Assembly (NCBI GenBank): GCA_028872875.1
Contig: JAGWOC010000023.1
Coordinates: 1-43,844 of the forward strand
DNA: 43,844 nt
Direction of reading: 5' to 3'
Origin: Chloroflexota bacterium
Lineage (GTDB): Bacteria; Chloroflexota; Dehalococcoidia; DSTF01; JACRBR01
The first letter of the stretch is position 1. The number at the start of each line of letters is the position of its first letter. The translations under genes were made by a program, and so were the position numbers. The notes under the pieces are model-generated. The model worked only from the letters and a program-made list of their open reading frames with translations. It searched no databases and was not told the origin of the DNA. Shown here in pieces: positions 1-43,844 of the stretch.

Positions 1-1
1 C

Positions 2-340
2 ATCATGGCGGCGCGCAACGGCACGGACGGCATCTTCTCCTACAACCGCTTCGACCCGTCGCTGTCGGCGGAACTGCCGTCCCTGGCCTACGCCCGCGCG
101 CAGATGACGCTGCAGAAGTACAGCAACCCCTACCAGACGCTTTCGTTCGAGAGTTGGCTGCAGGGGTGGTTCCCCGGTCAGGCGTTCACGTTCCAGTCCA
201 CGCGCCGCTTCGACGGCGACTACAACAACCTCACGTTCCACATCACACGCACGCACAAGCAGCTCATCAAGGCGACGAGCGGCGGCGGGTGGCTCTGGCG
301 GTACCAAATCCAAGCGAGCAACGTTCAGTACGAGCTGTAG
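2..340 (+). CDS. 3' end of a phage tail protein (partial)
   Basis: The reading frame is open at the window edge and ends at 340, so this is the C-terminal part of a longer protein. The visible 112 residues are rich in aromatic residues and polar beta-strand stretches, with an SRR/FDGDY segment and a C-terminal region ending in QYEL. The downstream genes are tail-tip and fibre genes, so a distal tail or baseplate component is inferred. An internal ATG at 5 has no room for a visible ribosome binding site and is unlikely to be the true start. No family is recognised with confidence. Confidence 0.6.
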   Translation: MMAARNGTDGIFSYNRFDPSLSAELPSLAYARAQMTLQKYSNPYQTLSFESWLQGWFPGQAFTFQSTRRFDGDYNNLTFHITRTHKQLIKATSGGGWLWRYQIQASNVQYEL

Positions 341-355
341 AGCGAGGCGCAGGCC

Positions 356-574
356 ATGCGCATCATCGAGTGGTCGCGCAAGCAGACGCGCGGCACCGTC
401 GTCCGCGCCCGCGACGGCTGCCTGTGGGCGCAGTACGACGACGGCACCGCAGCGCCCGTGGAGGGCGACGCCAACCCCGGCGACCCGGTGCTGCGCGTGG
501 CGGGCCTGTGGCGCTACCAGGGCGAGCAGGCGTGGCGCGAGTGCGGCCCCGGTTCGCCGCCAGCGGAGGGATAG
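356..574 (+). CDS. small tail-region protein, unknown function
   Basis: A 72-residue protein starting at ATG 356 behind a GAGGCG-like site, 15 nt after the upstream stop. It contains a basic N-terminus and several short beta-strand-like segments (residues 12-36) that resemble a small SH3-like barrel, but this is only an impression. The four-nt gap to the next gene suggests co-translation within the tail operon. No family recognised. Confidence 0.65.
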   Translation: MRIIEWSRKQTRGTVVRARDGCLWAQYDDGTAAPVEGDANPGDPVLRVAGLWRYQGEQAWRECGPGSPPAEG

Positions 575-577
575 CGC

Positions 578-922
578 GTGGGCCAGGGCATGAGCGGCAC
601 CGTCAGCAGCAACCTGCTGCCGTCGGCCATCGCCAGCGCATTGAGCCGCGCCTACCCGAACCCGCTGCCGGCCAATCAGGTCATCACGCAGGTCGCGGAC
701 GGCGATGCCTCCGTGAATGTGAGCGACGCCGTGACGACGACGCTCAAGCCGCTCGCCAACCTCGTGTGGGGCGACTACGCGCACGCGACGGACAGCGCAT
801 GGTCGGCCGGCGGCCAGTGGCAGGGCGTCGTACCGGGCGAGGGCGGCCTGGCGCTCTCCGGCGCGCTGGCGACGGCGCAGCCCGGCGAGGCGGCCCTTGG
901 CACGTACAGCCCGGGAAGTTAG
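578..922 (+). CDS. small structural protein, unknown function
   Basis: GTG start at 578, 114 residues, directly after the previous stop. The sequence is rich in Ala, Gly, Thr and Ser with no Cys, typical of phage structural proteins. It has no signal peptide or membrane segment. Position between tail genes and the following spike suggests a spike or baseplate adaptor. That role is inferred from neighbours only. Confidence 0.6.
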   Translation: MGQGMSGTVSSNLLPSAIASALSRAYPNPLPANQVITQVADGDASVNVSDAVTTTLKPLANLVWGDYAHATDSAWSAGGQWQGVVPGEGGLALSGALATAQPGEAALGTYSPGS

Positions 923-940
923 GCCGAGGGAGGCGCGCGG

Positions 941-2737
941 GTGGCAGAATCTCTCAGCAACCACAGTTACTGCACCGTCGGCACCGGCGGCATCACGAAC
1001 AGCGCCACGACGCTGCCCGTCTCCTCCGCCTCCGGCTTCCCCACCAGCGGCACCTACCGCATCGTCGTGGATCCCGGCACCTCCACCGAGGAGATCATGG
1101 CCGTCACCGCGGGCCAGGGCACCACGTCTTGGACCGTCACGCGCGCCGCCGAGGCGACGAACAACGGCGCCCAGACCGCCTTCGCGCACAACGCGGGGGC
1201 CGTGGTGGCGCAGGTGCTGACGGTGGCGGGGTTGTTGCAGTACATGCGGACGCAGGCGCCGTTGTCTGCGGGTCTGGATCTCCAGGTGGATGTCGTCAGG
1301 GACTACGGCGCCAAGTTCGACGGTTCCACGGACGACACAACAGCCTTCACGGACGCCATCTCTGCCGTCAGCACGGCAGGTGGCGGCACCATCACCTGTC
1401 CTGCCGGTGTCAGCATCGTCCAGCCGTTCTCCATCACTGGCGACTCCATCCGAATCGTGGGACAGGGCGCGGGCATCACAACGCTCCGCCGCAAGACGGG
1501 ATCGACTGGGTTCCAGGTCATCGACATAAACGCCGCCGCCGTCGCGCTGGAGGACCTGACCATCGACGGCAACAGCGACGGCACCAATGCTGCGTGCGTC
1601 GCTCTGACTGGCACGCAGGTCGCTGTGCGGCGATGCGAGATCCTGAATGCGGTGCTGTACGGCATCAATATGTGCGGGAACGCCAGCCTAACCGGATGCG
1701 ACATTGTTGACTGCTACATCCACGCCAACGGAGGTGTGGGGATCTTTGGCTCTGCGGCTGGTTACACGGCCGACGAACTGTCCATCCGCGGGTGCCGCAT
1801 CCAGGCCAACGGCGGCCACGGGGTCCTGCTGGGCAACGGCTCGACCGCGCAGGTGGCGCATGCGGTCGTGGCCTCGAACCGGGTGGTCGGAAACGGCACG
1901 GCATCCGCTGGCGGCGGCGGAATATGGGTTGGGATCGGCGGCGCGCACATCGCCATCACGGGGAACGAGGTCATCTCGAACGCCGGAGACGGCATAGCGG
2001 TCGCCGGCGGGACCGATGTGACCATCACCGGCAACGAGTGCGCCTACGGAAGCGGTCCTACGGGCGACCCCGCCGTGTCGGGAATCGCCGTCTCGGACGG
2101 CGGCCTCCGTGGGACCATCGCGGGGAACTACTGCCACCATAATACGGCCGATGGCATCGTGTTCAACGGACAGCTGGCCGAGTGTTCCGACTGGAGTTGC
2201 TCTGGCAACCTTTGCATAAACAACAGCCAATCGCCGAGCACCGCCGGGGCCTATCACGGCATCACGTTCTTTCACGGCACAGGGACGGCGAGCGCGGTGC
2301 GGGTGGCCGTTGCCGGCAACGTCTGCACCGACACGCAGGGCACGAAGACGCAGGGCTACGGTATTCTCGTGGACTCGTACGCCGCCAACGTGACCATCAC
2401 GGGCAACCAACTCGACGGCAACCTGACCGGCGCGCTGTCGAACTCGGCCACCGCCACAACGGTCTTCGCCGTGGGCAACCGGGGATACAATCCACAGGCG
2501 TGGGTGTCGAACTCCATAAGCCTTCCGGGCGGCACCGGCAGCGCCAACAAGGTGACCAACGACTTCCCCTATCAAGTGTTCGTCACGCTCAATGGCGCGG
2601 TGGGCGTTCATGTGATCTCTGCGGCCGGGACCGACCTGCAACTTACCGCTGACGCCGGCCCGGTGCTCCTGAGCCCTGGCGATGCCATCTACTTCGCGAC
2701 CACGGTGCCGGGGAATTGGAACTGGTATGGGATGTAG
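941..2737 (+). CDS. tail spike with pectate-lyase-like beta-helix
   Basis: A 598-residue protein with GTG start at 941 behind GAGGGAGG. Residues about 14-90 form a small beta module (TTLPVSS..., ending FAHNAGAVV) that recurs in two other genes of this window. From about residue 120 the VRDYGAKFDG-DDTxAF signature opens a Pectate_lyase_3-type right-handed beta-helix. It is followed by many coils of the VxITGNxxxGN type to about residue 520, and a short C-terminal beta domain that may trimerise. Such spikes bind or cut host surface polysaccharide. Catalytic residues cannot be assigned from sequence alone. The next gene on the other strand may modify the same class of surface glycan, which is inference. 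Confidence 0.88.
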   Translation: MAESLSNHSYCTVGTGGITNSATTLPVSSASGFPTSGTYRIVVDPGTSTEEIMAVTAGQGTTSWTVTRAAEATNNGAQTAFAHNAGAVVAQVLTVAGLLQYMRTQAPLSAGLDLQVDVVRDYGAKFDGSTDDTTAFTDAISAVSTAGGGTITCPAGVSIVQPFSITGDSIRIVGQGAGITTLRRKTGSTGFQVIDINAAAVALEDLTIDGNSDGTNAACVALTGTQVAVRRCEILNAVLYGINMCGNASLTGCDIVDCYIHANGGVGIFGSAAGYTADELSIRGCRIQANGGHGVLLGNGSTAQVAHAVVASNRVVGNGTASAGGGGIWVGIGGAHIAITGNEVISNAGDGIAVAGGTDVTITGNECAYGSGPTGDPAVSGIAVSDGGLRGTIAGNYCHHNTADGIVFNGQLAECSDWSCSGNLCINNSQSPSTAGAYHGITFFHGTGTASAVRVAVAGNVCTDTQGTKTQGYGILVDSYAANVTITGNQLDGNLTGALSNSATATTVFAVGNRGYNPQAWVSNSISLPGGTGSANKVTNDFPYQVFVTLNGAVGVHVISAAGTDLQLTADAGPVLLSPGDAIYFATTVPGNWNWYGM

Positions 2738-2742
2738 GTCGT

Positions 2743-3918
2743 TCACGTCAGCCAGTACCCACCTGCGAACAGAACGGCGGAACACACGCAGAGCGCCGCC
2801 GAGATGGCGAAGACCAAGCTCCAATGGTCGTCGCGCAGGCGCGCCACGATGGCCGCCCATGCGGGGAACAGGACTATCATGTACCTTCCCGGCGCAGCAA
2901 CCCCATGGAATCCCGCCTCGCTCGTGGCGAGCACAAGGGACAGGGCGCAGAACAGGGCAGCCCCAAGCCACTCACGGCGCAGGAGCATCACGGCGCAGCC
3001 GACCGCGACGGCAATCGTGCTGATGTCGCCGACCAGGAACGCATACCACGAGTTTCCTGGCAGCACGGGAAACACGATGGGCAGGCCGCGTGCCCAGCGG
3101 ACTATCGCCGCCACCTGCGCCCAGCCAGGAAAGGTCGCGTGTATGCCCCAGAACTTGCGCTCCCATCGCGTCACGAGGAACGGACTGCCAAATCGCACCC
3201 AGAGATACACGAGGTAGGCGGCCAAGCCGACGGGTGCCCCCGCCAACGCCGGAAGCACCCTGGCGATGCCGCGCAGGCGCTGCGCACTCCACGCATCCCA
3301 CATCCCGGGCAGCGCCGCAGTGGCCAGCAACACGCCAGATGTTCGGTCTAGAGCGCCGAGCAGACCGGCGCAAAACGCCGCCCAGTAATGCTGGCGGCTT
3401 ATCGCCCAAAGGGTCCCGGCGATCGTCAAGAGATACAGGGATGACGGGTAGACCGCGGAGAAAAAAGCCCCCATCGGCAGGACGCCCACGAGCATCGCGG
3501 TACGATCGGCGACGGCGCGGCCGTACTTCGCCTCGCACGAAGCGTGCAGCAGCCACAGCGCACCGCAGAAGCACAACGCAGACGCCAAGGCGCCGGATGC
3601 TATCACGGAAAGGCGCGAAACCCAGCCGACGGCCGCAACGACCATCGGATACAGGGGAAAAAACGCCACACCTGCGCCGAGGCGATAGCCGGCTTGGGCG
3701 ATGGACTCGTACCAATGCGAGTCCCAGCGACTCGCTGCCTGAACGACCCACCAACCACCCGATGATGGATACCACCAGAACGGCCCATGAGCCACGATGT
3801 CCATTCCGAGCCAACCGCCGAGCAATACCACGGCAGCATGCAGGCCGAATGCCGTCGCGACGGGACCGAGTCTGTGGCGCATCAGGAGTGCGCCCTGCTG
3901 CTCGTTAGGTGCGTCCAT
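2743..3918 (-). CDS. PIG-V-like membrane mannosyltransferase (moron)
   Basis: A 391-residue polytopic membrane protein on the reverse strand, alone among forward tail genes. After a short polar N-terminus there are roughly nine hydrophobic segments. The first outside loop (residues about 60-80) carries ASRWDSHWYESIAQAGY, followed by AFFPLYP. This is the hallmark of PIG-V / GT-C family mannosyltransferases that use a polyprenyl-phosphate sugar donor. The family transfers mannose to lipid or glycan acceptors at the membrane; the acceptor here is unknown. No convincing ribosome binding site is seen at ATG 3918 or at the internal Met 13. Neighbouring gene starts point away from it, so it needs its own promoter. 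It probably remodels the host surface during lysogeny (serotype conversion, exclusion of related phages). Confidence 0.82.
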   Translation of the reverse strand: MDAPNEQQGALLMRHRLGPVATAFGLHAAVVLLGGWLGMDIVAHGPFWWYPSSGGWWVVQAASRWDSHWYESIAQAGYRLGAGVAFFPLYPMVVAAVGWVSRLSVIASGALASALCFCGALWLLHASCEAKYGRAVADRTAMLVGVLPMGAFFSAVYPSSLYLLTIAGTLWAISRQHYWAAFCAGLLGALDRTSGVLLATAALPGMWDAWSAQRLRGIARVLPALAGAPVGLAAYLVYLWVRFGSPFLVTRWERKFWGIHATFPGWAQVAAIVRWARGLPIVFPVLPGNSWYAFLVGDISTIAVAVGCAVMLLRREWLGAALFCALSLVLATSEAGFHGVAAPGRYMIVLFPAWAAIVARLRDDHWSLVFAISAALCVCSAVLFAGGYWLT

Positions 3919-3978
3919 GCCGCGCGGTTCGACCCGCCAATCCCAACTCCCGCCAAACCCGCGTTCGGAGGTGGCGCC

Positions 3979-4734
3979 GTGCTGGTCCTGCTCGGCTCGC
4001 CTCCCGACGACGCCGGCGTAGATGTCCGCGTCCGCACCAACGTCCGCGCGTACCTGCGCGCAGGGTGCGGCCTGTGGCTCCCTGTCGGCGAGTGGCGCAA
4101 CACGGTCACGACGCTGGGCCTGACGCGGCTTGCGCAGTGGTGGGGCGGCTCGTCGAACACGGCCGGCAACCCCGGCGTGCTGGCACCGCCCGGCTACGTC
4201 GCGCTCGGGACGGGCACCGGCACGCCCAGCACGGCCGACCAGTTCATGTTCGCGGAGACGGACGGCACACGCGCGGCGCTCACGTACACGCTGCTGCTGA
4301 CCACCACGACGGAACTCGTCGCGACCTCGTACACGACCACGCAGGCGAACGGAACGTGGACCGAGGTCGGCCTGTGGGACTCGGACGTGGGGAGCGCGAC
4401 GGTCGGCACGGGGGGCGTGTCGTCGGGCACGACCACGCTGCCGCTAGGGGCGAGCGCGCCCGCCGTGACGGGCGGGAGCACGCCGGGCCTGTACACAACC
4501 GCGTACGTCAGCGATGGCACGAACAGCGAGTACATCAGCATCGCCACCAGCGCGGCGGCGGATGCGTCGTCCTGGACCCTGCAGGCGAACCTGCAGTACG
4601 CGCACGCGGCCGCGACGCCCATCGTCGTATTCAATGGGACGCTCTGGGCGCACGCGTCGCTTTCGCCGTCGCTGGTGAAGCCGAACGGACAGAGTTTGCT
4701 TTTGCAGTGGTCAGCCACATTCGCCGCCGCATAG
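3979..4734 (+). CDS. phage structural protein with inserted beta module
   Basis: GTG 3979 is preferred because AGGTGG lies just upstream and the reading frame before it lacks protein-like character and overlaps the divergent gene. The 251-residue product has two parts. A host domain carries an NTVTTLGLTRLA motif, a GYVALGTGTG segment and a C-terminal QSLLLQWSATF strand. A 75-residue module (residues about 141-218, TTLPL...SEYISI...SWTL...YAHA) interrupts that domain. The same host domain occurs at 7173-7919 with the module placed elsewhere. It is a likely tail or fibre-associated protein. Confidence 0.7.
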   Translation: MLVLLGSPPDDAGVDVRVRTNVRAYLRAGCGLWLPVGEWRNTVTTLGLTRLAQWWGGSSNTAGNPGVLAPPGYVALGTGTGTPSTADQFMFAETDGTRAALTYTLLLTTTTELVATSYTTTQANGTWTEVGLWDSDVGSATVGTGGVSSGTTTLPLGASAPAVTGGSTPGLYTTAYVSDGTNSEYISIATSAAADASSWTLQANLQYAHAAATPIVVFNGTLWAHASLSPSLVKPNGQSLLLQWSATFAAA

Positions 4735-4748
4735 GAGGCGTGGCCTGA

Positions 4749-5879
4749 GTGTCCGAGCTCTACACCGTCACGCCCGGCGCGGCAACGATGGCCGCCGACC
4801 TCAACCAGTTGACCGACACGCTCAACGGCGCCCTGGACCCCGGCCCCATCACCTTCGCCGCCCCCGTCGCGGCCCCCGGCGCGCCCAGCGTGACGCTCGC
4901 CGCTGGCAGCCTCACCGGCACGTTCGCCTGGGCGGCGTACTGGATAACGGGTGTGCTGGACGGCGCCGGCAATCACTACACCAATGCGACCACGGCCTAC
5001 GGCACGGCGACCTCGGGGACCGCGCTCTCCTCGCAGGAGGGCGTCCTGTCCGCCCCAGCGTCCCCTCCCTCGCAGGCCATCGGTTGGGGCCTGTGCCGGA
5101 CCAAGGATGGCGGGTCCACGTACTACGAGATCGCCACCGCCTACAAGACCACCGCCGGCACGTGGCCGCAGATCACCGACAACACGGCCGACGCCTCCCT
5201 CACGGTCCTAGCCCCGACCGCAAACACGACCGGCACCATCCCCACCTTCGGCAGCGGCGCCGCCCTCCCCAACGCGCAGGCGCTGACGGCGGCGGAGTCG
5301 GGCGGCACGGCACGCAACGTCGTCCAGATGGACGCCAGCGACCACGTGCTGGTAGGCGACGACAGCGACACCGACCCGCTCTACCTGCACGGCTCCAGCG
5401 TCAACACGGCCAAGCAGATCGTTTCGACGCTCTCGACCGGCACCGCCCCGCTCTCCGTCTCCAGCACGACGCAGGTGGCGAACCTCAACGCGCAGGGCTT
5501 GGGCGGGACCGTCGAGGTCGAGGTCGCGATGCTCTGGTTCGGGACCGGGGTGACCTACCGCCTCACGCCGGCGGCGACAGGTGCCACGGCGAACGTGTTG
5601 GCGAAGATCGGGACGGCGCTTGCCGGATCCGTCTACTACCTGGAGATCACCTACGCGGACATCAACACTTCGACAAACCAGATCCAGTTGTATGATGTCA
5701 CGGGCGCCGCGGACGTGTCGGCCTCAAACATCACCTTCACGGCCGCCAACACAGGCGGCACGGTGCTGCTTCGCAGCAGCGCCTTCTCGCTGACCTCGGG
5801 GAACCAGTACAGCGTGAACGCCAACAGCGCCACCGACAACAACCTGTTCGTCTCAGTGCGCATTGTGACGACGCTCTAG
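4749..5879 (+). CDS. tail fibre-like protein with Fn3-like domain
   Basis: GTG start at 4749 with AGGAGG at 4734-4739. It encodes 376 residues. Residues about 50-155 match the Fn3-like beta-sandwich seen in many phage tail proteins: an AAYWITGV strand, a WGLCRTKDGGSTYYEIAT strand, and ITDNTADASL near the end. The C-terminal half (from residue 195) is a second beta-rich domain, with repeated Thr/Ser/Ala strands. Cell-surface binding or fibre architecture is the expected role. Confidence 0.75.
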   Translation: MSELYTVTPGAATMAADLNQLTDTLNGALDPGPITFAAPVAAPGAPSVTLAAGSLTGTFAWAAYWITGVLDGAGNHYTNATTAYGTATSGTALSSQEGVLSAPASPPSQAIGWGLCRTKDGGSTYYEIATAYKTTAGTWPQITDNTADASLTVLAPTANTTGTIPTFGSGAALPNAQALTAAESGGTARNVVQMDASDHVLVGDDSDTDPLYLHGSSVNTAKQIVSTLSTGTAPLSVSSTTQVANLNAQGLGGTVEVEVAMLWFGTGVTYRLTPAATGATANVLAKIGTALAGSVYYLEITYADINTSTNQIQLYDVTGAADVSASNITFTAANTGGTVLLRSSAFSLTSGNQYSVNANSATDNNLFVSVRIVTTL

Positions 5880-5890
5880 GAGGCATCCCG

Positions 5891-6394
5891 ATGGCGCTGC
5901 CTGCCGGCGTCCTGGCCCTTCCCTCTGCCCTGCGCCTGCACTTCGACCCCTCGGGCGCCCTGGTGGCCCTCCACATCGACCACCACCTGTTGGCGTCTGG
6001 CGCCGTCATCGGCGGCAACACGCGCAGTCTCACTCCCGATGGCCCCACGGCCGCCGACGCGTTTGCGGGCGACGACAAGACCGTGGCGTTCACGACCCGC
6101 CAGCCGCCATACGCGGGCGGAATGTTCGCCGTGCGCGTGGCAGGCGCGCCAGTGACCGCGGGATGGACGCAGGCGGCCAACGCCAACGGCAGCGTGACGG
6201 TGACGTTCGCCACGGCACCGGCCACCGGCCAGCGCGTCGAGATCGTCTACGCGATTGGCCCCGGCATCCACGGCACGGGCGGAGACCTGTCGGGCGCACT
6301 CACTGCGCTCGGCGTGACGGGCGCGCCGACAAAGCTGTCAGAGCTGGCGGCCATCGCGCACGGGTGGGCCAGGGCGTTCGTGCAGGACAACTGA
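5891..6394 (+). CDS. small tail fibre or receptor-binding protein
   Basis: ATG 5891 follows AGGAGGC at the end of the previous gene. The 167-residue protein begins with an apolar strand-rich segment, has a central region with the PPYAGGMFAVRVAGAPV and QRVEIVYAIGPGI strands, and ends in a predicted helix. It has no membrane segment. The repeated short beta-strands suit a structural role next to fibre genes. No known family recognised. Confidence 0.6.
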   Translation: MALPAGVLALPSALRLHFDPSGALVALHIDHHLLASGAVIGGNTRSLTPDGPTAADAFAGDDKTVAFTTRQPPYAGGMFAVRVAGAPVTAGWTQAANANGSVTVTFATAPATGQRVEIVYAIGPGIHGTGGDLSGALTALGVTGAPTKLSELAAIAHGWARAFVQDN

Positions 6395-6411
6395 GGGAGG
6401 GAGGCGATGCC

Positions 6412-6756
6412 GTGCCGCTGCGCCAGGCGTTCATCGACGCGACCGACCGCCTCCGCGCCCTGACGGACTCGACCGACGCCCTCACGGCCGAGATGAGCAA
6501 GCGCGATGAGTCGCTCGCGGCGTTCATGGCGCTCGCGGAGCGCATCGACGGCTCGACGCAGTCCACCGAGCGCCAGCTGCACCGCCTGCGCGCCACCATC
6601 CGCGCCGAGCGCGCCAAGGACCGCGCCATGCTCAAGGACGCGCTGCGCAGCGTGCCGCCCGGCACCGTGAGCGCGCTGATCGCCCTGCTCGGCATCGCGG
6701 TGGCGGTCGCCACGGCGGCGGTGTCGTGGGCGTTCTCGCTGATGCCAAAGAAGTGA
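6412..6756 (+). CDS. XhlA-like coiled-coil membrane protein, holin accessory
   Basis: GTG 6412 is chosen because GGGAGGGAGG lies upstream and the preceding in-frame sequence is a shadow of the previous gene. The 114-residue protein has an N-terminal two-thirds of heptad-rich coiled coil (residues about 5-80, many Ala, Leu, Glu, Arg) and a single membrane segment near residues 86-108 followed by PKK. This is the layout of haemolysin XhlA-type proteins, which assist phage holins. The next gene is also a small membrane protein. Confidence 0.62.
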   Translation: MPLRQAFIDATDRLRALTDSTDALTAEMSKRDESLAAFMALAERIDGSTQSTERQLHRLRATIRAERAKDRAMLKDALRSVPPGTVSALIALLGIAVAVATAAVSWAFSLMPKK

Positions 6757-6770
6757 GGTGACGCACGCCG

Positions 6771-7112
6771 TTGCGTGAGGAGACCACCACGCTCTGGCGT
6801 GCGATCGGCAGCATCTCGTCGACGAGCGCGCTCATGATCGGCTCCCTCATCGCGACGTGGACCGTCACGCTGGGCCTGCTGGCCTGGGTGCAGTTCGCGG
6901 CTGGGCTCTGGAGCGACCGCCGCATCTCGGTGCTCACGTTGGGCATCGACCTCGTGATCATCATGGTCGCCACGATCCAGACGCGCCGGTCCAACGACAT
7001 GGCGCGGTCGCTGCTTCGCGCGCATGAGCAGCAGGCTGAGCGCGACACGGCGATCCTGGCGATCCTGCAGGCCCTCGCCGACGCGCGCCGCGAGGACGGC
7101 GCAGCCGGATAG
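6771..7112 (+). CDS. two-helix membrane protein, holin-like
   Basis: Reads from TTG 6771 behind GAGGTG. The 113-residue product has two hydrophobic helices (residues about 20-45 and 52-68), then a charged coiled-coil tail with QTRRSNDMARSLLRAHEQQAERD. The loop after helix 2 (IQTRR...AERD) recalls small two-helix families such as DUF1003 and low-affinity iron permease-like proteins, but the match is weak. Pairing with the XhlA-like gene suggests a lysis or membrane-depolarising role. The lysozyme-like gene and the LLH holin lie 4-6 kb downstream. Confidence 0.55.
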   Translation: MREETTTLWRAIGSISSTSALMIGSLIATWTVTLGLLAWVQFAAGLWSDRRISVLTLGIDLVIIMVATIQTRRSNDMARSLLRAHEQQAERDTAILAILQALADARREDGAAG

Positions 7113-7172
7113 CCCAGGCCCGCAACCCGCGCGCTCCGCGACTTCTCGCCGCACGGCAAGGGGGACACTGGC

Positions 7173-7919
7173 ATGCACCGTTCGAGCCTCGGCCAGCTTG
7201 GGAACGCAGCGACCATCGGCGCCGGATTCCGCGGCGAGATCGACCTCCGTGGCGACCTGCGCCTCGTCCACCGCAGCGCGGGCGGCGTCATCCTGGAGGA
7301 GCGAGACCTTCACAACACGGTCGTGACGGCTGGCCGCAACTGGCTCGCGTCATACCTCGCGCCGTCTCCTCCAGCGAACATGGGCTACATCGGCTACGGC
7401 AGCGGCGGGATCTACACGACACTTAACGGAGCCACCCTGGCCGCCGCGACCAGCATCACGCTCACCTCGGGCACCGGGACGGCGAACAACGACTACCTTC
7501 TGATCGACCCGAACAACACCGACCCCATCGCGCGTGAGTTGTCGCAGATTTCCTCGGGCGGCGGCACGACCAGCATCACGCTGGCGACCGCCCTGCGGGT
7601 GGCACACACCAACGGAGTCGGCGTCGCCGACATCGGCACGGGCCTGGCTAAGACGGCGCTCAATACCGAGATCGCTTCGAGCCGCCAATCCGCGACCGTC
7701 ACGGCCAGCACGAACGTCATCCAGTACGTTGCGACATTCACAAACAGCGGCGCTCAGGTCACGGTCAACGAGTCCGCCGTCTTCAACGCCTCCAGCGCAG
7801 GCACGATGTTGTGCTACGTCGCGTTCGGAGGGTTCACGCTCGCGACGAACGACAGCCTGCAGATCACCTGGAAGGTCACGCTGGGCGTTGGCCTCGACTC
7901 CTCGACCTACGACGTGTAA
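7173..7919 (+). CDS. phage structural protein, paralogue with inserted beta module
   Basis: ATG 7173, 248 residues. Residues about 48-80 (NTVVTAGRNWLASYL and GYIGYGSGG) and 160-240 (VNESAVFN... and DSLQITWKVTL) match the host domain of the 3979-4734 product. The beta module (residues about 84-153, ATSITL...DYLLID...TTSITLATALRVAH) sits after the GYGSGG segment, earlier than in its paralogue. A minor tail or head-fibre protein is the likely role. The assignment to a structural class rests on the NTVVTAGR and WKVTL signatures common in phage tail proteins. Confidence 0.7.
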   Translation: MHRSSLGQLGNAATIGAGFRGEIDLRGDLRLVHRSAGGVILEERDLHNTVVTAGRNWLASYLAPSPPANMGYIGYGSGGIYTTLNGATLAAATSITLTSGTGTANNDYLLIDPNNTDPIARELSQISSGGGTTSITLATALRVAHTNGVGVADIGTGLAKTALNTEIASSRQSATVTASTNVIQYVATFTNSGAQVTVNESAVFNASSAGTMLCYVAFGGFTLATNDSLQITWKVTLGVGLDSSTYDV

Positions 7920-7964
7920 GCGCCCGGCCACGCCATGCCTGGCCGCTGCTAGGGGGCTGCGGCG

Positions 7965-10900
7965 TTGGCCATCGCGTACGTAGCCTCTGCCTTAGTGCAA
8001 GACTCGTCCTCGGATGCGGTTGTGACCATCCCCTCGTCCGCAGTTGCTGGCGATGTGGCCATAGCGATCGCCCTTTACGACGATCTCACGACCAGCAACT
8101 ATACACAGCCCACCGGCTGGACCTCCGCCCTGAATTCCCCGATAGCCGCTAGCCCGAAGCTGGTGTATGCGCAGGTAAGCTGGCGGGTACTCACCTCTGG
8201 CGATCCCGGTTCAACGTACACGTGGGCGATTGGCTCGTCCGGCACGCAGAGCCTGACAGTCCTCTTGGTCGTCTACTCAGGCACGGACACATCGACGCCG
8301 ATTGACGTGGCGGGCTCGTTCGGCACGGTGCAGAGCGGCACGCTCGCCCACGGGAACGCGACGGAGACACACACCGCTACGGCGCCCTCTATAACGACCG
8401 TTTCCGCCAACGACACCGTTTTGGTCCTGTCGGTCGGGGGCATCGTCTACGGCGCGTCTTCTGCGGGCGCCACCGACACGTACAACGCCACCACGGGCGA
8501 GACCACGGCTCTCCGGGCGAGCGGCGGCACCTCGGCGGCCCAGTACGGCGCGCCAGCCTTCTACGACTTCAGCCAGGCGTCGGCCGGCGCCACGACGGCG
8601 ACAACGGTCTCCACGACGTTCGCCGGTGCCGGTACCCACAGCGGCACGGTGGACTGGTTCCTAGCTGGCGTCCAGGTCGCCCTCAAGCCTGCGTCCACGG
8701 GAAACCACTACTCGACCACCCTGATCGACGCGCTGGGCACGGGCGCGCTCGCACCGAAGTCCGCTGCCGCCCCGCTCGGTACGGCCGTCGCGCTGCCTGT
8801 TCTGCGGTCGTCCGGCCTCTCTCGGACCCTCGTCGGCTCTCTCGGCATCCCCGACACCGGGACCGCCGCTACCGTGCCGACCGAGGTAATCTACGGAGGC
8901 GTCCTCGGCTACAGCGCGCTCGGCCAGTTCCAACTAGGGACCTCGCCTCGCTGGGATGTCACGTCGTTCGCCGCCGCATCCGGCGTGTCGGATGGGTCGG
9001 TTGCTGGGGCGGTCCTCGGCGATGCCTCGGGCGCGGTCGATCAGCCGCTCCTGACCTCCGTCTACGGGCTCGCGGACGCCATCGGGATCGGCGGCGGGCG
9101 CACGGCTTCGGCCGCCGCGCCACTGGCTGACACAGCGGGCGTCGGAGACCTGCGCGCTGTGGCGGCGCTCGCGACGGCGGCTGGTTCTCTCGGGACGGTC
9201 GGCGACCGCTCGGTGGCGGCCGCCTCGTCAGCGGGAGCCGCTGCGGGAGTGGTCAGCGCCAAGGCGGCGGTCGCAACCGCGCTGGCGGGAGGCTCCCTTG
9301 GGGCGGCCGACGGGCGGGCAGCGTCCGCAGCCGCCGTCCGTTCGGACGCTGCCGCGACGGCCGATGCTAGGGTCTCCAGCGCCTCTTCGGTGCTTGCCGA
9401 CTCCTCCGGCACGGCTGCCGCGCGGCTCGCATCGGCATCCGCATCGACCACGGAAACCATCGGCGCGTCCGATCTGCGCCTTTCGGACGCCTCCTCCGTC
9501 CTGGAGACCGGCGCCGGGATCGCTGGTACGCGAGTTGCGGCGGCTGCGGCAGAACAGGCGGATGCGCTGGCGACTGGGGGCCGTCCGGCTTACGGCGCAG
9601 GTGCGGCGGTGGCCGTCGGCGCGTCAGCGCAGCCGTTTGGCGGCGCGGGCCTCGGGGCGGGCATCGGCACTTCGGCGCGCGGCGCCTCTGCTTTCTCCTA
9701 CTCGGACGCCGCTGGCGTATCCGCGTCGCGCCAAGCGTCAGCCGACTCCGTGCTCGCCGCTTCACTCGGCCTGCCCGACGCCGCGCTGCGGCAGGGCTCC
9801 TCACACGTCGGCGACGCCCTCGGACTCCCCGCCGGCATGCTCGGAGGCATCACGGGGAGCGTCGTCACGCTTTCAGGCGCCCTCGGCCTGTTCGCCGGCA
9901 CCGTCAGTCACGCTCAGTCGACGGCCGTTGCTGCCCTCGGCGCATCGGAATCCCGGGCGGCGTCGGCTTCCGCGTCCGCGGCCGGCGCCCTCGGCCTGTC
10001 GGCGGCGGAACAGGCCGGCGCCGCGACATCCGTCACCACGCTTGCCGCCTCCCTTGGGCTATGGACTGGCGCGGTGAGGCTCGGGTCTGCCGAGGCATCA
10101 GCGGCCGTCGGCCTGCCGGAGTCACGCCAGGCGGCGGCCGCCGCGATCCGCGAGGCCGCCACCGGGGCGGCAGCCGGTCGTGTGGCGGCCGCGTCGGCCG
10201 GCATCGCGGCGATCGTCGGGCTGCCGGTTCAGCCCCGGCGCTCCGCAGTCCTGGCCCTGCTTTCGGCTGCCGCGCTGCCAGACGACACCGCCCGCCGCGC
10301 CTCTGCCGTGCTCGGCGACGCTTCCGGGCTGGCAGGCACAGCAAGCCGCTCCGCCTCCCGCTCCATCGTGGAGGCCATCGGCATCCCTGCCGACCGCACC
10401 TCGCGCGCCGTCAGCATGCTGGGGCTGTCGGCGGTCCTCGGCCTGTCGGATGCGGCCCTACGGTCGGCGCGCTCCCTGGCCGCCGCCGACCTGGGGACGG
10501 CGGGCGTCCGTACGTCTGCGGCGGCGGCGAGCGTGGCGGACACGCTTGCGGCGGCGGCGGCCCGCGGTCCGGCTTCAGCCGCGTCGGTGCGAGCCGACGG
10601 CATGGCGCTCCCTGGCGGGATCGTGCCTGCGCGTTCCATCGCTGACGCGGCGGGCATGCCGACTTCGCGGTCGTCTGCGGCAGCGCACGCCGTGTCCGAC
10701 TCCATGGGCCTGGGGGCAGCGCGACTCGCTGCGGCGGCCGCGGACTTGGCCGACGCGATCGGGATCCCGGTCGTCGTCACGCGGGGCATCGTCTCGGCCG
10801 AAGGCATCGGGCTCCCGCCGTCGGCCGGCGGCGTCGTCGCCTCCGTCGCCGTCATCACGCTGCCGATGCAGTACGTCGGCGCGCTGCTCAGGGCCGGGGG

Positions 10901-11024
10901 CTCCCTTCAGGCGGTCCTGGAGGCCGGGGGCGTGACGCATGCGGTGGTCGAGGCCGGCGGAACGGCCGCGGCTCTGATGGAGGCGGCCGGCACGACCTAC
11001 GCCGTCATCCAACTGCCGCTCTGA
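7965..11024 (+). CDS. giant Ala/Ser-rich repeat tail fibre protein
   Basis: TTG 7965 opens a 1019-residue protein, the longest in the window. Residues 1-240 form a beta-sandwich typical of phage tail proteins (PTGWT, VVYSGTDTSTPID, WFLAGVQVALK). Near residue 310 is a GYSALGQFQLG segment, also typical of tail proteins. From about residue 345 to 945 there are about 30 degenerate repeats of 17-20 residues: a small hydrophobic pair, Asp or Glu, Ala-x-Gly-(Leu/Ile), three residues, Arg, then an Ala/Ser run. The C-terminus (about 975-1012) holds four units of about ten residues with the core EAGG-x4-AV. A repeated trimeric fibre shaft is likely. The C-terminal repeats may be a tip or assembly element. 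Confidence 0.8.
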   Translation: MAIAYVASALVQDSSSDAVVTIPSSAVAGDVAIAIALYDDLTTSNYTQPTGWTSALNSPIAASPKLVYAQVSWRVLTSGDPGSTYTWAIGSSGTQSLTVLLVVYSGTDTSTPIDVAGSFGTVQSGTLAHGNATETHTATAPSITTVSANDTVLVLSVGGIVYGASSAGATDTYNATTGETTALRASGGTSAAQYGAPAFYDFSQASAGATTATTVSTTFAGAGTHSGTVDWFLAGVQVALKPASTGNHYSTTLIDALGTGALAPKSAAAPLGTAVALPVLRSSGLSRTLVGSLGIPDTGTAATVPTEVIYGGVLGYSALGQFQLGTSPRWDVTSFAAASGVSDGSVAGAVLGDASGAVDQPLLTSVYGLADAIGIGGGRTASAAAPLADTAGVGDLRAVAALATAAGSLGTVGDRSVAAASSAGAAAGVVSAKAAVATALAGGSLGAADGRAASAAAVRSDAAATADARVSSASSVLADSSGTAAARLASASASTTETIGASDLRLSDASSVLETGAGIAGTRVAAAAAEQADALATGGRPAYGAGAAVAVGASAQPFGGAGLGAGIGTSARGASAFSYSDAAGVSASRQASADSVLAASLGLPDAALRQGSSHVGDALGLPAGMLGGITGSVVTLSGALGLFAGTVSHAQSTAVAALGASESRAASASASAAGALGLSAAEQAGAATSVTTLAASLGLWTGAVRLGSAEASAAVGLPESRQAAAAAIREAATGAAAGRVAAASAGIAAIVGLPVQPRRSAVLALLSAAALPDDTARRASAVLGDASGLAGTASRSASRSIVEAIGIPADRTSRAVSMLGLSAVLGLSDAALRSARSLAAADLGTAGVRTSAAAASVADTLAAAAARGPASAASVRADGMALPGGIVPARSIADAAGMPTSRSSAAAHAVSDSMGLGAARLAAAAADLADAIGIPVVVTRGIVSAEGIGLPPSAGGVVASVAVITLPMQYVGALLRAGGSLQAVLEAGGVTHAVVEAGGTAAALMEAAGTTYAVIQLPL

Positions 11025-11036
11025 GGGGGTGGCCGC

Positions 11037-11348
11037 GTGGCTGCGCCGTCCGTCGTGTACTTCTCTGGCCTCAACGTCGCGGCGCCCTACACCATCCTCG
11101 ACCAGGACGGCAAGGCCGTGGACCTCACGGGCGCGACCGTGACGTGCAAGCTCTGGCGCCCCGACCAGAGCCTGAGCCAGCCCACCGTGACGGTCACAAA
11201 CCCGTCGGGCGGCGTCGTCCAGATCACGCTCACCGCAACGGTCGTGACGATGGCCGGGTCGTACAGCGGGCGCTTCTACCCGGTCCTGCCCGACGGCACC
11301 GACGTCGGCACGGACCCGCGGTTCTCGTTCGTCGCGGTCGCGGAGTGA
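11037..11348 (+). CDS. small BppU-like beta-sandwich protein
   Basis: GTG 11037 behind GAGGGGGTGG. The 103-residue protein begins with an apolar strand, then LDQDGKAVDLTGATVTCKLW and GGVVQITLTATVVTMAGSYSGRFY. These are the alternating strands of the Ig-like domain found at the N-terminus of BppU baseplate proteins and related tail proteins. It is a stand-alone domain here. A tail-fibre cap or adaptor is inferred from its place after the giant fibre gene. Confidence 0.65.
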   Translation: MAAPSVVYFSGLNVAAPYTILDQDGKAVDLTGATVTCKLWRPDQSLSQPTVTVTNPSGGVVQITLTATVVTMAGSYSGRFYPVLPDGTDVGTDPRFSFVAVAE

Positions 11349-11362
11349 GGGAGGCGGTTCCG

Positions 11363-11836
11363 GTGTCGGACGACCTGCCGCTGTACGCGAAGGCCGCGCT
11401 GGCGAAGTGGGGCGAGGCGACGATCCAGACGACGCATGGCGAGAAGCCGACCGCCGTCGTGATGCTGGCCGTGTTCGGCGCGGAGTCCGGCGGGACGTGG
11501 GACCGCCGCACGCGCGGGGACTCCATCGCCGAGCTGGCGGCGTGGCCCGAGTCGCAGGCGATGGTCCGCGAGTGCAACTGCGTCGGCTACGGCTCATGGG
11601 GAGCGCCGCAAATCTTCATGCCCGTGCACGCGGCATGGTTGAAGGAGCAGACGGGCGTCGACAGCCCGTGCTTCTGGGCCGCGTGGCTCTGCGAGGTGCC
11701 GCACGCCGTGGAGGCCGCGGCCGTGATCCTGGCGTCGCAGGGGCCGGGCGCGTGGAGCACCTACACTGGCGGCGAGTGGTTGGCCCACCTCGCGCAGGCG
11801 CAGGCCGCCTATGCCGCGGCGAAGGAGGCGGCGTAG
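11363..11836 (+). CDS. lysozyme-like (transglycosylase-fold) endolysin candidate
   Basis: GTG 11363 follows GAGGGAGGC. The 157-residue protein shows a lysozyme-superfamily pattern: FGAESGGTWD, with Glu41 as candidate catalytic acid, then VGYGSWGAPQIFMPVHAAWL, the equivalent of the G-x-x-Q-I segment of SLT domains, and a final WSTYTGG segment before a helix. Members cut the glycan strands of peptidoglycan. There is no signal peptide, so export through the holin downstream or delivery as a virion enzyme are both possible. It is immediately followed by a cysteine peptidase gene. Confidence 0.68.
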   Translation: MSDDLPLYAKAALAKWGEATIQTTHGEKPTAVVMLAVFGAESGGTWDRRTRGDSIAELAAWPESQAMVRECNCVGYGSWGAPQIFMPVHAAWLKEQTGVDSPCFWAAWLCEVPHAVEAAAVILASQGPGAWSTYTGGEWLAHLAQAQAAYAAAKEAA

Positions 11837-11837
11837 C

Positions 11838-12764
11838 GTGGGAATCCACGGCCCCTACGGCGCCCGCCGCAGCGACCCGCGCCCCGGTCTCGCCGACCAC
11901 CGCGCATGGACCGCGGCGCCTGTGACGCTTCCCGCCGAGTACGCCGATCCGATCATGCCGACGCTGGCCGTGGACGACCAGGCGGGATCGGACATGTGCA
12001 TGGGCGCCGCGTCGGCCAAGGTGCGCGAGTGGTGGCGCGTCAAGCTCGGGTTGCCCCGCGTGCCTCTCTCGTTCCCGTACATCTATGCGCGCGGACACCA
12101 GATCGCCGGCGACACGGCCGAGGGCATGCAGGCCGTCTGGGCGATGGAGGCCCTGGAGCGGTACGGCGCCTGCGCGCTCGCGGAGGACGCGTTGCAGCCG
12201 TCGACGGAGACGGTCGCACAGGCCGAAGCCGCGTCTCCGCCATCGCTCGACAAGGATGCCGCCGAGAACAAGATCGCCGCCTCCGGCCCCGTCGACCCGC
12301 ACGATGCGGCGGCTCTCGGTGCGGCCATCATGCACGCACCCGTCATCGTCATCATCCCGGTCTACGCCTCGATGGGCGTCGAGAATCCGGTCCAGGACGG
12401 CTTCGGCGGATGGGTCGCGCTGCCGCCGGCGGACCTCGCCAATGCGCAGGTCGATGGCCTGCACGCGGTCGTGGCCCATGGCTGGCGGACCTGGAACGGC
12501 CACCTGCAGCGCCGGCTGCGCAACTCGTGGGGCGCCGGGTACGCGATGGGGGGCGACGTTTGGCTCGACGCCTCCCACCCCATCGAGGAGGCGTGGTCCA
12601 TGACCTGCGCCCTCGACCCCCGCTGCGTCTACCTGCACCAGACCGCGGCGCAGGCTCGCGCGTGGGCCGCCGCGCACCCCGACGTGCCGGCGGCGTGGCG
12701 CGCCGACTTGGAGGCGTACGCGCTGAGGCAGGACGCGGCGGCCGCCGGATTGGGCTGCACGTGA
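11838..12764 (+). CDS. papain-like (C1-type) cysteine peptidase
   Basis: GTG 11838, 308 residues, one nt after the upstream stop. Key segments in order are DDQAGSDMCMGAASA (Gln48 as oxyanion residue and Cys54 as nucleophile), VDGLHAVVAHGW (His209) and LRNSWGAGYAMGG (Asn229 in the classic NSWG motif). This is the papain catalytic triad in the right order and spacing. The region between (residues 80-200) fits a two-domain papain fold. There is no signal peptide or propeptide. Being next to the lysozyme-like gene, it may cut peptide cross-links or surface proteins, or act in the virion. Substrate unknown. Confidence 0.78.
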   Translation: MGIHGPYGARRSDPRPGLADHRAWTAAPVTLPAEYADPIMPTLAVDDQAGSDMCMGAASAKVREWWRVKLGLPRVPLSFPYIYARGHQIAGDTAEGMQAVWAMEALERYGACALAEDALQPSTETVAQAEAASPPSLDKDAAENKIAASGPVDPHDAAALGAAIMHAPVIVIIPVYASMGVENPVQDGFGGWVALPPADLANAQVDGLHAVVAHGWRTWNGHLQRRLRNSWGAGYAMGGDVWLDASHPIEEAWSMTCALDPRCVYLHQTAAQARAWAAAHPDVPAAWRADLEAYALRQDAAAAGLGCT

Positions 12765-12924
12765 CCTGGTCCCTTCCAGTCTGACGCCCCCGCCTTCGCA
12801 GCCGCCGAACTCTCCCCCACAGCGCCCCGCAGCCGCGCGCAATGCACCCCGCGTGGCTCATTAGCCCTGCGGCGCGCCATCGCGCAGCCTTGGGCCGCCT
12901 ACGGCCGCCAGGAGGCAAGCCGCC
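12765..12924 (+). other. intergenic leader before holin
   Basis: About 160 nt without a supported gene between the cysteine peptidase and the first holin start. No strong terminator is visible. The last 15 nt contain the AGGAGG site for ATG 12925. Confidence 0.5.
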
Positions 12925-13362
12925 ATGCGCGTGCGCCTCACAAGCCCCCTGCCGCACCTTGGAGCGAGAGGAAGTGGCCCGATGGGCTCCCTGCTGACCG
13001 GCTCCGTCGACCCGCTGCTGCTCGGCCTCCTGAAACTGGCGCTCGTCGCCGCGATCGGCTACGTCGCTCCGCGCGCCGTCCGGTGGCTCGACGCGCACAC
13101 GACCGCCCAGCAGCGGACGCTGCTCGGCTCGGCCGCTCGTGATGCCGTCCTGTGGGCGGAGCAGTTCGCCGGACCCGCGGGCAACGCGAAGTTCCAGGCG
13201 GCCGTCGCGCGGCTGAACGTGCTGCTCGGCCGCTACGGGTTCACCGCGGCAGAGATCGAGGGCGCTGTCCAGGCGGCGTGGGCCGCCGCGAAGGCTCAGG
13301 GCCTGCTCAATGCGCCGGCGCAGCCCGCCGCGCCGCCCGCCGTGGGGAAGGTGGGAGCATGA
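12925..13362 (+). CDS. LLH-type phage holin with two possible starts
   Basis: ATG 12925 has a perfect AGGAGG at 12910-12915; ATG 12982 also has a good GAGAGGAAG. The long form is 145 residues, the short 126. After the second start there is one hydrophobic helix (short-form residues about 7-28), then WLDAHTTAQQRTLL, an AVLWAEQ segment and GNAKFQAAVARLNVLLGRYGF, the arrangement of the LLH holin family (PF09682). Holins open the inner membrane for endolysin. The long form adds MRVR and 15 more residues in front of the membrane segment. This resembles the dual-start holin/antiholin design, which is inference. The stop overlaps the next start (ATGA). Confidence 0.75.
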   Translation: MRVRLTSPLPHLGARGSGPMGSLLTGSVDPLLLGLLKLALVAAIGYVAPRAVRWLDAHTTAQQRTLLGSAARDAVLWAEQFAGPAGNAKFQAAVARLNVLLGRYGFTAAEIEGAVQAAWAAAKAQGLLNAPAQPAAPPAVGKVGA

Positions 13363-13634
13363 GCCTGAACATCGCGCTGACGGTCGACGGCGACCTGGAG
13401 CACCCCGCCGCGCGAGACCTGGCGGAGCACGTCGTGCGCCTGGTGCGCGAGGCCGTCCAAGGCGCGGCGGCGCAGCAGTCGGCGCGCGTCGACATCGCCG
13501 GCCCGCACGAGCTGCGGTCGACGACAGAGCGGCGCGCGTTCAACGCGCCGGAGGAGTTCCGCGCGGACTCCGACGGCCCAAGGCGCGCCGTGGAGTTCAG
13601 CGCGTACATCCACCTGCCGAAGGAGGGCGCGTGA
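13359..13634 (+). CDS. small acidic/Ala-rich protein, unknown function
   Basis: ATG 13359 overlaps the holin stop by four nt. The 91-residue protein starts MSLNIALTVDGDLEHPAARDLAEHV, has a helical middle and ends in a strand AVEFSAYIHLPKEGA. There are no Cys or membrane segments. Translational coupling suggests it is made together with the holin. No family recognised. Confidence 0.6.
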   Translation: MSLNIALTVDGDLEHPAARDLAEHVVRLVREAVQGAAAQQSARVDIAGPHELRSTTERRAFNAPEEFRADSDGPRRAVEFSAYIHLPKEGA

Positions 13635-13693
13635 TGCCGAAGGCGAGCAAGAAGCCGAAGAAGAAGGGGAGCAAGCCCAAGGGCGGGAAGTAG
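13634..13693 (+). CDS. tiny Lys-rich peptide (copy 1)
   Basis: ATG 13634 overlaps the previous stop (TGATG). The 19-residue product is about half lysine: it begins MPKASKK and ends KPKGGK. Just after its stop lies a strong terminator. A second, altered copy of peptide plus terminator is found at 14238-14350. Likely to bind nucleic acid or membrane if made; function unknown. Confidence 0.5.
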   Translation: MPKASKKPKKKGSKPKGGK

Positions 13694-13705
13694 CGGGCAT
13701 GCGTG

Positions 13706-13740
13706 GGCCGTCGCTGCCTTCGGGCGGCGGCGGCCTTTTT
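13706..13740 (+). terminator. intrinsic terminator 1
   Basis: A 13-bp GC-rich stem (13706-13718 with 13723-13735, two G-T pairs) capped by TTCG and followed by five T. It ends the lysis transcript just before the tRNA-like island. Confidence 0.93.
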
Positions 13741-13747
13741 GCGTCCT

Positions 13748-13769
13748 CGGCAGTCGTGCTATACTGCCG
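13748..13769 (+). promoter_or_regulatory. promoter P1 of the tRNA-like array, with inverted repeat
   Basis: Extended -10: TGC followed by TATACT at 13760-13765. A weak -35-like TTGCGT lies 15 nt upstream of the -10. Perfect arms CGGCAG (13748-13753) and CTGCCG (13764-13769) frame the -10. The half-site CTGCC/GGCAG also appears at the two reverse promoters near 35190 and 35890, suggesting a shared regulator. Confidence 0.6.
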
Positions 13770-13780
13770 CCGCGTACACG

Positions 13781-13827
13781 CGCCGCCCCGGCGCAACCAG
13801 CGGTGCACCGCTTGCCGGCGGCGGCTC
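13781..13827 (+). ncRNA. 5' extended hairpin of array transcript 1
   Basis: Directly downstream of P1. Outer arms GCCGCC/GGCGGC and CCGGC/GCCGG enclose the 14-nt palindrome AGCGGTGCACCGCT at 13799-13812. It stands immediately before the conserved leader hairpin at 13830. Transcript 2 also has a long stem (14398-14406 with 14442-14450) just before its leader. It may protect the 5' end or guide processing. Confidence 0.5.
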
Positions 13828-13829
13828 CA

Positions 13830-13851
13830 GTAGACTCCGGCCCTCGGGCCG
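13830..13851 (+). repeat. conserved leader hairpin, copy 1
   Basis: GTAGACTC followed by a 5-bp hairpin with arms CGGCC and GGCCG and loop CTCG. The same element occurs at 13996-14017 (same loop) and 14452-14473 (loop TAGC). In all three cases it directly precedes a tRNA 3' half. The paired arms are identical while the loop varies. Confidence 0.8.
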
Positions 13852-13929
13852 CCGTCAAAGAGGTGGAAGATGCGGGTTCAATCCCCGCCCGCGCTCCGGC
13901 GCGGTAGCTCAACAGGCAGAGCGCCACAA
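13852..13929 (+). ncRNA. circularly permuted tRNA-like element A
   Basis: Order is 3' half first. GTGG (13863-13866) is a possible anticodon-stem strand, followed by variable AAGAT. The T-arm is GCGGG/CCCGC with loop TTCAATC (13872-13888). Then come the acceptor 3' strand (13889-13894), loop TCCG (13895-13898), acceptor 5' strand (13899-13904), T8-A9 and a D-arm GCTC/GAGC (13907-13922) with loop AACAGGCA that keeps GG and the closing A. CCAC (13924-13927) pairs with GTGG. The six acceptor pairs are perfect, plus a possible G-T pair. No normal seven-base anticodon loop with U33 can be assembled. The next element starts two nt later. Confidence 0.72.
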
Positions 13930-13995
13930 GCGGAAGATGCCAGTTCGACTCCGGCCGCTGGCACGCCAGCGTAGCTCAAAGGCAGAGCGTCCGCC
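13930..13995 (+). ncRNA. circularly permuted tRNA-like element B
   Basis: 3' half: GCGGA (13930-13934), variable AGAT, T-arm GCCAG/CCGGC around TTCGACT (one A-C mismatch), acceptor strand CGCTGGC (13956-13962). Two nt, AC, separate it from the 5' half: GCCAGCG (13965-13971), T8-A9, D-arm GCTC/GAGC with loop AAAGGCA, G26, then TCCGC (13990-13994). The acceptor strands pair 7 of 7 and the anticodon strands TCCGC/GCGGA pair 5 of 5, but only in the permuted reading. Read in the normal order, element A's 5' half and B's 3' half do not pair. This is the best-formed copy. Confidence 0.78.
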
Positions 13996-14017
13996 GTAGA
14001 CTCCGGCCCTCGGGCCG
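13996..14017 (+). repeat. conserved leader hairpin, copy 2
   Basis: Identical over its full length to the copy at 13830-13851. It separates tRNA-like elements B and C, so it is not only a transcript 5' end; it may be a processing or branching signal. Confidence 0.8.
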
Positions 14018-14084
14018 TTGGCCAATAGTTGCGGGTTCGACTCCCGCCGGCGCCTGAGGGCGCGCGATGCCAAGCGGTTTGGCC
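14018..14084 (+). ncRNA. circularly permuted tRNA-like element C (degenerate)
   Basis: Perfect T-arm GCGGG/CCCGC with TTCGACT (14031-14047), acceptor strand CGGCGCC, loop TGAG (14055-14058), then GGCGCGCG, which gives seven pairs with one bulged G. Positions 8-9 are AT rather than TA. The D-arm GCC/GGC with loop AAGCGGTTT (14069-14083) looks like that of Gln-type tRNAs. The sequence runs straight into a 15-bp hairpin where the anticodon arm would be. It is less regular than B and D. Confidence 0.6.
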
Positions 14085-14119
14085 AAGAAGGGGCTCAGGC
14101 AACGCCTGGGCTTCTTCTT
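14085..14119 (+). ncRNA. 15-bp hairpin replacing the anticodon arm of element C
   Basis: Arms 14085-14099 and 14105-14119 pair over 15 positions (three G-T) around a five-base loop. It starts one nt after the D-arm of element C. The counterpart after element D is at 14541-14576. It may also end transcript 1, as the 3' arm is T-rich, although no T-run follows. Confidence 0.65.
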
Positions 14120-14237
14120 CGGCCGCCGCGCCCCCCGCCGTCCCGGCACAGTAGGCGCGTCCTGGGCAGTGCGCGCGCCAGCGCCGCCACGTCGTCTGGC
14201 CGCGTCGCCGCAGGCGCAGAGGGCGGGGTGAGGAAGC
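14120..14237 (+). other. spacer between array 1 and Lys-rich peptide 2
   Basis: About 118 nt of GC-rich sequence. A basic open frame (ATG 14067 to 14232) crosses it, but its start lies inside the element C D-arm and it lacks a ribosome binding site. I see no supported gene. Confidence 0.4.
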
Positions 14238-14363
14238 GTGCCCAAGAAGAAGAAGCCCGCCAAGAAGGGGAGCAAGCCCAAGGGCGGGGAAGTGACGGGT
14301 TGCAGGTCGGTGCGCTGCGGCCGTCGGCCTTCGGGCTGGCGGCCGTTTTTGCGTCTGTGCTAG
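14238..14363 (+). pseudogene. Lys-rich peptide copy 2, stop lost by one extra G
   Basis: GTG 14238 behind GAGGAAG. It starts MPKKKKPAKKG and then repeats the KPKGG segment of copy 1. Twenty-seven nt are identical to copy 1. Copy 2 then has one extra G, so the frame misses the stop used in copy 1 and runs on for 24 codons through terminator 2 to TAG 14361-14363. This is either a decayed copy or a longer peptide. Confidence 0.5.
14318..14350 (+). terminator. intrinsic terminator 2
   Basis: A 12-bp stem (14318-14329 with 14334-14345) capped by TTCG and followed by five T. It closely resembles terminator 1 and ends in the same TTTTTGCGT word, as part of a duplicated block. Confidence 0.92.
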
Positions 14364-14366
14364 AGT
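14358..14366 (+). promoter_or_regulatory. putative promoter P2 of the second tRNA-like unit
   Basis: Extended -10 TGC-TAGAGT in the same position relative to terminator 2 as TGC-TATACT is to terminator 1. No good -35 is visible and the spacing from the terminator is shorter, so this promoter may be weak or decayed. Confidence 0.4.
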
Positions 14367-14451
14367 GTCGCCAGAGGGCCACCAGCCCTCACTCAGACGG
14401 GCGGCTGGCCGTCAGCGGGTCCTCGTCCAAGTGCCGTTGTGAGCCGCCCGC

Positions 14452-14473
14452 GTAGACTCCGGCCTAGCGGCCG
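14452..14473 (+). repeat. conserved leader hairpin, copy 3
   Basis: Same GTAGACTC plus CGGCC/GGCCG hairpin as the copies at 13830 and 13996, with loop TAGC. It is preceded by a 9-bp long-range stem (14398-14406 with 14442-14450). Confidence 0.8.
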
Positions 14474-14540
14474 TTGTCCAAGAGGTCGCGGGTTCGAATC
14501 CCGCCGTGCCCCTCGGGGCGCGTAGCTCAGCGGTAGAGCA
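14474..14540 (+). ncRNA. circularly permuted tRNA-like element D
   Basis: Variable AGGTC (14483-14487), perfect T-arm GCGGG/CCCGC with loop TTCGAAT (14488-14504), acceptor strand CGTGCCC (14505-14511), loop CTCG (14512-14515), acceptor strand GGGCGCG (14516-14522), T8-A9, and D-arm GCTC/GAGC with loop AGCGGTA (14525-14539). The acceptor strands pair 7 of 7 with one G-T. The elbow bases U8, A14, GG in the D-loop and TTC in the T-loop are all present. The 3' half has no partner for an anticodon stem. Instead GGCAG at 14541 pairs with CTGCC at 14572 in a capped hairpin. Confidence 0.78.
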
Positions 14541-14576
14541 GGCAGATGCCTCGGCCTTCGGGTCGGGGCGTCTGCC
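14541..14576 (+). ncRNA. 16-bp UUCG-capped hairpin replacing the anticodon arm of element D
   Basis: Arms 14541-14556 and 14561-14576 pair over 16 positions (three G-T) around a TTCG tetraloop. It starts right after base 26 of element D, exactly where the anticodon stem should begin. So element D has an anticodon-stem analogue but no anticodon loop. Confidence 0.8.
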
Positions 14577-14587
14577 GTTAACGCCAC

Positions 14588-14619
14588 GACGCCCGCCGGC
14601 CTTGCGGCTGGCGGGCGTC
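14588..14619 (+). terminator. terminator-like hairpin 3
   Basis: A 14-bp stem (14588-14601 with 14606-14619) with loop TTGC followed by TTCGCGTCT. The T-tract is imperfect. It sits at the end of the second tRNA-like transcript and in front of the convergent repressor gene. Confidence 0.7.
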
Positions 14620-14684
14620 TTCGCGTCTATCCCGTTGGCGCGCTGGGTGGGTCGGCCGGCCGGATTGGCACGACCTTGGGCCCG

Positions 14685-15131
14685 TCAGCCGCCGCCCGCC
14701 CCCTCGTCCGGGCCCGACCGGCGCGAGACCTGCATCAACTCCGAGACCTGGCTCCGAAGGAGTGCAACTTCCCCGATCAGGTCGGCGACTTGCCGCCTCA
14801 GCATGTCAACCTCGCCCCGCGTCGCCGCCGCACCCATGCCGTTGGTCAAGTCTTCTGCACCCCCCGCCTCCATGTGGGGAACGTCTGTTCCGGTCGGTGA
14901 ACCATCCTCCTGCTGGCCGGGCTGGTCGACGCTCTCGCCGACCAGCCATCGCGGGTCCACGCCGAGAAGGCGCGCTGCGCCGATCAGGTGCTCTCGACTC
15001 GGCGCTGATCTTCCGTGAATCCAGTTGTCGACCGCCTGCCGACTCACGTCGAGCGCCTCGGCCAGCTTCGGTCGCGCGACGCCTGCGCGCTGCAGCGCCT
15101 CTAGGAGTCGCGCACCGACCGTCCCCTCCAC
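14685..15131 (-). CDS. CI-like phage repressor (HTH XRE, no peptidase domain)
   Basis: A 148-residue protein starting at ATG 15131 on the reverse strand, divergent from a Cro-like gene. Residues about 18-65 carry an XRE helix-turn-helix (LAEALDVSRQAVDNWIHGRSAPSREH). The C-terminal part (residues about 107-140) is a leucine-rich heptad helix suited to oligomerisation. There is no Ser-Lys peptidase domain, so induction cannot follow LexA-like self-cleavage. It is the likely maintenance repressor of lysogeny. Confidence 0.83.
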   Translation of the reverse strand: MEGTVGARLLEALQRAGVARPKLAEALDVSRQAVDNWIHGRSAPSREHLIGAARLLGVDPRWLVGESVDQPGQQEDGSPTGTDVPHMEAGGAEDLTNGMGAAATRGEVDMLRRQVADLIGEVALLRSQVSELMQVSRRSGPDEGAGGG

Positions 15132-15235
15132 CTCCCAGTGCAGCGTTCCCCGCCGGTTGACAGGGACCTACGCAACTGGTGCTTGACACGTCAACGGACG
15201 GTTGCTACTCTGTCCTCGCAACGGGAGGTTCACGC
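15132..15235. promoter_or_regulatory. CI/Cro operator and divergent promoters
   Basis: Rightward promoter: TTGACA (15183-15188), 17-nt spacer, TACTCT (15206-15211). Inside it TTGAC-AC-GTCAA (15183-15194) is an inverted repeat overlapping the -35, a strong operator candidate. A second TTGACA is at 15157-15162. On the reverse strand TTGACG-17-GTAGGT is a weaker leftward promoter. GCAAC/GTTGC words recur three times. Overlap of operator and -35 fits a lysogeny switch. Confidence 0.75.
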
Positions 15236-15472
15236 ATGCCAGGGTTCAGGACCGAGCGGGCGGCGCAACTGCTGGAGGCCGTCGATCCGCAGCCTGGGCG
15301 GCAGACGCGCCTAGCGGCGCACCTCGGCGTGTCGCGAGCAGCCGTCAATGCCTGGTTGCGTGGGGTCAAGCAGCCGAGCGGCCAACTCCTCGTCGACCTC
15401 GCCGCCTACCTCGGCACGACCGCCGACGACCTGCTCCCGCCCACGCCCCAGCGCCAGGCCGCCGGCCAATAG
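15236..15472 (+). CDS. Cro-like HTH regulator
   Basis: ATG 15236 is chosen over upstream starts because it follows GGGAGG and the promoter -10. The 78-residue protein is essentially one HTH domain: RLAAHLGVSRAAVNAWLRGVKQPSGQLLVDLAAYLGTTADDLL. Its place divergent from the repressor identifies it as Cro-like. It ends in a short Gln-rich tail. Confidence 0.8.
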   Translation: MPGFRTERAAQLLEAVDPQPGRQTRLAAHLGVSRAAVNAWLRGVKQPSGQLLVDLAAYLGTTADDLLPPTPQRQAAGQ

Positions 15473-15527
15473 CGTGCCCCGCTTCGGCGTGCCGTGCCCC
15501 GTCATCCCGCGCAAGGAGGTGGTCCCC

Positions 15528-15833
15528 GTGCCTGCCAGCCGGCGGCGCACCGCACGCCTCGCCGACGAGGTGTCGGCGACCCTGCGCCGGCTGCGCCGCG
15601 AGCGTGGTCTGTTCCAGTTCCAGGCGGCGGTCGAGTTCGGCGTCAGTGAGGTCGCGTGGTCGCGGTATGAGACGGCCCGCTGCCCCGTCCCCGACGACCT
15701 GCTCATGGTCGTGGCCCTGTCCTGGCACGAGCCCCGGCTGCTCGACGCGCACCCGCTCGTGGCGCTGCGGCGGTGGATGTCGACGGGCCCAGACGATCCC
15801 CTCACTCCGGCCCCGATTGCGAGGGTGGCGTAG
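15528..15833 (+). CDS. second HTH protein of the switch region
   Basis: GTG 15528 follows AAGGAGGTGG with good spacing; an in-frame GTG at 15474 has no such site. The 101-residue protein has an HTH of the XRE kind (QAAVEFGVSEVAWSRYETARCPVPDDLLMVVAL) and then a short C-terminal extension. It may be a CII-like or antirepressor function; this is inferred from position only. Confidence 0.65.
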   Translation: MPASRRRTARLADEVSATLRRLRRERGLFQFQAAVEFGVSEVAWSRYETARCPVPDDLLMVVALSWHEPRLLDAHPLVALRRWMSTGPDDPLTPAPIARVA

Positions 15834-16088
15834 ATGCAGACCGGCTACGCCCCGCGCCGCCTGCCCCGCCCCGATCCCGACCCGACGCTCTCCTCCATCC
15901 GCACGGCCATGCGCCGCCGCAGCCGCAGCCGCCAGCGCGCCCGCGGGTGGGCGTTCTCCGCCTGCCTGCTCGTCTCGCTCGTGTGGGGGCTCGCGGTGGC
16001 GACGGGTGGACGCGAGCCGCTGGGCGCATACGCGGTCCCGGCGCTGTGGCTGGCGGCGGGGGTCGCGATCGCGACGGTGACGCGCTGA
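15834..16088 (+). CDS. small membrane protein
   Basis: ATG 15834 directly after the upstream stop. 84 residues with a very basic N-terminus (RRRSRSRQRARG), then two hydrophobic helices (about 38-55 and 64-82). It could be a superinfection-exclusion or signalling peptide, but nothing proves this. The stop overlaps the next start. Confidence 0.55.
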   Translation: MQTGYAPRRLPRPDPDPTLSSIRTAMRRRSRSRQRARGWAFSACLLVSLVWGLAVATGGREPLGAYAVPALWLAAGVAIATVTR

Positions 16089-16309
16089 TGGCCCTGACCG
16101 CGTGGGCCTCCGAGCCCTGCCGTTGCTGCGGCGCTCCGATCGCCTCCGACTACGGCGAGACCCTGTGCGAGCGGTGCTACGACACCGCGCCCCGGTGCCG
16201 CTGGTGCGGCGAGCCCGTGACGCGCGACGAGCGGCGCATGTGGGGCGGCTTCCACCGGGACTGCAGGGCGCGGATGCGGGCGCATGGGCGGATGGTCGCG
16301 GCGAGGTAG
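16088..16309 (+). CDS. small zinc-ribbon protein
   Basis: ATG 16088 overlaps the previous stop (TGATG). 73 residues with four CxxC-like pairs: PCRCCG, LCERC, RCRWCG and a last HRDC. The pattern CxxC-x12-CxxC-x7-CxxC suggests two zinc-binding knuckles. Such proteins often bind nucleic acids or modulate RNA polymerase. No named family. Confidence 0.6.
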   Translation: MALTAWASEPCRCCGAPIASDYGETLCERCYDTAPRCRWCGEPVTRDERRMWGGFHRDCRARMRAHGRMVAAR

Positions 16310-16321
16310 GGATGCAAAAGC

Positions 16322-16355
16322 CCCGCCGCGCGTGATGCGGACGGGGCGCGGCGGG
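16322..16355 (+). terminator. perfect 10-bp hairpin in early leader
   Basis: CCCGCCGCGC (16322-16331) pairs perfectly with GCGCGGCGGG (16346-16355) across a 14-nt loop. An A-run (AAAAG) lies on the 5' side, so it would terminate reverse-strand transcription better than forward. On the forward strand it may be a leader structure for the early operon starting at 16394. Confidence 0.5.
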
Positions 16356-16393
16356 ACTGCCGCTGAGGATAGCACGAAAGGCGGGACGCAGAT

Positions 16394-16777
16394 ATGGCCT
16401 CGTTCTCTCTGACCCCGCTGCACCAGTTGCCGATGGAAGTCTTCGCGCCTGCGCTTGAACTCCTCAACGGCGCAGCGGCATTCACGGGCAAGGTCTCCAT
16501 CCACATCCACAAGGGCGACGAGATCGCCACGGACGACGTGGCCGTCACGGCCACCGAGCACCGCGTCAGCCGCTGGTTGCGTCTTCGCATCGGCGACCGG
16601 CTGCTGGTGATCTTCGTCGAGGACGCCGAGGTGCTGCGCGCGCTGGAGACGCGCCTCCACCACGCGGCGCTGGAGATGGACCTGGCGGAGGCCGCGCTGC
16701 TGCAGCCGCCTCCCGCGGTGGTCGCGGCGGGCGAGACCGCGCGCGAGGCCGTGGCTGCGGTGGAGGCGGCGTCGTGA
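16394..16777 (+). CDS. conserved-looking early protein, unknown function
   Basis: ATG 16394. 127 residues: an alpha/beta N-terminal half with LRLRIGDRLLVIFVEDAEVLRALETRL and an Ala-rich helical tail. No catalytic motif or zinc site is seen. First gene of the early stack; its stop overlaps the next start (GTGA). Confidence 0.6.
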   Translation: MASFSLTPLHQLPMEVFAPALELLNGAAAFTGKVSIHIHKGDEIATDDVAVTATEHRVSRWLRLRIGDRLLVIFVEDAEVLRALETRLHHAALEMDLAEAALLQPPPAVVAAGETAREAVAAVEAAS

Positions 16778-17133
16778 GCACGCAGGCCTGCGACCATGAG
16801 GAGCCCCCTGTGTGGCATCTGGCGCCCTGTAACGAGGATGGCTGGCACTGTGCACGTTGCGGTGCCGCGCTCGGCTTTCGACCCGACCTTGACCGCAAAT
16901 ACACGATAAGCAAGGTCGACGACATCCTGCTGTTCCTCCACCACTGCGACTTTGTGTACGTCAGCAACAGCGAGATGGCCGAGGTCATCGTCGCCAACGT
17001 CGTCGAGCGGTGCGAGAGCGGGAACACCCGCGACCAGTGGAGCATCATCCGCTTCATCATCGAGGAGCCCAACATGGCGAGTCACGCTGAGTTCTGGCGC
17101 AAGGAAGCGGCGAAGGCCGGAGATGCGTCGTGA
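16774..17133 (+). CDS. early protein with N-terminal zinc motif
   Basis: GTG 16774 within a GTGA overlap. 119 residues. The N-terminus holds CDHEE, then HCARCGAALGF, a possible His/Cys zinc knuckle (residues 6-29). The middle is helical and hydrophobic (KVDDILLFLHHCDFVYV). No known family recognised. Confidence 0.55.
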   Translation: MSTQACDHEEPPVWHLAPCNEDGWHCARCGAALGFRPDLDRKYTISKVDDILLFLHHCDFVYVSNSEMAEVIVANVVERCESGNTRDQWSIIRFIIEEPNMASHAEFWRKEAAKAGDAS

Positions 17134-17414
17134 GCGCGCAGACCTGCGACGACAACGGCACGGCCCTGCCCCGCACGCTGCCCGCCGAGGACTGCCGCAT
17201 CCTCGCCGAGACCATGCGGATGCGGGCGGTCGCGACCCAGGACCCCAAGGCGCGGAGCTACCTCCTGACGCTGGCGGGGCTGATGTGGCGCGGCGTGGCG
17301 GCAGGCGGCTACGACCTGCTTCTGCGGCCGGAGGCGGCGGCGGGCGAGGGCGAGCCGAGCGAGATCGAGACCATCACCTGGCGGAGGTTCTTCGGAGAAA
17401 GGGGGATGCAGTGA
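17130..17414 (+). CDS. small early protein, unknown function
   Basis: GTG 17130 in a GTGA overlap. 94 residues, mainly helical, with LLTLAGLMWRGVAAGGYDLLLRPEAAAG in the middle. The stop overlaps the ERF gene start. It may partner with the recombination genes, though nothing in the sequence shows this. Confidence 0.5.
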   Translation: MSAQTCDDNGTALPRTLPAEDCRILAETMRMRAVATQDPKARSYLLTLAGLMWRGVAAGGYDLLLRPEAAAGEGEPSEIETITWRRFFGERGMQ

Positions 17415-18142
17415 TGCCAGCATCAGGCTTGGCGGCCAAGCTCGCCAAGCTCCTCGGCGAGATCCAGCGGGTGCCGAAGAACGGCTACAACTCGTTTCAC
17501 AAGTACCAGTACGCCACCGAGAGCGACCTGACCGACCACGTCCGCCCGCTCCTGGCGAAGGCCGGCGTCATCATCATGCCGTCGGTCCTGTCGTACGAGC
17601 GCGAGGGCGAGATCGGGCGCCTGACCATGAAGTTCACCTTCATCGACGCCGAGAGCGGCGAGACGTTCGAGACCGTGGGCATCGGCGAAGGTCAGGATAA
17701 GGGCGACAAGTGCGCCTACAAGTGCATGACCGGCGCGGTCAAGTACATGCTCATGAAGACCTTCCTCATCGCCACCGGCGACGACCCTGAGCAGGACGAG
17801 CAGCCGGCGCGCGGCTCGCGGCGCCAGGGCGGCCAGCGGCAGCAGCAGGACGGCCGCCAGCGCCGTGAGGCGCAGCAACAGGCACCGTCCGAGACGCCGC
17901 CGCAGGGCGCGTCAGACCCGGACCTCGAGACGAAGATCGCGATCAGTAGCCTGAAGTCGCAGCAGAAGCGCCACGACCTGACCGACGAGGACCTGCGCTT
18001 CCTGCTCGTCGTCCGTTACCACCACCCCGAGGAAGGCGACATCGACCCGGCGATCGCGGCCAAGGCCGCGGAGGAACTCGGCCGCACGAAGCCCGAGTCC
18101 GTGCGGAAGTACATCGACTCCAAGCGGGGTGAGGCGGCATGA
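17414..18142 (+). CDS. erf: ERF-family single-strand annealing protein
   Basis: ATG 17414 overlaps the previous stop. 242 residues. Residues about 20-45 carry KNGYNSFHKYQYATESDL and residues about 88-125 carry GEGQDKGDKCAYKCMTGAVKYMLMKTF-ATGDDPE, the ERF core. ERF proteins anneal complementary single strands in phage recombination and genome circularisation. A Gln/Arg-rich linker (about 130-165) leads to a helical C-terminal region. It is followed by an exonuclease and SSB, a complete annealing module. Confidence 0.92.
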   Translation: MPASGLAAKLAKLLGEIQRVPKNGYNSFHKYQYATESDLTDHVRPLLAKAGVIIMPSVLSYEREGEIGRLTMKFTFIDAESGETFETVGIGEGQDKGDKCAYKCMTGAVKYMLMKTFLIATGDDPEQDEQPARGSRRQGGQRQQQDGRQRREAQQQAPSETPPQGASDPDLETKIAISSLKSQQKRHDLTDEDLRFLLVVRYHHPEEGDIDPAIAAKAAEELGRTKPESVRKYIDSKRGEAA

Positions 18143-18939
18143 GCCGTCTTGCCCTGCCCGCCGGCTACCTGTCCCCGTCGCAGATCACGACGTACATGAC
18201 GTGCCCGAGGCAGTACGAGCACCGGTACGTCGACGGCGAGAAGTCGCCCCCGGGCGGCGCGACCGTCCAGGGCACGGCCGTCCACCGCGCGGCGCAGGTC
18301 GCGCTGGCCCGCAAGATGGTCAACCCGTTCGAAGACCTGACGCTGGACGAGCTGAAGGACGCGGCGCGCGACTCCTTCGCCGAGAACATCGGCGAGGCCG
18401 CGCTGGCGGTGGACGAGGAACCCGAGGCGCTGCAGGGCGAGGCGCTGCGGCTCGTCGAGACCTGGCACCGGGACGTGTTCCCGCTCCTGAACCCGGTCGG
18501 CGTCGAGGAACGCTGGAACATCGAGATCGACGGCATCCCGGTGCTTGGGTACATCGACGTGCGCGAGCCGAACGGCATCTGTGATCTGAAGACGGTCGGT
18601 CGTGCGCCGAACGAAGACCAGGCCGAGAAGTCCATCCAGTTCGCCCTGTACCACGTCGCCGGCGAAGTCGAGCACGGCATGACGGACCCGACGATCAACA
18701 CCGACTACATCGTCAAGAACAAGACGCCGCGTCACGTCCGCCAGTCCCTTGTGCTGCCCGAGGGACGGCTCGCCGCGGCCGAGGATGCCGTGGTCGACGT
18801 GGCCGAGGGCATCAGCGCCGGCTACTTCCCGCGCAACCCGTCCGCGTTCATCTGCAACCCGAAGAACTGCCCGTTCTACGCCCGGTGCTTCGGCGGCAAG
18901 CGCCACGCCAACGCGGTCGCTGCGGCAGGTGTGACCTGA
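18139..18939 (+). CDS. PD-(D/E)XK exonuclease with four Fe-S cysteines (RecB/Cas4-like)
   Basis: ATG 18139 in an ATGA overlap. 266 residues. Motifs in order: Cys22 (TCPRQYEHRY), GTAVHRA with His49, VLGYIDV (Asp140), CDLKTVG (Asp149, Lys151), Gln167, and Cys239, Cys244, Cys250 near the end. The four cysteines frame the nuclease as in AddB/Cas4-type 4Fe-4S nucleases. It likely resects DNA ends for the ERF protein upstream and SSB downstream. Confidence 0.88.
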   Translation: MSRLALPAGYLSPSQITTYMTCPRQYEHRYVDGEKSPPGGATVQGTAVHRAAQVALARKMVNPFEDLTLDELKDAARDSFAENIGEAALAVDEEPEALQGEALRLVETWHRDVFPLLNPVGVEERWNIEIDGIPVLGYIDVREPNGICDLKTVGRAPNEDQAEKSIQFALYHVAGEVEHGMTDPTINTDYIVKNKTPRHVRQSLVLPEGRLAAAEDAVVDVAEGISAGYFPRNPSAFICNPKNCPFYARCFGGKRHANAVAAAGVT

Positions 18940-19346
18940 TGCTCAACACGGCGACCCTCATCGGACGGCTCGGACGCGACCCGGAGCTGCGGTACACGGG
19001 CAACGGCACGGCGGTCGCCCAGTTCAGCATCGCCGTCGAGCGTGACTTCAAGAACGGCCAGGGCGAGCGCGAGACCGACTGGTTCGACATCGTCGCCTGG
19101 CGCCAGCTCGCCGAGTTGGTCGCCGAGCACCTGTCCAAGGGCCGCATGGTCGCGGTGCAGGGGCGCCTTCAGACGCGGACCTACGACGACAAGGACGGCA
19201 ACCGCCGCAAGGTGACGGAGATCGTCGCAGACCGCGTGCACTTCCTCGGCGGCAAGGACAAGGACGACGACACGCCGCGTGAGCAACGTGGCGGCAAGCA
19301 ACAGCAACCGGCCGACGGCTTCGGTGACGACGAGCCTCCATTCTGA
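18939..19346 (+). CDS. ssb: single-stranded DNA-binding protein
   Basis: ATG 18939 overlaps the previous stop. 135 residues. The OB-fold starts MLNTATLIGRLGRDPELRYT, with FSIAVER, DWFDIVAW and GRLQTRTYDDKDGN strands to about residue 105. The tail is acidic and ends DDEPPF, the peptide that recruits partner proteins in bacterial SSBs. The phage-made SSB fits the ERF/exonuclease set. Confidence 0.95.
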   Translation: MLNTATLIGRLGRDPELRYTGNGTAVAQFSIAVERDFKNGQGERETDWFDIVAWRQLAELVAEHLSKGRMVAVQGRLQTRTYDDKDGNRRKVTEIVADRVHFLGGKDKDDDTPREQRGGKQQQPADGFGDDEPPF

Positions 19347-19662
19347 CGGTCCCAGCGCCGTGCGGCCGCTGGCACCGCTCGCACGGCTGGCGTGAAAGCA
19401 ACACGACGGAAGGGGGTCCGGATCATGCGCCGAGCGCGGTAACGCCGCGCGGCCCACGGGCACATGGCGCCTGGCGACAGGCGCCGCAGTTTGGCGGATT
19501 TATCCCTGTGGCGGCTGGTCGAGCGGCAACGGAGTGCCACCGAAAGCCGGGGTGCGGAGGTCGACCGCACACACCCCGCGGCGACGGGCTCCGTCTCGGC
19601 CGGTGATGGCCCGCATCGCGGAGCGACGCCAGCCGTCCCTTGTCCCGATGGAGGTGGGTTCG
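19347..19662 (+). other. intergenic stretch with a GNRA hairpin and a possible leader peptide
   Basis: About 316 nt with no clear gene. GGCGCCTG and CAGGCGCC form a perfect 8-bp hairpin with loop GCGA at 19467-19486. A strong GGAAGGGGG precedes ATG 19425, which opens only five codons (MRRAR). An upstream GTG at 19392 gives 16 codons in the same frame. An in-frame GTG at 19534 would extend the next gene through basic, low-complexity sequence. The stretch may be an attenuator or an origin region. Confidence 0.4.
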
Positions 19663-19911
19663 TTGAGCGAGGTCATCCGTCGAGCATCGACCGAGGCGCG
19701 CAAGGAGCAGATCGGCCGCGTCGGACCACCGCAGGTGTCGCTCAACAGCGACGGCCACCTCGTGTTGCGCTGGCGCGATGGCTTCGCGCACGACGCTGGC
19801 GACACGCTGCTGGTGCTCGACGAGGTGGCGACGCGCGTGGTCATCGACTTCTGCCAGCGGCGCATCGCGCGGCTCGTGGACGAGGACGACGGACACCGCA
19901 TCCCGTTCTGA
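19663..19911 (+). CDS. small early protein, TTG start
   Basis: TTG 19663 is preferred because GGAGGTGGG stands just upstream and because codons before it are rich in Arg/Pro without order. 82 residues: a helix with Arg/Glu, then HLVLRWRDGFAHDAGDTLLVLDEVATRVVIDFC, which reads as a beta hairpin and helix. Starts from GTG 19534 or ATG 19606 cannot be excluded. Function unknown. Confidence 0.5.
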   Translation: MSEVIRRASTEARKEQIGRVGPPQVSLNSDGHLVLRWRDGFAHDAGDTLLVLDEVATRVVIDFCQRRIARLVDEDDGHRIPF

Positions 19912-19924
19912 GGAGGCATCGGCG

Positions 19925-20389
19925 ATGAGCTGGGCAGTGACGCCCCGGCGCTGGCAGGACATGAGCGACGAAGAGCGCGGCATCGTCAGGTGCGACGACT
20001 GCGGCCTCGGCATCGGCGCGGAGCATCCGGACGCCAAGGGCTTGGAGACCTACACGTGCCCCGAGTGCCGGCCCTGGCGCTCTGTCGCCAACACGACCGA
20101 GGAAGCCATCGTGATCTTCCGCAACTCCTTCGACCACATCACGGACAAGGCCGAGGCGATAGAGCACGGCATCCATTCCGTCCTGACCGCGACGGTGCTG
20201 CGTTCCCCGACCGACGCGGAGAACGCGCTGCGTCGCGTGGCCGCGAGCCTCCGCCTCTTGACGCGCGAGATGGACTCTGACGTTGAGCACGGCGGCCGGT
20301 TCAGCAAGGACGCGTGGATTCACGCCTACGACGACCGCCTCTCCTACATCCGCCGCGTGCTGGCGCTGTGCGAGGAGGCGGGGGCGTGA
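19925..20389 (+). CDS. zinc-ribbon early protein
   Basis: ATG 19925, 14 nt after the upstream stop, with GAGGAGGC in between. 154 residues. CDDCG and CPECR (residues about 23-48) form a zinc ribbon. The rest is helical with many Arg/Glu pairs. No family recognised; DNA or protein binding is plausible. Confidence 0.6.
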   Translation: MSWAVTPRRWQDMSDEERGIVRCDDCGLGIGAEHPDAKGLETYTCPECRPWRSVANTTEEAIVIFRNSFDHITDKAEAIEHGIHSVLTATVLRSPTDAENALRRVAASLRLLTREMDSDVEHGGRFSKDAWIHAYDDRLSYIRRVLALCEEAGA

Positions 20390-20661
20390 GCGCGTTGAGC
20401 ATTTCCGTGAAGACCCTCCCATTCCCAGGCGGCGGTGAAGTCACCGCCATCGAGGGCGTCATCCCCACGAGCGGCAACCGCGTCGAGTTCGGCATCCCGC
20501 CGGGCAGCACGCTCCGCGACCTCGCCGCCGCCGTCCTCGCGGCGCTCCCCGACGCTGACGCCCGTGCCGTGCTGGAGGAGGAGGCGCGCAGGCTGGGGTG
20601 CGAGGTCATGTGGCGCGTGGTGCCGGCGAACGCGGCGGAGGAGCGTGGTCCCAATGCGTGA
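20386..20661 (+). CDS. small early protein, unknown function
   Basis: GTG 20386 in a GTGA overlap. 91 residues. An N-terminal strand region (LSISVKTLPFPGGGEVTAIEG) is followed by helices with LRDLAAAVLAALPDADARAVLEEEARRLG. It overlaps the next gene by eight nt. Confidence 0.55.
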   Translation: MSALSISVKTLPFPGGGEVTAIEGVIPTSGNRVEFGIPPGSTLRDLAAAVLAALPDADARAVLEEEARRLGCEVMWRVVPANAAEERGPNA

Positions 20662-20920
20662 CGCCGCCGCCGTCTCCGATGCCCTGTGGGCAGCCGCCGC
20701 CGAGTGGGTGCGCCAGCAAGACCGCGTGCCCGACGCGCGCGAGGTCCTGAACGCGATGGCGCAGTTCGCGGTCGAGATGGGGTTCACGCGCCGGGAGTTG
20801 CAAGCCGCGGTGGCGCTCGACGGGCGCCGGTGGGAGCGCGGGGACAAGCGGTTCGCGCAGCCGGTGGGCGACGCGGCCTTCGCGGGCCTGGTGAAGCGCG
20901 GACGGAGGGGTAAGCGGTGA
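20654..20920 (+). CDS. small helical protein
   Basis: ATG 20654 overlaps the upstream gene. 88 residues, helical, with a MAQFAVEMGFTRRELQAAVAL segment that may form a helix-turn-helix and a basic end (KRGRRGKR). Possible DNA-binding protein; weak. Confidence 0.5.
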   Translation: MRDAAAVSDALWAAAAEWVRQQDRVPDAREVLNAMAQFAVEMGFTRRELQAAVALDGRRWERGDKRFAQPVGDAAFAGLVKRGRRGKR

Positions 20921-21213
20921 GCAGCGAGATGCCGGAACACAGCGCGGTTGATTTCATCGAATCATACGCCACAGACATGGTGCGGCTGCACTTGCGGGAA
21001 TGCGCCCAGCCCGCGCTGACGCGCGCCGTGATCATCGACTCCATGCACAGCGCGCGGGCGCTCCCTTTGGCGCTCCTCCAGGAGGCGCGCAGTTTCATCG
21101 CTCGTTCGATGACAGTCGCGCAGCCGTGCGCCGACTTCGTGGCGCTCCTCACCCGCATCGACGCCCTGCTCGACGGGGCGCATGACGCGGCGCGGACGGA
21201 GGGAAAGCGATGA
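20917..21213 (+). CDS. small early protein, unknown function
   Basis: GTG 20917 in a GTGA overlap. 98 residues, mostly helical and hydrophobic, with DFIESYATDMVRLHLREC near the start. No motif recognised. Confidence 0.5.
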   Translation: MSSEMPEHSAVDFIESYATDMVRLHLRECAQPALTRAVIIDSMHSARALPLALLQEARSFIARSMTVAQPCADFVALLTRIDALLDGAHDAARTEGKR

Positions 21214-21896
21214 GCACCGAGACGCCGGCCGTGGACGCGGAGGCGCTGTGTGACATCGAGTTTGCCGAGCGCATCGCGAACGCCGTCTTCGACGGTGGCC
21301 ATCGCATCCCGGTCAACAAGGACCTATGGGTTGCTGTAGCGCGTGCGGCTCGTGAGGCCGTACCCGGTGCAGCCGTGGCCCCGTATGCCTCCGCGCTGCG
21401 CGAGACTGTCAAGCGCCTGCACGGCCTGCGCGACTCGTGCCTCGAACTCGGAGAGCACCGCGAGTGGTGCGCCAGCGCCGTCGACTCCGAGGCGCGCATC
21501 CTGCAGCACCGCATCGACGCCCTGCTCGGCGCCGCGCCCGCGCAGCCGCCCGCCGACCCTGGCGACGGCGGTGACTTCCGCTACCACCCAATACCTCCGG
21601 CCAGCGAGCGCACCATCCCCGTGCACATCGTGCGCGACGGTCCAGGCGGCCCCGCGCCGCATGCGACGGGCGATGCCGACCATGGCGGGCGCGGCAGCGA
21701 TACCGGCCTCACGGTCGGCCAGGCGCTGGAGCACTGGCGGCAACGCGCCACCCGCGCCGAGGCCGCGCTGGAGCGGGTGCGGGCGCTGGCGGAGCGGTGG
21801 AGGCAGTCCGACGGAGACGGGGACGTAGACGCCGCCTTCACGGTCAGGTCATGTGCCAGTGAAGTGCTCGCCATCCTCGACGGGGGTGTGGCGTGA
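21210..21896 (+). CDS. early protein, unknown function
   Basis: ATG 21210 in an ATGA overlap. 228 residues. Helical N-terminal half, a Pro/Gly-rich linker (about residues 110-165), then an Arg/Glu-rich helix (about 168-200) of coiled-coil type. No motif recognised. The build suggests two small domains on a linker. Confidence 0.55.
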   Translation: MSTETPAVDAEALCDIEFAERIANAVFDGGHRIPVNKDLWVAVARAAREAVPGAAVAPYASALRETVKRLHGLRDSCLELGEHREWCASAVDSEARILQHRIDALLGAAPAQPPADPGDGGDFRYHPIPPASERTIPVHIVRDGPGGPAPHATGDADHGGRGSDTGLTVGQALEHWRQRATRAEAALERVRALAERWRQSDGDGDVDAAFTVRSCASEVLAILDGGVA

Positions 21897-22060
21897 TGGC
21901 TGACGAGGACGAGTCTTTTTGTGATGTGTGCGAGACCGCCGTACCTGCGGCAGACGCTCGCACATGCCCGCGCTGTTCTCTGACCGTTTGCCCTGAGTGC
22001 TGGGACGAAGAGTGCGATGAGTGCGTCCTGTGCGCGAAGGAGCCTGTCTCCGATGACTGA
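21896..22060 (+). CDS. tiny multi-cysteine zinc finger protein
   Basis: ATG 21896 overlaps the previous stop (TGATG); 54 residues ending at TGA 22058-22060. Nine cysteines as CDVC, CPRC, CPEC and CDECVLC give alternating CxxC pairs (positions 9-12, 24-27, 32-35, 40-46), like a RING or B-box treble clef, in a very acidic protein. It overlaps the next gene by eight nt, as in other couplings here. It may bind a host protein; role unknown. Confidence 0.6.
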   Translation: MADEDESFCDVCETAVPAADARTCPRCSLTVCPECWDEECDECVLCAKEPVSDD

Positions 22061-22307
22061 CGAGTGCGCCCCGTTGCATGTCGTCCTCGTGCGAGCAACT
22101 GATGTGCGTGCCGGCGACTGGATTCAAGCACCGCCCGAGCCCTTCTGGCGCCGAGTATTGATGGTCAGCCACACGCCGGTGACCCAGGTGACGCTGAGTA
22201 CCCTGGACGGCGGGGATTCGTCTGATACCGCCATGAGCGTGCTGGCGTCGTCCTGGGTCGCGGTGGCAAGACGCGGCGTGGGCAAGGAGGGCGATGTCCG
22301 TGCCTGA
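22053..22307 (+). CDS. small protein with beta-barrel look
   Basis: ATG 22053. 84 residues with LVRATDVRAGDWIQAP, MVSHTPVTQVTLSTLDGG and a WVAVARR end, which read as a short SH3-like barrel. It overlaps the neighbours on both sides. Function unknown. Confidence 0.5.
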   Translation: MTDECAPLHVVLVRATDVRAGDWIQAPPEPFWRRVLMVSHTPVTQVTLSTLDGGDSSDTAMSVLASSWVAVARRGVGKEGDVRA

Positions 22308-22749
22308 CGACGCGGCCTCGCTCGACGCGCTGGAGCGGGTGTACCGAGAGGCAGCGGACAGGTCGGTCTTTACCCCACACAGGGATGCGTTACGCGCCGT
22401 CGCAGCCCACGTCCGCGCCGAGGTCCAGGCTGCCGCAGCGGCGGAGGCGGTGGCACTGCGGGCGGCTATTATTCGCTGGCTAGATGAGAACGGCGGTCGT
22501 GGCGACTTCTGCCCCATCTGCGGCGCGGAGCGGGCCGAAGACTGCGATTCAACATGCGAGATTGGAGCCTTTCGCACCGCCCTCGCCACGCCGCAGTCAG
22601 ATCACGCGGCGCGGGTGGCGGAATTGCTGGACGCCACCGTCGAGTTGATTAGCGGCCCGCACTCGCCAGAGTCGTACGACGAGGCGATAGAGAGAGCCAG
22701 CGCTGCCGTGGTCGCGCTAAAGGGCGGTGGTGACGACGGCGACCATTAG
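22294..22749 (+). CDS. early protein with zinc motif
   Basis: ATG 22294. 151 residues. Helical start; FCPICGAERAEDCDSTCEIGAF (about residues 73-94) holds four cysteines as CxxC plus C and C. This looks like a zinc knuckle similar to those on phage early proteins. It ends at a GDDGDH tail that overlaps the next gene start. Confidence 0.55.
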   Translation: MSVPDDAASLDALERVYREAADRSVFTPHRDALRAVAAHVRAEVQAAAAAEAVALRAAIIRWLDENGGRGDFCPICGAERAEDCDSTCEIGAFRTALATPQSDHAARVAELLDATVELISGPHSPESYDEAIERASAAVVALKGGGDDGDH

Positions 22750-23044
22750 CCGCTTGCAGCCCGGCCAGGTCGTGTACGACGTACACACGACACGGATGGG
22801 CAACACGACGATGAGCACAGTCGAAGTGTGGACGGTTCGCGTCGTCGCGGTGGACCCGGATGGGCGGTGGGTTGAGGCGTCGCGGAACAGCAACCCGCCA
22901 AGGCGATACCACGCGAGACAGGTGACCAGATGGCGCGTCAAGCGGCCCGAAACGACAACCAATACCTTCGGCAGCACACGGCTCGCGACGAAGCGCGATA
23001 AGGCGAAGGGCGGTGATTCCGCTGGAGCCGCTGACGGACGCTGA
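22727..23044 (+). CDS. phage early protein, SH3-like barrel
   Basis: GTG 22727. 105 residues. ISRLQPGQVVYDVHTTRMG, STVEVWTVRVVAVDPDGRWVEAS and ARQVTRWRVKRP are the strands of a small barrel. The pattern recalls a hypothetical protein common in Gram-positive phages. It overlaps the following gene by about 30 nt. Confidence 0.58.
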   Translation: MVTTATISRLQPGQVVYDVHTTRMGNTTMSTVEVWTVRVVAVDPDGRWVEASRNSNPPRRYHARQVTRWRVKRPETTTNTFGSTRLATKRDKAKGGDSAGAADGR

Positions 23045-23654
23045 GATCGCGGCCATCCGCGCGCGGTGCGAGGCGGCGACTAAAGGCCCGTGGAAGGCCG
23101 AGCAAAACGACTATTGGGACGATGACGCTCAGCCGGACGACGAGAAAGCGCTGGAGTTGCCGTTCTACATCGAGGGCCCGGAGATCGTGGAGGTCGGAGA
23201 CTTCACCTATTGGACATGTGACGACGCCACCTTTGCAGCGGAGGCCCGCACCGACGTTCCCGCGCTCCTCTCCACTCTCGACGCCGAGCGCGCGGCGCGG
23301 CAGGCTGCGGAGGCGGATGCGCGCGTCAAGCGCGCAAAGCACGCCGGGTCGCTCCTGCACGTGTCGGACGGGTTGCTCGCACAGGTCGAAGACATGCTTG
23401 GGGTCGCTATCGGCAACGCCAAGGGCGCCTTCCAGGACGACCGCAACCCTTCTGTCGTCCTGGGGAAAAAGGCGAATGCGGCATGCGGAAGGCTGCGCTC
23501 GGCACTGGTCGAGTGGCAGCGCGCGGTGTCTGAAGGCACCGAGCGGTTGCATGACGAGGCCCACGCCGAGGACGACGACACGAGGAGGGTCGTGCCGGCG
23601 GATGCGCTGCGCGCCCTAGCGGATGCGGTGAAGCGGTGGGAGGGGACAGCGTGA
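23013..23654 (+). CDS. Ead/Ea22-like phage early protein
   Basis: GTG 23013. 213 residues. The start LTDAEIAAIRARCEAATKGPWKAE, then FAAEARTDVPALLSTLDAERAARQAAEAD (residues about 75-110) is the pattern of Ead/Ea22-like phage proteins of unknown biochemical role. A helical coiled coil covers most of the C-terminal half. The stop overlaps the next start. Confidence 0.62.
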   Translation: MIPLEPLTDAEIAAIRARCEAATKGPWKAEQNDYWDDDAQPDDEKALELPFYIEGPEIVEVGDFTYWTCDDATFAAEARTDVPALLSTLDAERAARQAAEADARVKRAKHAGSLLHVSDGLLAQVEDMLGVAIGNAKGAFQDDRNPSVVLGKKANAACGRLRSALVEWQRAVSEGTERLHDEAHAEDDDTRRVVPADALRALADAVKRWEGTA

Positions 23655-24139
23655 GCACTCGGACGCGACCCAAGAGCCTCGCGGCCCACATTGCGGACCT
23701 GCTGGACGAGGACACGGGCGCGGAAGCCGACGACCCCGTGGTTGCGGAACTGCTGGAGCAGATTGCCCCATGCGGGCTCGTGATTCGCGCGGTCCTGGAG
23801 CACCTGACGGACCCGAGCGTGGTGCAGGACGCGGCCTTTTGGACGGCCGTGTACGGTCGGCCCGAGCACCCCGAGGGATTGCAGGAGGAAGCTGTCAGGC
23901 GGCTCGCGGAGCGATTCGGCGCCGCTCGCGACGATGGGCTGCGAGAGCAGGCGCGGGCCGCGAGGTACGGGTGCGAGGAAGCCGGGAAGCGGGAGCGCGC
24001 CGCAAAGACCAAAGCCGCGTTGGCGGAAGGGCTGGCGAGCGCCCTTCGGCACGCCCTTGAATGGCTGCCGGATGATGCGCCGTCGCATGTGTGGGACAGC
24101 GCGCGATCCGCGCTGCGGCAGTGGGAGGCGGGGGCGTGA
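23651..24139 (+). CDS. early protein, unknown function
   Basis: GTG 23651 in a GTGA overlap. 162 residues, helix-rich, with acidic DLLDEDTGAEADDPVVAELLEQI near the start and a basic Arg/Lys stretch near residue 110. No known motif. Confidence 0.5.
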   Translation: MSTRTRPKSLAAHIADLLDEDTGAEADDPVVAELLEQIAPCGLVIRAVLEHLTDPSVVQDAAFWTAVYGRPEHPEGLQEEAVRRLAERFGAARDDGLREQARAARYGCEEAGKRERAAKTKAALAEGLASALRHALEWLPDDAPSHVWDSARSALRQWEAGA

Positions 24140-24516
24140 GCGAGGAGGTCCCCACCCCGGCGCAGCGCACGGCCCTGGAGGTCCTGGACGGCGCGTTCGA
24201 CGGCGGGCTCGCGGTGCGGGACTTCGGGAGTGAGTGCGCCCGTCGAGGGCTGCGCCACTACGGGAGCGCCCTGGCCGCGTGCATCAGGCGGGAATGGATC
24301 GCCAGGACATGGCCCGTGTGGGTTGAGGTGGTGGCCGGCCCGGACGGCGAGCCCGTCCTTCGGGACAGACAGGCTTCGTGGGTCTTCGACGGCGGAAAGG
24401 ATCCGCTACCGCAGCCGGCATCGTACTGCTGGATCCGGATGACCTGGGACGGGTACGACGCGCTCCTGCGGTCGCGGGTGGCCGCAGACGGACGGGCACG
24501 GGAGGCGGGAGCGTGA
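24136..24516 (+). CDS. small protein, possible winged-helix
   Basis: GTG 24136 in a GTGA overlap. 126 residues. PAQRTALEVLDGAFDGGLAVRDFGSECARRGLRHYGSALAACIRREWIARTW reads as helix-helix-helix plus wing, which suits a winged-helix DNA-binding fold. It is just upstream of the excisionase-like gene. Confidence 0.52.
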   Translation: MSEEVPTPAQRTALEVLDGAFDGGLAVRDFGSECARRGLRHYGSALAACIRREWIARTWPVWVEVVAGPDGEPVLRDRQASWVFDGGKDPLPQPASYCWIRMTWDGYDALLRSRVAADGRAREAGA

Positions 24517-24767
24517 GTACGGCGGAGCCGCTGCCGGATCGCCCCTCCTACCACACGCCTGCGTGGGTGGCCGCCGACCTCGGCGTGTCGCTGTCCACCG
24601 TGTACGAGGCGCTGCGTGCCGGCGAGCTGCCGCGCATCCGCGTCCGCGGGCAGTGGCGCATCCCCTGCGACCGCTACGAGCGGTGGCGCAACGGCGATGA
24701 GGACCTGTCGCGGCAGACCGCCCAGGTGATCCCGCTGCGGCGCAGGACGGTGGGAGCCCGTGCCTAG
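24513..24767 (+). CDS. xis: excisionase-like MerR-type HTH protein
   Basis: GTG 24513 in a GTGA overlap. 84 residues. HTPAWVAADLGVSLSTVYEALRAGELPRIRVRGQWRIPCDRYERW is the helix-turn-helix and wing typical of excisionase-family (HTH_17) proteins. It overlaps the integrase gene start, and such a pairing usually means Xis, which bends att DNA and drives excision. Confidence 0.8.
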   Translation: MSTAEPLPDRPSYHTPAWVAADLGVSLSTVYEALRAGELPRIRVRGQWRIPCDRYERWRNGDEDLSRQTAQVIPLRRRTVGARA

Positions 24768-25917
24768 CCTGCGCAAGCGAGGCGACAAGTGGTACGTGCG
24801 CCTGACGGTGGGGCGCGACGCCAAGGGGCGCCGCAAGCAGGTCGAGGTCGCCACGGGCAAGACGACGCGCCACGAGGCCGAGGCCGAGGCCGCCGTGATC
24901 GTCGCGCGGGCGCAGCAGGGCACGATGCCGTCGACTGACCGCACGACGGTCTCCGAATGGCTGGAGCGGTGGCTCGCCGACGTGGTGCGGCCGTCGCTCG
25001 CCCCGGCGACCGTGCGCTCGTACGAAGGCGCGGTCAAGAACCACCTCTCGCCGATGCTGGGCGGCATCCCGCTGCGCGACCTGCACCCCTCGGACTTGGC
25101 GCGCCTGTACGCGAGCCGCGCGAGGACGCTGGCGCCGAAGCACGTCCTATACCTGCACCGCCTCATGCACCGCTCGCTTGGCGTCGCTGTGCGGTGGGGC
25201 TTGGTGCCGCGCAACGTAGCCGATGCGGTGGACGCGCCGAGGGCGCGCGCCGCAGAGCGGCCGACGCTCACGGCCGATGAAGCCGCGGCGCTGCTGGACG
25301 CGGCACGGGCGGACAGGCTCTACGCGCTCTACTGGCTGGCGCTGGAGACGGGGCTGCGGGAGGGCGAGTTGGTCGGTCGGCGGTGGGCAGACTTCGACGA
25401 GAAGGGCCGCACGCTGGCCGTGGGGAGCCAACTCCAGCGCGTCTATGGCGAGGGCATCGTCGAGCGCCCCACCAAGGCGCGGCGCCCGCGGTCGCGCGTG
25501 CCGCTGTCGGCGGCTGCCGTGCGCGTCCTGAAGGCGCACCGAGGCCGCCAGGATGACGAGCGCGCCCTCGCCGGGTCGGCATGGGACGGGAGCGGCTGGA
25601 TCTTCTGCTTCGAGGACGGCCGGCCGATCGAGCCCGGGTACGTCGGCAAGCACTTCAAGCGGCTGCGCAAGCGCCTGGAGTTGCCGGAGGGCATGCGGTT
25701 CCACGACCTGCGCCACACCTCCGCGACGCTGGGCGTCGCCCATGGCGAGCCGCTGGAGAGCGTGGCGAGCCGCCTCGGTCACGCCAGCCGCGCGACCACG
25801 CTGACGATGTACGGGCACGCCACGCCGCCGATGGAGCAGGCCGCGGCAGAGAAGCGCGGCGGCTTGCTGGAGCGGCCCAACCGAACGGACGAGCCGAACA
25901 AGGAGGGGACGGCGTGA
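24760..25917 (+). CDS. int: tyrosine integrase
   Basis: GTG 24760, 385 residues. The N-terminal part (residues 1-50, three strands with Arg/Lys) is an arm-type DNA-binding domain; residues about 60-155 form the core-binding SAM-like domain. Catalytic residues are Arg200 (TGLREGEL), Lys239, His315-x-x-Arg318 (FHDLRHTSAT), His341 (RLGHAS) and Tyr351 (MYGHA). It integrates phage DNA at attP, which follows directly downstream. The product ends at 25917 just before the arm repeats. Confidence 0.95.
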   Translation: MPSLRKRGDKWYVRLTVGRDAKGRRKQVEVATGKTTRHEAEAEAAVIVARAQQGTMPSTDRTTVSEWLERWLADVVRPSLAPATVRSYEGAVKNHLSPMLGGIPLRDLHPSDLARLYASRARTLAPKHVLYLHRLMHRSLGVAVRWGLVPRNVADAVDAPRARAAERPTLTADEAAALLDAARADRLYALYWLALETGLREGELVGRRWADFDEKGRTLAVGSQLQRVYGEGIVERPTKARRPRSRVPLSAAAVRVLKAHRGRQDDERALAGSAWDGSGWIFCFEDGRPIEPGYVGKHFKRLRKRLELPEGMRFHDLRHTSATLGVAHGEPLESVASRLGHASRATTLTMYGHATPPMEQAAAEKRGGLLERPNRTDEPNKEGTA

Positions 25918-25925
25918 ACAGGTCC

Positions 25926-25945
25926 TGTGGGGAGTTTGTGGGGAG
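25926..25945 (+). repeat. integrase arm-type site, left (direct repeat)
   Basis: A 20-bp sequence made of two TGTGGGGAG units separated by two T. It recurs exactly at 26131-26150 on the far side of the attP core. Likely an arm-binding site for the integrase N-terminal domain. Confidence 0.75.
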
Positions 25946-25970
25946 TTCGGGCGGCTTGTGCTCTGGGAGC

Positions 25971-26014
25971 GGTGCGCCCGAAGGGATTCGAACCCCTGCC
26001 CCGCTGATTAGAAG
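25971..26014 (-). other. attP: attP core: 3' part of tRNA-Arg(TCT)
   Basis: On the reverse strand this reads as anticodon loop CTTCTAA, anticodon stem TCAGC, variable GGGGC, T-arm AGGGG-TTCGAAT-CCCTT, acceptor strand CGGGCGC, A73 and CC. It is the 3' part of a normal tRNA-Arg with anticodon TCT but there is no 5' half beside it. The site directly follows the integrase gene, so it is the crossover core; insertion would rebuild the host tRNA. Phage genes on both sides show this is attP in phage DNA. The remaining 300 nt of the intergenic region have no gene. Confidence 0.88.
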
Positions 26015-26130
26015 TTTTGAGACGGGCCTGTCCCCTATTGACGCATATTCGCAGGACCGCGATTTGTCGCGCTCCTCCGCTGGAGTCAGCACAACCGTTC
26101 GCGCCGAGAATGGGCCTTCCGCGGCTCCTG

Positions 26131-26150
26131 TGTGGGGAGTTTGTGGGGAG
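26131..26150 (+). repeat. integrase arm-type site, right (direct repeat)
   Basis: Exact copy of the 20-bp sequence at 25926-25945, about 117 bp beyond the tRNA core and in the same orientation. Confidence 0.75.
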
Positions 26151-26230
26151 CGTCGGTGTTCGCATCCCGACGCCCACCCCGCAGACTGGCCGGTCATCGC
26201 GCTGCCGCTCGCCGAGGGTGGTGGGACCGC

Positions 26231-26746
26231 ATGACCTTCGCCTACGCCGACCCTCCGTACCTCGGCATGGCCCACCGCTACCCCGAGAAGCAGGAAGTCG
26301 ACCACGCCGAGCTGATCGCGCGCCTCGTCCGCGACTACCCGGACGGCTGGGCGCTGTCATGCCACAGCCCGTCGCTGCGCCTGTTGCTGCCGCTGTGTCC
26401 CGAGAGCGCCCGGGTGTGCGCGTGGGTGAAGCCGTGGTGCTCCTGGAAGCCCAGCATGCGGATGGTCTATGCGTGGGAGCCCGTCATCGTCTGCGGCGGT
26501 AGGCAGACGAAGGTTCGTGGCAAGACGCCATCCGTTCGGGATTGGGTCGCGTGCAGTTCGGAGCGAAAAGCGCGCATCTTCGGGCAGAAACCACTCGAGT
26601 TCTCCTTCTGGCTGTTCTCAGCACTCGGCATGCGGCCCGACGACACGCTGGATGACCTCTACCCCGGAAGCGGCACCGTCACCCGGGCGTGGCACGCGTG
26701 GCGCGGCAGCCTGCTGCCGCTCGCCCTGGCAGGCGATGCGCGGTGA
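26231..26746 (+). CDS. DNA methyltransferase (amino-methyltransferase type)
   Basis: ATG 26231. 171 residues. YADPPYLG at residues 5-12 is the DPPY catalytic motif of N6-adenine or N4-cytosine methyltransferases. Near the end KPLEFSFWLFSALGMRPDDTLDDLYPGSGTVTRAW gives a D-x-Y-P-G-S-G SAM-binding loop, the permuted motif order of the beta class. It is short for a complete enzyme; a target recognition region is hard to see. Its stop overlaps the next methyltransferase start. Confidence 0.85.
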   Translation: MTFAYADPPYLGMAHRYPEKQEVDHAELIARLVRDYPDGWALSCHSPSLRLLLPLCPESARVCAWVKPWCSWKPSMRMVYAWEPVIVCGGRQTKVRGKTPSVRDWVACSSERKARIFGQKPLEFSFWLFSALGMRPDDTLDDLYPGSGTVTRAWHAWRGSLLPLALAGDAR

Positions 26747-27945
26747 CGGCGGATTGCATGGGGCGGAATCCATCGGGCCTGACGCACGTCGGCTACGCGG
26801 ATCGCGCCGGCTTAGCCGTCCCGGCTGATGCCGGGGTCGCGGCACTCGACGCGGCCGGCCAGCCGCTGCCGCTGCACGGCACTACGGGAACGAGTCTCGG
26901 CGGCGTGCTGTACCCGGCGCCTGCTCGCCTGACGTTCATCGACGTGTTCTGCGGGTGCGGCGGCGCGTCGCTGGGGTTCCTGAACGCCGGCATGGAGGGC
27001 CTTGCCGCGATCGACCTGGACCTGTGGGCGCTCGCCACGTACTGGCACAACCTCTGCGGCCCAGGCAGCCGGTGGATCGGCGAGGGCGGCATCGTCCGCG
27101 AAGGACGCGGAAAGACGCGCGTGCCGGACGACATCCGCCCGGGAAACGGCCACTTCGACCGGCCATGGTTGGAGCTGCCGGACGCCGACGAGGCCGAGCC
27201 GCGGCAAATGCCGGTCCGCAACCTCATCCGCCGCGACGTGGCCGACCTCGGCGCCGATGAGCTTCTGCGCATCGTCGGTCTACCGCCCGGAGCCGTCACG
27301 ATGATGCACGGCTCGCCGCCCTGCCAGGGCTTCAGCGTCGCCAATAGCCGCCGCTTCATCGACGACCCGCGCAACGCGCTGTACCGCGAGTTCATCCGTC
27401 TAGTGGCCGGCGTCAAGCCGATCCACGTCAGCATCGAGAACGTGCCGGCCATGCTGACGTTCGGAGACGCGTGGCTGCACATCCAGGAGGACCTTTCGGC
27501 GCTCGGTTACCGCGTCGGGTGCAAGATTCTCGACGCATGCGCCTACGGCGTCCCGCAGTTTCGCCCGCGCGCCATTGTGAGCGCGAACCGAGGCGCGCTC
27601 GACCCGTGGTGGCCCGTGCCGACGAACTGGGGCGACAAGGACCTGGAGGCATTCGACCGATTCCCCGCGCTGCTCGCCGAGGTGCGGGCCTCCGCGACGC
27701 TGACGGCCGACCCGCAACCCACGGAGCTCTGCATCGTCACGCCGACGAGCGGCGACCGTGGTCCATACCTCGCGCGCCTTGCCGCGCGCGACGGCAACCG
27801 TGCCAAGCTCACGGACCCGTTCGGCGGCAAGCACGACGTGATGTGGACGACCGTGCTGGGCTTCGGGGCGCACACGCGGCGCCAGCGCAGCCTCTTTGAC
27901 TCGTTCGCGACTGCATCGGCTGCGGCTGGAGGCGGCAGGTCGTGA
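26743..27945 (+). CDS. C5-cytosine DNA methyltransferase, C-terminal motifs not seen
   Basis: GTG 26743 in a GTGA overlap; 400 residues. Motif I is FIDVFCGCGGAS (residues 65-76), motif IV GSPPCQGFS with nucleophile Cys194, motif VI ENVP (232-235) and motif VIII QFRPRAI (272-278). A clear motif IX and the final motif X (G-N-x-V type) are not visible before the stop. It may be a protective enzyme against host restriction or part of a two-methyltransferase system with the gene upstream. Residues 110-165 contain an insertion between motifs I and IV. Confidence 0.88.
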   Translation: MTADCMGRNPSGLTHVGYADRAGLAVPADAGVAALDAAGQPLPLHGTTGTSLGGVLYPAPARLTFIDVFCGCGGASLGFLNAGMEGLAAIDLDLWALATYWHNLCGPGSRWIGEGGIVREGRGKTRVPDDIRPGNGHFDRPWLELPDADEAEPRQMPVRNLIRRDVADLGADELLRIVGLPPGAVTMMHGSPPCQGFSVANSRRFIDDPRNALYREFIRLVAGVKPIHVSIENVPAMLTFGDAWLHIQEDLSALGYRVGCKILDACAYGVPQFRPRAIVSANRGALDPWWPVPTNWGDKDLEAFDRFPALLAEVRASATLTADPQPTELCIVTPTSGDRGPYLARLAARDGNRAKLTDPFGGKHDVMWTTVLGFGAHTRRQRSLFDSFATASAAAGGGRS

Positions 27946-28005
27946 GCCGCGTGCTTCCTGTCGCTCAGGAGTTGCACGCCGCGCAAGAATCGTGGGGGTG
28001 AACAA

Positions 28006-28752
28006 ATGCCGGCGATCATGCTCGACCGCGGAAGGTTTGCACTGGTGGACGACGGGGACTTTGAGCGCGTCAAGGGTCACAGGTGGACGACGAACCGGCC
28101 GCATGTCACAGCGTCTGGACTGGAATTCTGGTACGCGCAGGCGCACATTGACGGCAAAACCGTGCGAATGCATCGCTTCATCATGGACGCGCCCTCGGGG
28201 ACGCAAGTCGACCACATCAACGGCGACGGATTGGACAACCGCCGATCAAACCTTCGCCTGTGCTCGCACGCGGGCAACAACCGGAACCGGCACGTCAAGA
28301 ACGCACCGGCGCGAGGAGTCTTGCGCCTATCCTCCGGGCGCTGGTCAGCCCGCATCGGGGTCGACGGCAGGAACGTCGGCCTCGGGACCTACGACAGTAA
28401 GGAGGCGGCGGCGCGGGCTTACGATGCGGCCGCGGTGCGTCTTCATGGGGAGTTCGGATCGCTAAACCTGGCTGACGACACGGCCGTCCTGCCGTGCTCC
28501 CTCGCCGAGACCGACGGCACGCACTCGGGGGCCTGCGCCGCGGCCGCGATCGACTCGTTTTCCACTTACCTGGTCCGGCCCGGATCGGAACGCAACGGGG
28601 CCAACGCCCTGGTCGAGTCACTTCGCCGTTGGGCGCAAGAGCAGCTGCGATCCGGATACCCGGACTGGACTGTCTCCTATGCGCTCTCGGCTGTCAGTTG
28701 CGGGATGAGGCAGTCCGAGCCCGTCCTTTTCCCGGCGGTCTACGCAGGCTGA
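28006..28752 (+). CDS. HNH homing endonuclease with AP2 DNA-binding domain
   Basis: ATG 28006 behind GGGGGTG. 248 residues. HNH core is MHRFIM-x6-QVDHINGDGLDNRRSNLRLCSHAGNNRNR (residues about 55-95, Asp69-His70, Asn78, Asn82, Asn91). An AP2-type domain follows (GRWSARIGVDGRNVGLGTYDSKEAAARAYDAAAVRLHG, residues 111-147). The order HNH then AP2 is the standard of phage free-standing homing endonucleases. The last 90 residues show no motif and may be a fused or recruited tail. It sits right behind the methyltransferases. Confidence 0.9.
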   Translation: MPAIMLDRGRFALVDDGDFERVKGHRWTTNRPHVTASGLEFWYAQAHIDGKTVRMHRFIMDAPSGTQVDHINGDGLDNRRSNLRLCSHAGNNRNRHVKNAPARGVLRLSSGRWSARIGVDGRNVGLGTYDSKEAAARAYDAAAVRLHGEFGSLNLADDTAVLPCSLAETDGTHSGACAAAAIDSFSTYLVRPGSERNGANALVESLRRWAQEQLRSGYPDWTVSYALSAVSCGMRQSEPVLFPAVYAG

Positions 28753-28792
28753 TTCGGCGGGGCCGCCGACTTGCATTTCTTGCATCCCGGAG

Positions 28793-29695
28793 GTGGGCGA
28801 GACGCCGCTCGACTGGTTCAAGTTCTACCCGGCCGCCTGGCTCGGCAGCGCCCGCATCGGCGGCGGGATGACCATCGAGCACGAGGGAGCATACATCCGC
28901 CTTCTCGCCCGCGCGTGGGAGCGTGCGCAGCAGACTGGGGAGTGCGGCGTGCCCGACGACGACGGGTGGCTCGCGGCCGCTTGCCGCGTTGCCCCTCGGA
29001 AGTGGGCCACGATCCGCGCCGTCCTGGTCGAGGGTCCGTGCGCCGTTTTCGAGCGCCGGGCGGGGCTTTTGGTCAATGTCCGCCTCGACCGCGAATGGGC
29101 GTCAGCGAAGACGAAAAGCGCAACCGCAACCGCGTCCGTCAATGCCAGGTGGCACAAGGAAGGGGACGATACGAACGTAATACCGACGCATACGGACGTA
29201 ATACGAACCGATACCACGTTAAGACTTAAGACAGAAGACCAAGACTTAAGACAAGACATGGGACAGGACGAGGGCGCTGACGCGCCCCAGTCGCCGCCTC
29301 CCGCGGCGACCACGACGAGCCTGCTGCCGTCCGCCGTGGTGGCGATGTGGAACGCCAAGTGCGGGGCTGACCTGCCGCGCGCCCTACGGCTGACCCCCGA
29401 TCGCGACAAGCACATCAGGGCGCGCCTGTCATCGGTGCGCGGCCGCGACGAGGCGTGGTGGGCTGATTATTTCGCCCGCATATCCGCCTCGCCGTGGTGC
29501 CGGGGTGCCAACCCCCGGTCCTGGCGCGCGACGCTCGATTGGGCTGTCGGCTCCGAGGACGTGGTCGCCAAGGTCCAGGAGGGCACCTACGACGGGCGCA
29601 GACCCCCGACCCGCGCCTCCACTCTTGCCGAGTCCAGCTCGGCCCGTTACGCAGCCGCCGTGCGCGAGAGGGGGCCGATCAGCCGTGACGCGTGA
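28793..29695 (+). CDS. DUF1376-type replication protein
   Basis: GTG 28793 is the only in-frame start that keeps the conserved beginning; GGAGG overlaps it, which is unusual. 300 residues. The N-terminus (LDWFKFYPAAWLGS, EHEGAYIRLLARAWE, PRKWATIRAVL, LLVNVRLDREW) matches DUF1376, a domain of phage replication initiators. After a Thr/Asp-rich linker, the C-terminal part (residues 170-270) is a helical domain with RDEAWWADYFARISASPWCRG. A replication-initiation role (phage O-like) is inferred. Confidence 0.75.
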   Translation: MGETPLDWFKFYPAAWLGSARIGGGMTIEHEGAYIRLLARAWERAQQTGECGVPDDDGWLAAACRVAPRKWATIRAVLVEGPCAVFERRAGLLVNVRLDREWASAKTKSATATASVNARWHKEGDDTNVIPTHTDVIRTDTTLRLKTEDQDLRQDMGQDEGADAPQSPPPAATTTSLLPSAVVAMWNAKCGADLPRALRLTPDRDKHIRARLSSVRGRDEAWWADYFARISASPWCRGANPRSWRATLDWAVGSEDVVAKVQEGTYDGRRPPTRASTLAESSSARYAAAVRERGPISRDA

Positions 29696-30119
29696 GGAGT
29701 GGATTCCGTTGGCCGCACGGCTTGACCACAACTGGCGCGACTCGCGGGCAACGGAAGCGACGTGGGAGGTGTTCTTTGAGGCGCTGCGCCCGTATCCCGC
29801 GCACGCAGTCGCATCGGCCGTCGCCACTGGGATCCGAGAGAACCAGGGCCGCTTTCTGCCGCCGGCCGCCTACTGGGTCGACCTTGCGCGCCACGCACTC
29901 CAGGGCGAGTCTGCGGTGCTCGCGCTGCCTCGGGGCGCCGACACGCCGGCGGCCAAGGCCGCGGCGAGGCGGTTCTTCGACGAGGGTCGCAGGAGCCTGG
30001 AGAGCGCGACGGGTCCGATGGCGGCCGGGCTTCGTGCCGCATTCGGCGCGCCCAACCAGCCGCCGGCGACCAGGCGCCCGGAGCGCCCGCCGGCTGACGA
30101 CGTCCCGTTCGCACTCTGA
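29685..30119 (+). CDS. helicase-loader-like protein
   Basis: GTG 29685, overlapping the upstream gene by 11 nt. 144 residues. REEWIPLAARLDHNWRDSRATEATWEVFFEALRPYPAHAVASAVATGIRENQGRFLPPAAYW is the helical layout of G39P-like phage helicase loaders. The acidic tail ends PPADDVPFAL. It follows a DUF1376 gene, as in Gram-positive phage replication modules. The helicase itself is not seen. Confidence 0.6.
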   Translation: MTREEWIPLAARLDHNWRDSRATEATWEVFFEALRPYPAHAVASAVATGIRENQGRFLPPAAYWVDLARHALQGESAVLALPRGADTPAAKAAARRFFDEGRRSLESATGPMAAGLRAAFGAPNQPPATRRPERPPADDVPFAL

Positions 30120-30139
30120 CCCACAGGAGGCGACCGCCC

Positions 30140-30352
30140 ATGGACCCGCTCCGCGTCGACGTGGTCTACACGCTCCGTTCGTACCGCTCCTGGGTCTACG
30201 ACCGCTACGTCACGGGCTACCTGCCGACCGAGGCCCAGGCGCTGCAGGAGGGCGAGCGCTACGCCGGCCGCATCCGCGCCATCGCCGGCGAGCACCCGAG
30301 CGCTGCGGCGATTGACCGCGCGGTGTCGCGGTTGCATGGCGCCGTCGCGTAG
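30140..30352 (+). CDS. small protein, unknown function
   Basis: ATG 30140 behind AGGAGGC. 70 residues: a strand-rich start (VDVVYTLRSYRSWVYDRYVTGYLP) then helices. No recognised family. Confidence 0.55.
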   Translation: MDPLRVDVVYTLRSYRSWVYDRYVTGYLPTEAQALQEGERYAGRIRAIAGEHPSAAAIDRAVSRLHGAVA

Positions 30353-30376
30353 GGACGGGTGAAGGGAGGGGTCGGC

Positions 30377-31306
30377 GTGAGCATGACGCTGGCGCGGCAG
30401 GCCGGCGAGGTCCGCAGCCGCGTGGTCCTGCAGCCCAAGGGCGAGGCCATCGCGGTCTCGCCCGTCCCGATCGCGGCGTCCGACATCCTGCGCTGCCAGA
30501 TGCGGCGCATGCCGCCGATCCAGGCGTGCCGCGAGCTGGGCTGCAGCGTGTACCAGCTCATCGTCGCGTGCCACAGGGCGCAGCCGCGCATCGAGTACCC
30601 GGGACTGCCCGCGACGACCAACGACCCGCGCGCCCGCGCCATGCAGGAGGCGCTGGAATCCGCTCCCGAGGCGGAGCCGCAGTCCCCCGCCGTCGCCGCA
30701 TCCGTCGCGGCGCTGGAGCGCGAGGTCGTGGCAGCCTCGGCCGTCGCCGCGGCGATGCCGGAGCCGCCGCCGATCCCCGCTCCGCGCGGCGGAGCCAAGC
30801 CTCGCAAGCCGACGCATCGCGAGGTCCAGATCCGGGAGGCCGTCGCGACTGGCGAGCAACCCGCCGCGTTCTGCGCGCGCGTCGGTATGAGCGCGTCCCA
30901 ACTCGCGTGGTGGCTCCGCAAGCACCGCAGCTGGGGCATCGCGTGGCCCGCCGTGCCAAACCCCGGCACCGCCGGCATGGACGCGCTGCAGGCCGAGATC
31001 GACGCGCTCAGCCGCGAACGCATGCGCGACCCGCTGCCCGGTCGGCCGACGGCGCGCGACGCCGCGGCGGTGGCGGCCGTGCTGGAGGCGGAGCGCGCCG
31101 ACCCGCAGCGAAGGCCGCGCCGGGGGCTGCCCGCTGTGCGGCGCGCGTGGCTCAACGTGCCGATCATGGTCGACGGCGACGGGCGCGTGTACGTGCCGGT
31201 GCACGTCGAGTGGGCGTGCGAGGGTCTGACGGTCGAGCAGGGGCGCGACGCGATGCAGGCGCTCGGCGCGGTGATCGCGGGACGCGCGGGGAGCCGTGGG
31301 GCGTGA
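30377..31306 (+). CDS. two-HTH DNA-binding-like protein
   Basis: GTG 30377 is chosen because GGGAGGGG stands seven nt upstream; GTG 30359 gives six more residues. 309 residues. Two separate helix-turn-helix-like stretches: RMPPIQACRELGCSVYQLIVACHR (residues about 36-60) and ATGEQPAAFCARVGMSASQLAWWLRKH (residues about 155-180), joined by a Pro/Ala linker. Possible transcription regulator or DNA replication factor; no family recognised. Confidence 0.55.
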   Translation: MSMTLARQAGEVRSRVVLQPKGEAIAVSPVPIAASDILRCQMRRMPPIQACRELGCSVYQLIVACHRAQPRIEYPGLPATTNDPRARAMQEALESAPEAEPQSPAVAASVAALEREVVAASAVAAAMPEPPPIPAPRGGAKPRKPTHREVQIREAVATGEQPAAFCARVGMSASQLAWWLRKHRSWGIAWPAVPNPGTAGMDALQAEIDALSRERMRDPLPGRPTARDAAAVAAVLEAERADPQRRPRRGLPAVRRAWLNVPIMVDGDGRVYVPVHVEWACEGLTVEQGRDAMQALGAVIAGRAGSRGA

Positions 31307-31719
31307 TCTTCATGTGCGGCAGAGGCGGCTGCGTTGTGTCGCTCCGCGTGCTCGTGTGCGGCTCAAGGGCTTGGACCGAACCGGAACCAATTCGCCGCGA
31401 GTTGGAGGCGCTGTATGCCGCCGGGTTCGAGGAGGTCGTCCACGGAGGGGCCATGGGAGCGGACTCGCTCGCAGGGGCCATCGCTCACGAACTCGGCTAT
31501 TCGGTTCGCTGCGTCCCTGCCGACTGGCGGCGCCACGGCCGAGCCGCGGGTCCGCTTCGCAACGCCAGGATGCTGAGCGAGCACAGCCCCGACCTCGTGC
31601 TCGCCTTCACGCACGACCTCGCGAAGAGCCGCGGGACGTCCGACATGGTGCGGAAGGCGCGCGAGGCTGGCGTCCAGGTTCGCGTCATCCCGACCGACGC
31701 AGCAGGCGATGCCGAGTGA
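31303..31719 (+). CDS. SLOG-family (DUF2493, YspA-like) nucleotide-binding protein
   Basis: GTG 31303 in a GTGA overlap; an internal GTG at 31336 is also plausible. 138 residues. RVLVCGSRAWTEPEPIRRELEAL, VVHGGAMGADSLAGAIAHELGYSVRCVPADW and LVLAFTHDLAKSRGTSDMVRKA give the SLOG Rossmann-like fold with a GGAxGAD motif. SLOG proteins sense nucleotide ligands. In phages DUF2493 may tie into defence or nucleotide metabolism; the role here is unknown. Confidence 0.82.
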   Translation: MIFMCGRGGCVVSLRVLVCGSRAWTEPEPIRRELEALYAAGFEEVVHGGAMGADSLAGAIAHELGYSVRCVPADWRRHGRAAGPLRNARMLSEHSPDLVLAFTHDLAKSRGTSDMVRKAREAGVQVRVIPTDAAGDAE

Positions 31720-32303
31720 ACCGAAATGCGGCCCGCGGCGCGGTGGATAAGTCGCCAGCGCCCAACGATAGCGGAAGCGGGCGTGAACGCTCGTCGCGCC
31801 CCGTTCCCGCCGCGCTGGCGGCACGCCAGCCGACGTGGGCCGCCGCGCCGCTTCCCGGGGGCGGCTGGCGCATCACCGTGCCGGGTCGGCCGGTGTCGAG
31901 CAACCAGAGCGGCGGGGGGCACGAGCACTGGGCGGCGAGGAGCAGCCGCAAGGCGGGATATCTGCACGCTCTGACGTTGCTGCGGCTGAGCAACGGCCTG
32001 CCGCGCCCGGTGTTTGAGCGTGCGACCCTGGCCATCGCGTGCTACTTCCCGACGCGACGCGAGCGCGACCCGCGCAACTTTGACATCGGAGCAGGGGCAA
32101 AGGTCCTGGTGGACGCCTTGCTCTGCCGACCGGAGCCGACGCCCATGCAACTTTTCGCCCTGCGGCGGAAGCCGCCGACGCCGGGGTCTGGGTGGCTGCG
32201 CAACGACGACCCGGAGCACCTTCGGGTACCGGGCGAGCCGAGCATCGAGGTCGGAGCGCTGCGGACGGAGATCGTGCTGGGGCCGTGGGAGGGTGAGGCG
32301 TGA
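31716..32303 (+). CDS. RusA-like Holliday junction resolvase
   Basis: GTG 31716 in a GTGA overlap. 195 residues; the first about 47 residues look disordered. ITVPGRPVSSNQ, then RERDPRNFDIGAGAKVLVDALL and WLRNDDPEHLRVP match the RusA pattern of acidic residues (Asp in DPRNFD, Asp in VDAL, Asp in NDD) around a Lys. RusA enzymes cut four-way junctions left by recombination, which fits the ERF module. Confidence 0.78.
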   Translation: MNRNAARGAVDKSPAPNDSGSGRERSSRPVPAALAARQPTWAAAPLPGGGWRITVPGRPVSSNQSGGGHEHWAARSSRKAGYLHALTLLRLSNGLPRPVFERATLAIACYFPTRRERDPRNFDIGAGAKVLVDALLCRPEPTPMQLFALRRKPPTPGSGWLRNDDPEHLRVPGEPSIEVGALRTEIVLGPWEGEA

Positions 32304-32533
32304 CATACAGTGCCGTAGCCGTGCGCATGGATGGCGGCGGTTGGGTTGCCGTCGTGCCGGAAATGCGCTTGACGGTCGAAGCTCCCACCATGGCTCTGCT
32401 CCGCAGCCGCGTGCGGAAGGCGTGCGGAGAGGCGGCCAGGGCGCGAGCCGGCGAGGGGTGGTTCCACGGGCCGCGCCGGAACCTCGTCTCGCTGCGGGTG
32501 ATGCGCGTGGCCACGAGGAGGAGTGATCGGTGA
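32300..32533 (+). CDS. small HicB-like beta protein
   Basis: GTG 32300 in a GTGA overlap. 77 residues. YSAVAVRMDGGGWVAVVPEMRLTVEAPTMALLRSRVRKAC is the strand-strand-helix of HicB-type proteins, but no HicA toxin gene is adjacent. A stand-alone antitoxin-like or DNA-binding role is possible. Confidence 0.5.
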   Translation: MTYSAVAVRMDGGGWVAVVPEMRLTVEAPTMALLRSRVRKACGEAARARAGEGWFHGPRRNLVSLRVMRVATRRSDR

Positions 32534-32988
32534 CGGACGACATCGCCCCGCTGGTGGCGCAGGTGCAGCGCGAGCGGCGCGCGGTGCTGGAGGAGCTGTA
32601 TCGCGCTAGGTTCGGCGACAACGGCGGCGGCCCGGCGCACTCGATCGACCTCCGCAGCGTGCCGTTGGAGCGTGTCGCGCCTTCTCTTTCGCGGCTCGCC
32701 GCCGACCGCCTCGCGGGGACGTACCCCGAGATTGCCGCGCCAGACGGCTATACGCGCGCCGGCTGTCGCGTGTGGATCACCCCCGCCGGCATCGCCGAGG
32801 TCGAGCGCATGTGCGCGGCGCGGGAGGACGACGCGGCGCTGGTGGAGACTATCCGCACAGAGATCGTGCTGGCGTGGCGTGAGATCAGGGACGCCCCCGG
32901 CGTCGGCGTCGAGCGAGGAAACGAGATCATGCGGGCGGCCAATGCGTGCGCCCGCAAGGTCGTCGCGATGGTGCGGGGTGAGGCGTGA
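32530..32988 (+). CDS. protein of unknown function, helical
   Basis: GTG 32530 in a GTGA overlap. 152 residues, with helices in both halves and a WITPAGIAEVERMCAAREDD middle of winged-helix look. No family recognised. Confidence 0.5.
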   Translation: MTDDIAPLVAQVQRERRAVLEELYRARFGDNGGGPAHSIDLRSVPLERVAPSLSRLAADRLAGTYPEIAAPDGYTRAGCRVWITPAGIAEVERMCAAREDDAALVETIRTEIVLAWREIRDAPGVGVERGNEIMRAANACARKVVAMVRGEA

Positions 32989-33107
32989 GCGAGGCCATCG
33001 CGGTCTGTCTGCTGTGCGTGACGGTCGGGTTCGTAATCGGGGCGGTGTGGTGCGCCCTTCGCCGTCCATTCTCCAGGTCGCGCCCTTGGCGCCGGCGGCC
33101 GTTTTGA
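32985..33107 (+). CDS. 40-residue membrane peptide
   Basis: GTG 32985 in a GTGA overlap; ends at TGA 33105. One hydrophobic helix (residues about 4-24) followed by an Arg-rich tail ending RRRPF. The stop lies in the word TGACTACAGCCCC, repeated after the next membrane gene at 33381. Possible small membrane regulator. Confidence 0.5.
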   Translation: MSEAIAVCLLCVTVGFVIGAVWCALRRPFSRSRPWRRRPF

Positions 33108-33158
33108 CTACAGCCCCACCGTCGCGGCGTGGCTCCTGGCGCGGAAGGAGGGCGGGAA

Positions 33159-33383
33159 GTGACCGTATGGCTGCCGCGCTGGATGGTCGATGGCGCCTTC
33201 CTCGCCATCGCCGCAACCGCGCTCGCCCTCCTGTGGCTCGCGGCGATGAATCGCCTGTGGCTCGCCGTGCGCCGGTTCGCCATGGCGCGCGGGATATGGG
33301 CTGACGTGTGGACGGTGGCGATGAAACGGCGCTACGAGGAGCGGCAGCGGACGGGCAAGCCGCCGTGGTGGGCGCTGTGGTGA
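33159..33383 (+). CDS. small membrane protein
   Basis: GTG 33159 follows AAGGAGGGC. 74 residues with one long hydrophobic stretch (residues about 9-38) and an aromatic, basic C-terminus ending PPWWALW. Its stop sits in the same TGACTACAGCCCC word as that of the preceding membrane gene. Confidence 0.6.
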   Translation: MTVWLPRWMVDGAFLAIAATALALLWLAAMNRLWLAVRRFAMARGIWADVWTVAMKRRYEERQRTGKPPWWALW

Positions 33384-33433
33384 CTACAGCCCCTCTGCGA
33401 CGAAGTCCGCGCTCGTGCGCGCGAGGCCCAGCG

Positions 33434-33754
33434 ATGTTCAGGGAGGGGGCTGGCGCTTTGAGAGAGAGCATCGAGCAGCGCCTGTGGTCGGGGTTGGCGC
33501 TGCCAAGCAGGCCGAGCGGCGTGCCTGACGCGGAGTGGCGGAGGTTCGTCAAGCATGTGCGCGACGGCGAATCATTCTCCCAGATTGGCCGACAGGAGGC
33601 AGTCACGAGAGAAACGGTGCGCCAGTCGGTCCACAGGTGCGCTGGCAGGCTGCTCGGCGTCGGCCACCGAACCGGAGATAGGGTGTATCCGTGGCTCACT
33701 CGGGACCGGGTCCCGCCGGCCTTCCGTGCTCTCTTGAAGTCGTCGCGTCAGTAG
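33434..33754 (+). CDS. sigma-region-4-like HTH regulator
   Basis: ATG 33434; a TTG at 33458 behind GGGAGGGGG is an alternative. 106 residues. VKHVRDGESFSQIGRQEAVTRETVRQSVHRCAGRL (residues about 37-71) is a sigma-factor region 4-like HTH. It may act as a late transcription activator. The next gene runs in the opposite direction. Confidence 0.62.
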   Translation: MFREGAGALRESIEQRLWSGLALPSRPSGVPDAEWRRFVKHVRDGESFSQIGRQEAVTRETVRQSVHRCAGRLLGVGHRTGDRVYPWLTRDRVPPAFRALLKSSRQ

Positions 33755-33802
33755 CCGGGGATTTGCGCCCATGCTACTGACAATCCTGCTGACAGCGCAC
33801 CC

Positions 33803-34684
33803 TCAAAGCCGCTCCGCCACCAGATCCGCCGATGTCCTGACGAGGCCCTTGGCGAGCCTGATGTACCGCTGCGTGGTCCTGACGCTGGCGTGGCCGAGGT
33901 CGCTCTGCACCTGCATGAGGTCGGCACCCGCGACGAACGCCTGCGTGGCGAGGTACGAGCGCAGCCAGTGCGCGCTGACGTGCCGCACGCCGGCCGCCAC
34001 GGCGATGCGCGCGAGCATGCGGTCGGCCGCCTGCTGGCTGCAGCGGCCGCCGTGCCGCGCCGGCCAGAGCGGGCCCGCATCCGTGCGCCACGCCTCCAGC
34101 GCCTGGAGCACGCGCGGCAGCAGCTTCACGCTCCGCGCCTTGCCGCCTTTGCCCACCACGCGCAACCCCGTGTTGCCCGTTGGGTCCCGGTAGACGTGCG
34201 CCCAGGTCGCGTCCAGCGCCTCGCTGATCCGCAGCCCCGTCGTCGCCAGCAGCAGCAGCAGCGCGCGGCCCTTGGGCGCGGCAGCCGCCAGCATGGCGCG
34301 CAGCTCCTCGCGCGAGAGCATGCGCGGCGCGCCGTCCGCCGCCACGCGCGGCGCCAGCACGACGCGGAACGGGCTCTTGGCGACCGCGCCAAGGTCCTCG
34401 GCGAACGAGAACAGCGAGCGCAGCGCCGCCAGGTGCTTGGCCTGCGTCGCAGACGCCATGCCGCACTCGCCGAGCGCCTGCGCGTACCACAGCGCCTCCG
34501 TCTGCGTCGCGGTCAGCACGTCGCGGCCGAGGTGCGCCGCGAACCGCTGCACGGCCCCGGTGTACGCGCGCACTGTGCCATCGCTGTGGCTGCGGGCGTA
34601 GGCGCGGGCGAGCCACAGGCGGACGACGGCATCGGAGTCGGGAGCGGCGGGAGGGGACGGGAGCGGGGCGAGGGCGAGGGACAT
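33803..34684 (-). CDS. second tyrosine recombinase (XerC/D-like)
   Basis: Reverse strand, ATG 34684 behind GAGGAGG. 293 residues. Residues 15-105 form a SAM-like core-binding domain. Catalytic residues: Arg152 (TGLRISEAL), Lys182 (GKGGKAR), His239-x-x-Arg242 (HWLR), His265 (DLGHAS) and Tyr274 (RYI). No N-terminal arm domain as in the first integrase. It could resolve multimers, flip an invertible segment or act on a separate site. It is the last gene of a reverse operon with small genes upstream. Confidence 0.9.
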   Translation of the reverse strand: MSLALAPLPSPPAAPDSDAVVRLWLARAYARSHSDGTVRAYTGAVQRFAAHLGRDVLTATQTEALWYAQALGECGMASATQAKHLAALRSLFSFAEDLGAVAKSPFRVVLAPRVAADGAPRMLSREELRAMLAAAAPKGRALLLLLATTGLRISEALDATWAHVYRDPTGNTGLRVVGKGGKARSVKLLPRVLQALEAWRTDAGPLWPARHGGRCSQQAADRMLARIAVAAGVRHVSAHWLRSYLATQAFVAGADLMQVQSDLGHASVRTTQRYIRLAKGLVRTSADLVAERL

Positions 34685-34723
34685 GGGGGGAGATCCTCCT
34701 CGCGCGGTGCGTTCGAACGCCGC

Positions 34724-34930
34724 TCACGCCAGAGCCGCGCGAACCGCCTTGAGCGCTTCCTCGGCGAGCCGCGCCATGCTGGGGCCGTCCGTCGCGCGGT
34801 CGAGAATCGGCACCGCGATGGTCGCCACGCGGTTGCAGAAGTCGATCTGCTTGACGCCCCGGGGCTTCTTCACCTGAGCGATCACCCAACCGAGATTTCG
34901 CGCCCGCAGCTCCCGCATCGCGAGGTTCAT
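34724..34930 (-). CDS. small reverse-strand protein
   Basis: Reverse strand. ATG at 34930 follows GGAGGC; ATG 34957 overlapping the upstream stop is an alternative. 68 residues, helical, with IAQVKKPRGVKQIDFCNRV in the middle and an Ala-rich C-terminus. Function unknown. Confidence 0.5.
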   Translation of the reverse strand: MNLAMRELRARNLGWVIAQVKKPRGVKQIDFCNRVATIAVPILDRATDGPSMARLAEEALKAVRAALA

Positions 34931-34956
34931 CGCGCATCGCCTCCGTTGTGGGCTCA

Positions 34957-35160
34957 TCAGGCGGACACGACCTCGCGCTTGGCGGTGTCGAGCACTGCCA
35001 CGCCGTATGCGTAGGCGTGCGCAGCCTGCTCGCCCAACCGCTGGGCTGCGGCTCGGGTCTGCCGCGTGCCCACCAACACGCCGCGCCGGTAGGCCGCATA
35101 GTCATCCTCGGCGCCGCCCTCCACCGCCCGGACCTCGAATCGCCCGCCCTGCTTCGCCAT
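34957..35160 (-). CDS. small reverse-strand protein
   Basis: Reverse strand. ATG 35160 is the supported start because it follows GGGGAGG and a promoter 25-50 nt upstream; a longer frame to 35223 would overlap that promoter. 67 residues. AVEGGAEDDYAAYRRGVLVG is a strand pair, then helix AAAQRLGEQAAHAYAYG. Function unknown. Confidence 0.55.
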   Translation of the reverse strand: MAKQGGRFEVRAVEGGAEDDYAAYRRGVLVGTRQTRAAAQRLGEQAAHAYAYGVAVLDTAKREVVSA

Positions 35161-35184
35161 CGCCAACCGCCTCCCCGTGGCCAG

Positions 35185-35213
35185 AGCATACTGCCGGGCG
35201 CGGCAGAAGTCAA
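35185..35213 (-). promoter_or_regulatory. reverse promoter with inverted repeat CTGCC-N6-GGCAG
   Basis: Reverse strand -35 TTGACT (35208-35213), 17-nt spacer, -10 TATGCT (35185-35190). The spacer carries an inverted repeat: CTGCC 35191-35195 and GGCAG 35202-35206 with six bases between. It drives the small genes and the second recombinase. Confidence 0.82.
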
Positions 35214-35869
35214 GACGTCGCACTGGGCGGCTTCCTCGGGTTCCCGCGCGGCTTCGGCATCTGTTGGCACAGGGCGCGCCACACGCCTTCGGTCGCGACC
35301 CACCTGTCGCCGACGCGCGAGAGGCGAGCGTCGCCAGCGCTGTACGCCCGCTTCGCGCGGTCCCTCACGGTCCTATCACTTAGCGCGAGGAGCCTGGCCG
35401 CCTCTGAGGCGTCCATAAGGCGCGCCATGCGCGCGGGGCGCGGGTCGGCCGCCCTAGCGGGACGGCAGCCACAGCGCCTGCCTTGATCGCAGCCGGGCAT
35501 CACGACCCAAAATCGAAGACAGAGCGAGCATTCGACGACCTCGACCCCTGGCCACTCCGGGTGGAACGCGCCCGCCCTTTGCTTCGCGGTGATACCTCGC
35601 CTGAAAAGCGAGCGGAGCAACGGAAGCCTCTCCAGCGAGACCGCAGCGGTGATTACGCCGAGGTGAGAGAAGTGGCCTGTGGATAAAGCGCCCTCCATTG
35701 CCCCGTGGCATTTGCTGCATAGGCACACGAGATTGTCCGCTTCGTTAGAACCGCCGGACGCGATCGGCTCGATGTGATGGCCCCGAGGCCTATCGGCCGA
35801 ACCGCAGACGGCACACTCCCCGTCGAACGCCCTCCTCGCGTCCTTCCGTGCGCCTTGCGTGCCGACCAA
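35210..35869 (-). CDS. HNH endonuclease fused to HTH domain
   Basis: Reverse strand, TTG 35869 with AGGGGAG upstream. 219 residues. Zinc-bound HNH: CAVCG (Cys19, Cys22), HHIEPI (His31, His32), Asn46, CSKCH (Cys51, Cys54, His55). The C-terminal part (DASEAARLLALSDRTVRDRAKRAYSAGDARLSRVGDRWVATEGVWRAL, residues about 150-200) is a MerR/excisionase-like HTH. HNH genes near terminase often take part in cos cleavage; this one has its own promoter and lies in opposite orientation. Confidence 0.85.
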   Translation of the reverse strand: MVGTQGARKDARRAFDGECAVCGSADRPRGHHIEPIASGGSNEADNLVCLCSKCHGAMEGALSTGHFSHLGVITAAVSLERLPLLRSLFRRGITAKQRAGAFHPEWPGVEVVECSLCLRFWVVMPGCDQGRRCGCRPARAADPRPARMARLMDASEAARLLALSDRTVRDRAKRAYSAGDARLSRVGDRWVATEGVWRALCQQMPKPRGNPRKPPSATS

Positions 35870-35884
35870 CGCGATCTCCCCTTT

Positions 35885-35905
35885 ACTGCCGACAGAGGCA
35901 GTATA
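35885..35905 (-). promoter_or_regulatory. reverse promoter -10 with same inverted repeat
   Basis: Reverse-strand TATACT at 35900-35905, upstream of the HNH-HTH gene. Inverted repeat ACTGCC-GACAGA-GGCAGT at 35885-35902 overlaps the -10 and likely start of transcription. The arms and six-base gap match the repeat at 35191-35206. A -35 is not clear. Confidence 0.7.
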
Positions 35906-35980
35906 CCTCGCTCGGCTCACGGCGGGTAGGGACCGGAGGGCGGGGCGCGTATGTGCGTAGGCGCAGGGAGGCGAACGCGT

Positions 35981-36490
35981 ATGCGGCTGTCGCCAGAGGC
36001 GCGGGAGGTCGCGGAGGCCGCGCTGTGCCAGTACCGGCGGATGCGCGAGGACCTGGGCGCCTACGGCGAGCTGCAGGAGGACTGCACGGCGGCGCCCACG
36101 GCCAGGTGGTCGCACATCGGCAGCAGCCGCGGGCAGCCCGGCAACCCGACGCGCAACCGCGCCGTGCGGCTGGCGTCGTTCGCCGAGGAGCGTGGGCTGG
36201 ACGGGGCGCGCCGAGCCGTGGCGACCGTCGACGCCTGGCGCGGGCGGCTGCACCGCGACGACCGCATCGTCGTGGCGCTCGTGTACGGGCTGGAGCGCGC
36301 GGAGCGCACGACGCTGGAGGAGGCGTGCGGCGCCCTGGGGATCCCGTACGGCGATGCGCGGGAGCGGCAGGCCGTGGGCGAGCACATGCGCGGGCTGCTG
36401 GCGGACCTGGCGGGGGCGCTGGGCGCCAGTCGCCGGCCCGGCCGGCCGCGCGCCGGGCAGCGGGAGGCGGAGGCCCTTGCAGCCAGCTGA
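35981..36490 (+). CDS. ArpU/RinA-like late transcription regulator
   Basis: ATG 35981 follows GGGAGG. 169 residues. YRRMREDLGAYGELQED at the start and IVVALVYGLERAERTTLEEACGALGIPYGDARERQ later are the helical arrangement of ArpU/RinA-type phage regulators that turn on late genes in Gram-positive phages. The position just before terminase fits. It overlaps the next gene by 14 nt. Confidence 0.68.
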   Translation: MRLSPEAREVAEAALCQYRRMREDLGAYGELQEDCTAAPTARWSHIGSSRGQPGNPTRNRAVRLASFAEERGLDGARRAVATVDAWRGRLHRDDRIVVALVYGLERAERTTLEEACGALGIPYGDARERQAVGEHMRGLLADLAGALGASRRPGRPRAGQREAEALAAS

Positions 36491-36728
36491 CGTGCGCAGG
36501 CTCGCCGTCGCCGTCGTGGGCCGCGCCATGGCGGACGCCCGCGGGACGGACGGCACGGAGGAGTCGGAGGAGGCGCGCGCGCACCCGTTCGACGCGGACG
36601 GGATCGAGATGTGGTGCGAGGTCCTGGGCGTCGATCCCCGCGAGCTGGCCAGGGCGCTCCAGCACACGCGCGCCGGGCGGTTCGTGGTCCCTGAATTGTC
36701 CACCCCGGCGAAAGGCATGCGCGCGTAG
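36477..36728 (+). CDS. small protein before terminase
   Basis: TTG 36477 behind GGGAGGCGG; GTG 36492 is an alternative. 83 residues, acidic in the middle (DGTEESEEARAHPFDADGIEMW). Function unknown. Confidence 0.5.
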   Translation: MQPADVRRLAVAVVGRAMADARGTDGTEESEEARAHPFDADGIEMWCEVLGVDPRELARALQHTRAGRFVVPELSTPAKGMRA

Positions 36729-36763
36729 GGAGAGGCGAGGCGAGGGAGCCGCGGGAGGGCCTC

Positions 36764-36793
36764 TTGACAGGCGCGGGCGGGTGTGCGCAGAGT
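36764..36793 (+). promoter_or_regulatory. candidate promoter followed by an attenuator-like hairpin
   Basis: TTGACA at 36764-36769 is followed at 17-18 nt by GCAGAG/CAGAGT, a weak -10. The terminator at 36816-36843 lies just downstream, so the transcript would be about 40 nt unless read-through occurs. Confidence 0.4.
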
Positions 36794-36815
36794 ATCGTCG
36801 CGAGATTCGTCGGCG

Positions 36816-36843
36816 GCCGTCCTGAGGGGCGGCTTTGTGTTTG
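36816..36843 (+). terminator. short intrinsic terminator or attenuator
   Basis: A 7-bp stem (36816-36822 with 36827-36833) and loop TGAG, followed by TTTGTGTTT. It ends transcription from upstream or attenuates the terminase operon. Confidence 0.6.
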
Positions 36844-36861
36844 GTTCGGGGGTGCGGCGAC

Positions 36862-37083
36862 GTGGCGTTCGTCAAGCCGTCGCGCGTGTCCGTGCCAGCT
36901 CCGACGCTGGAGCGTCGCGTCTACACAGACGCCGAGCGCGCCGAACTCGCCGCGTGGCGCCAGAAGGCGTCTGCCCTGCGGCGGCAGGGCGAGGATCTGC
37001 CGCTTGGTCCGCGCGTCGCCCCTCCCGGCGGCAAACAGCCGCGAAGGCAACGCGCGCGACGTCCCAACGCCCGCCAGTGGTGA
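36862..37083 (+). CDS. small basic protein, unknown
   Basis: GTG 36862 after GGGGGTG. 73 residues. Helix TDAERAELAAWRQKASALRRQG and a strongly basic C-terminus (GKQPRRQRARRP). It may bind DNA. Not certain to be a gene. Confidence 0.45.
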   Translation: MAFVKPSRVSVPAPTLERRVYTDAERAELAAWRQKASALRRQGEDLPLGPRVAPPGGKQPRRQRARRPNARQW

Positions 37084-37491
37084 AACGCCCGGATGCGTAG
37101 CGTGCGGTCCCCGCGCAACCCGCGCACCGCACGTCGGCGGATCGGCGCGAGGGAGCGATGGAGGCAAGGACGCCGGCCATCGTAAGGCCCCGCCGGACGC
37201 CCTCCGGGACCCGCGCCTGAAAGCCGCGGGCCGTGGCGGGAACCGAATACCCCGGGCACCCTGCACCCAACTTCGGGCGGAGGGGGTTTGGGGGAGGTGG
37301 GTCCAAAAGCCCCTTCGCCTCCAGGCGACTTCCGCATTGGAGCCCTAAGCCGCTTGCGGCGTGTGGCGAAGCCGCCCCTGAGGCGCATCGCCGCGTCAGA
37401 GCCGGCCGACGCGTCGGGACGCCGCAGCGACGCCTACCCGCACCCCGAACGATCCCCCGCAACGCAAGCCCAGGAGGCGTGGTGAGGTCCG
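37084..37491 (+). other. gap before terminase; possible packaging region
   Basis: About 400 nt without a convincing gene. One 20-codon frame (ATG 37158 to TGA 37218, after GAGGGAG) is present. The G/C-rich region directly before the small terminase could hold the pac or cos site, but no repeat or site can be proven by eye. The open frames crossing it have shuffled Arg/Pro/Gly content. Confidence 0.4.
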
Positions 37492-38142
37492 ATGGCCGCC
37501 GCGGCGGCGACCAAGCCGCGCAAGCGATCGCGACGAACGACGGCGGATGCGCCGGCGCGCGGTAGCGCCAAAGGCACCGCCGCCGCGAAGGTCACAGGTC
37601 GCCACGAGATCGCCAACCTCACGCCGGAGCAACGCAGCGCCTGGATGAGCGCTCTAGGCAGCCTCGGCGGCGCACCGACGAGCCTCACGCCGGCCGTCGC
37701 GCAGCAGATCGTCGAGGCCGTCAGGATCGGCGTGCCGATGACCGCTGCGGCATGGTCCGCGGGCGTCAGCGACAGCGCGGTCAGCGACTGGCGCGGCAGA
37801 GGCGAGGCGGATAGGGCGAATGGTGTTGAGACTATCTACTCGCGCTTCGTGGAAGCGCTAAAGGGCAGCGAAGGCTTCGCCATCACCCGATGCGTGACAC
37901 AGTTGCAGACAGTCCAGGGAGACTGGCAACGCTGGGCGTGGATGCTTGAGCGTCGTTGGCCTGAGTGGTTCGGTCGCAGAGACGCTCTCGCAGTAAGCAT
38001 GCAGGGCGATGTACGAATCACGGTAGCGTTTGATGCCAACTGGCACTCACGCGATGTGATTGACGTAACGCCTGCGGCACAGGGCGAGACGCAGAAACGT
38101 GGCAGGAAGCCGAGGGAACTGGACGGGCAGCCGGGCGGCTGA
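37492..38142 (+). CDS. terS: terminase small subunit-like protein
   Basis: ATG 37492 behind AGGAGGC. 216 residues. A basic N-terminus leads to an HTH: IVEAVRIGVPMTAAAWSAGVSDSAVSDWRGRG (residues about 74-105). Then comes a helical part with a Trp-rich WQRWAWMLERRWPEWFGRRD segment, typical of small terminases. It recognises the packaging site and activates the large subunit, which lies 1.4 kb downstream. Confidence 0.78.
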   Translation: MAAAAATKPRKRSRRTTADAPARGSAKGTAAAKVTGRHEIANLTPEQRSAWMSALGSLGGAPTSLTPAVAQQIVEAVRIGVPMTAAAWSAGVSDSAVSDWRGRGEADRANGVETIYSRFVEALKGSEGFAITRCVTQLQTVQGDWQRWAWMLERRWPEWFGRRDALAVSMQGDVRITVAFDANWHSRDVIDVTPAAQGETQKRGRKPRELDGQPGG

Positions 38143-38285
38143 CGCGGGCGGGAATGTTGTGGGAATGAGTGGTTCTCACACCATTGCGACACCCACCCAC
38201 CCCCGCGTACCGCGCGGTCGGCCGAACCATGCACCGTCACACAGAATTATTTGCACCGCATCCTCCCCCTGGGAGGCGCTGCCAG

Positions 38286-38498
38286 ATGGCCGCCCTCCTC
38301 CGCCGCCTCCTCGGCTCCTGCTGCGGCTTCGACATCGCGGTGATGGTCGGCGCGGCGGGCGCAGCGACGCTTTGGCCGTCCATCGCCCACCGCTCGGTCG
38401 CCGGGATCGTTCTCGGCGGCTTCTACCTCCTGTCAGCCACGTTCGTGTCGGGCGTGGAGACGGGCCGGCTGGCCGCGGCGCGCCGTCGGCTTCCCTGA
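38286..38498 (+). CDS. small membrane protein
   Basis: ATG 38286 behind GGGAGGC. 70 residues, with two hydrophobic stretches (about 16-33 and 38-58). A Cys pair is near the start (GSCCG). Between the terminase subunit genes; function unknown. Confidence 0.55.
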   Translation: MAALLRRLLGSCCGFDIAVMVGAAGAATLWPSIAHRSVAGIVLGGFYLLSATFVSGVETGRLAAARRRLP

Positions 38499-38525
38499 CC
38501 CCGACGCCCAAGGAGGCGCGCCGCC

Positions 38526-38783
38526 ATGACGGAGCGCGAGGTCGCGCGGGTGCGCTGCTGCCGCTACCCTGGGCCGTTCCGTCGCGCGTGGCTTACGGGG
38601 CCGCCGTTTCGCGCGGTGCTCTGCGAGCGGTGCGGCGAGGTGACGGCGACGTGCGGCGCGGCCCTGCAGATCGTCTGGCGGTACACGTTCGGCCTGTTCT
38701 GGCGCGGCGAGGTCTTGGTGGAGCGCCGTGTCCACGACATCCGCCCGAACGGTCAAAGCGACATGGAGCGGTTCCCATCCTGA
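38526..38783 (+). CDS. small Cys-containing protein
   Basis: ATG 38526 after AAGGAGGC. 85 residues. CCRYPGPF, CERCGEVTATCG give a CxxC and other Cys suited to zinc. The C-terminal half is strand-rich with aromatic residues. Function unknown. Confidence 0.5.
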   Translation: MTEREVARVRCCRYPGPFRRAWLTGPPFRAVLCERCGEVTATCGAALQIVWRYTFGLFWRGEVLVERRVHDIRPNGQSDMERFPS

Positions 38784-38802
38784 CGCCCTGGAGGCGCTGC
38801 CC

Positions 38803-39288
38803 GTGACATTCGCCGAGCGCATCGCGCGGCCGATCCAGTTCGTCCACGCCAAACAGCATGGCAACCCCGACGGGAGCCGCAGGGTGACGGCGACGCTCAT
38901 GGCGCAGGACCAGGGGGACTACCCCGAATCGTGCGGGCTCGCCACCGAATCCGACCTCCGCGCCGCAGGCTTCGTCCGCGTCCCCTCCCCCGACGACCCC
39001 GCCGCCGTGGAGTTCTTCGCCCAGCGCATGCATGAGGCGTGGATGCGGCAGAGCGTGGTGAACGGTTGGCCCGGGCATGCCTACGTGGCATTCGCCCTGC
39101 GCGACACGGGGATCTGCTTCGCCTGCGCGCGGCCGTTCAGTGAGCATCACCAGAGCATGCGCCCCTACGCCGACCTCAGCGAGCCGGTGAAGGAACTGGA
39201 CCGCGCGGGCGCCCGTGAGTTCCTGCGCGCGCTGGCCGAATGGCAGCCGAAGGAGGCCGCCGATGGACCCCACGCCGCCGCTGAATGA
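38803..39288 (+). CDS. unknown protein in packaging operon
   Basis: GTG 38803 after GGAGGC. 161 residues. LRDTGICFACARPFSEHHQSM holds a Cys/His group (about residues 104-124) of zinc-binding look. Overlaps the next gene by 26 nt. No family recognised. Confidence 0.55.
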   Translation: MTFAERIARPIQFVHAKQHGNPDGSRRVTATLMAQDQGDYPESCGLATESDLRAAGFVRVPSPDDPAAVEFFAQRMHEAWMRQSVVNGWPGHAYVAFALRDTGICFACARPFSEHHQSMRPYADLSEPVKELDRAGAREFLRALAEWQPKEAADGPHAAAE

Positions 39289-39484
39289 CGCCGCCACCTA
39301 CGCGGCGGCGCGCAAGAACGTCTGCGACGCGTTCAACTGCGCGCGCACGGCGTTGCTGCTGATGATCGCGCGCGCGGGCGGCGATCCCGCCGCGGGCGCC
39401 TCCGCCGACTGCGCCGCGCTCTCGCACGCCGTGCTTGAGTTGACGCAGGCGCAGGTCATCGTGCTGGCGCACGGGCTGGCGTGA
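39263..39484 (+). CDS. small helical protein
   Basis: ATG 39263 behind GGAGG. 73 residues, entirely helical (ARKNVCDAFNCARTALLLMIARAGG then ALSHAVLELTQAQVIVLA). Unknown. Confidence 0.5.
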   Translation: MDPTPPLNDAATYAAARKNVCDAFNCARTALLLMIARAGGDPAAGASADCAALSHAVLELTQAQVIVLAHGLA

Positions 39485-39511
39485 GGCCGCGGACGCCTGG
39501 AGGTGGCGGCC

Positions 39512-40852
39512 GTGCCGCGCGAGCGCAAGAGCACGCAGCAGGCGCGCGTCGCGGCCTCCGGCGGCGTCCGCGAGGTCCAGGTGCGCGTCCCGGCACCATT
39601 GCCTCACCAGGCGGAGGTCCTGGACAGCCCCGCGCGGTGGAAAATTGTGATAGCGGGCCGCAGATATGGAAAAACTTTGCTCTCGCTCATCGCGTGCGTG
39701 GCGGGCCACGGCGGACCCGACCGGCCGCTGAAGGGCGCTGTTCACGGCGGCAACATCTGGTGGGTCGCGCCGACCTTCGGCCAGGCGTCGGACGTGTGGC
39801 GCGAGCTGAAGTGGTCCCTGCAGGGCGCGTGGGTGGACAAGTCGGAGACGGAGCGCCGCATCCTGCTTCCGGGCGGCGGCGCCGTCACGGTCAAGTCCAG
39901 CGACAACCCCGACCTGCTGCGCGGCGCGGGCCTGGACGGCCTGGTGCTGGACGAGGCGGCGCTCTGCGTCCCCGAGACGTGGGGGCAGGCGCTGCGCCCC
40001 GCGCTGGCCGACCGCAAGGGCTGGGCGCTCCTGGTGAGCACGCCGAAGGGCCAGAACTGGCTCTGGGAGGTCTTCGAGCGCGCCGCCGTCCTGCCGGACT
40101 GGCAGCGGTGGCAGGCGCCGACCTCCGGCAACCCGCGCATCGACCCCGCCGAAATCGAGGCCCTGCGGGCGACGATGGGCGCGCAGGAGTACATGCAGGA
40201 GGTCGAGGCGCAGTTCGTCCGCGAGGGCGGCAGCGTCTTCCGCCGGCAGTGGTTCCGCTACTTCACCGACGACATCGCGACGGGCGAGCGCGTCCTGCAC
40301 GACCCCGATGGGCAGCGCCGCCTGCCGATGGGCGCCGGCTCGTGCTTCGTCACGGTCGACCTGGCCGTGAGCACCCGCACGTCCGCCGACTACACCGTCA
40401 TGGCGGTCTGGCACCTGACGGCGGAGCAGGACCTGCTGCTCATCGACATGGTGCGCGACCGCATCCAGGGACCCGACCAACTCCCACTCCTGCGGCAGCT
40501 CTGCGGGCGGTATCCGATCGCCTGGGCGGCCGTGGAGGACGTGGGCTACCAGAAGGCGCTCATCCAGGACTCGCAGCGCGCCGGACTCCCCGTGCGGCCC
40601 GTGCGCCCCGACCGCGACAAGGTCGCGCGCGCCAACCTCGCCGCCGGCCGCTACCGCTCGGGCAAGATCTACCACCGGCAGAACGCCGAGTGGCTGCAGG
40701 CGGCGGAGGGCGAGCTGCTGGCGTTCCCCGACAGCAAGCATGACGACGTGGTGGACGCCGTGTCGATGGGCGCCCTGGAGGCGTCCAACTCCTGGAGCGG
40801 CCTGAAGCAGTACTACGCCGAAATCCGCGCACGCGCCAAGAAGGCGGGTTGA
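39512..40852 (+). CDS. terL: terminase large subunit
   Basis: GTG 39512 has GGAGG eight nt upstream, better than GTG 39503. 446 residues. ATPase: Walker A AGRRYGKT (residues 48-55), Walker B LVLDEAA (144-150), coupling motif LLVSTPKG. Nuclease: VTVDLAVS with catalytic Asp, VEDVG, and HDDVVDA near the C-terminus. Packages DNA into the prohead with energy from ATP and cuts it to length. Confidence 0.96.
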   Translation: MPRERKSTQQARVAASGGVREVQVRVPAPLPHQAEVLDSPARWKIVIAGRRYGKTLLSLIACVAGHGGPDRPLKGAVHGGNIWWVAPTFGQASDVWRELKWSLQGAWVDKSETERRILLPGGGAVTVKSSDNPDLLRGAGLDGLVLDEAALCVPETWGQALRPALADRKGWALLVSTPKGQNWLWEVFERAAVLPDWQRWQAPTSGNPRIDPAEIEALRATMGAQEYMQEVEAQFVREGGSVFRRQWFRYFTDDIATGERVLHDPDGQRRLPMGAGSCFVTVDLAVSTRTSADYTVMAVWHLTAEQDLLLIDMVRDRIQGPDQLPLLRQLCGRYPIAWAAVEDVGYQKALIQDSQRAGLPVRPVRPDRDKVARANLAAGRYRSGKIYHRQNAEWLQAAEGELLAFPDSKHDDVVDAVSMGALEASNSWSGLKQYYAEIRARAKKAG

Positions 40853-40854
40853 CG

Positions 40855-41130
40855 ATGCCTGGACGCAGCGGGCTCCGCGAAGCCACCCGCGGCGGCGTGA
40901 CGCTCCTGAAGCCGCCCGCACAGCCGCCTGAGCCGCAGGACCGCCGCTTCCGCATCGTCATCGAGGGCGCCATCGACCCCGCGGGGCGCCCCGCCATCGG
41001 CCGCCTGGAGCTGCAGTTCGACCCCGAGCGGCCGGTGAGCGCGCTGGAGGCGGAGGCGATCTGCCGCCGCGTGGCGTTCGCGCCGCCGGCCGCCGCGCAG
41101 CAGGCGCCCGCCCAGGAGGCGTCGTCGTGA
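40855..41130 (+). CDS. small Pro-rich protein
   Basis: ATG 40855, three nt after the terminase stop. 91 residues. KPPAQPPEPQDRRFRIVIEGAIDPAGRPAIGRLELQFD is a Pro linker and a strand region. The end is Ala/Gln-rich. Unknown function. Confidence 0.5.
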   Translation: MPGRSGLREATRGGVTLLKPPAQPPEPQDRRFRIVIEGAIDPAGRPAIGRLELQFDPERPVSALEAEAICRRVAFAPPAAAQQAPAQEASS

Positions 41131-41324
41131 ACCTCGACGCCGAGATCGCCCTGCACCGCAACCGCATCGTGGAGCTCAAGGCCAACATCCTGGACGCCCG
41201 GGAAGAGCTGGAGCGCGAGCAGATGGTCCTGCTGGCGCTGGAGGCCGTGGCGCAGCAGCCCGCGCCGGAGGCGGCGCCGCAGCCGCAGGTCCGCGCGCGC
41301 CGCGCCGGCGCCCAGGAGGGATAG
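41127..41324 (+). CDS. small coiled-coil protein
   Basis: GTG 41127 in a GTGA overlap. 65 residues. IALHRNRIVELKANILDAREELEREQMVLLALEAV is one heptad helix; then a Pro/Gln/Arg tail. Unknown function; perhaps a scaffold-like or assembly factor. Confidence 0.5.
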   Translation: MNLDAEIALHRNRIVELKANILDAREELEREQMVLLALEAVAQQPAPEAAPQPQVRARRAGAQEG

Positions 41325-41326
41325 CG

Positions 41327-41536
41327 GTGGACGGGCTGCGCGACCTGCGCTGCGGCTGCGGCCGCCTGCTGGCGCGGATCTCCGGCGGCGGCCGCGGCAT
41401 CGTCCAGATACGGTGCAAGGGTTGCCACGCGCTCGTCCAGGCGACGGGCGACCGCGTCGAGATCGTCGAGCAGGGCGAGGCGCGCTATGCCGGCGGCCAG
41501 CGCCAGCCGGTCGGGACCGCGACGCTGGCGGAGTGA
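41327..41536 (+). CDS. Com-like zinc finger protein
   Basis: GTG 41327, two nt after the upstream stop. 69 residues. LRCGCGRLLARI and IVQIRCKGCHALVQ give CxC and CxxC in the spacing of Mu Com-type zinc fingers. Com controls translation of the mom modification gene in Mu. Here it lies before a terminator and next to head/packaging genes. The role is unproven, though this phage has two methyltransferases elsewhere. Confidence 0.68.
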   Translation: MDGLRDLRCGCGRLLARISGGGRGIVQIRCKGCHALVQATGDRVEIVEQGEARYAGGQRQPVGTATLAE

Positions 41537-41568
41537 ACGGCCCCGCGCACAACACAGAGCCCTCGGAA

Positions 41569-41612
41569 GGGCCGCCGCTCGGGAAACCGGGCAGGCGGCC
41601 CCTTTTTGTTTT
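41569..41612 (+). terminator. strong intrinsic terminator before Gly-rich gene
   Basis: A 14-bp stem with one bulged A, loop GAAA, arms 41569-41582 and 41587-41601, followed by CTTTTTGTTTT. It ends the terminase transcript. Confidence 0.93.
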
Positions 41613-41656
41613 CCTCCCGGCCCTCGGCCCTCGACCCGAAAAGGAGGAGATCGCCC

Positions 41657-42451
41657 GTGGCCAAGTCCTACCAGAACCTCAACACGACCTTCGGCGTCGG
41701 CTTCGCCCGCATCGAGTCCGACGACGCGGCCGGCACTGTCACGGTCCAGACCCAGAAGGGCGGCGCCTGGACCGACAAGCAGGTGTTTGACGAGACCGGC
41801 GGGGGCGGAGACTCCCTCGCGCAGCAGGCCACCTTCACGGCCAGCGGCTCCTGGGTCGTGCCGGCCGGGGTCAACCGCGCCTTCGTCCAGGCGTGGGGCG
41901 CCGGCGGTGGCGGCGGTGGCGGAGGCTCGGATTCCGCCTTCATCGGGGGCGGCGGGGGCTCCGGCGAGTTCATCCAGGGCTGGGCCGCCGTGACGCCCGG
42001 GGCCTCCGAGACCATCACGGTCGGGGCGGGCGGCACGGGCGGCGCGGGCGGCGCCTCTGCCTCCACGGCGACGGCCGGCAGCGACGGCACGGCGGGCGGC
42101 GACACGACCGCCCTCGGGATCACGGCCAAGGGCGGCGCGCTCGGCTCCGGGGCCGGGACGGGCGCCAACGGGGGCAACGGGGCCGCCGGCACGGGCGGCA
42201 CCGGCATCGTGGGGGCCATCGGGACGGACGGCACGGCTGGATCGGCTGGCGGCGGAGGTGCCGCGGCGGGGTTCGGGGCGGCGGGCGGTGCCGTCGGGAC
42301 CACCCACACGGCGGCGGCCGGCGGAACCGGCGGAGCCGGTGGGGCGCAGGGTGCCGGCGGGGGCGGCGGAGGCGCCGCCAACGGCTCCAGCGTGGGCGCC
42401 GGTGGGACCGGCGGTGCGGGCGGTGCGGGACAGGTAACGATTTCCTGGTAG
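41657..42451 (+). CDS. Gly-rich tail-fibre-like protein
   Basis: GTG 41657 behind AAAGGAGGAG. 264 residues. After 45 residues of beta-strand character, FTASGSWVVPAGVNRAFVQAWGAGG (residues about 66-90) is the sequence of the Gly-rich domains (WxVPAGVxxxxVxxWGAGGGG) found in phage tail fibres. The rest is about 160 residues of Gly/Ala/Thr repeats ending in GQVTISW. It is unexpected between terminase and portal, and is separated from the terminase gene by a strong terminator. Confidence 0.78.
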   Translation: MAKSYQNLNTTFGVGFARIESDDAAGTVTVQTQKGGAWTDKQVFDETGGGGDSLAQQATFTASGSWVVPAGVNRAFVQAWGAGGGGGGGGSDSAFIGGGGGSGEFIQGWAAVTPGASETITVGAGGTGGAGGASASTATAGSDGTAGGDTTALGITAKGGALGSGAGTGANGGNGAAGTGGTGIVGAIGTDGTAGSAGGGGAAAGFGAAGGAVGTTHTAAAGGTGGAGGAQGAGGGGGGAANGSSVGAGGTGGAGGAGQVTISW

Positions 42452-42464
42452 GAGGCGTCCGGCC

Positions 42465-42845
42465 ATGCGAGCAGGCGCCCCCTTCTATTCCGGCGCCATC
42501 ACGACCAGGGCCGTCACGACCGCGCAGGGCACGACGGGGCTCGCCGACCTGGCGCTGCCGGGCGAGGCGAGCACGCTGTTCGACGCGGGCGGCGTGACGA
42601 TGGCCGTCCAGAACGGCGCCGACCAGACCATCACCGGCCTGACGGCCTTCTTCAGCGACCCCGCCACGGGCGCGTCCATCACGTACGACGCCACCACGCC
42701 GAGCATCGCGGCCGGCGTGGGCGGCGCCTACTACGTCGCGGTGAACGCCGGCATCCTGCCGCGGCTCGACGTGCAGGTCACGTTCGGGACCGCGCCGACC
42801 GCCGGCAAGACGGTCTCCGTGACAGCCATCGTCCAGGGGCACTGA
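42465..42845 (+). CDS. small beta protein, possible decoration or fibre partner
   Basis: ATG 42465 after GGAGGC. 126 residues. Strands with Thr/Ala/Gly: LPGEASTLFDAGGVTMAVQNGADQTITGLTAFFS, and GGAYYVAVNAGILPRLDVQVTF. It reads as an Ig-like fold. Cement or head-fibre protein is possible. Confidence 0.55.
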   Translation: MRAGAPFYSGAITTRAVTTAQGTTGLADLALPGEASTLFDAGGVTMAVQNGADQTITGLTAFFSDPATGASITYDATTPSIAAGVGGAYYVAVNAGILPRLDVQVTFGTAPTAGKTVSVTAIVQGH

Positions 42846-42861
42846 GAGGGGCGGTGAGCCC

Positions 42862-43844
42862 GTGCCGACGCTGTTCGGCCGCGACATGGCGGTCAAGGCC
42901 ACGGGCTCCCGCTTCCCCGGCGCGCAGCCGCGCATGATGCGCCCCGGCTACCAGCGGGACGCCATCGCGACGGCGCTCAGCGACATCGGGCGGCAGCAGA
43001 GCATGAACCTGCAGCCCGACCCGACGCTGGGCGCGCCGTTCTCCTCGTTCCCCGACAACCGCCTGACGGTGGCGCAGATGGGTCCAGGCCAGCCAGCCGA
43101 GAACTTCCCGCTCGGCGGCGAGCCGCGCCAGTACCTGTACCAGGTCGGGCGCAACTTCCCGACGACGCCAGATTCCCAGCGCGGCATCTCGGGCGACCTG
43201 CTGCGCGGGCTCGCCGACGCATCCTGGCTCGTGCGCAAATGCCTTGAGATCCGCAAAGCGGAGCTCACGAGCCTGGAGTGGGACATCGTCCCGCGCGGCC
43301 GGTCCGCCTCCGAGCGCAGGGCCAACGCAAAGAAGCACGACGGGCTAATCCACTACGTGCGCGAGTTCTTCCGCTACCCGGAAGCGTATTTCGCCATGGA
43401 CGACTTCCAGTACGCGGACGAGTTTCCCGAAGGCACGATGGACGCCGAGGTTTGGCGTCGCCAGCCGCAGGTCGAGTGGACGGACTGGCTCAACGCCTGC
43501 CTGGAGGACGTGTTCGTCGGAGACTGGCTCAGCCTGTGGCCGCAGCGCACGCTCGGCGACGAGATGCTGGGCCTGCGGCGCGTGGACGGCAAGCACATCA
43601 AGGTCATCATCGACCTGGACGGCCGCCTGCCGCCCCCGCCGATGCCGGCCTTCCAGCAGTACCTGTACGGGGTGCCGCGGGCCTCGTGGAGCACGAACGA
43701 GTTCTACTTCCTGCCGCGCAACCTCCGCAACATGACAACCTTCGGATTTTCGCTCGTGCAGCAGAGCCTCGTCGCCATCGACGAGGCGTTGAAGTTCGAC
43801 CAGTGGAACATCGCCGCGTACAGTTCCAACACGCTGCCGATGGG
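42862..43844 (+). CDS. phage portal protein (5' part, runs off the window)
   Basis: GTG 42862 after GAGAGGGGCGG. The reading frame is open to the window end (327 codons seen). LVRKCLEIRKAELTSLEWDIVPRGRS (from about residue 123) and the later FYFLPRNLRNMTTFGFSLVQQSL (near residue 282) are the typical portal signatures around the central domain. The portal forms the dodecameric vertex for DNA entry and meets the terminase encoded upstream. Head genes should follow. Confidence 0.85.
   Translation, partial: MPTLFGRDMAVKATGSRFPGAQPRMMRPGYQRDAIATALSDIGRQQSMNLQPDPTLGAPFSSFPDNRLTVAQMGPGQPAENFPLGGEPRQYLYQVGRNFPTTPDSQRGISGDLLRGLADASWLVRKCLEIRKAELTSLEWDIVPRGRSASERRANAKKHDGLIHYVREFFRYPEAYFAMDDFQYADEFPEGTMDAEVWRRQPQVEWTDWLNACLEDVFVGDWLSLWPQRTLGDEMLGLRRVDGKHIKVIIDLDGRLPPPPMPAFQQYLYGVPRASWSTNEFYFLPRNLRNMTTFGFSLVQQSLVAIDEALKFDQWNIAAYSSNTLPM

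Follow-up and report, generated by a model that had tools for sequence, protein, structure and literature searches.

Circularly permuted, end-sealed tRNA modules in a temperate phage: very probable YrlA-type mimics with an apparently new tandem form

An RNA strand that would fold into the body of a tRNA with its halves in reverse order, and with its acceptor end closed by a loop, raises the question of what it is related to and what it could do for a phage. Four such elements had been proposed, from the sequence alone, in a contig of a Chloroflexota bacterium (JAGWOC010000023.1; GCA_028872875.1), of which a stretch of 43,844 nt was analysed; this whole stretch is called the window. The array of elements belongs to a temperate phage. 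It is surrounded by genes for a tail spike, a holin, a repressor-type HTH protein, an ERF recombinase, SSB, integrases, terminase and portal protein, and the contig stops within the portal gene, leaving the phage genome incomplete. The host assignment of the contig comes from binning and is uncertain, because a tRNA-Arg attP-like core matches the rest of the genome bin only weakly. This likely attP core is the 3′ part of a tRNA at 25950–26025 on the minus strand, adjoining an integrase gene (24760–25917); with its loop CTTCTAA and T-arm it reads as tRNA-Arg TCT. The same phage contig has a second gene of the phage integrase family at 33803–34684.

Modules A, B and D are circularly permuted tRNA modules with sealed ends, and C is a degenerate fourth (Table 1). 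In the first three, the strand runs from a T-arm through the 3′ acceptor strand, a short loop and the 5′ acceptor strand to U8-A9 and the D-arm, as in A, where a core at 13872–13922 comprises the T-arm (13872–13888), the acceptor hairpin (13889–13904), U8A9 and the D-arm (13907–13922). A rule-based scan of both strands of the 43.8 kb matched exactly A, B and D and gave no match when the window was dinucleotide-shuffled 60 times. The acceptors of these three differ in sequence and pair at 7/7 positions with G-U allowed, in keeping with the original prediction of at least six pairs in every copy; C falls short of it, with 5/7 pairs when ungapped and seven with a bulged G. The tRNA elbow is retained in each module (T-loop, D-loop and usually U8), and the claim that all of its elements persist holds for A, B and D but not for C, where U8 is absent and the D-arm altered (GCCA/TGGC, loop AGCGGTT). 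Stems of anticodon type had been read in A and B in the permuted order, and they are indeed there, with 4 and 5 bp; that of B encloses the T-arm, a 7-bp acceptor hairpin and the D-arm, and the stems of A and B stand only 2 nt (AA) apart. The hairpins described at the place of the anticodon arm in C and D were found again, predicted at 20 and 16 bp. ARAGORN reports neither a tRNA nor a tmRNA in the window. Because T-arm, closed acceptor and D-arm form one continuous strand, the modules cannot carry an amino acid or decode, and RNAs with no free CCA end and no anticodon would take no part in translation.

Each of three units is opened by a 22-nt hairpin element (GTAGACTCCGGCC..GGCCG), ahead of A, C and D, and intrinsic terminators stand ahead of two RNA blocks. 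Immediately before each terminator and block lies a copy of a Lys-rich micro-ORF; in the second copy (14238–14295) an additional G moves the frame beyond the stop. Sites resembling a -10 element, TGCTATACT (extended) after the first terminator and TGCTAGAGT after the second, were recognised by eye only, and a promoter scan reports no promoter.

Table 1. Features of the module array (positions in the window; R1 and R3 are models described in the text)
Feature	Position	Strand	Basis
Lys-rich 19-aa ORF (MPKASKKPKKKGSKPKGGK), upstream of unit 1	13634..13693	+	sequence
Intrinsic terminator ahead of unit 1	13705..13736	+	terminator prediction
22-nt unit-start element GTAGACTCCGGCCCTCGGGCCG (hairpin), copy 1, before A	13830..13851	+	direct repeat family D1
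Tandem double module A-B	13862..13993	+	tandem model R3 (window excluded): 98.8 bits, E=2.8e-23
Module A, anticodon-type stem GTGG/CCAC	13863..13927	+	YrlA 2.6e-6; scan; R1 6.3e-11; stem analysis
Module B, anticodon-type stem GCGGA/TCCGC, core 13939-13988	13930..13994	+	YrlA 1.3e-3; scan; R1 1.7e-9; stem analysis
Unit-start element copy 2, before C	13996..14017	+	direct repeat family D1
Module C, degenerate	14026..14083	+	R1 E=1.7e-6
20-bp hairpin after C	14081..14124	+	predicted fold
Intrinsic terminator ahead of D unit	14317..14346	+	terminator prediction
Unit-start element copy 3 (GTAGACTCCGGCCTAGCGGCCG), before D	14452..14473	+	direct repeat family D1
Module D core: T-arm, 7-bp acceptor hairpin (CTCG loop), U8A9, D-arm	14488..14539	+	YrlA 3e-7; R1 70.7 bits, 9.7e-15
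16-bp hairpin, TTCG loop, directly 3′ of the D-arm of D	14541..14576	+	predicted fold
Terminal hairpin closing D unit	14581..14626	+	inverted repeat I1; fold

Y RNAs are known as partners of Ro60. The modules are very probably tRNA mimics of the type of YrlA, a bacterial Y RNA (RF02553; PMC8394870; PMC7790460) that is the nearest RNA known and was not named in the original prediction. At the Rfam gathering threshold (69 bits) nothing is found in the array, and Rfam tmRNA has no match there either; at a relaxed threshold YrlA matches D, A and B (E values in Table 1; best 40.5 bits), spanning only their tRNA-like cores. Ro60-linked phage RNAs likewise stay under the RF02553 gathering score, at 53.5 bits or less in all those tested. 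Elements of this array are therefore missed both by ARAGORN and by the default threshold of Rfam.

Relatives were sought in IMG/VR with a permuted T-to-D DNA signature, which matched at least 120 contigs. Many of the first 120 matches were tandem tRNA genes whose spacer contains CCA, which were removed by acceptor pairing and inspection, and 45 phage contigs were then chosen on the permuted DNA pattern plus acceptor pairing. Among the matches listed, TROVE (Ro60) is encoded in 28 of the 45 chosen contigs, and the RNA lies within 2 kb of the TROVE gene in 24 of 27 tabulated cases. Permuted modules of YrlA type are thus common in phages, mostly adjoining a Ro60 gene. Across 36 phage modules, 96% of acceptor pairs are kept, with compensatory changes at 6/7 positions, and when all three helices are counted, 98% of cells pair, compared with 32–47% when partners are slid. 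The covariation first argued from four copies, which alone are insufficient, is therefore carried by these relatives, and a selected fold of the permuted, acceptor-sealed modules is supported. R1, a covariance model of 36 modules from TROVE-encoding phages that contains no window sequence, recognises all four modules of the window, including degenerate C (Table 1). An acceptor loop of the form NNNG, once taken as a rule, does not survive the comparison, as the loops of relatives have 2–12 nt of varied sequence.

The core module is only one part of a full phage Y RNA, in which it is preceded by a basal stem, an anticodon arm with 7 nt in its loop, and the variable stretch GGUC. In several Ro60-linked phage Y RNAs (L053, L027, L012, L050, L034, L220, L024 and others), the anticodon arms are full and their 7-nt loops resemble those of real tRNAs (CUGUUAA, CUUGUAA, CUGCUAA, CUGCCAA). 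With R2, a model extended by the Ro60 stem and anticodon arm, the scores of the window fall from 70.7 to 54.8 bits for D and from 54.0 to 39.2 bits for A, whereas most Ro60-linked RNAs outside its training rise (L220 from 66.5 to 109.9, L257 from 59.8 to 106.3 and L055 from 65.5 to 75.1 bits). The contrast is strong but not absolute, since the Ro60-linked L219 and L264 also score lower (68.4 to 50.5 and 58.6 to 55.1 bits). The window RNAs thus lack the long basal stem that is the Ro60-binding site. No TROVE turned up in the window, whose phage contig is incomplete, in its genome bin or in 17 further genomes from the order, and a search for a divergent Ro60 in the window, with Pfam at E up to 1 for 20 proteins and at 0.001 for others, gave none. 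Beside a module in another contig, L011 (2066–3532, minus strand), lies a protein of 488 aa whose match to von Willebrand A is weak and which has no TROVE match; it is possibly a divergent Ro60, and for this reason a TROVE-negative contig is not always free of Ro60.

The pair A-B has counterparts elsewhere. Phage contigs were searched with a DNA pattern for two modules in succession, overlaps with ordinary tRNAs (ARAGORN) were removed, and some first modules were recognised through R1 matches and by reading. Tandem modules like A-B occur in at least about eleven lineages (L045/L117, L109, L250, L253/L312, L266/L330, L273, L315, L325, L334, L335 and L261). Closing stems of 4–6 bp and differing sequence are present in 25/25 modules of this class; with partners swapped the mean is 2.4 bp, against 4.5 observed, and none of 2000 swaps reaches the observed mean. 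The tandem alignment shows covariation. A-B has the same form, two modules with closing stems of 4–6 bp a few nucleotides apart, while C and D fall outside the class. No TROVE match was found in any tandem-class contig, several of them being 42–185 kb long and most incomplete, and the contrast of 0/12 tandem cases (with phage BAjuniper) against 28/42 (Fisher P = 3e-5) is between contigs that are independent only in part.

BAjuniper, a cultured Microbacterium phage with a complete genome of 41,985 bp, carries its tandem module where nothing is annotated, between tRNA-Pro (ending at 41283) and tRNA-Asn (starting at 41429). R1 and YrlA each detect both modules, and the complete genome has no TROVE. 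In BAjuniper, L109, L250 and L253, the tandem module lies 0–7 nt from tRNA genes on both sides, and because these genes abut it, tRNA processing could release it. R3, a tandem model built without the window, ranks A-B of the window (Table 1) above everything else in 151 genomes of the phylum, the best of the other 150 reaching 70.7 bits; ordinary adjacent tRNA genes score up to about 77 bits, so only clearly higher scores count. The module is of a known kind, and its tandem, apparently Ro60-free form is a variant that recurs in phages and seems new; no description of such forms was found, which is weak evidence, as the literature searched did not include the main Y RNA papers. By reading, a nested arrangement was also seen, with a permuted module seemingly placed within the anticodon loop of a second, outer tRNA-like element with its own anticodon-type stem (L274, 5190–5350, plus strand; L299, 5474–5690, minus strand).

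Closer kin of the whole array did not come to light. No related phage was reached by searching with the peptidase-like protein encoded next to it, BLAST of the array returned only short module matches in three phages, and array DNA compared with eight genomes of the family had no homologous array. The unit-start pattern GTAGACTCC..GGCCG matched 5 viral and 85 cellular contigs, but a module scan found none in those scanned, and the matches look like chance.

Several other readings of the locus can be weighed against these results. The modules could be phage Y RNAs of the ordinary sort, binding a Ro60 that is supplied by the host or encoded in the missing part of the phage, as the core is of the same kind as in Ro60-linked phage RNAs, it is usual for phages to carry several Y RNA modules near Ro60, the contig is incomplete, and the GTAGACTCC-hairpin preceding each of A, C and D looks, by eye, like the AUACUUCC-anticodon arm seen in phage Y RNAs. 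This is unlikely given that TROVE is absent from bin and order while other phages mostly have it within 2 kb, that the basal stem is missing (R2 below R1), and that only 4–5 bp close A and B. The RNAs might instead act in cis, as processing signals or transcription-insulating punctuation of phage transcripts; such a role is quite unlikely, because a sealed acceptor offers no normal end to RNase P or Z, and it leaves unexplained why two independently closed modules are kept across phages inside and outside tRNA arrays. What speaks for it is that every block has a terminator and a copy of the Lys-rich ORF ahead of it, and that tandem modules within arrays lie 0–7 nt from tRNAs.

In the permuted tRNA genes known from algae and an archaeon, the 3′ half precedes the 5′ half (cf. 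PMC10085705). Working tRNAs of that sort, made by joining the transcript within the anticodon loop and cutting open its acceptor end, would fit the order of the halves and the anticodon-type stems, and kinship with permuted tRNA genes or tmRNA had been implied for this array. It does not hold up: AA alone separates the stems of A and B, so an anticodon loop cannot be restored, the acceptor loops of 2–4 nt are too short for discriminator, CCA and cleavage sites, long hairpins occupy the place in question in C and D, and ARAGORN finds no such gene, which makes this origin very improbable. A permuted tmRNA was likewise rejected, with no ARAGORN match in the window and no Rfam tmRNA match in the array. 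Equally improbable is a broken tRNA gene array whose remnants pair by chance. The elements do lie close together, C is degenerate, and tandem modules of other phages lie within tRNA arrays; nevertheless, compensatory change in acceptor and closing stems across many phages already makes relics unlikely, and the shuffled windows (0 matches in 60) and model matches down to 9.7e-15 and 2.8e-23 argue further against them.

The preferred reading, held with moderate confidence, is that the window locus provides Ro60-free small RNAs built of YrlA-type modules, which present sealed tRNA bodies to a tRNA-handling protein. The phage locus would be transcribed into small noncoding RNAs in which A is coupled with B as a tandem double module and C and D are single modules lengthened by long hairpins. 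Since the Ro60-binding stem is absent and no Ro60 gene was found, the RNAs most likely act without Ro60. Their sealed tRNA bodies would occupy or tether a tRNA-handling protein, for which PNPase, tRNA-modifying enzymes and a tRNA-attacking defence nuclease, with the RNAs as decoys, are candidates. Where Ro60 is present, PNPase is bound by the tRNA-like part of the Y RNA, which TruB and DusA modify (PMC8394870), and it has been proposed that Y RNA competes against an anticodon nuclease (PMC7790460). For the double module specifically, a role as tether or decoy is suggested tentatively. A broader proposal, for and against which the balance is about even, holds that many phage lineages carry tandem sealed tRNA bodies, often cut from tRNA arrays, which act outside the Ro60 system and in trans on a tRNA-handling protein of the host or of a defence. 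If so, a widespread phage form with neither Ro60 stem nor Ro60 gene would indicate that tRNA mimicry is useful alone, plausibly in phage conflict with defences that attack or sense tRNAs. BAjuniper, whose host is Microbacterium foliorum NRRL B-24224, carries the same design and makes the role directly testable.

Among known systems, algal and archaeal permuted tRNA genes share the order of halves with the window modules, which differ in having no anticodon loop and no intervening end-forming sequence. YrlA shares the permuted T-arm, closed acceptor, D-arm and tRNA elbow, and in phage Y RNAs these parts are generally accompanied by a basal stem and by an anticodon arm whose loop has 7 nt; the window RNAs lack the basal stem, no Ro60 gene was found with them, and their modules stand in tandem (A-B) or carry added hairpins (C and D). 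Gordonia phage Cashline, Microbacterium phage A3Wally and Xanthomonas phage 10KY502B each carry the same module two or three times and, unlike the window, have a Ro60 gene nearby. In A3Wally and Cashline, genes near the modules are annotated as ‘Ro-like RNA binding protein’, and in 10KY502B a 439-aa ‘hypothetical protein’ adjoining three modules is TROVE (OQ622092 20624–22113; L220 3421–4910). An annotated tRNA-Thr of 10KY502B overlaps a Y RNA module. A Y RNA beside a Ro-like gene has also been suggested for Listeria phage CKA15 (PMC12282133). The nearest counterparts of A-B are BAjuniper and the tandem lineages listed above, with which it shares two modules and closing stems of 4–6 bp, and in which, as in the window, no TROVE was found; several of these relatives lie between tRNA genes, whereas A-B of the window stands alone behind a terminator, with C and D in addition.
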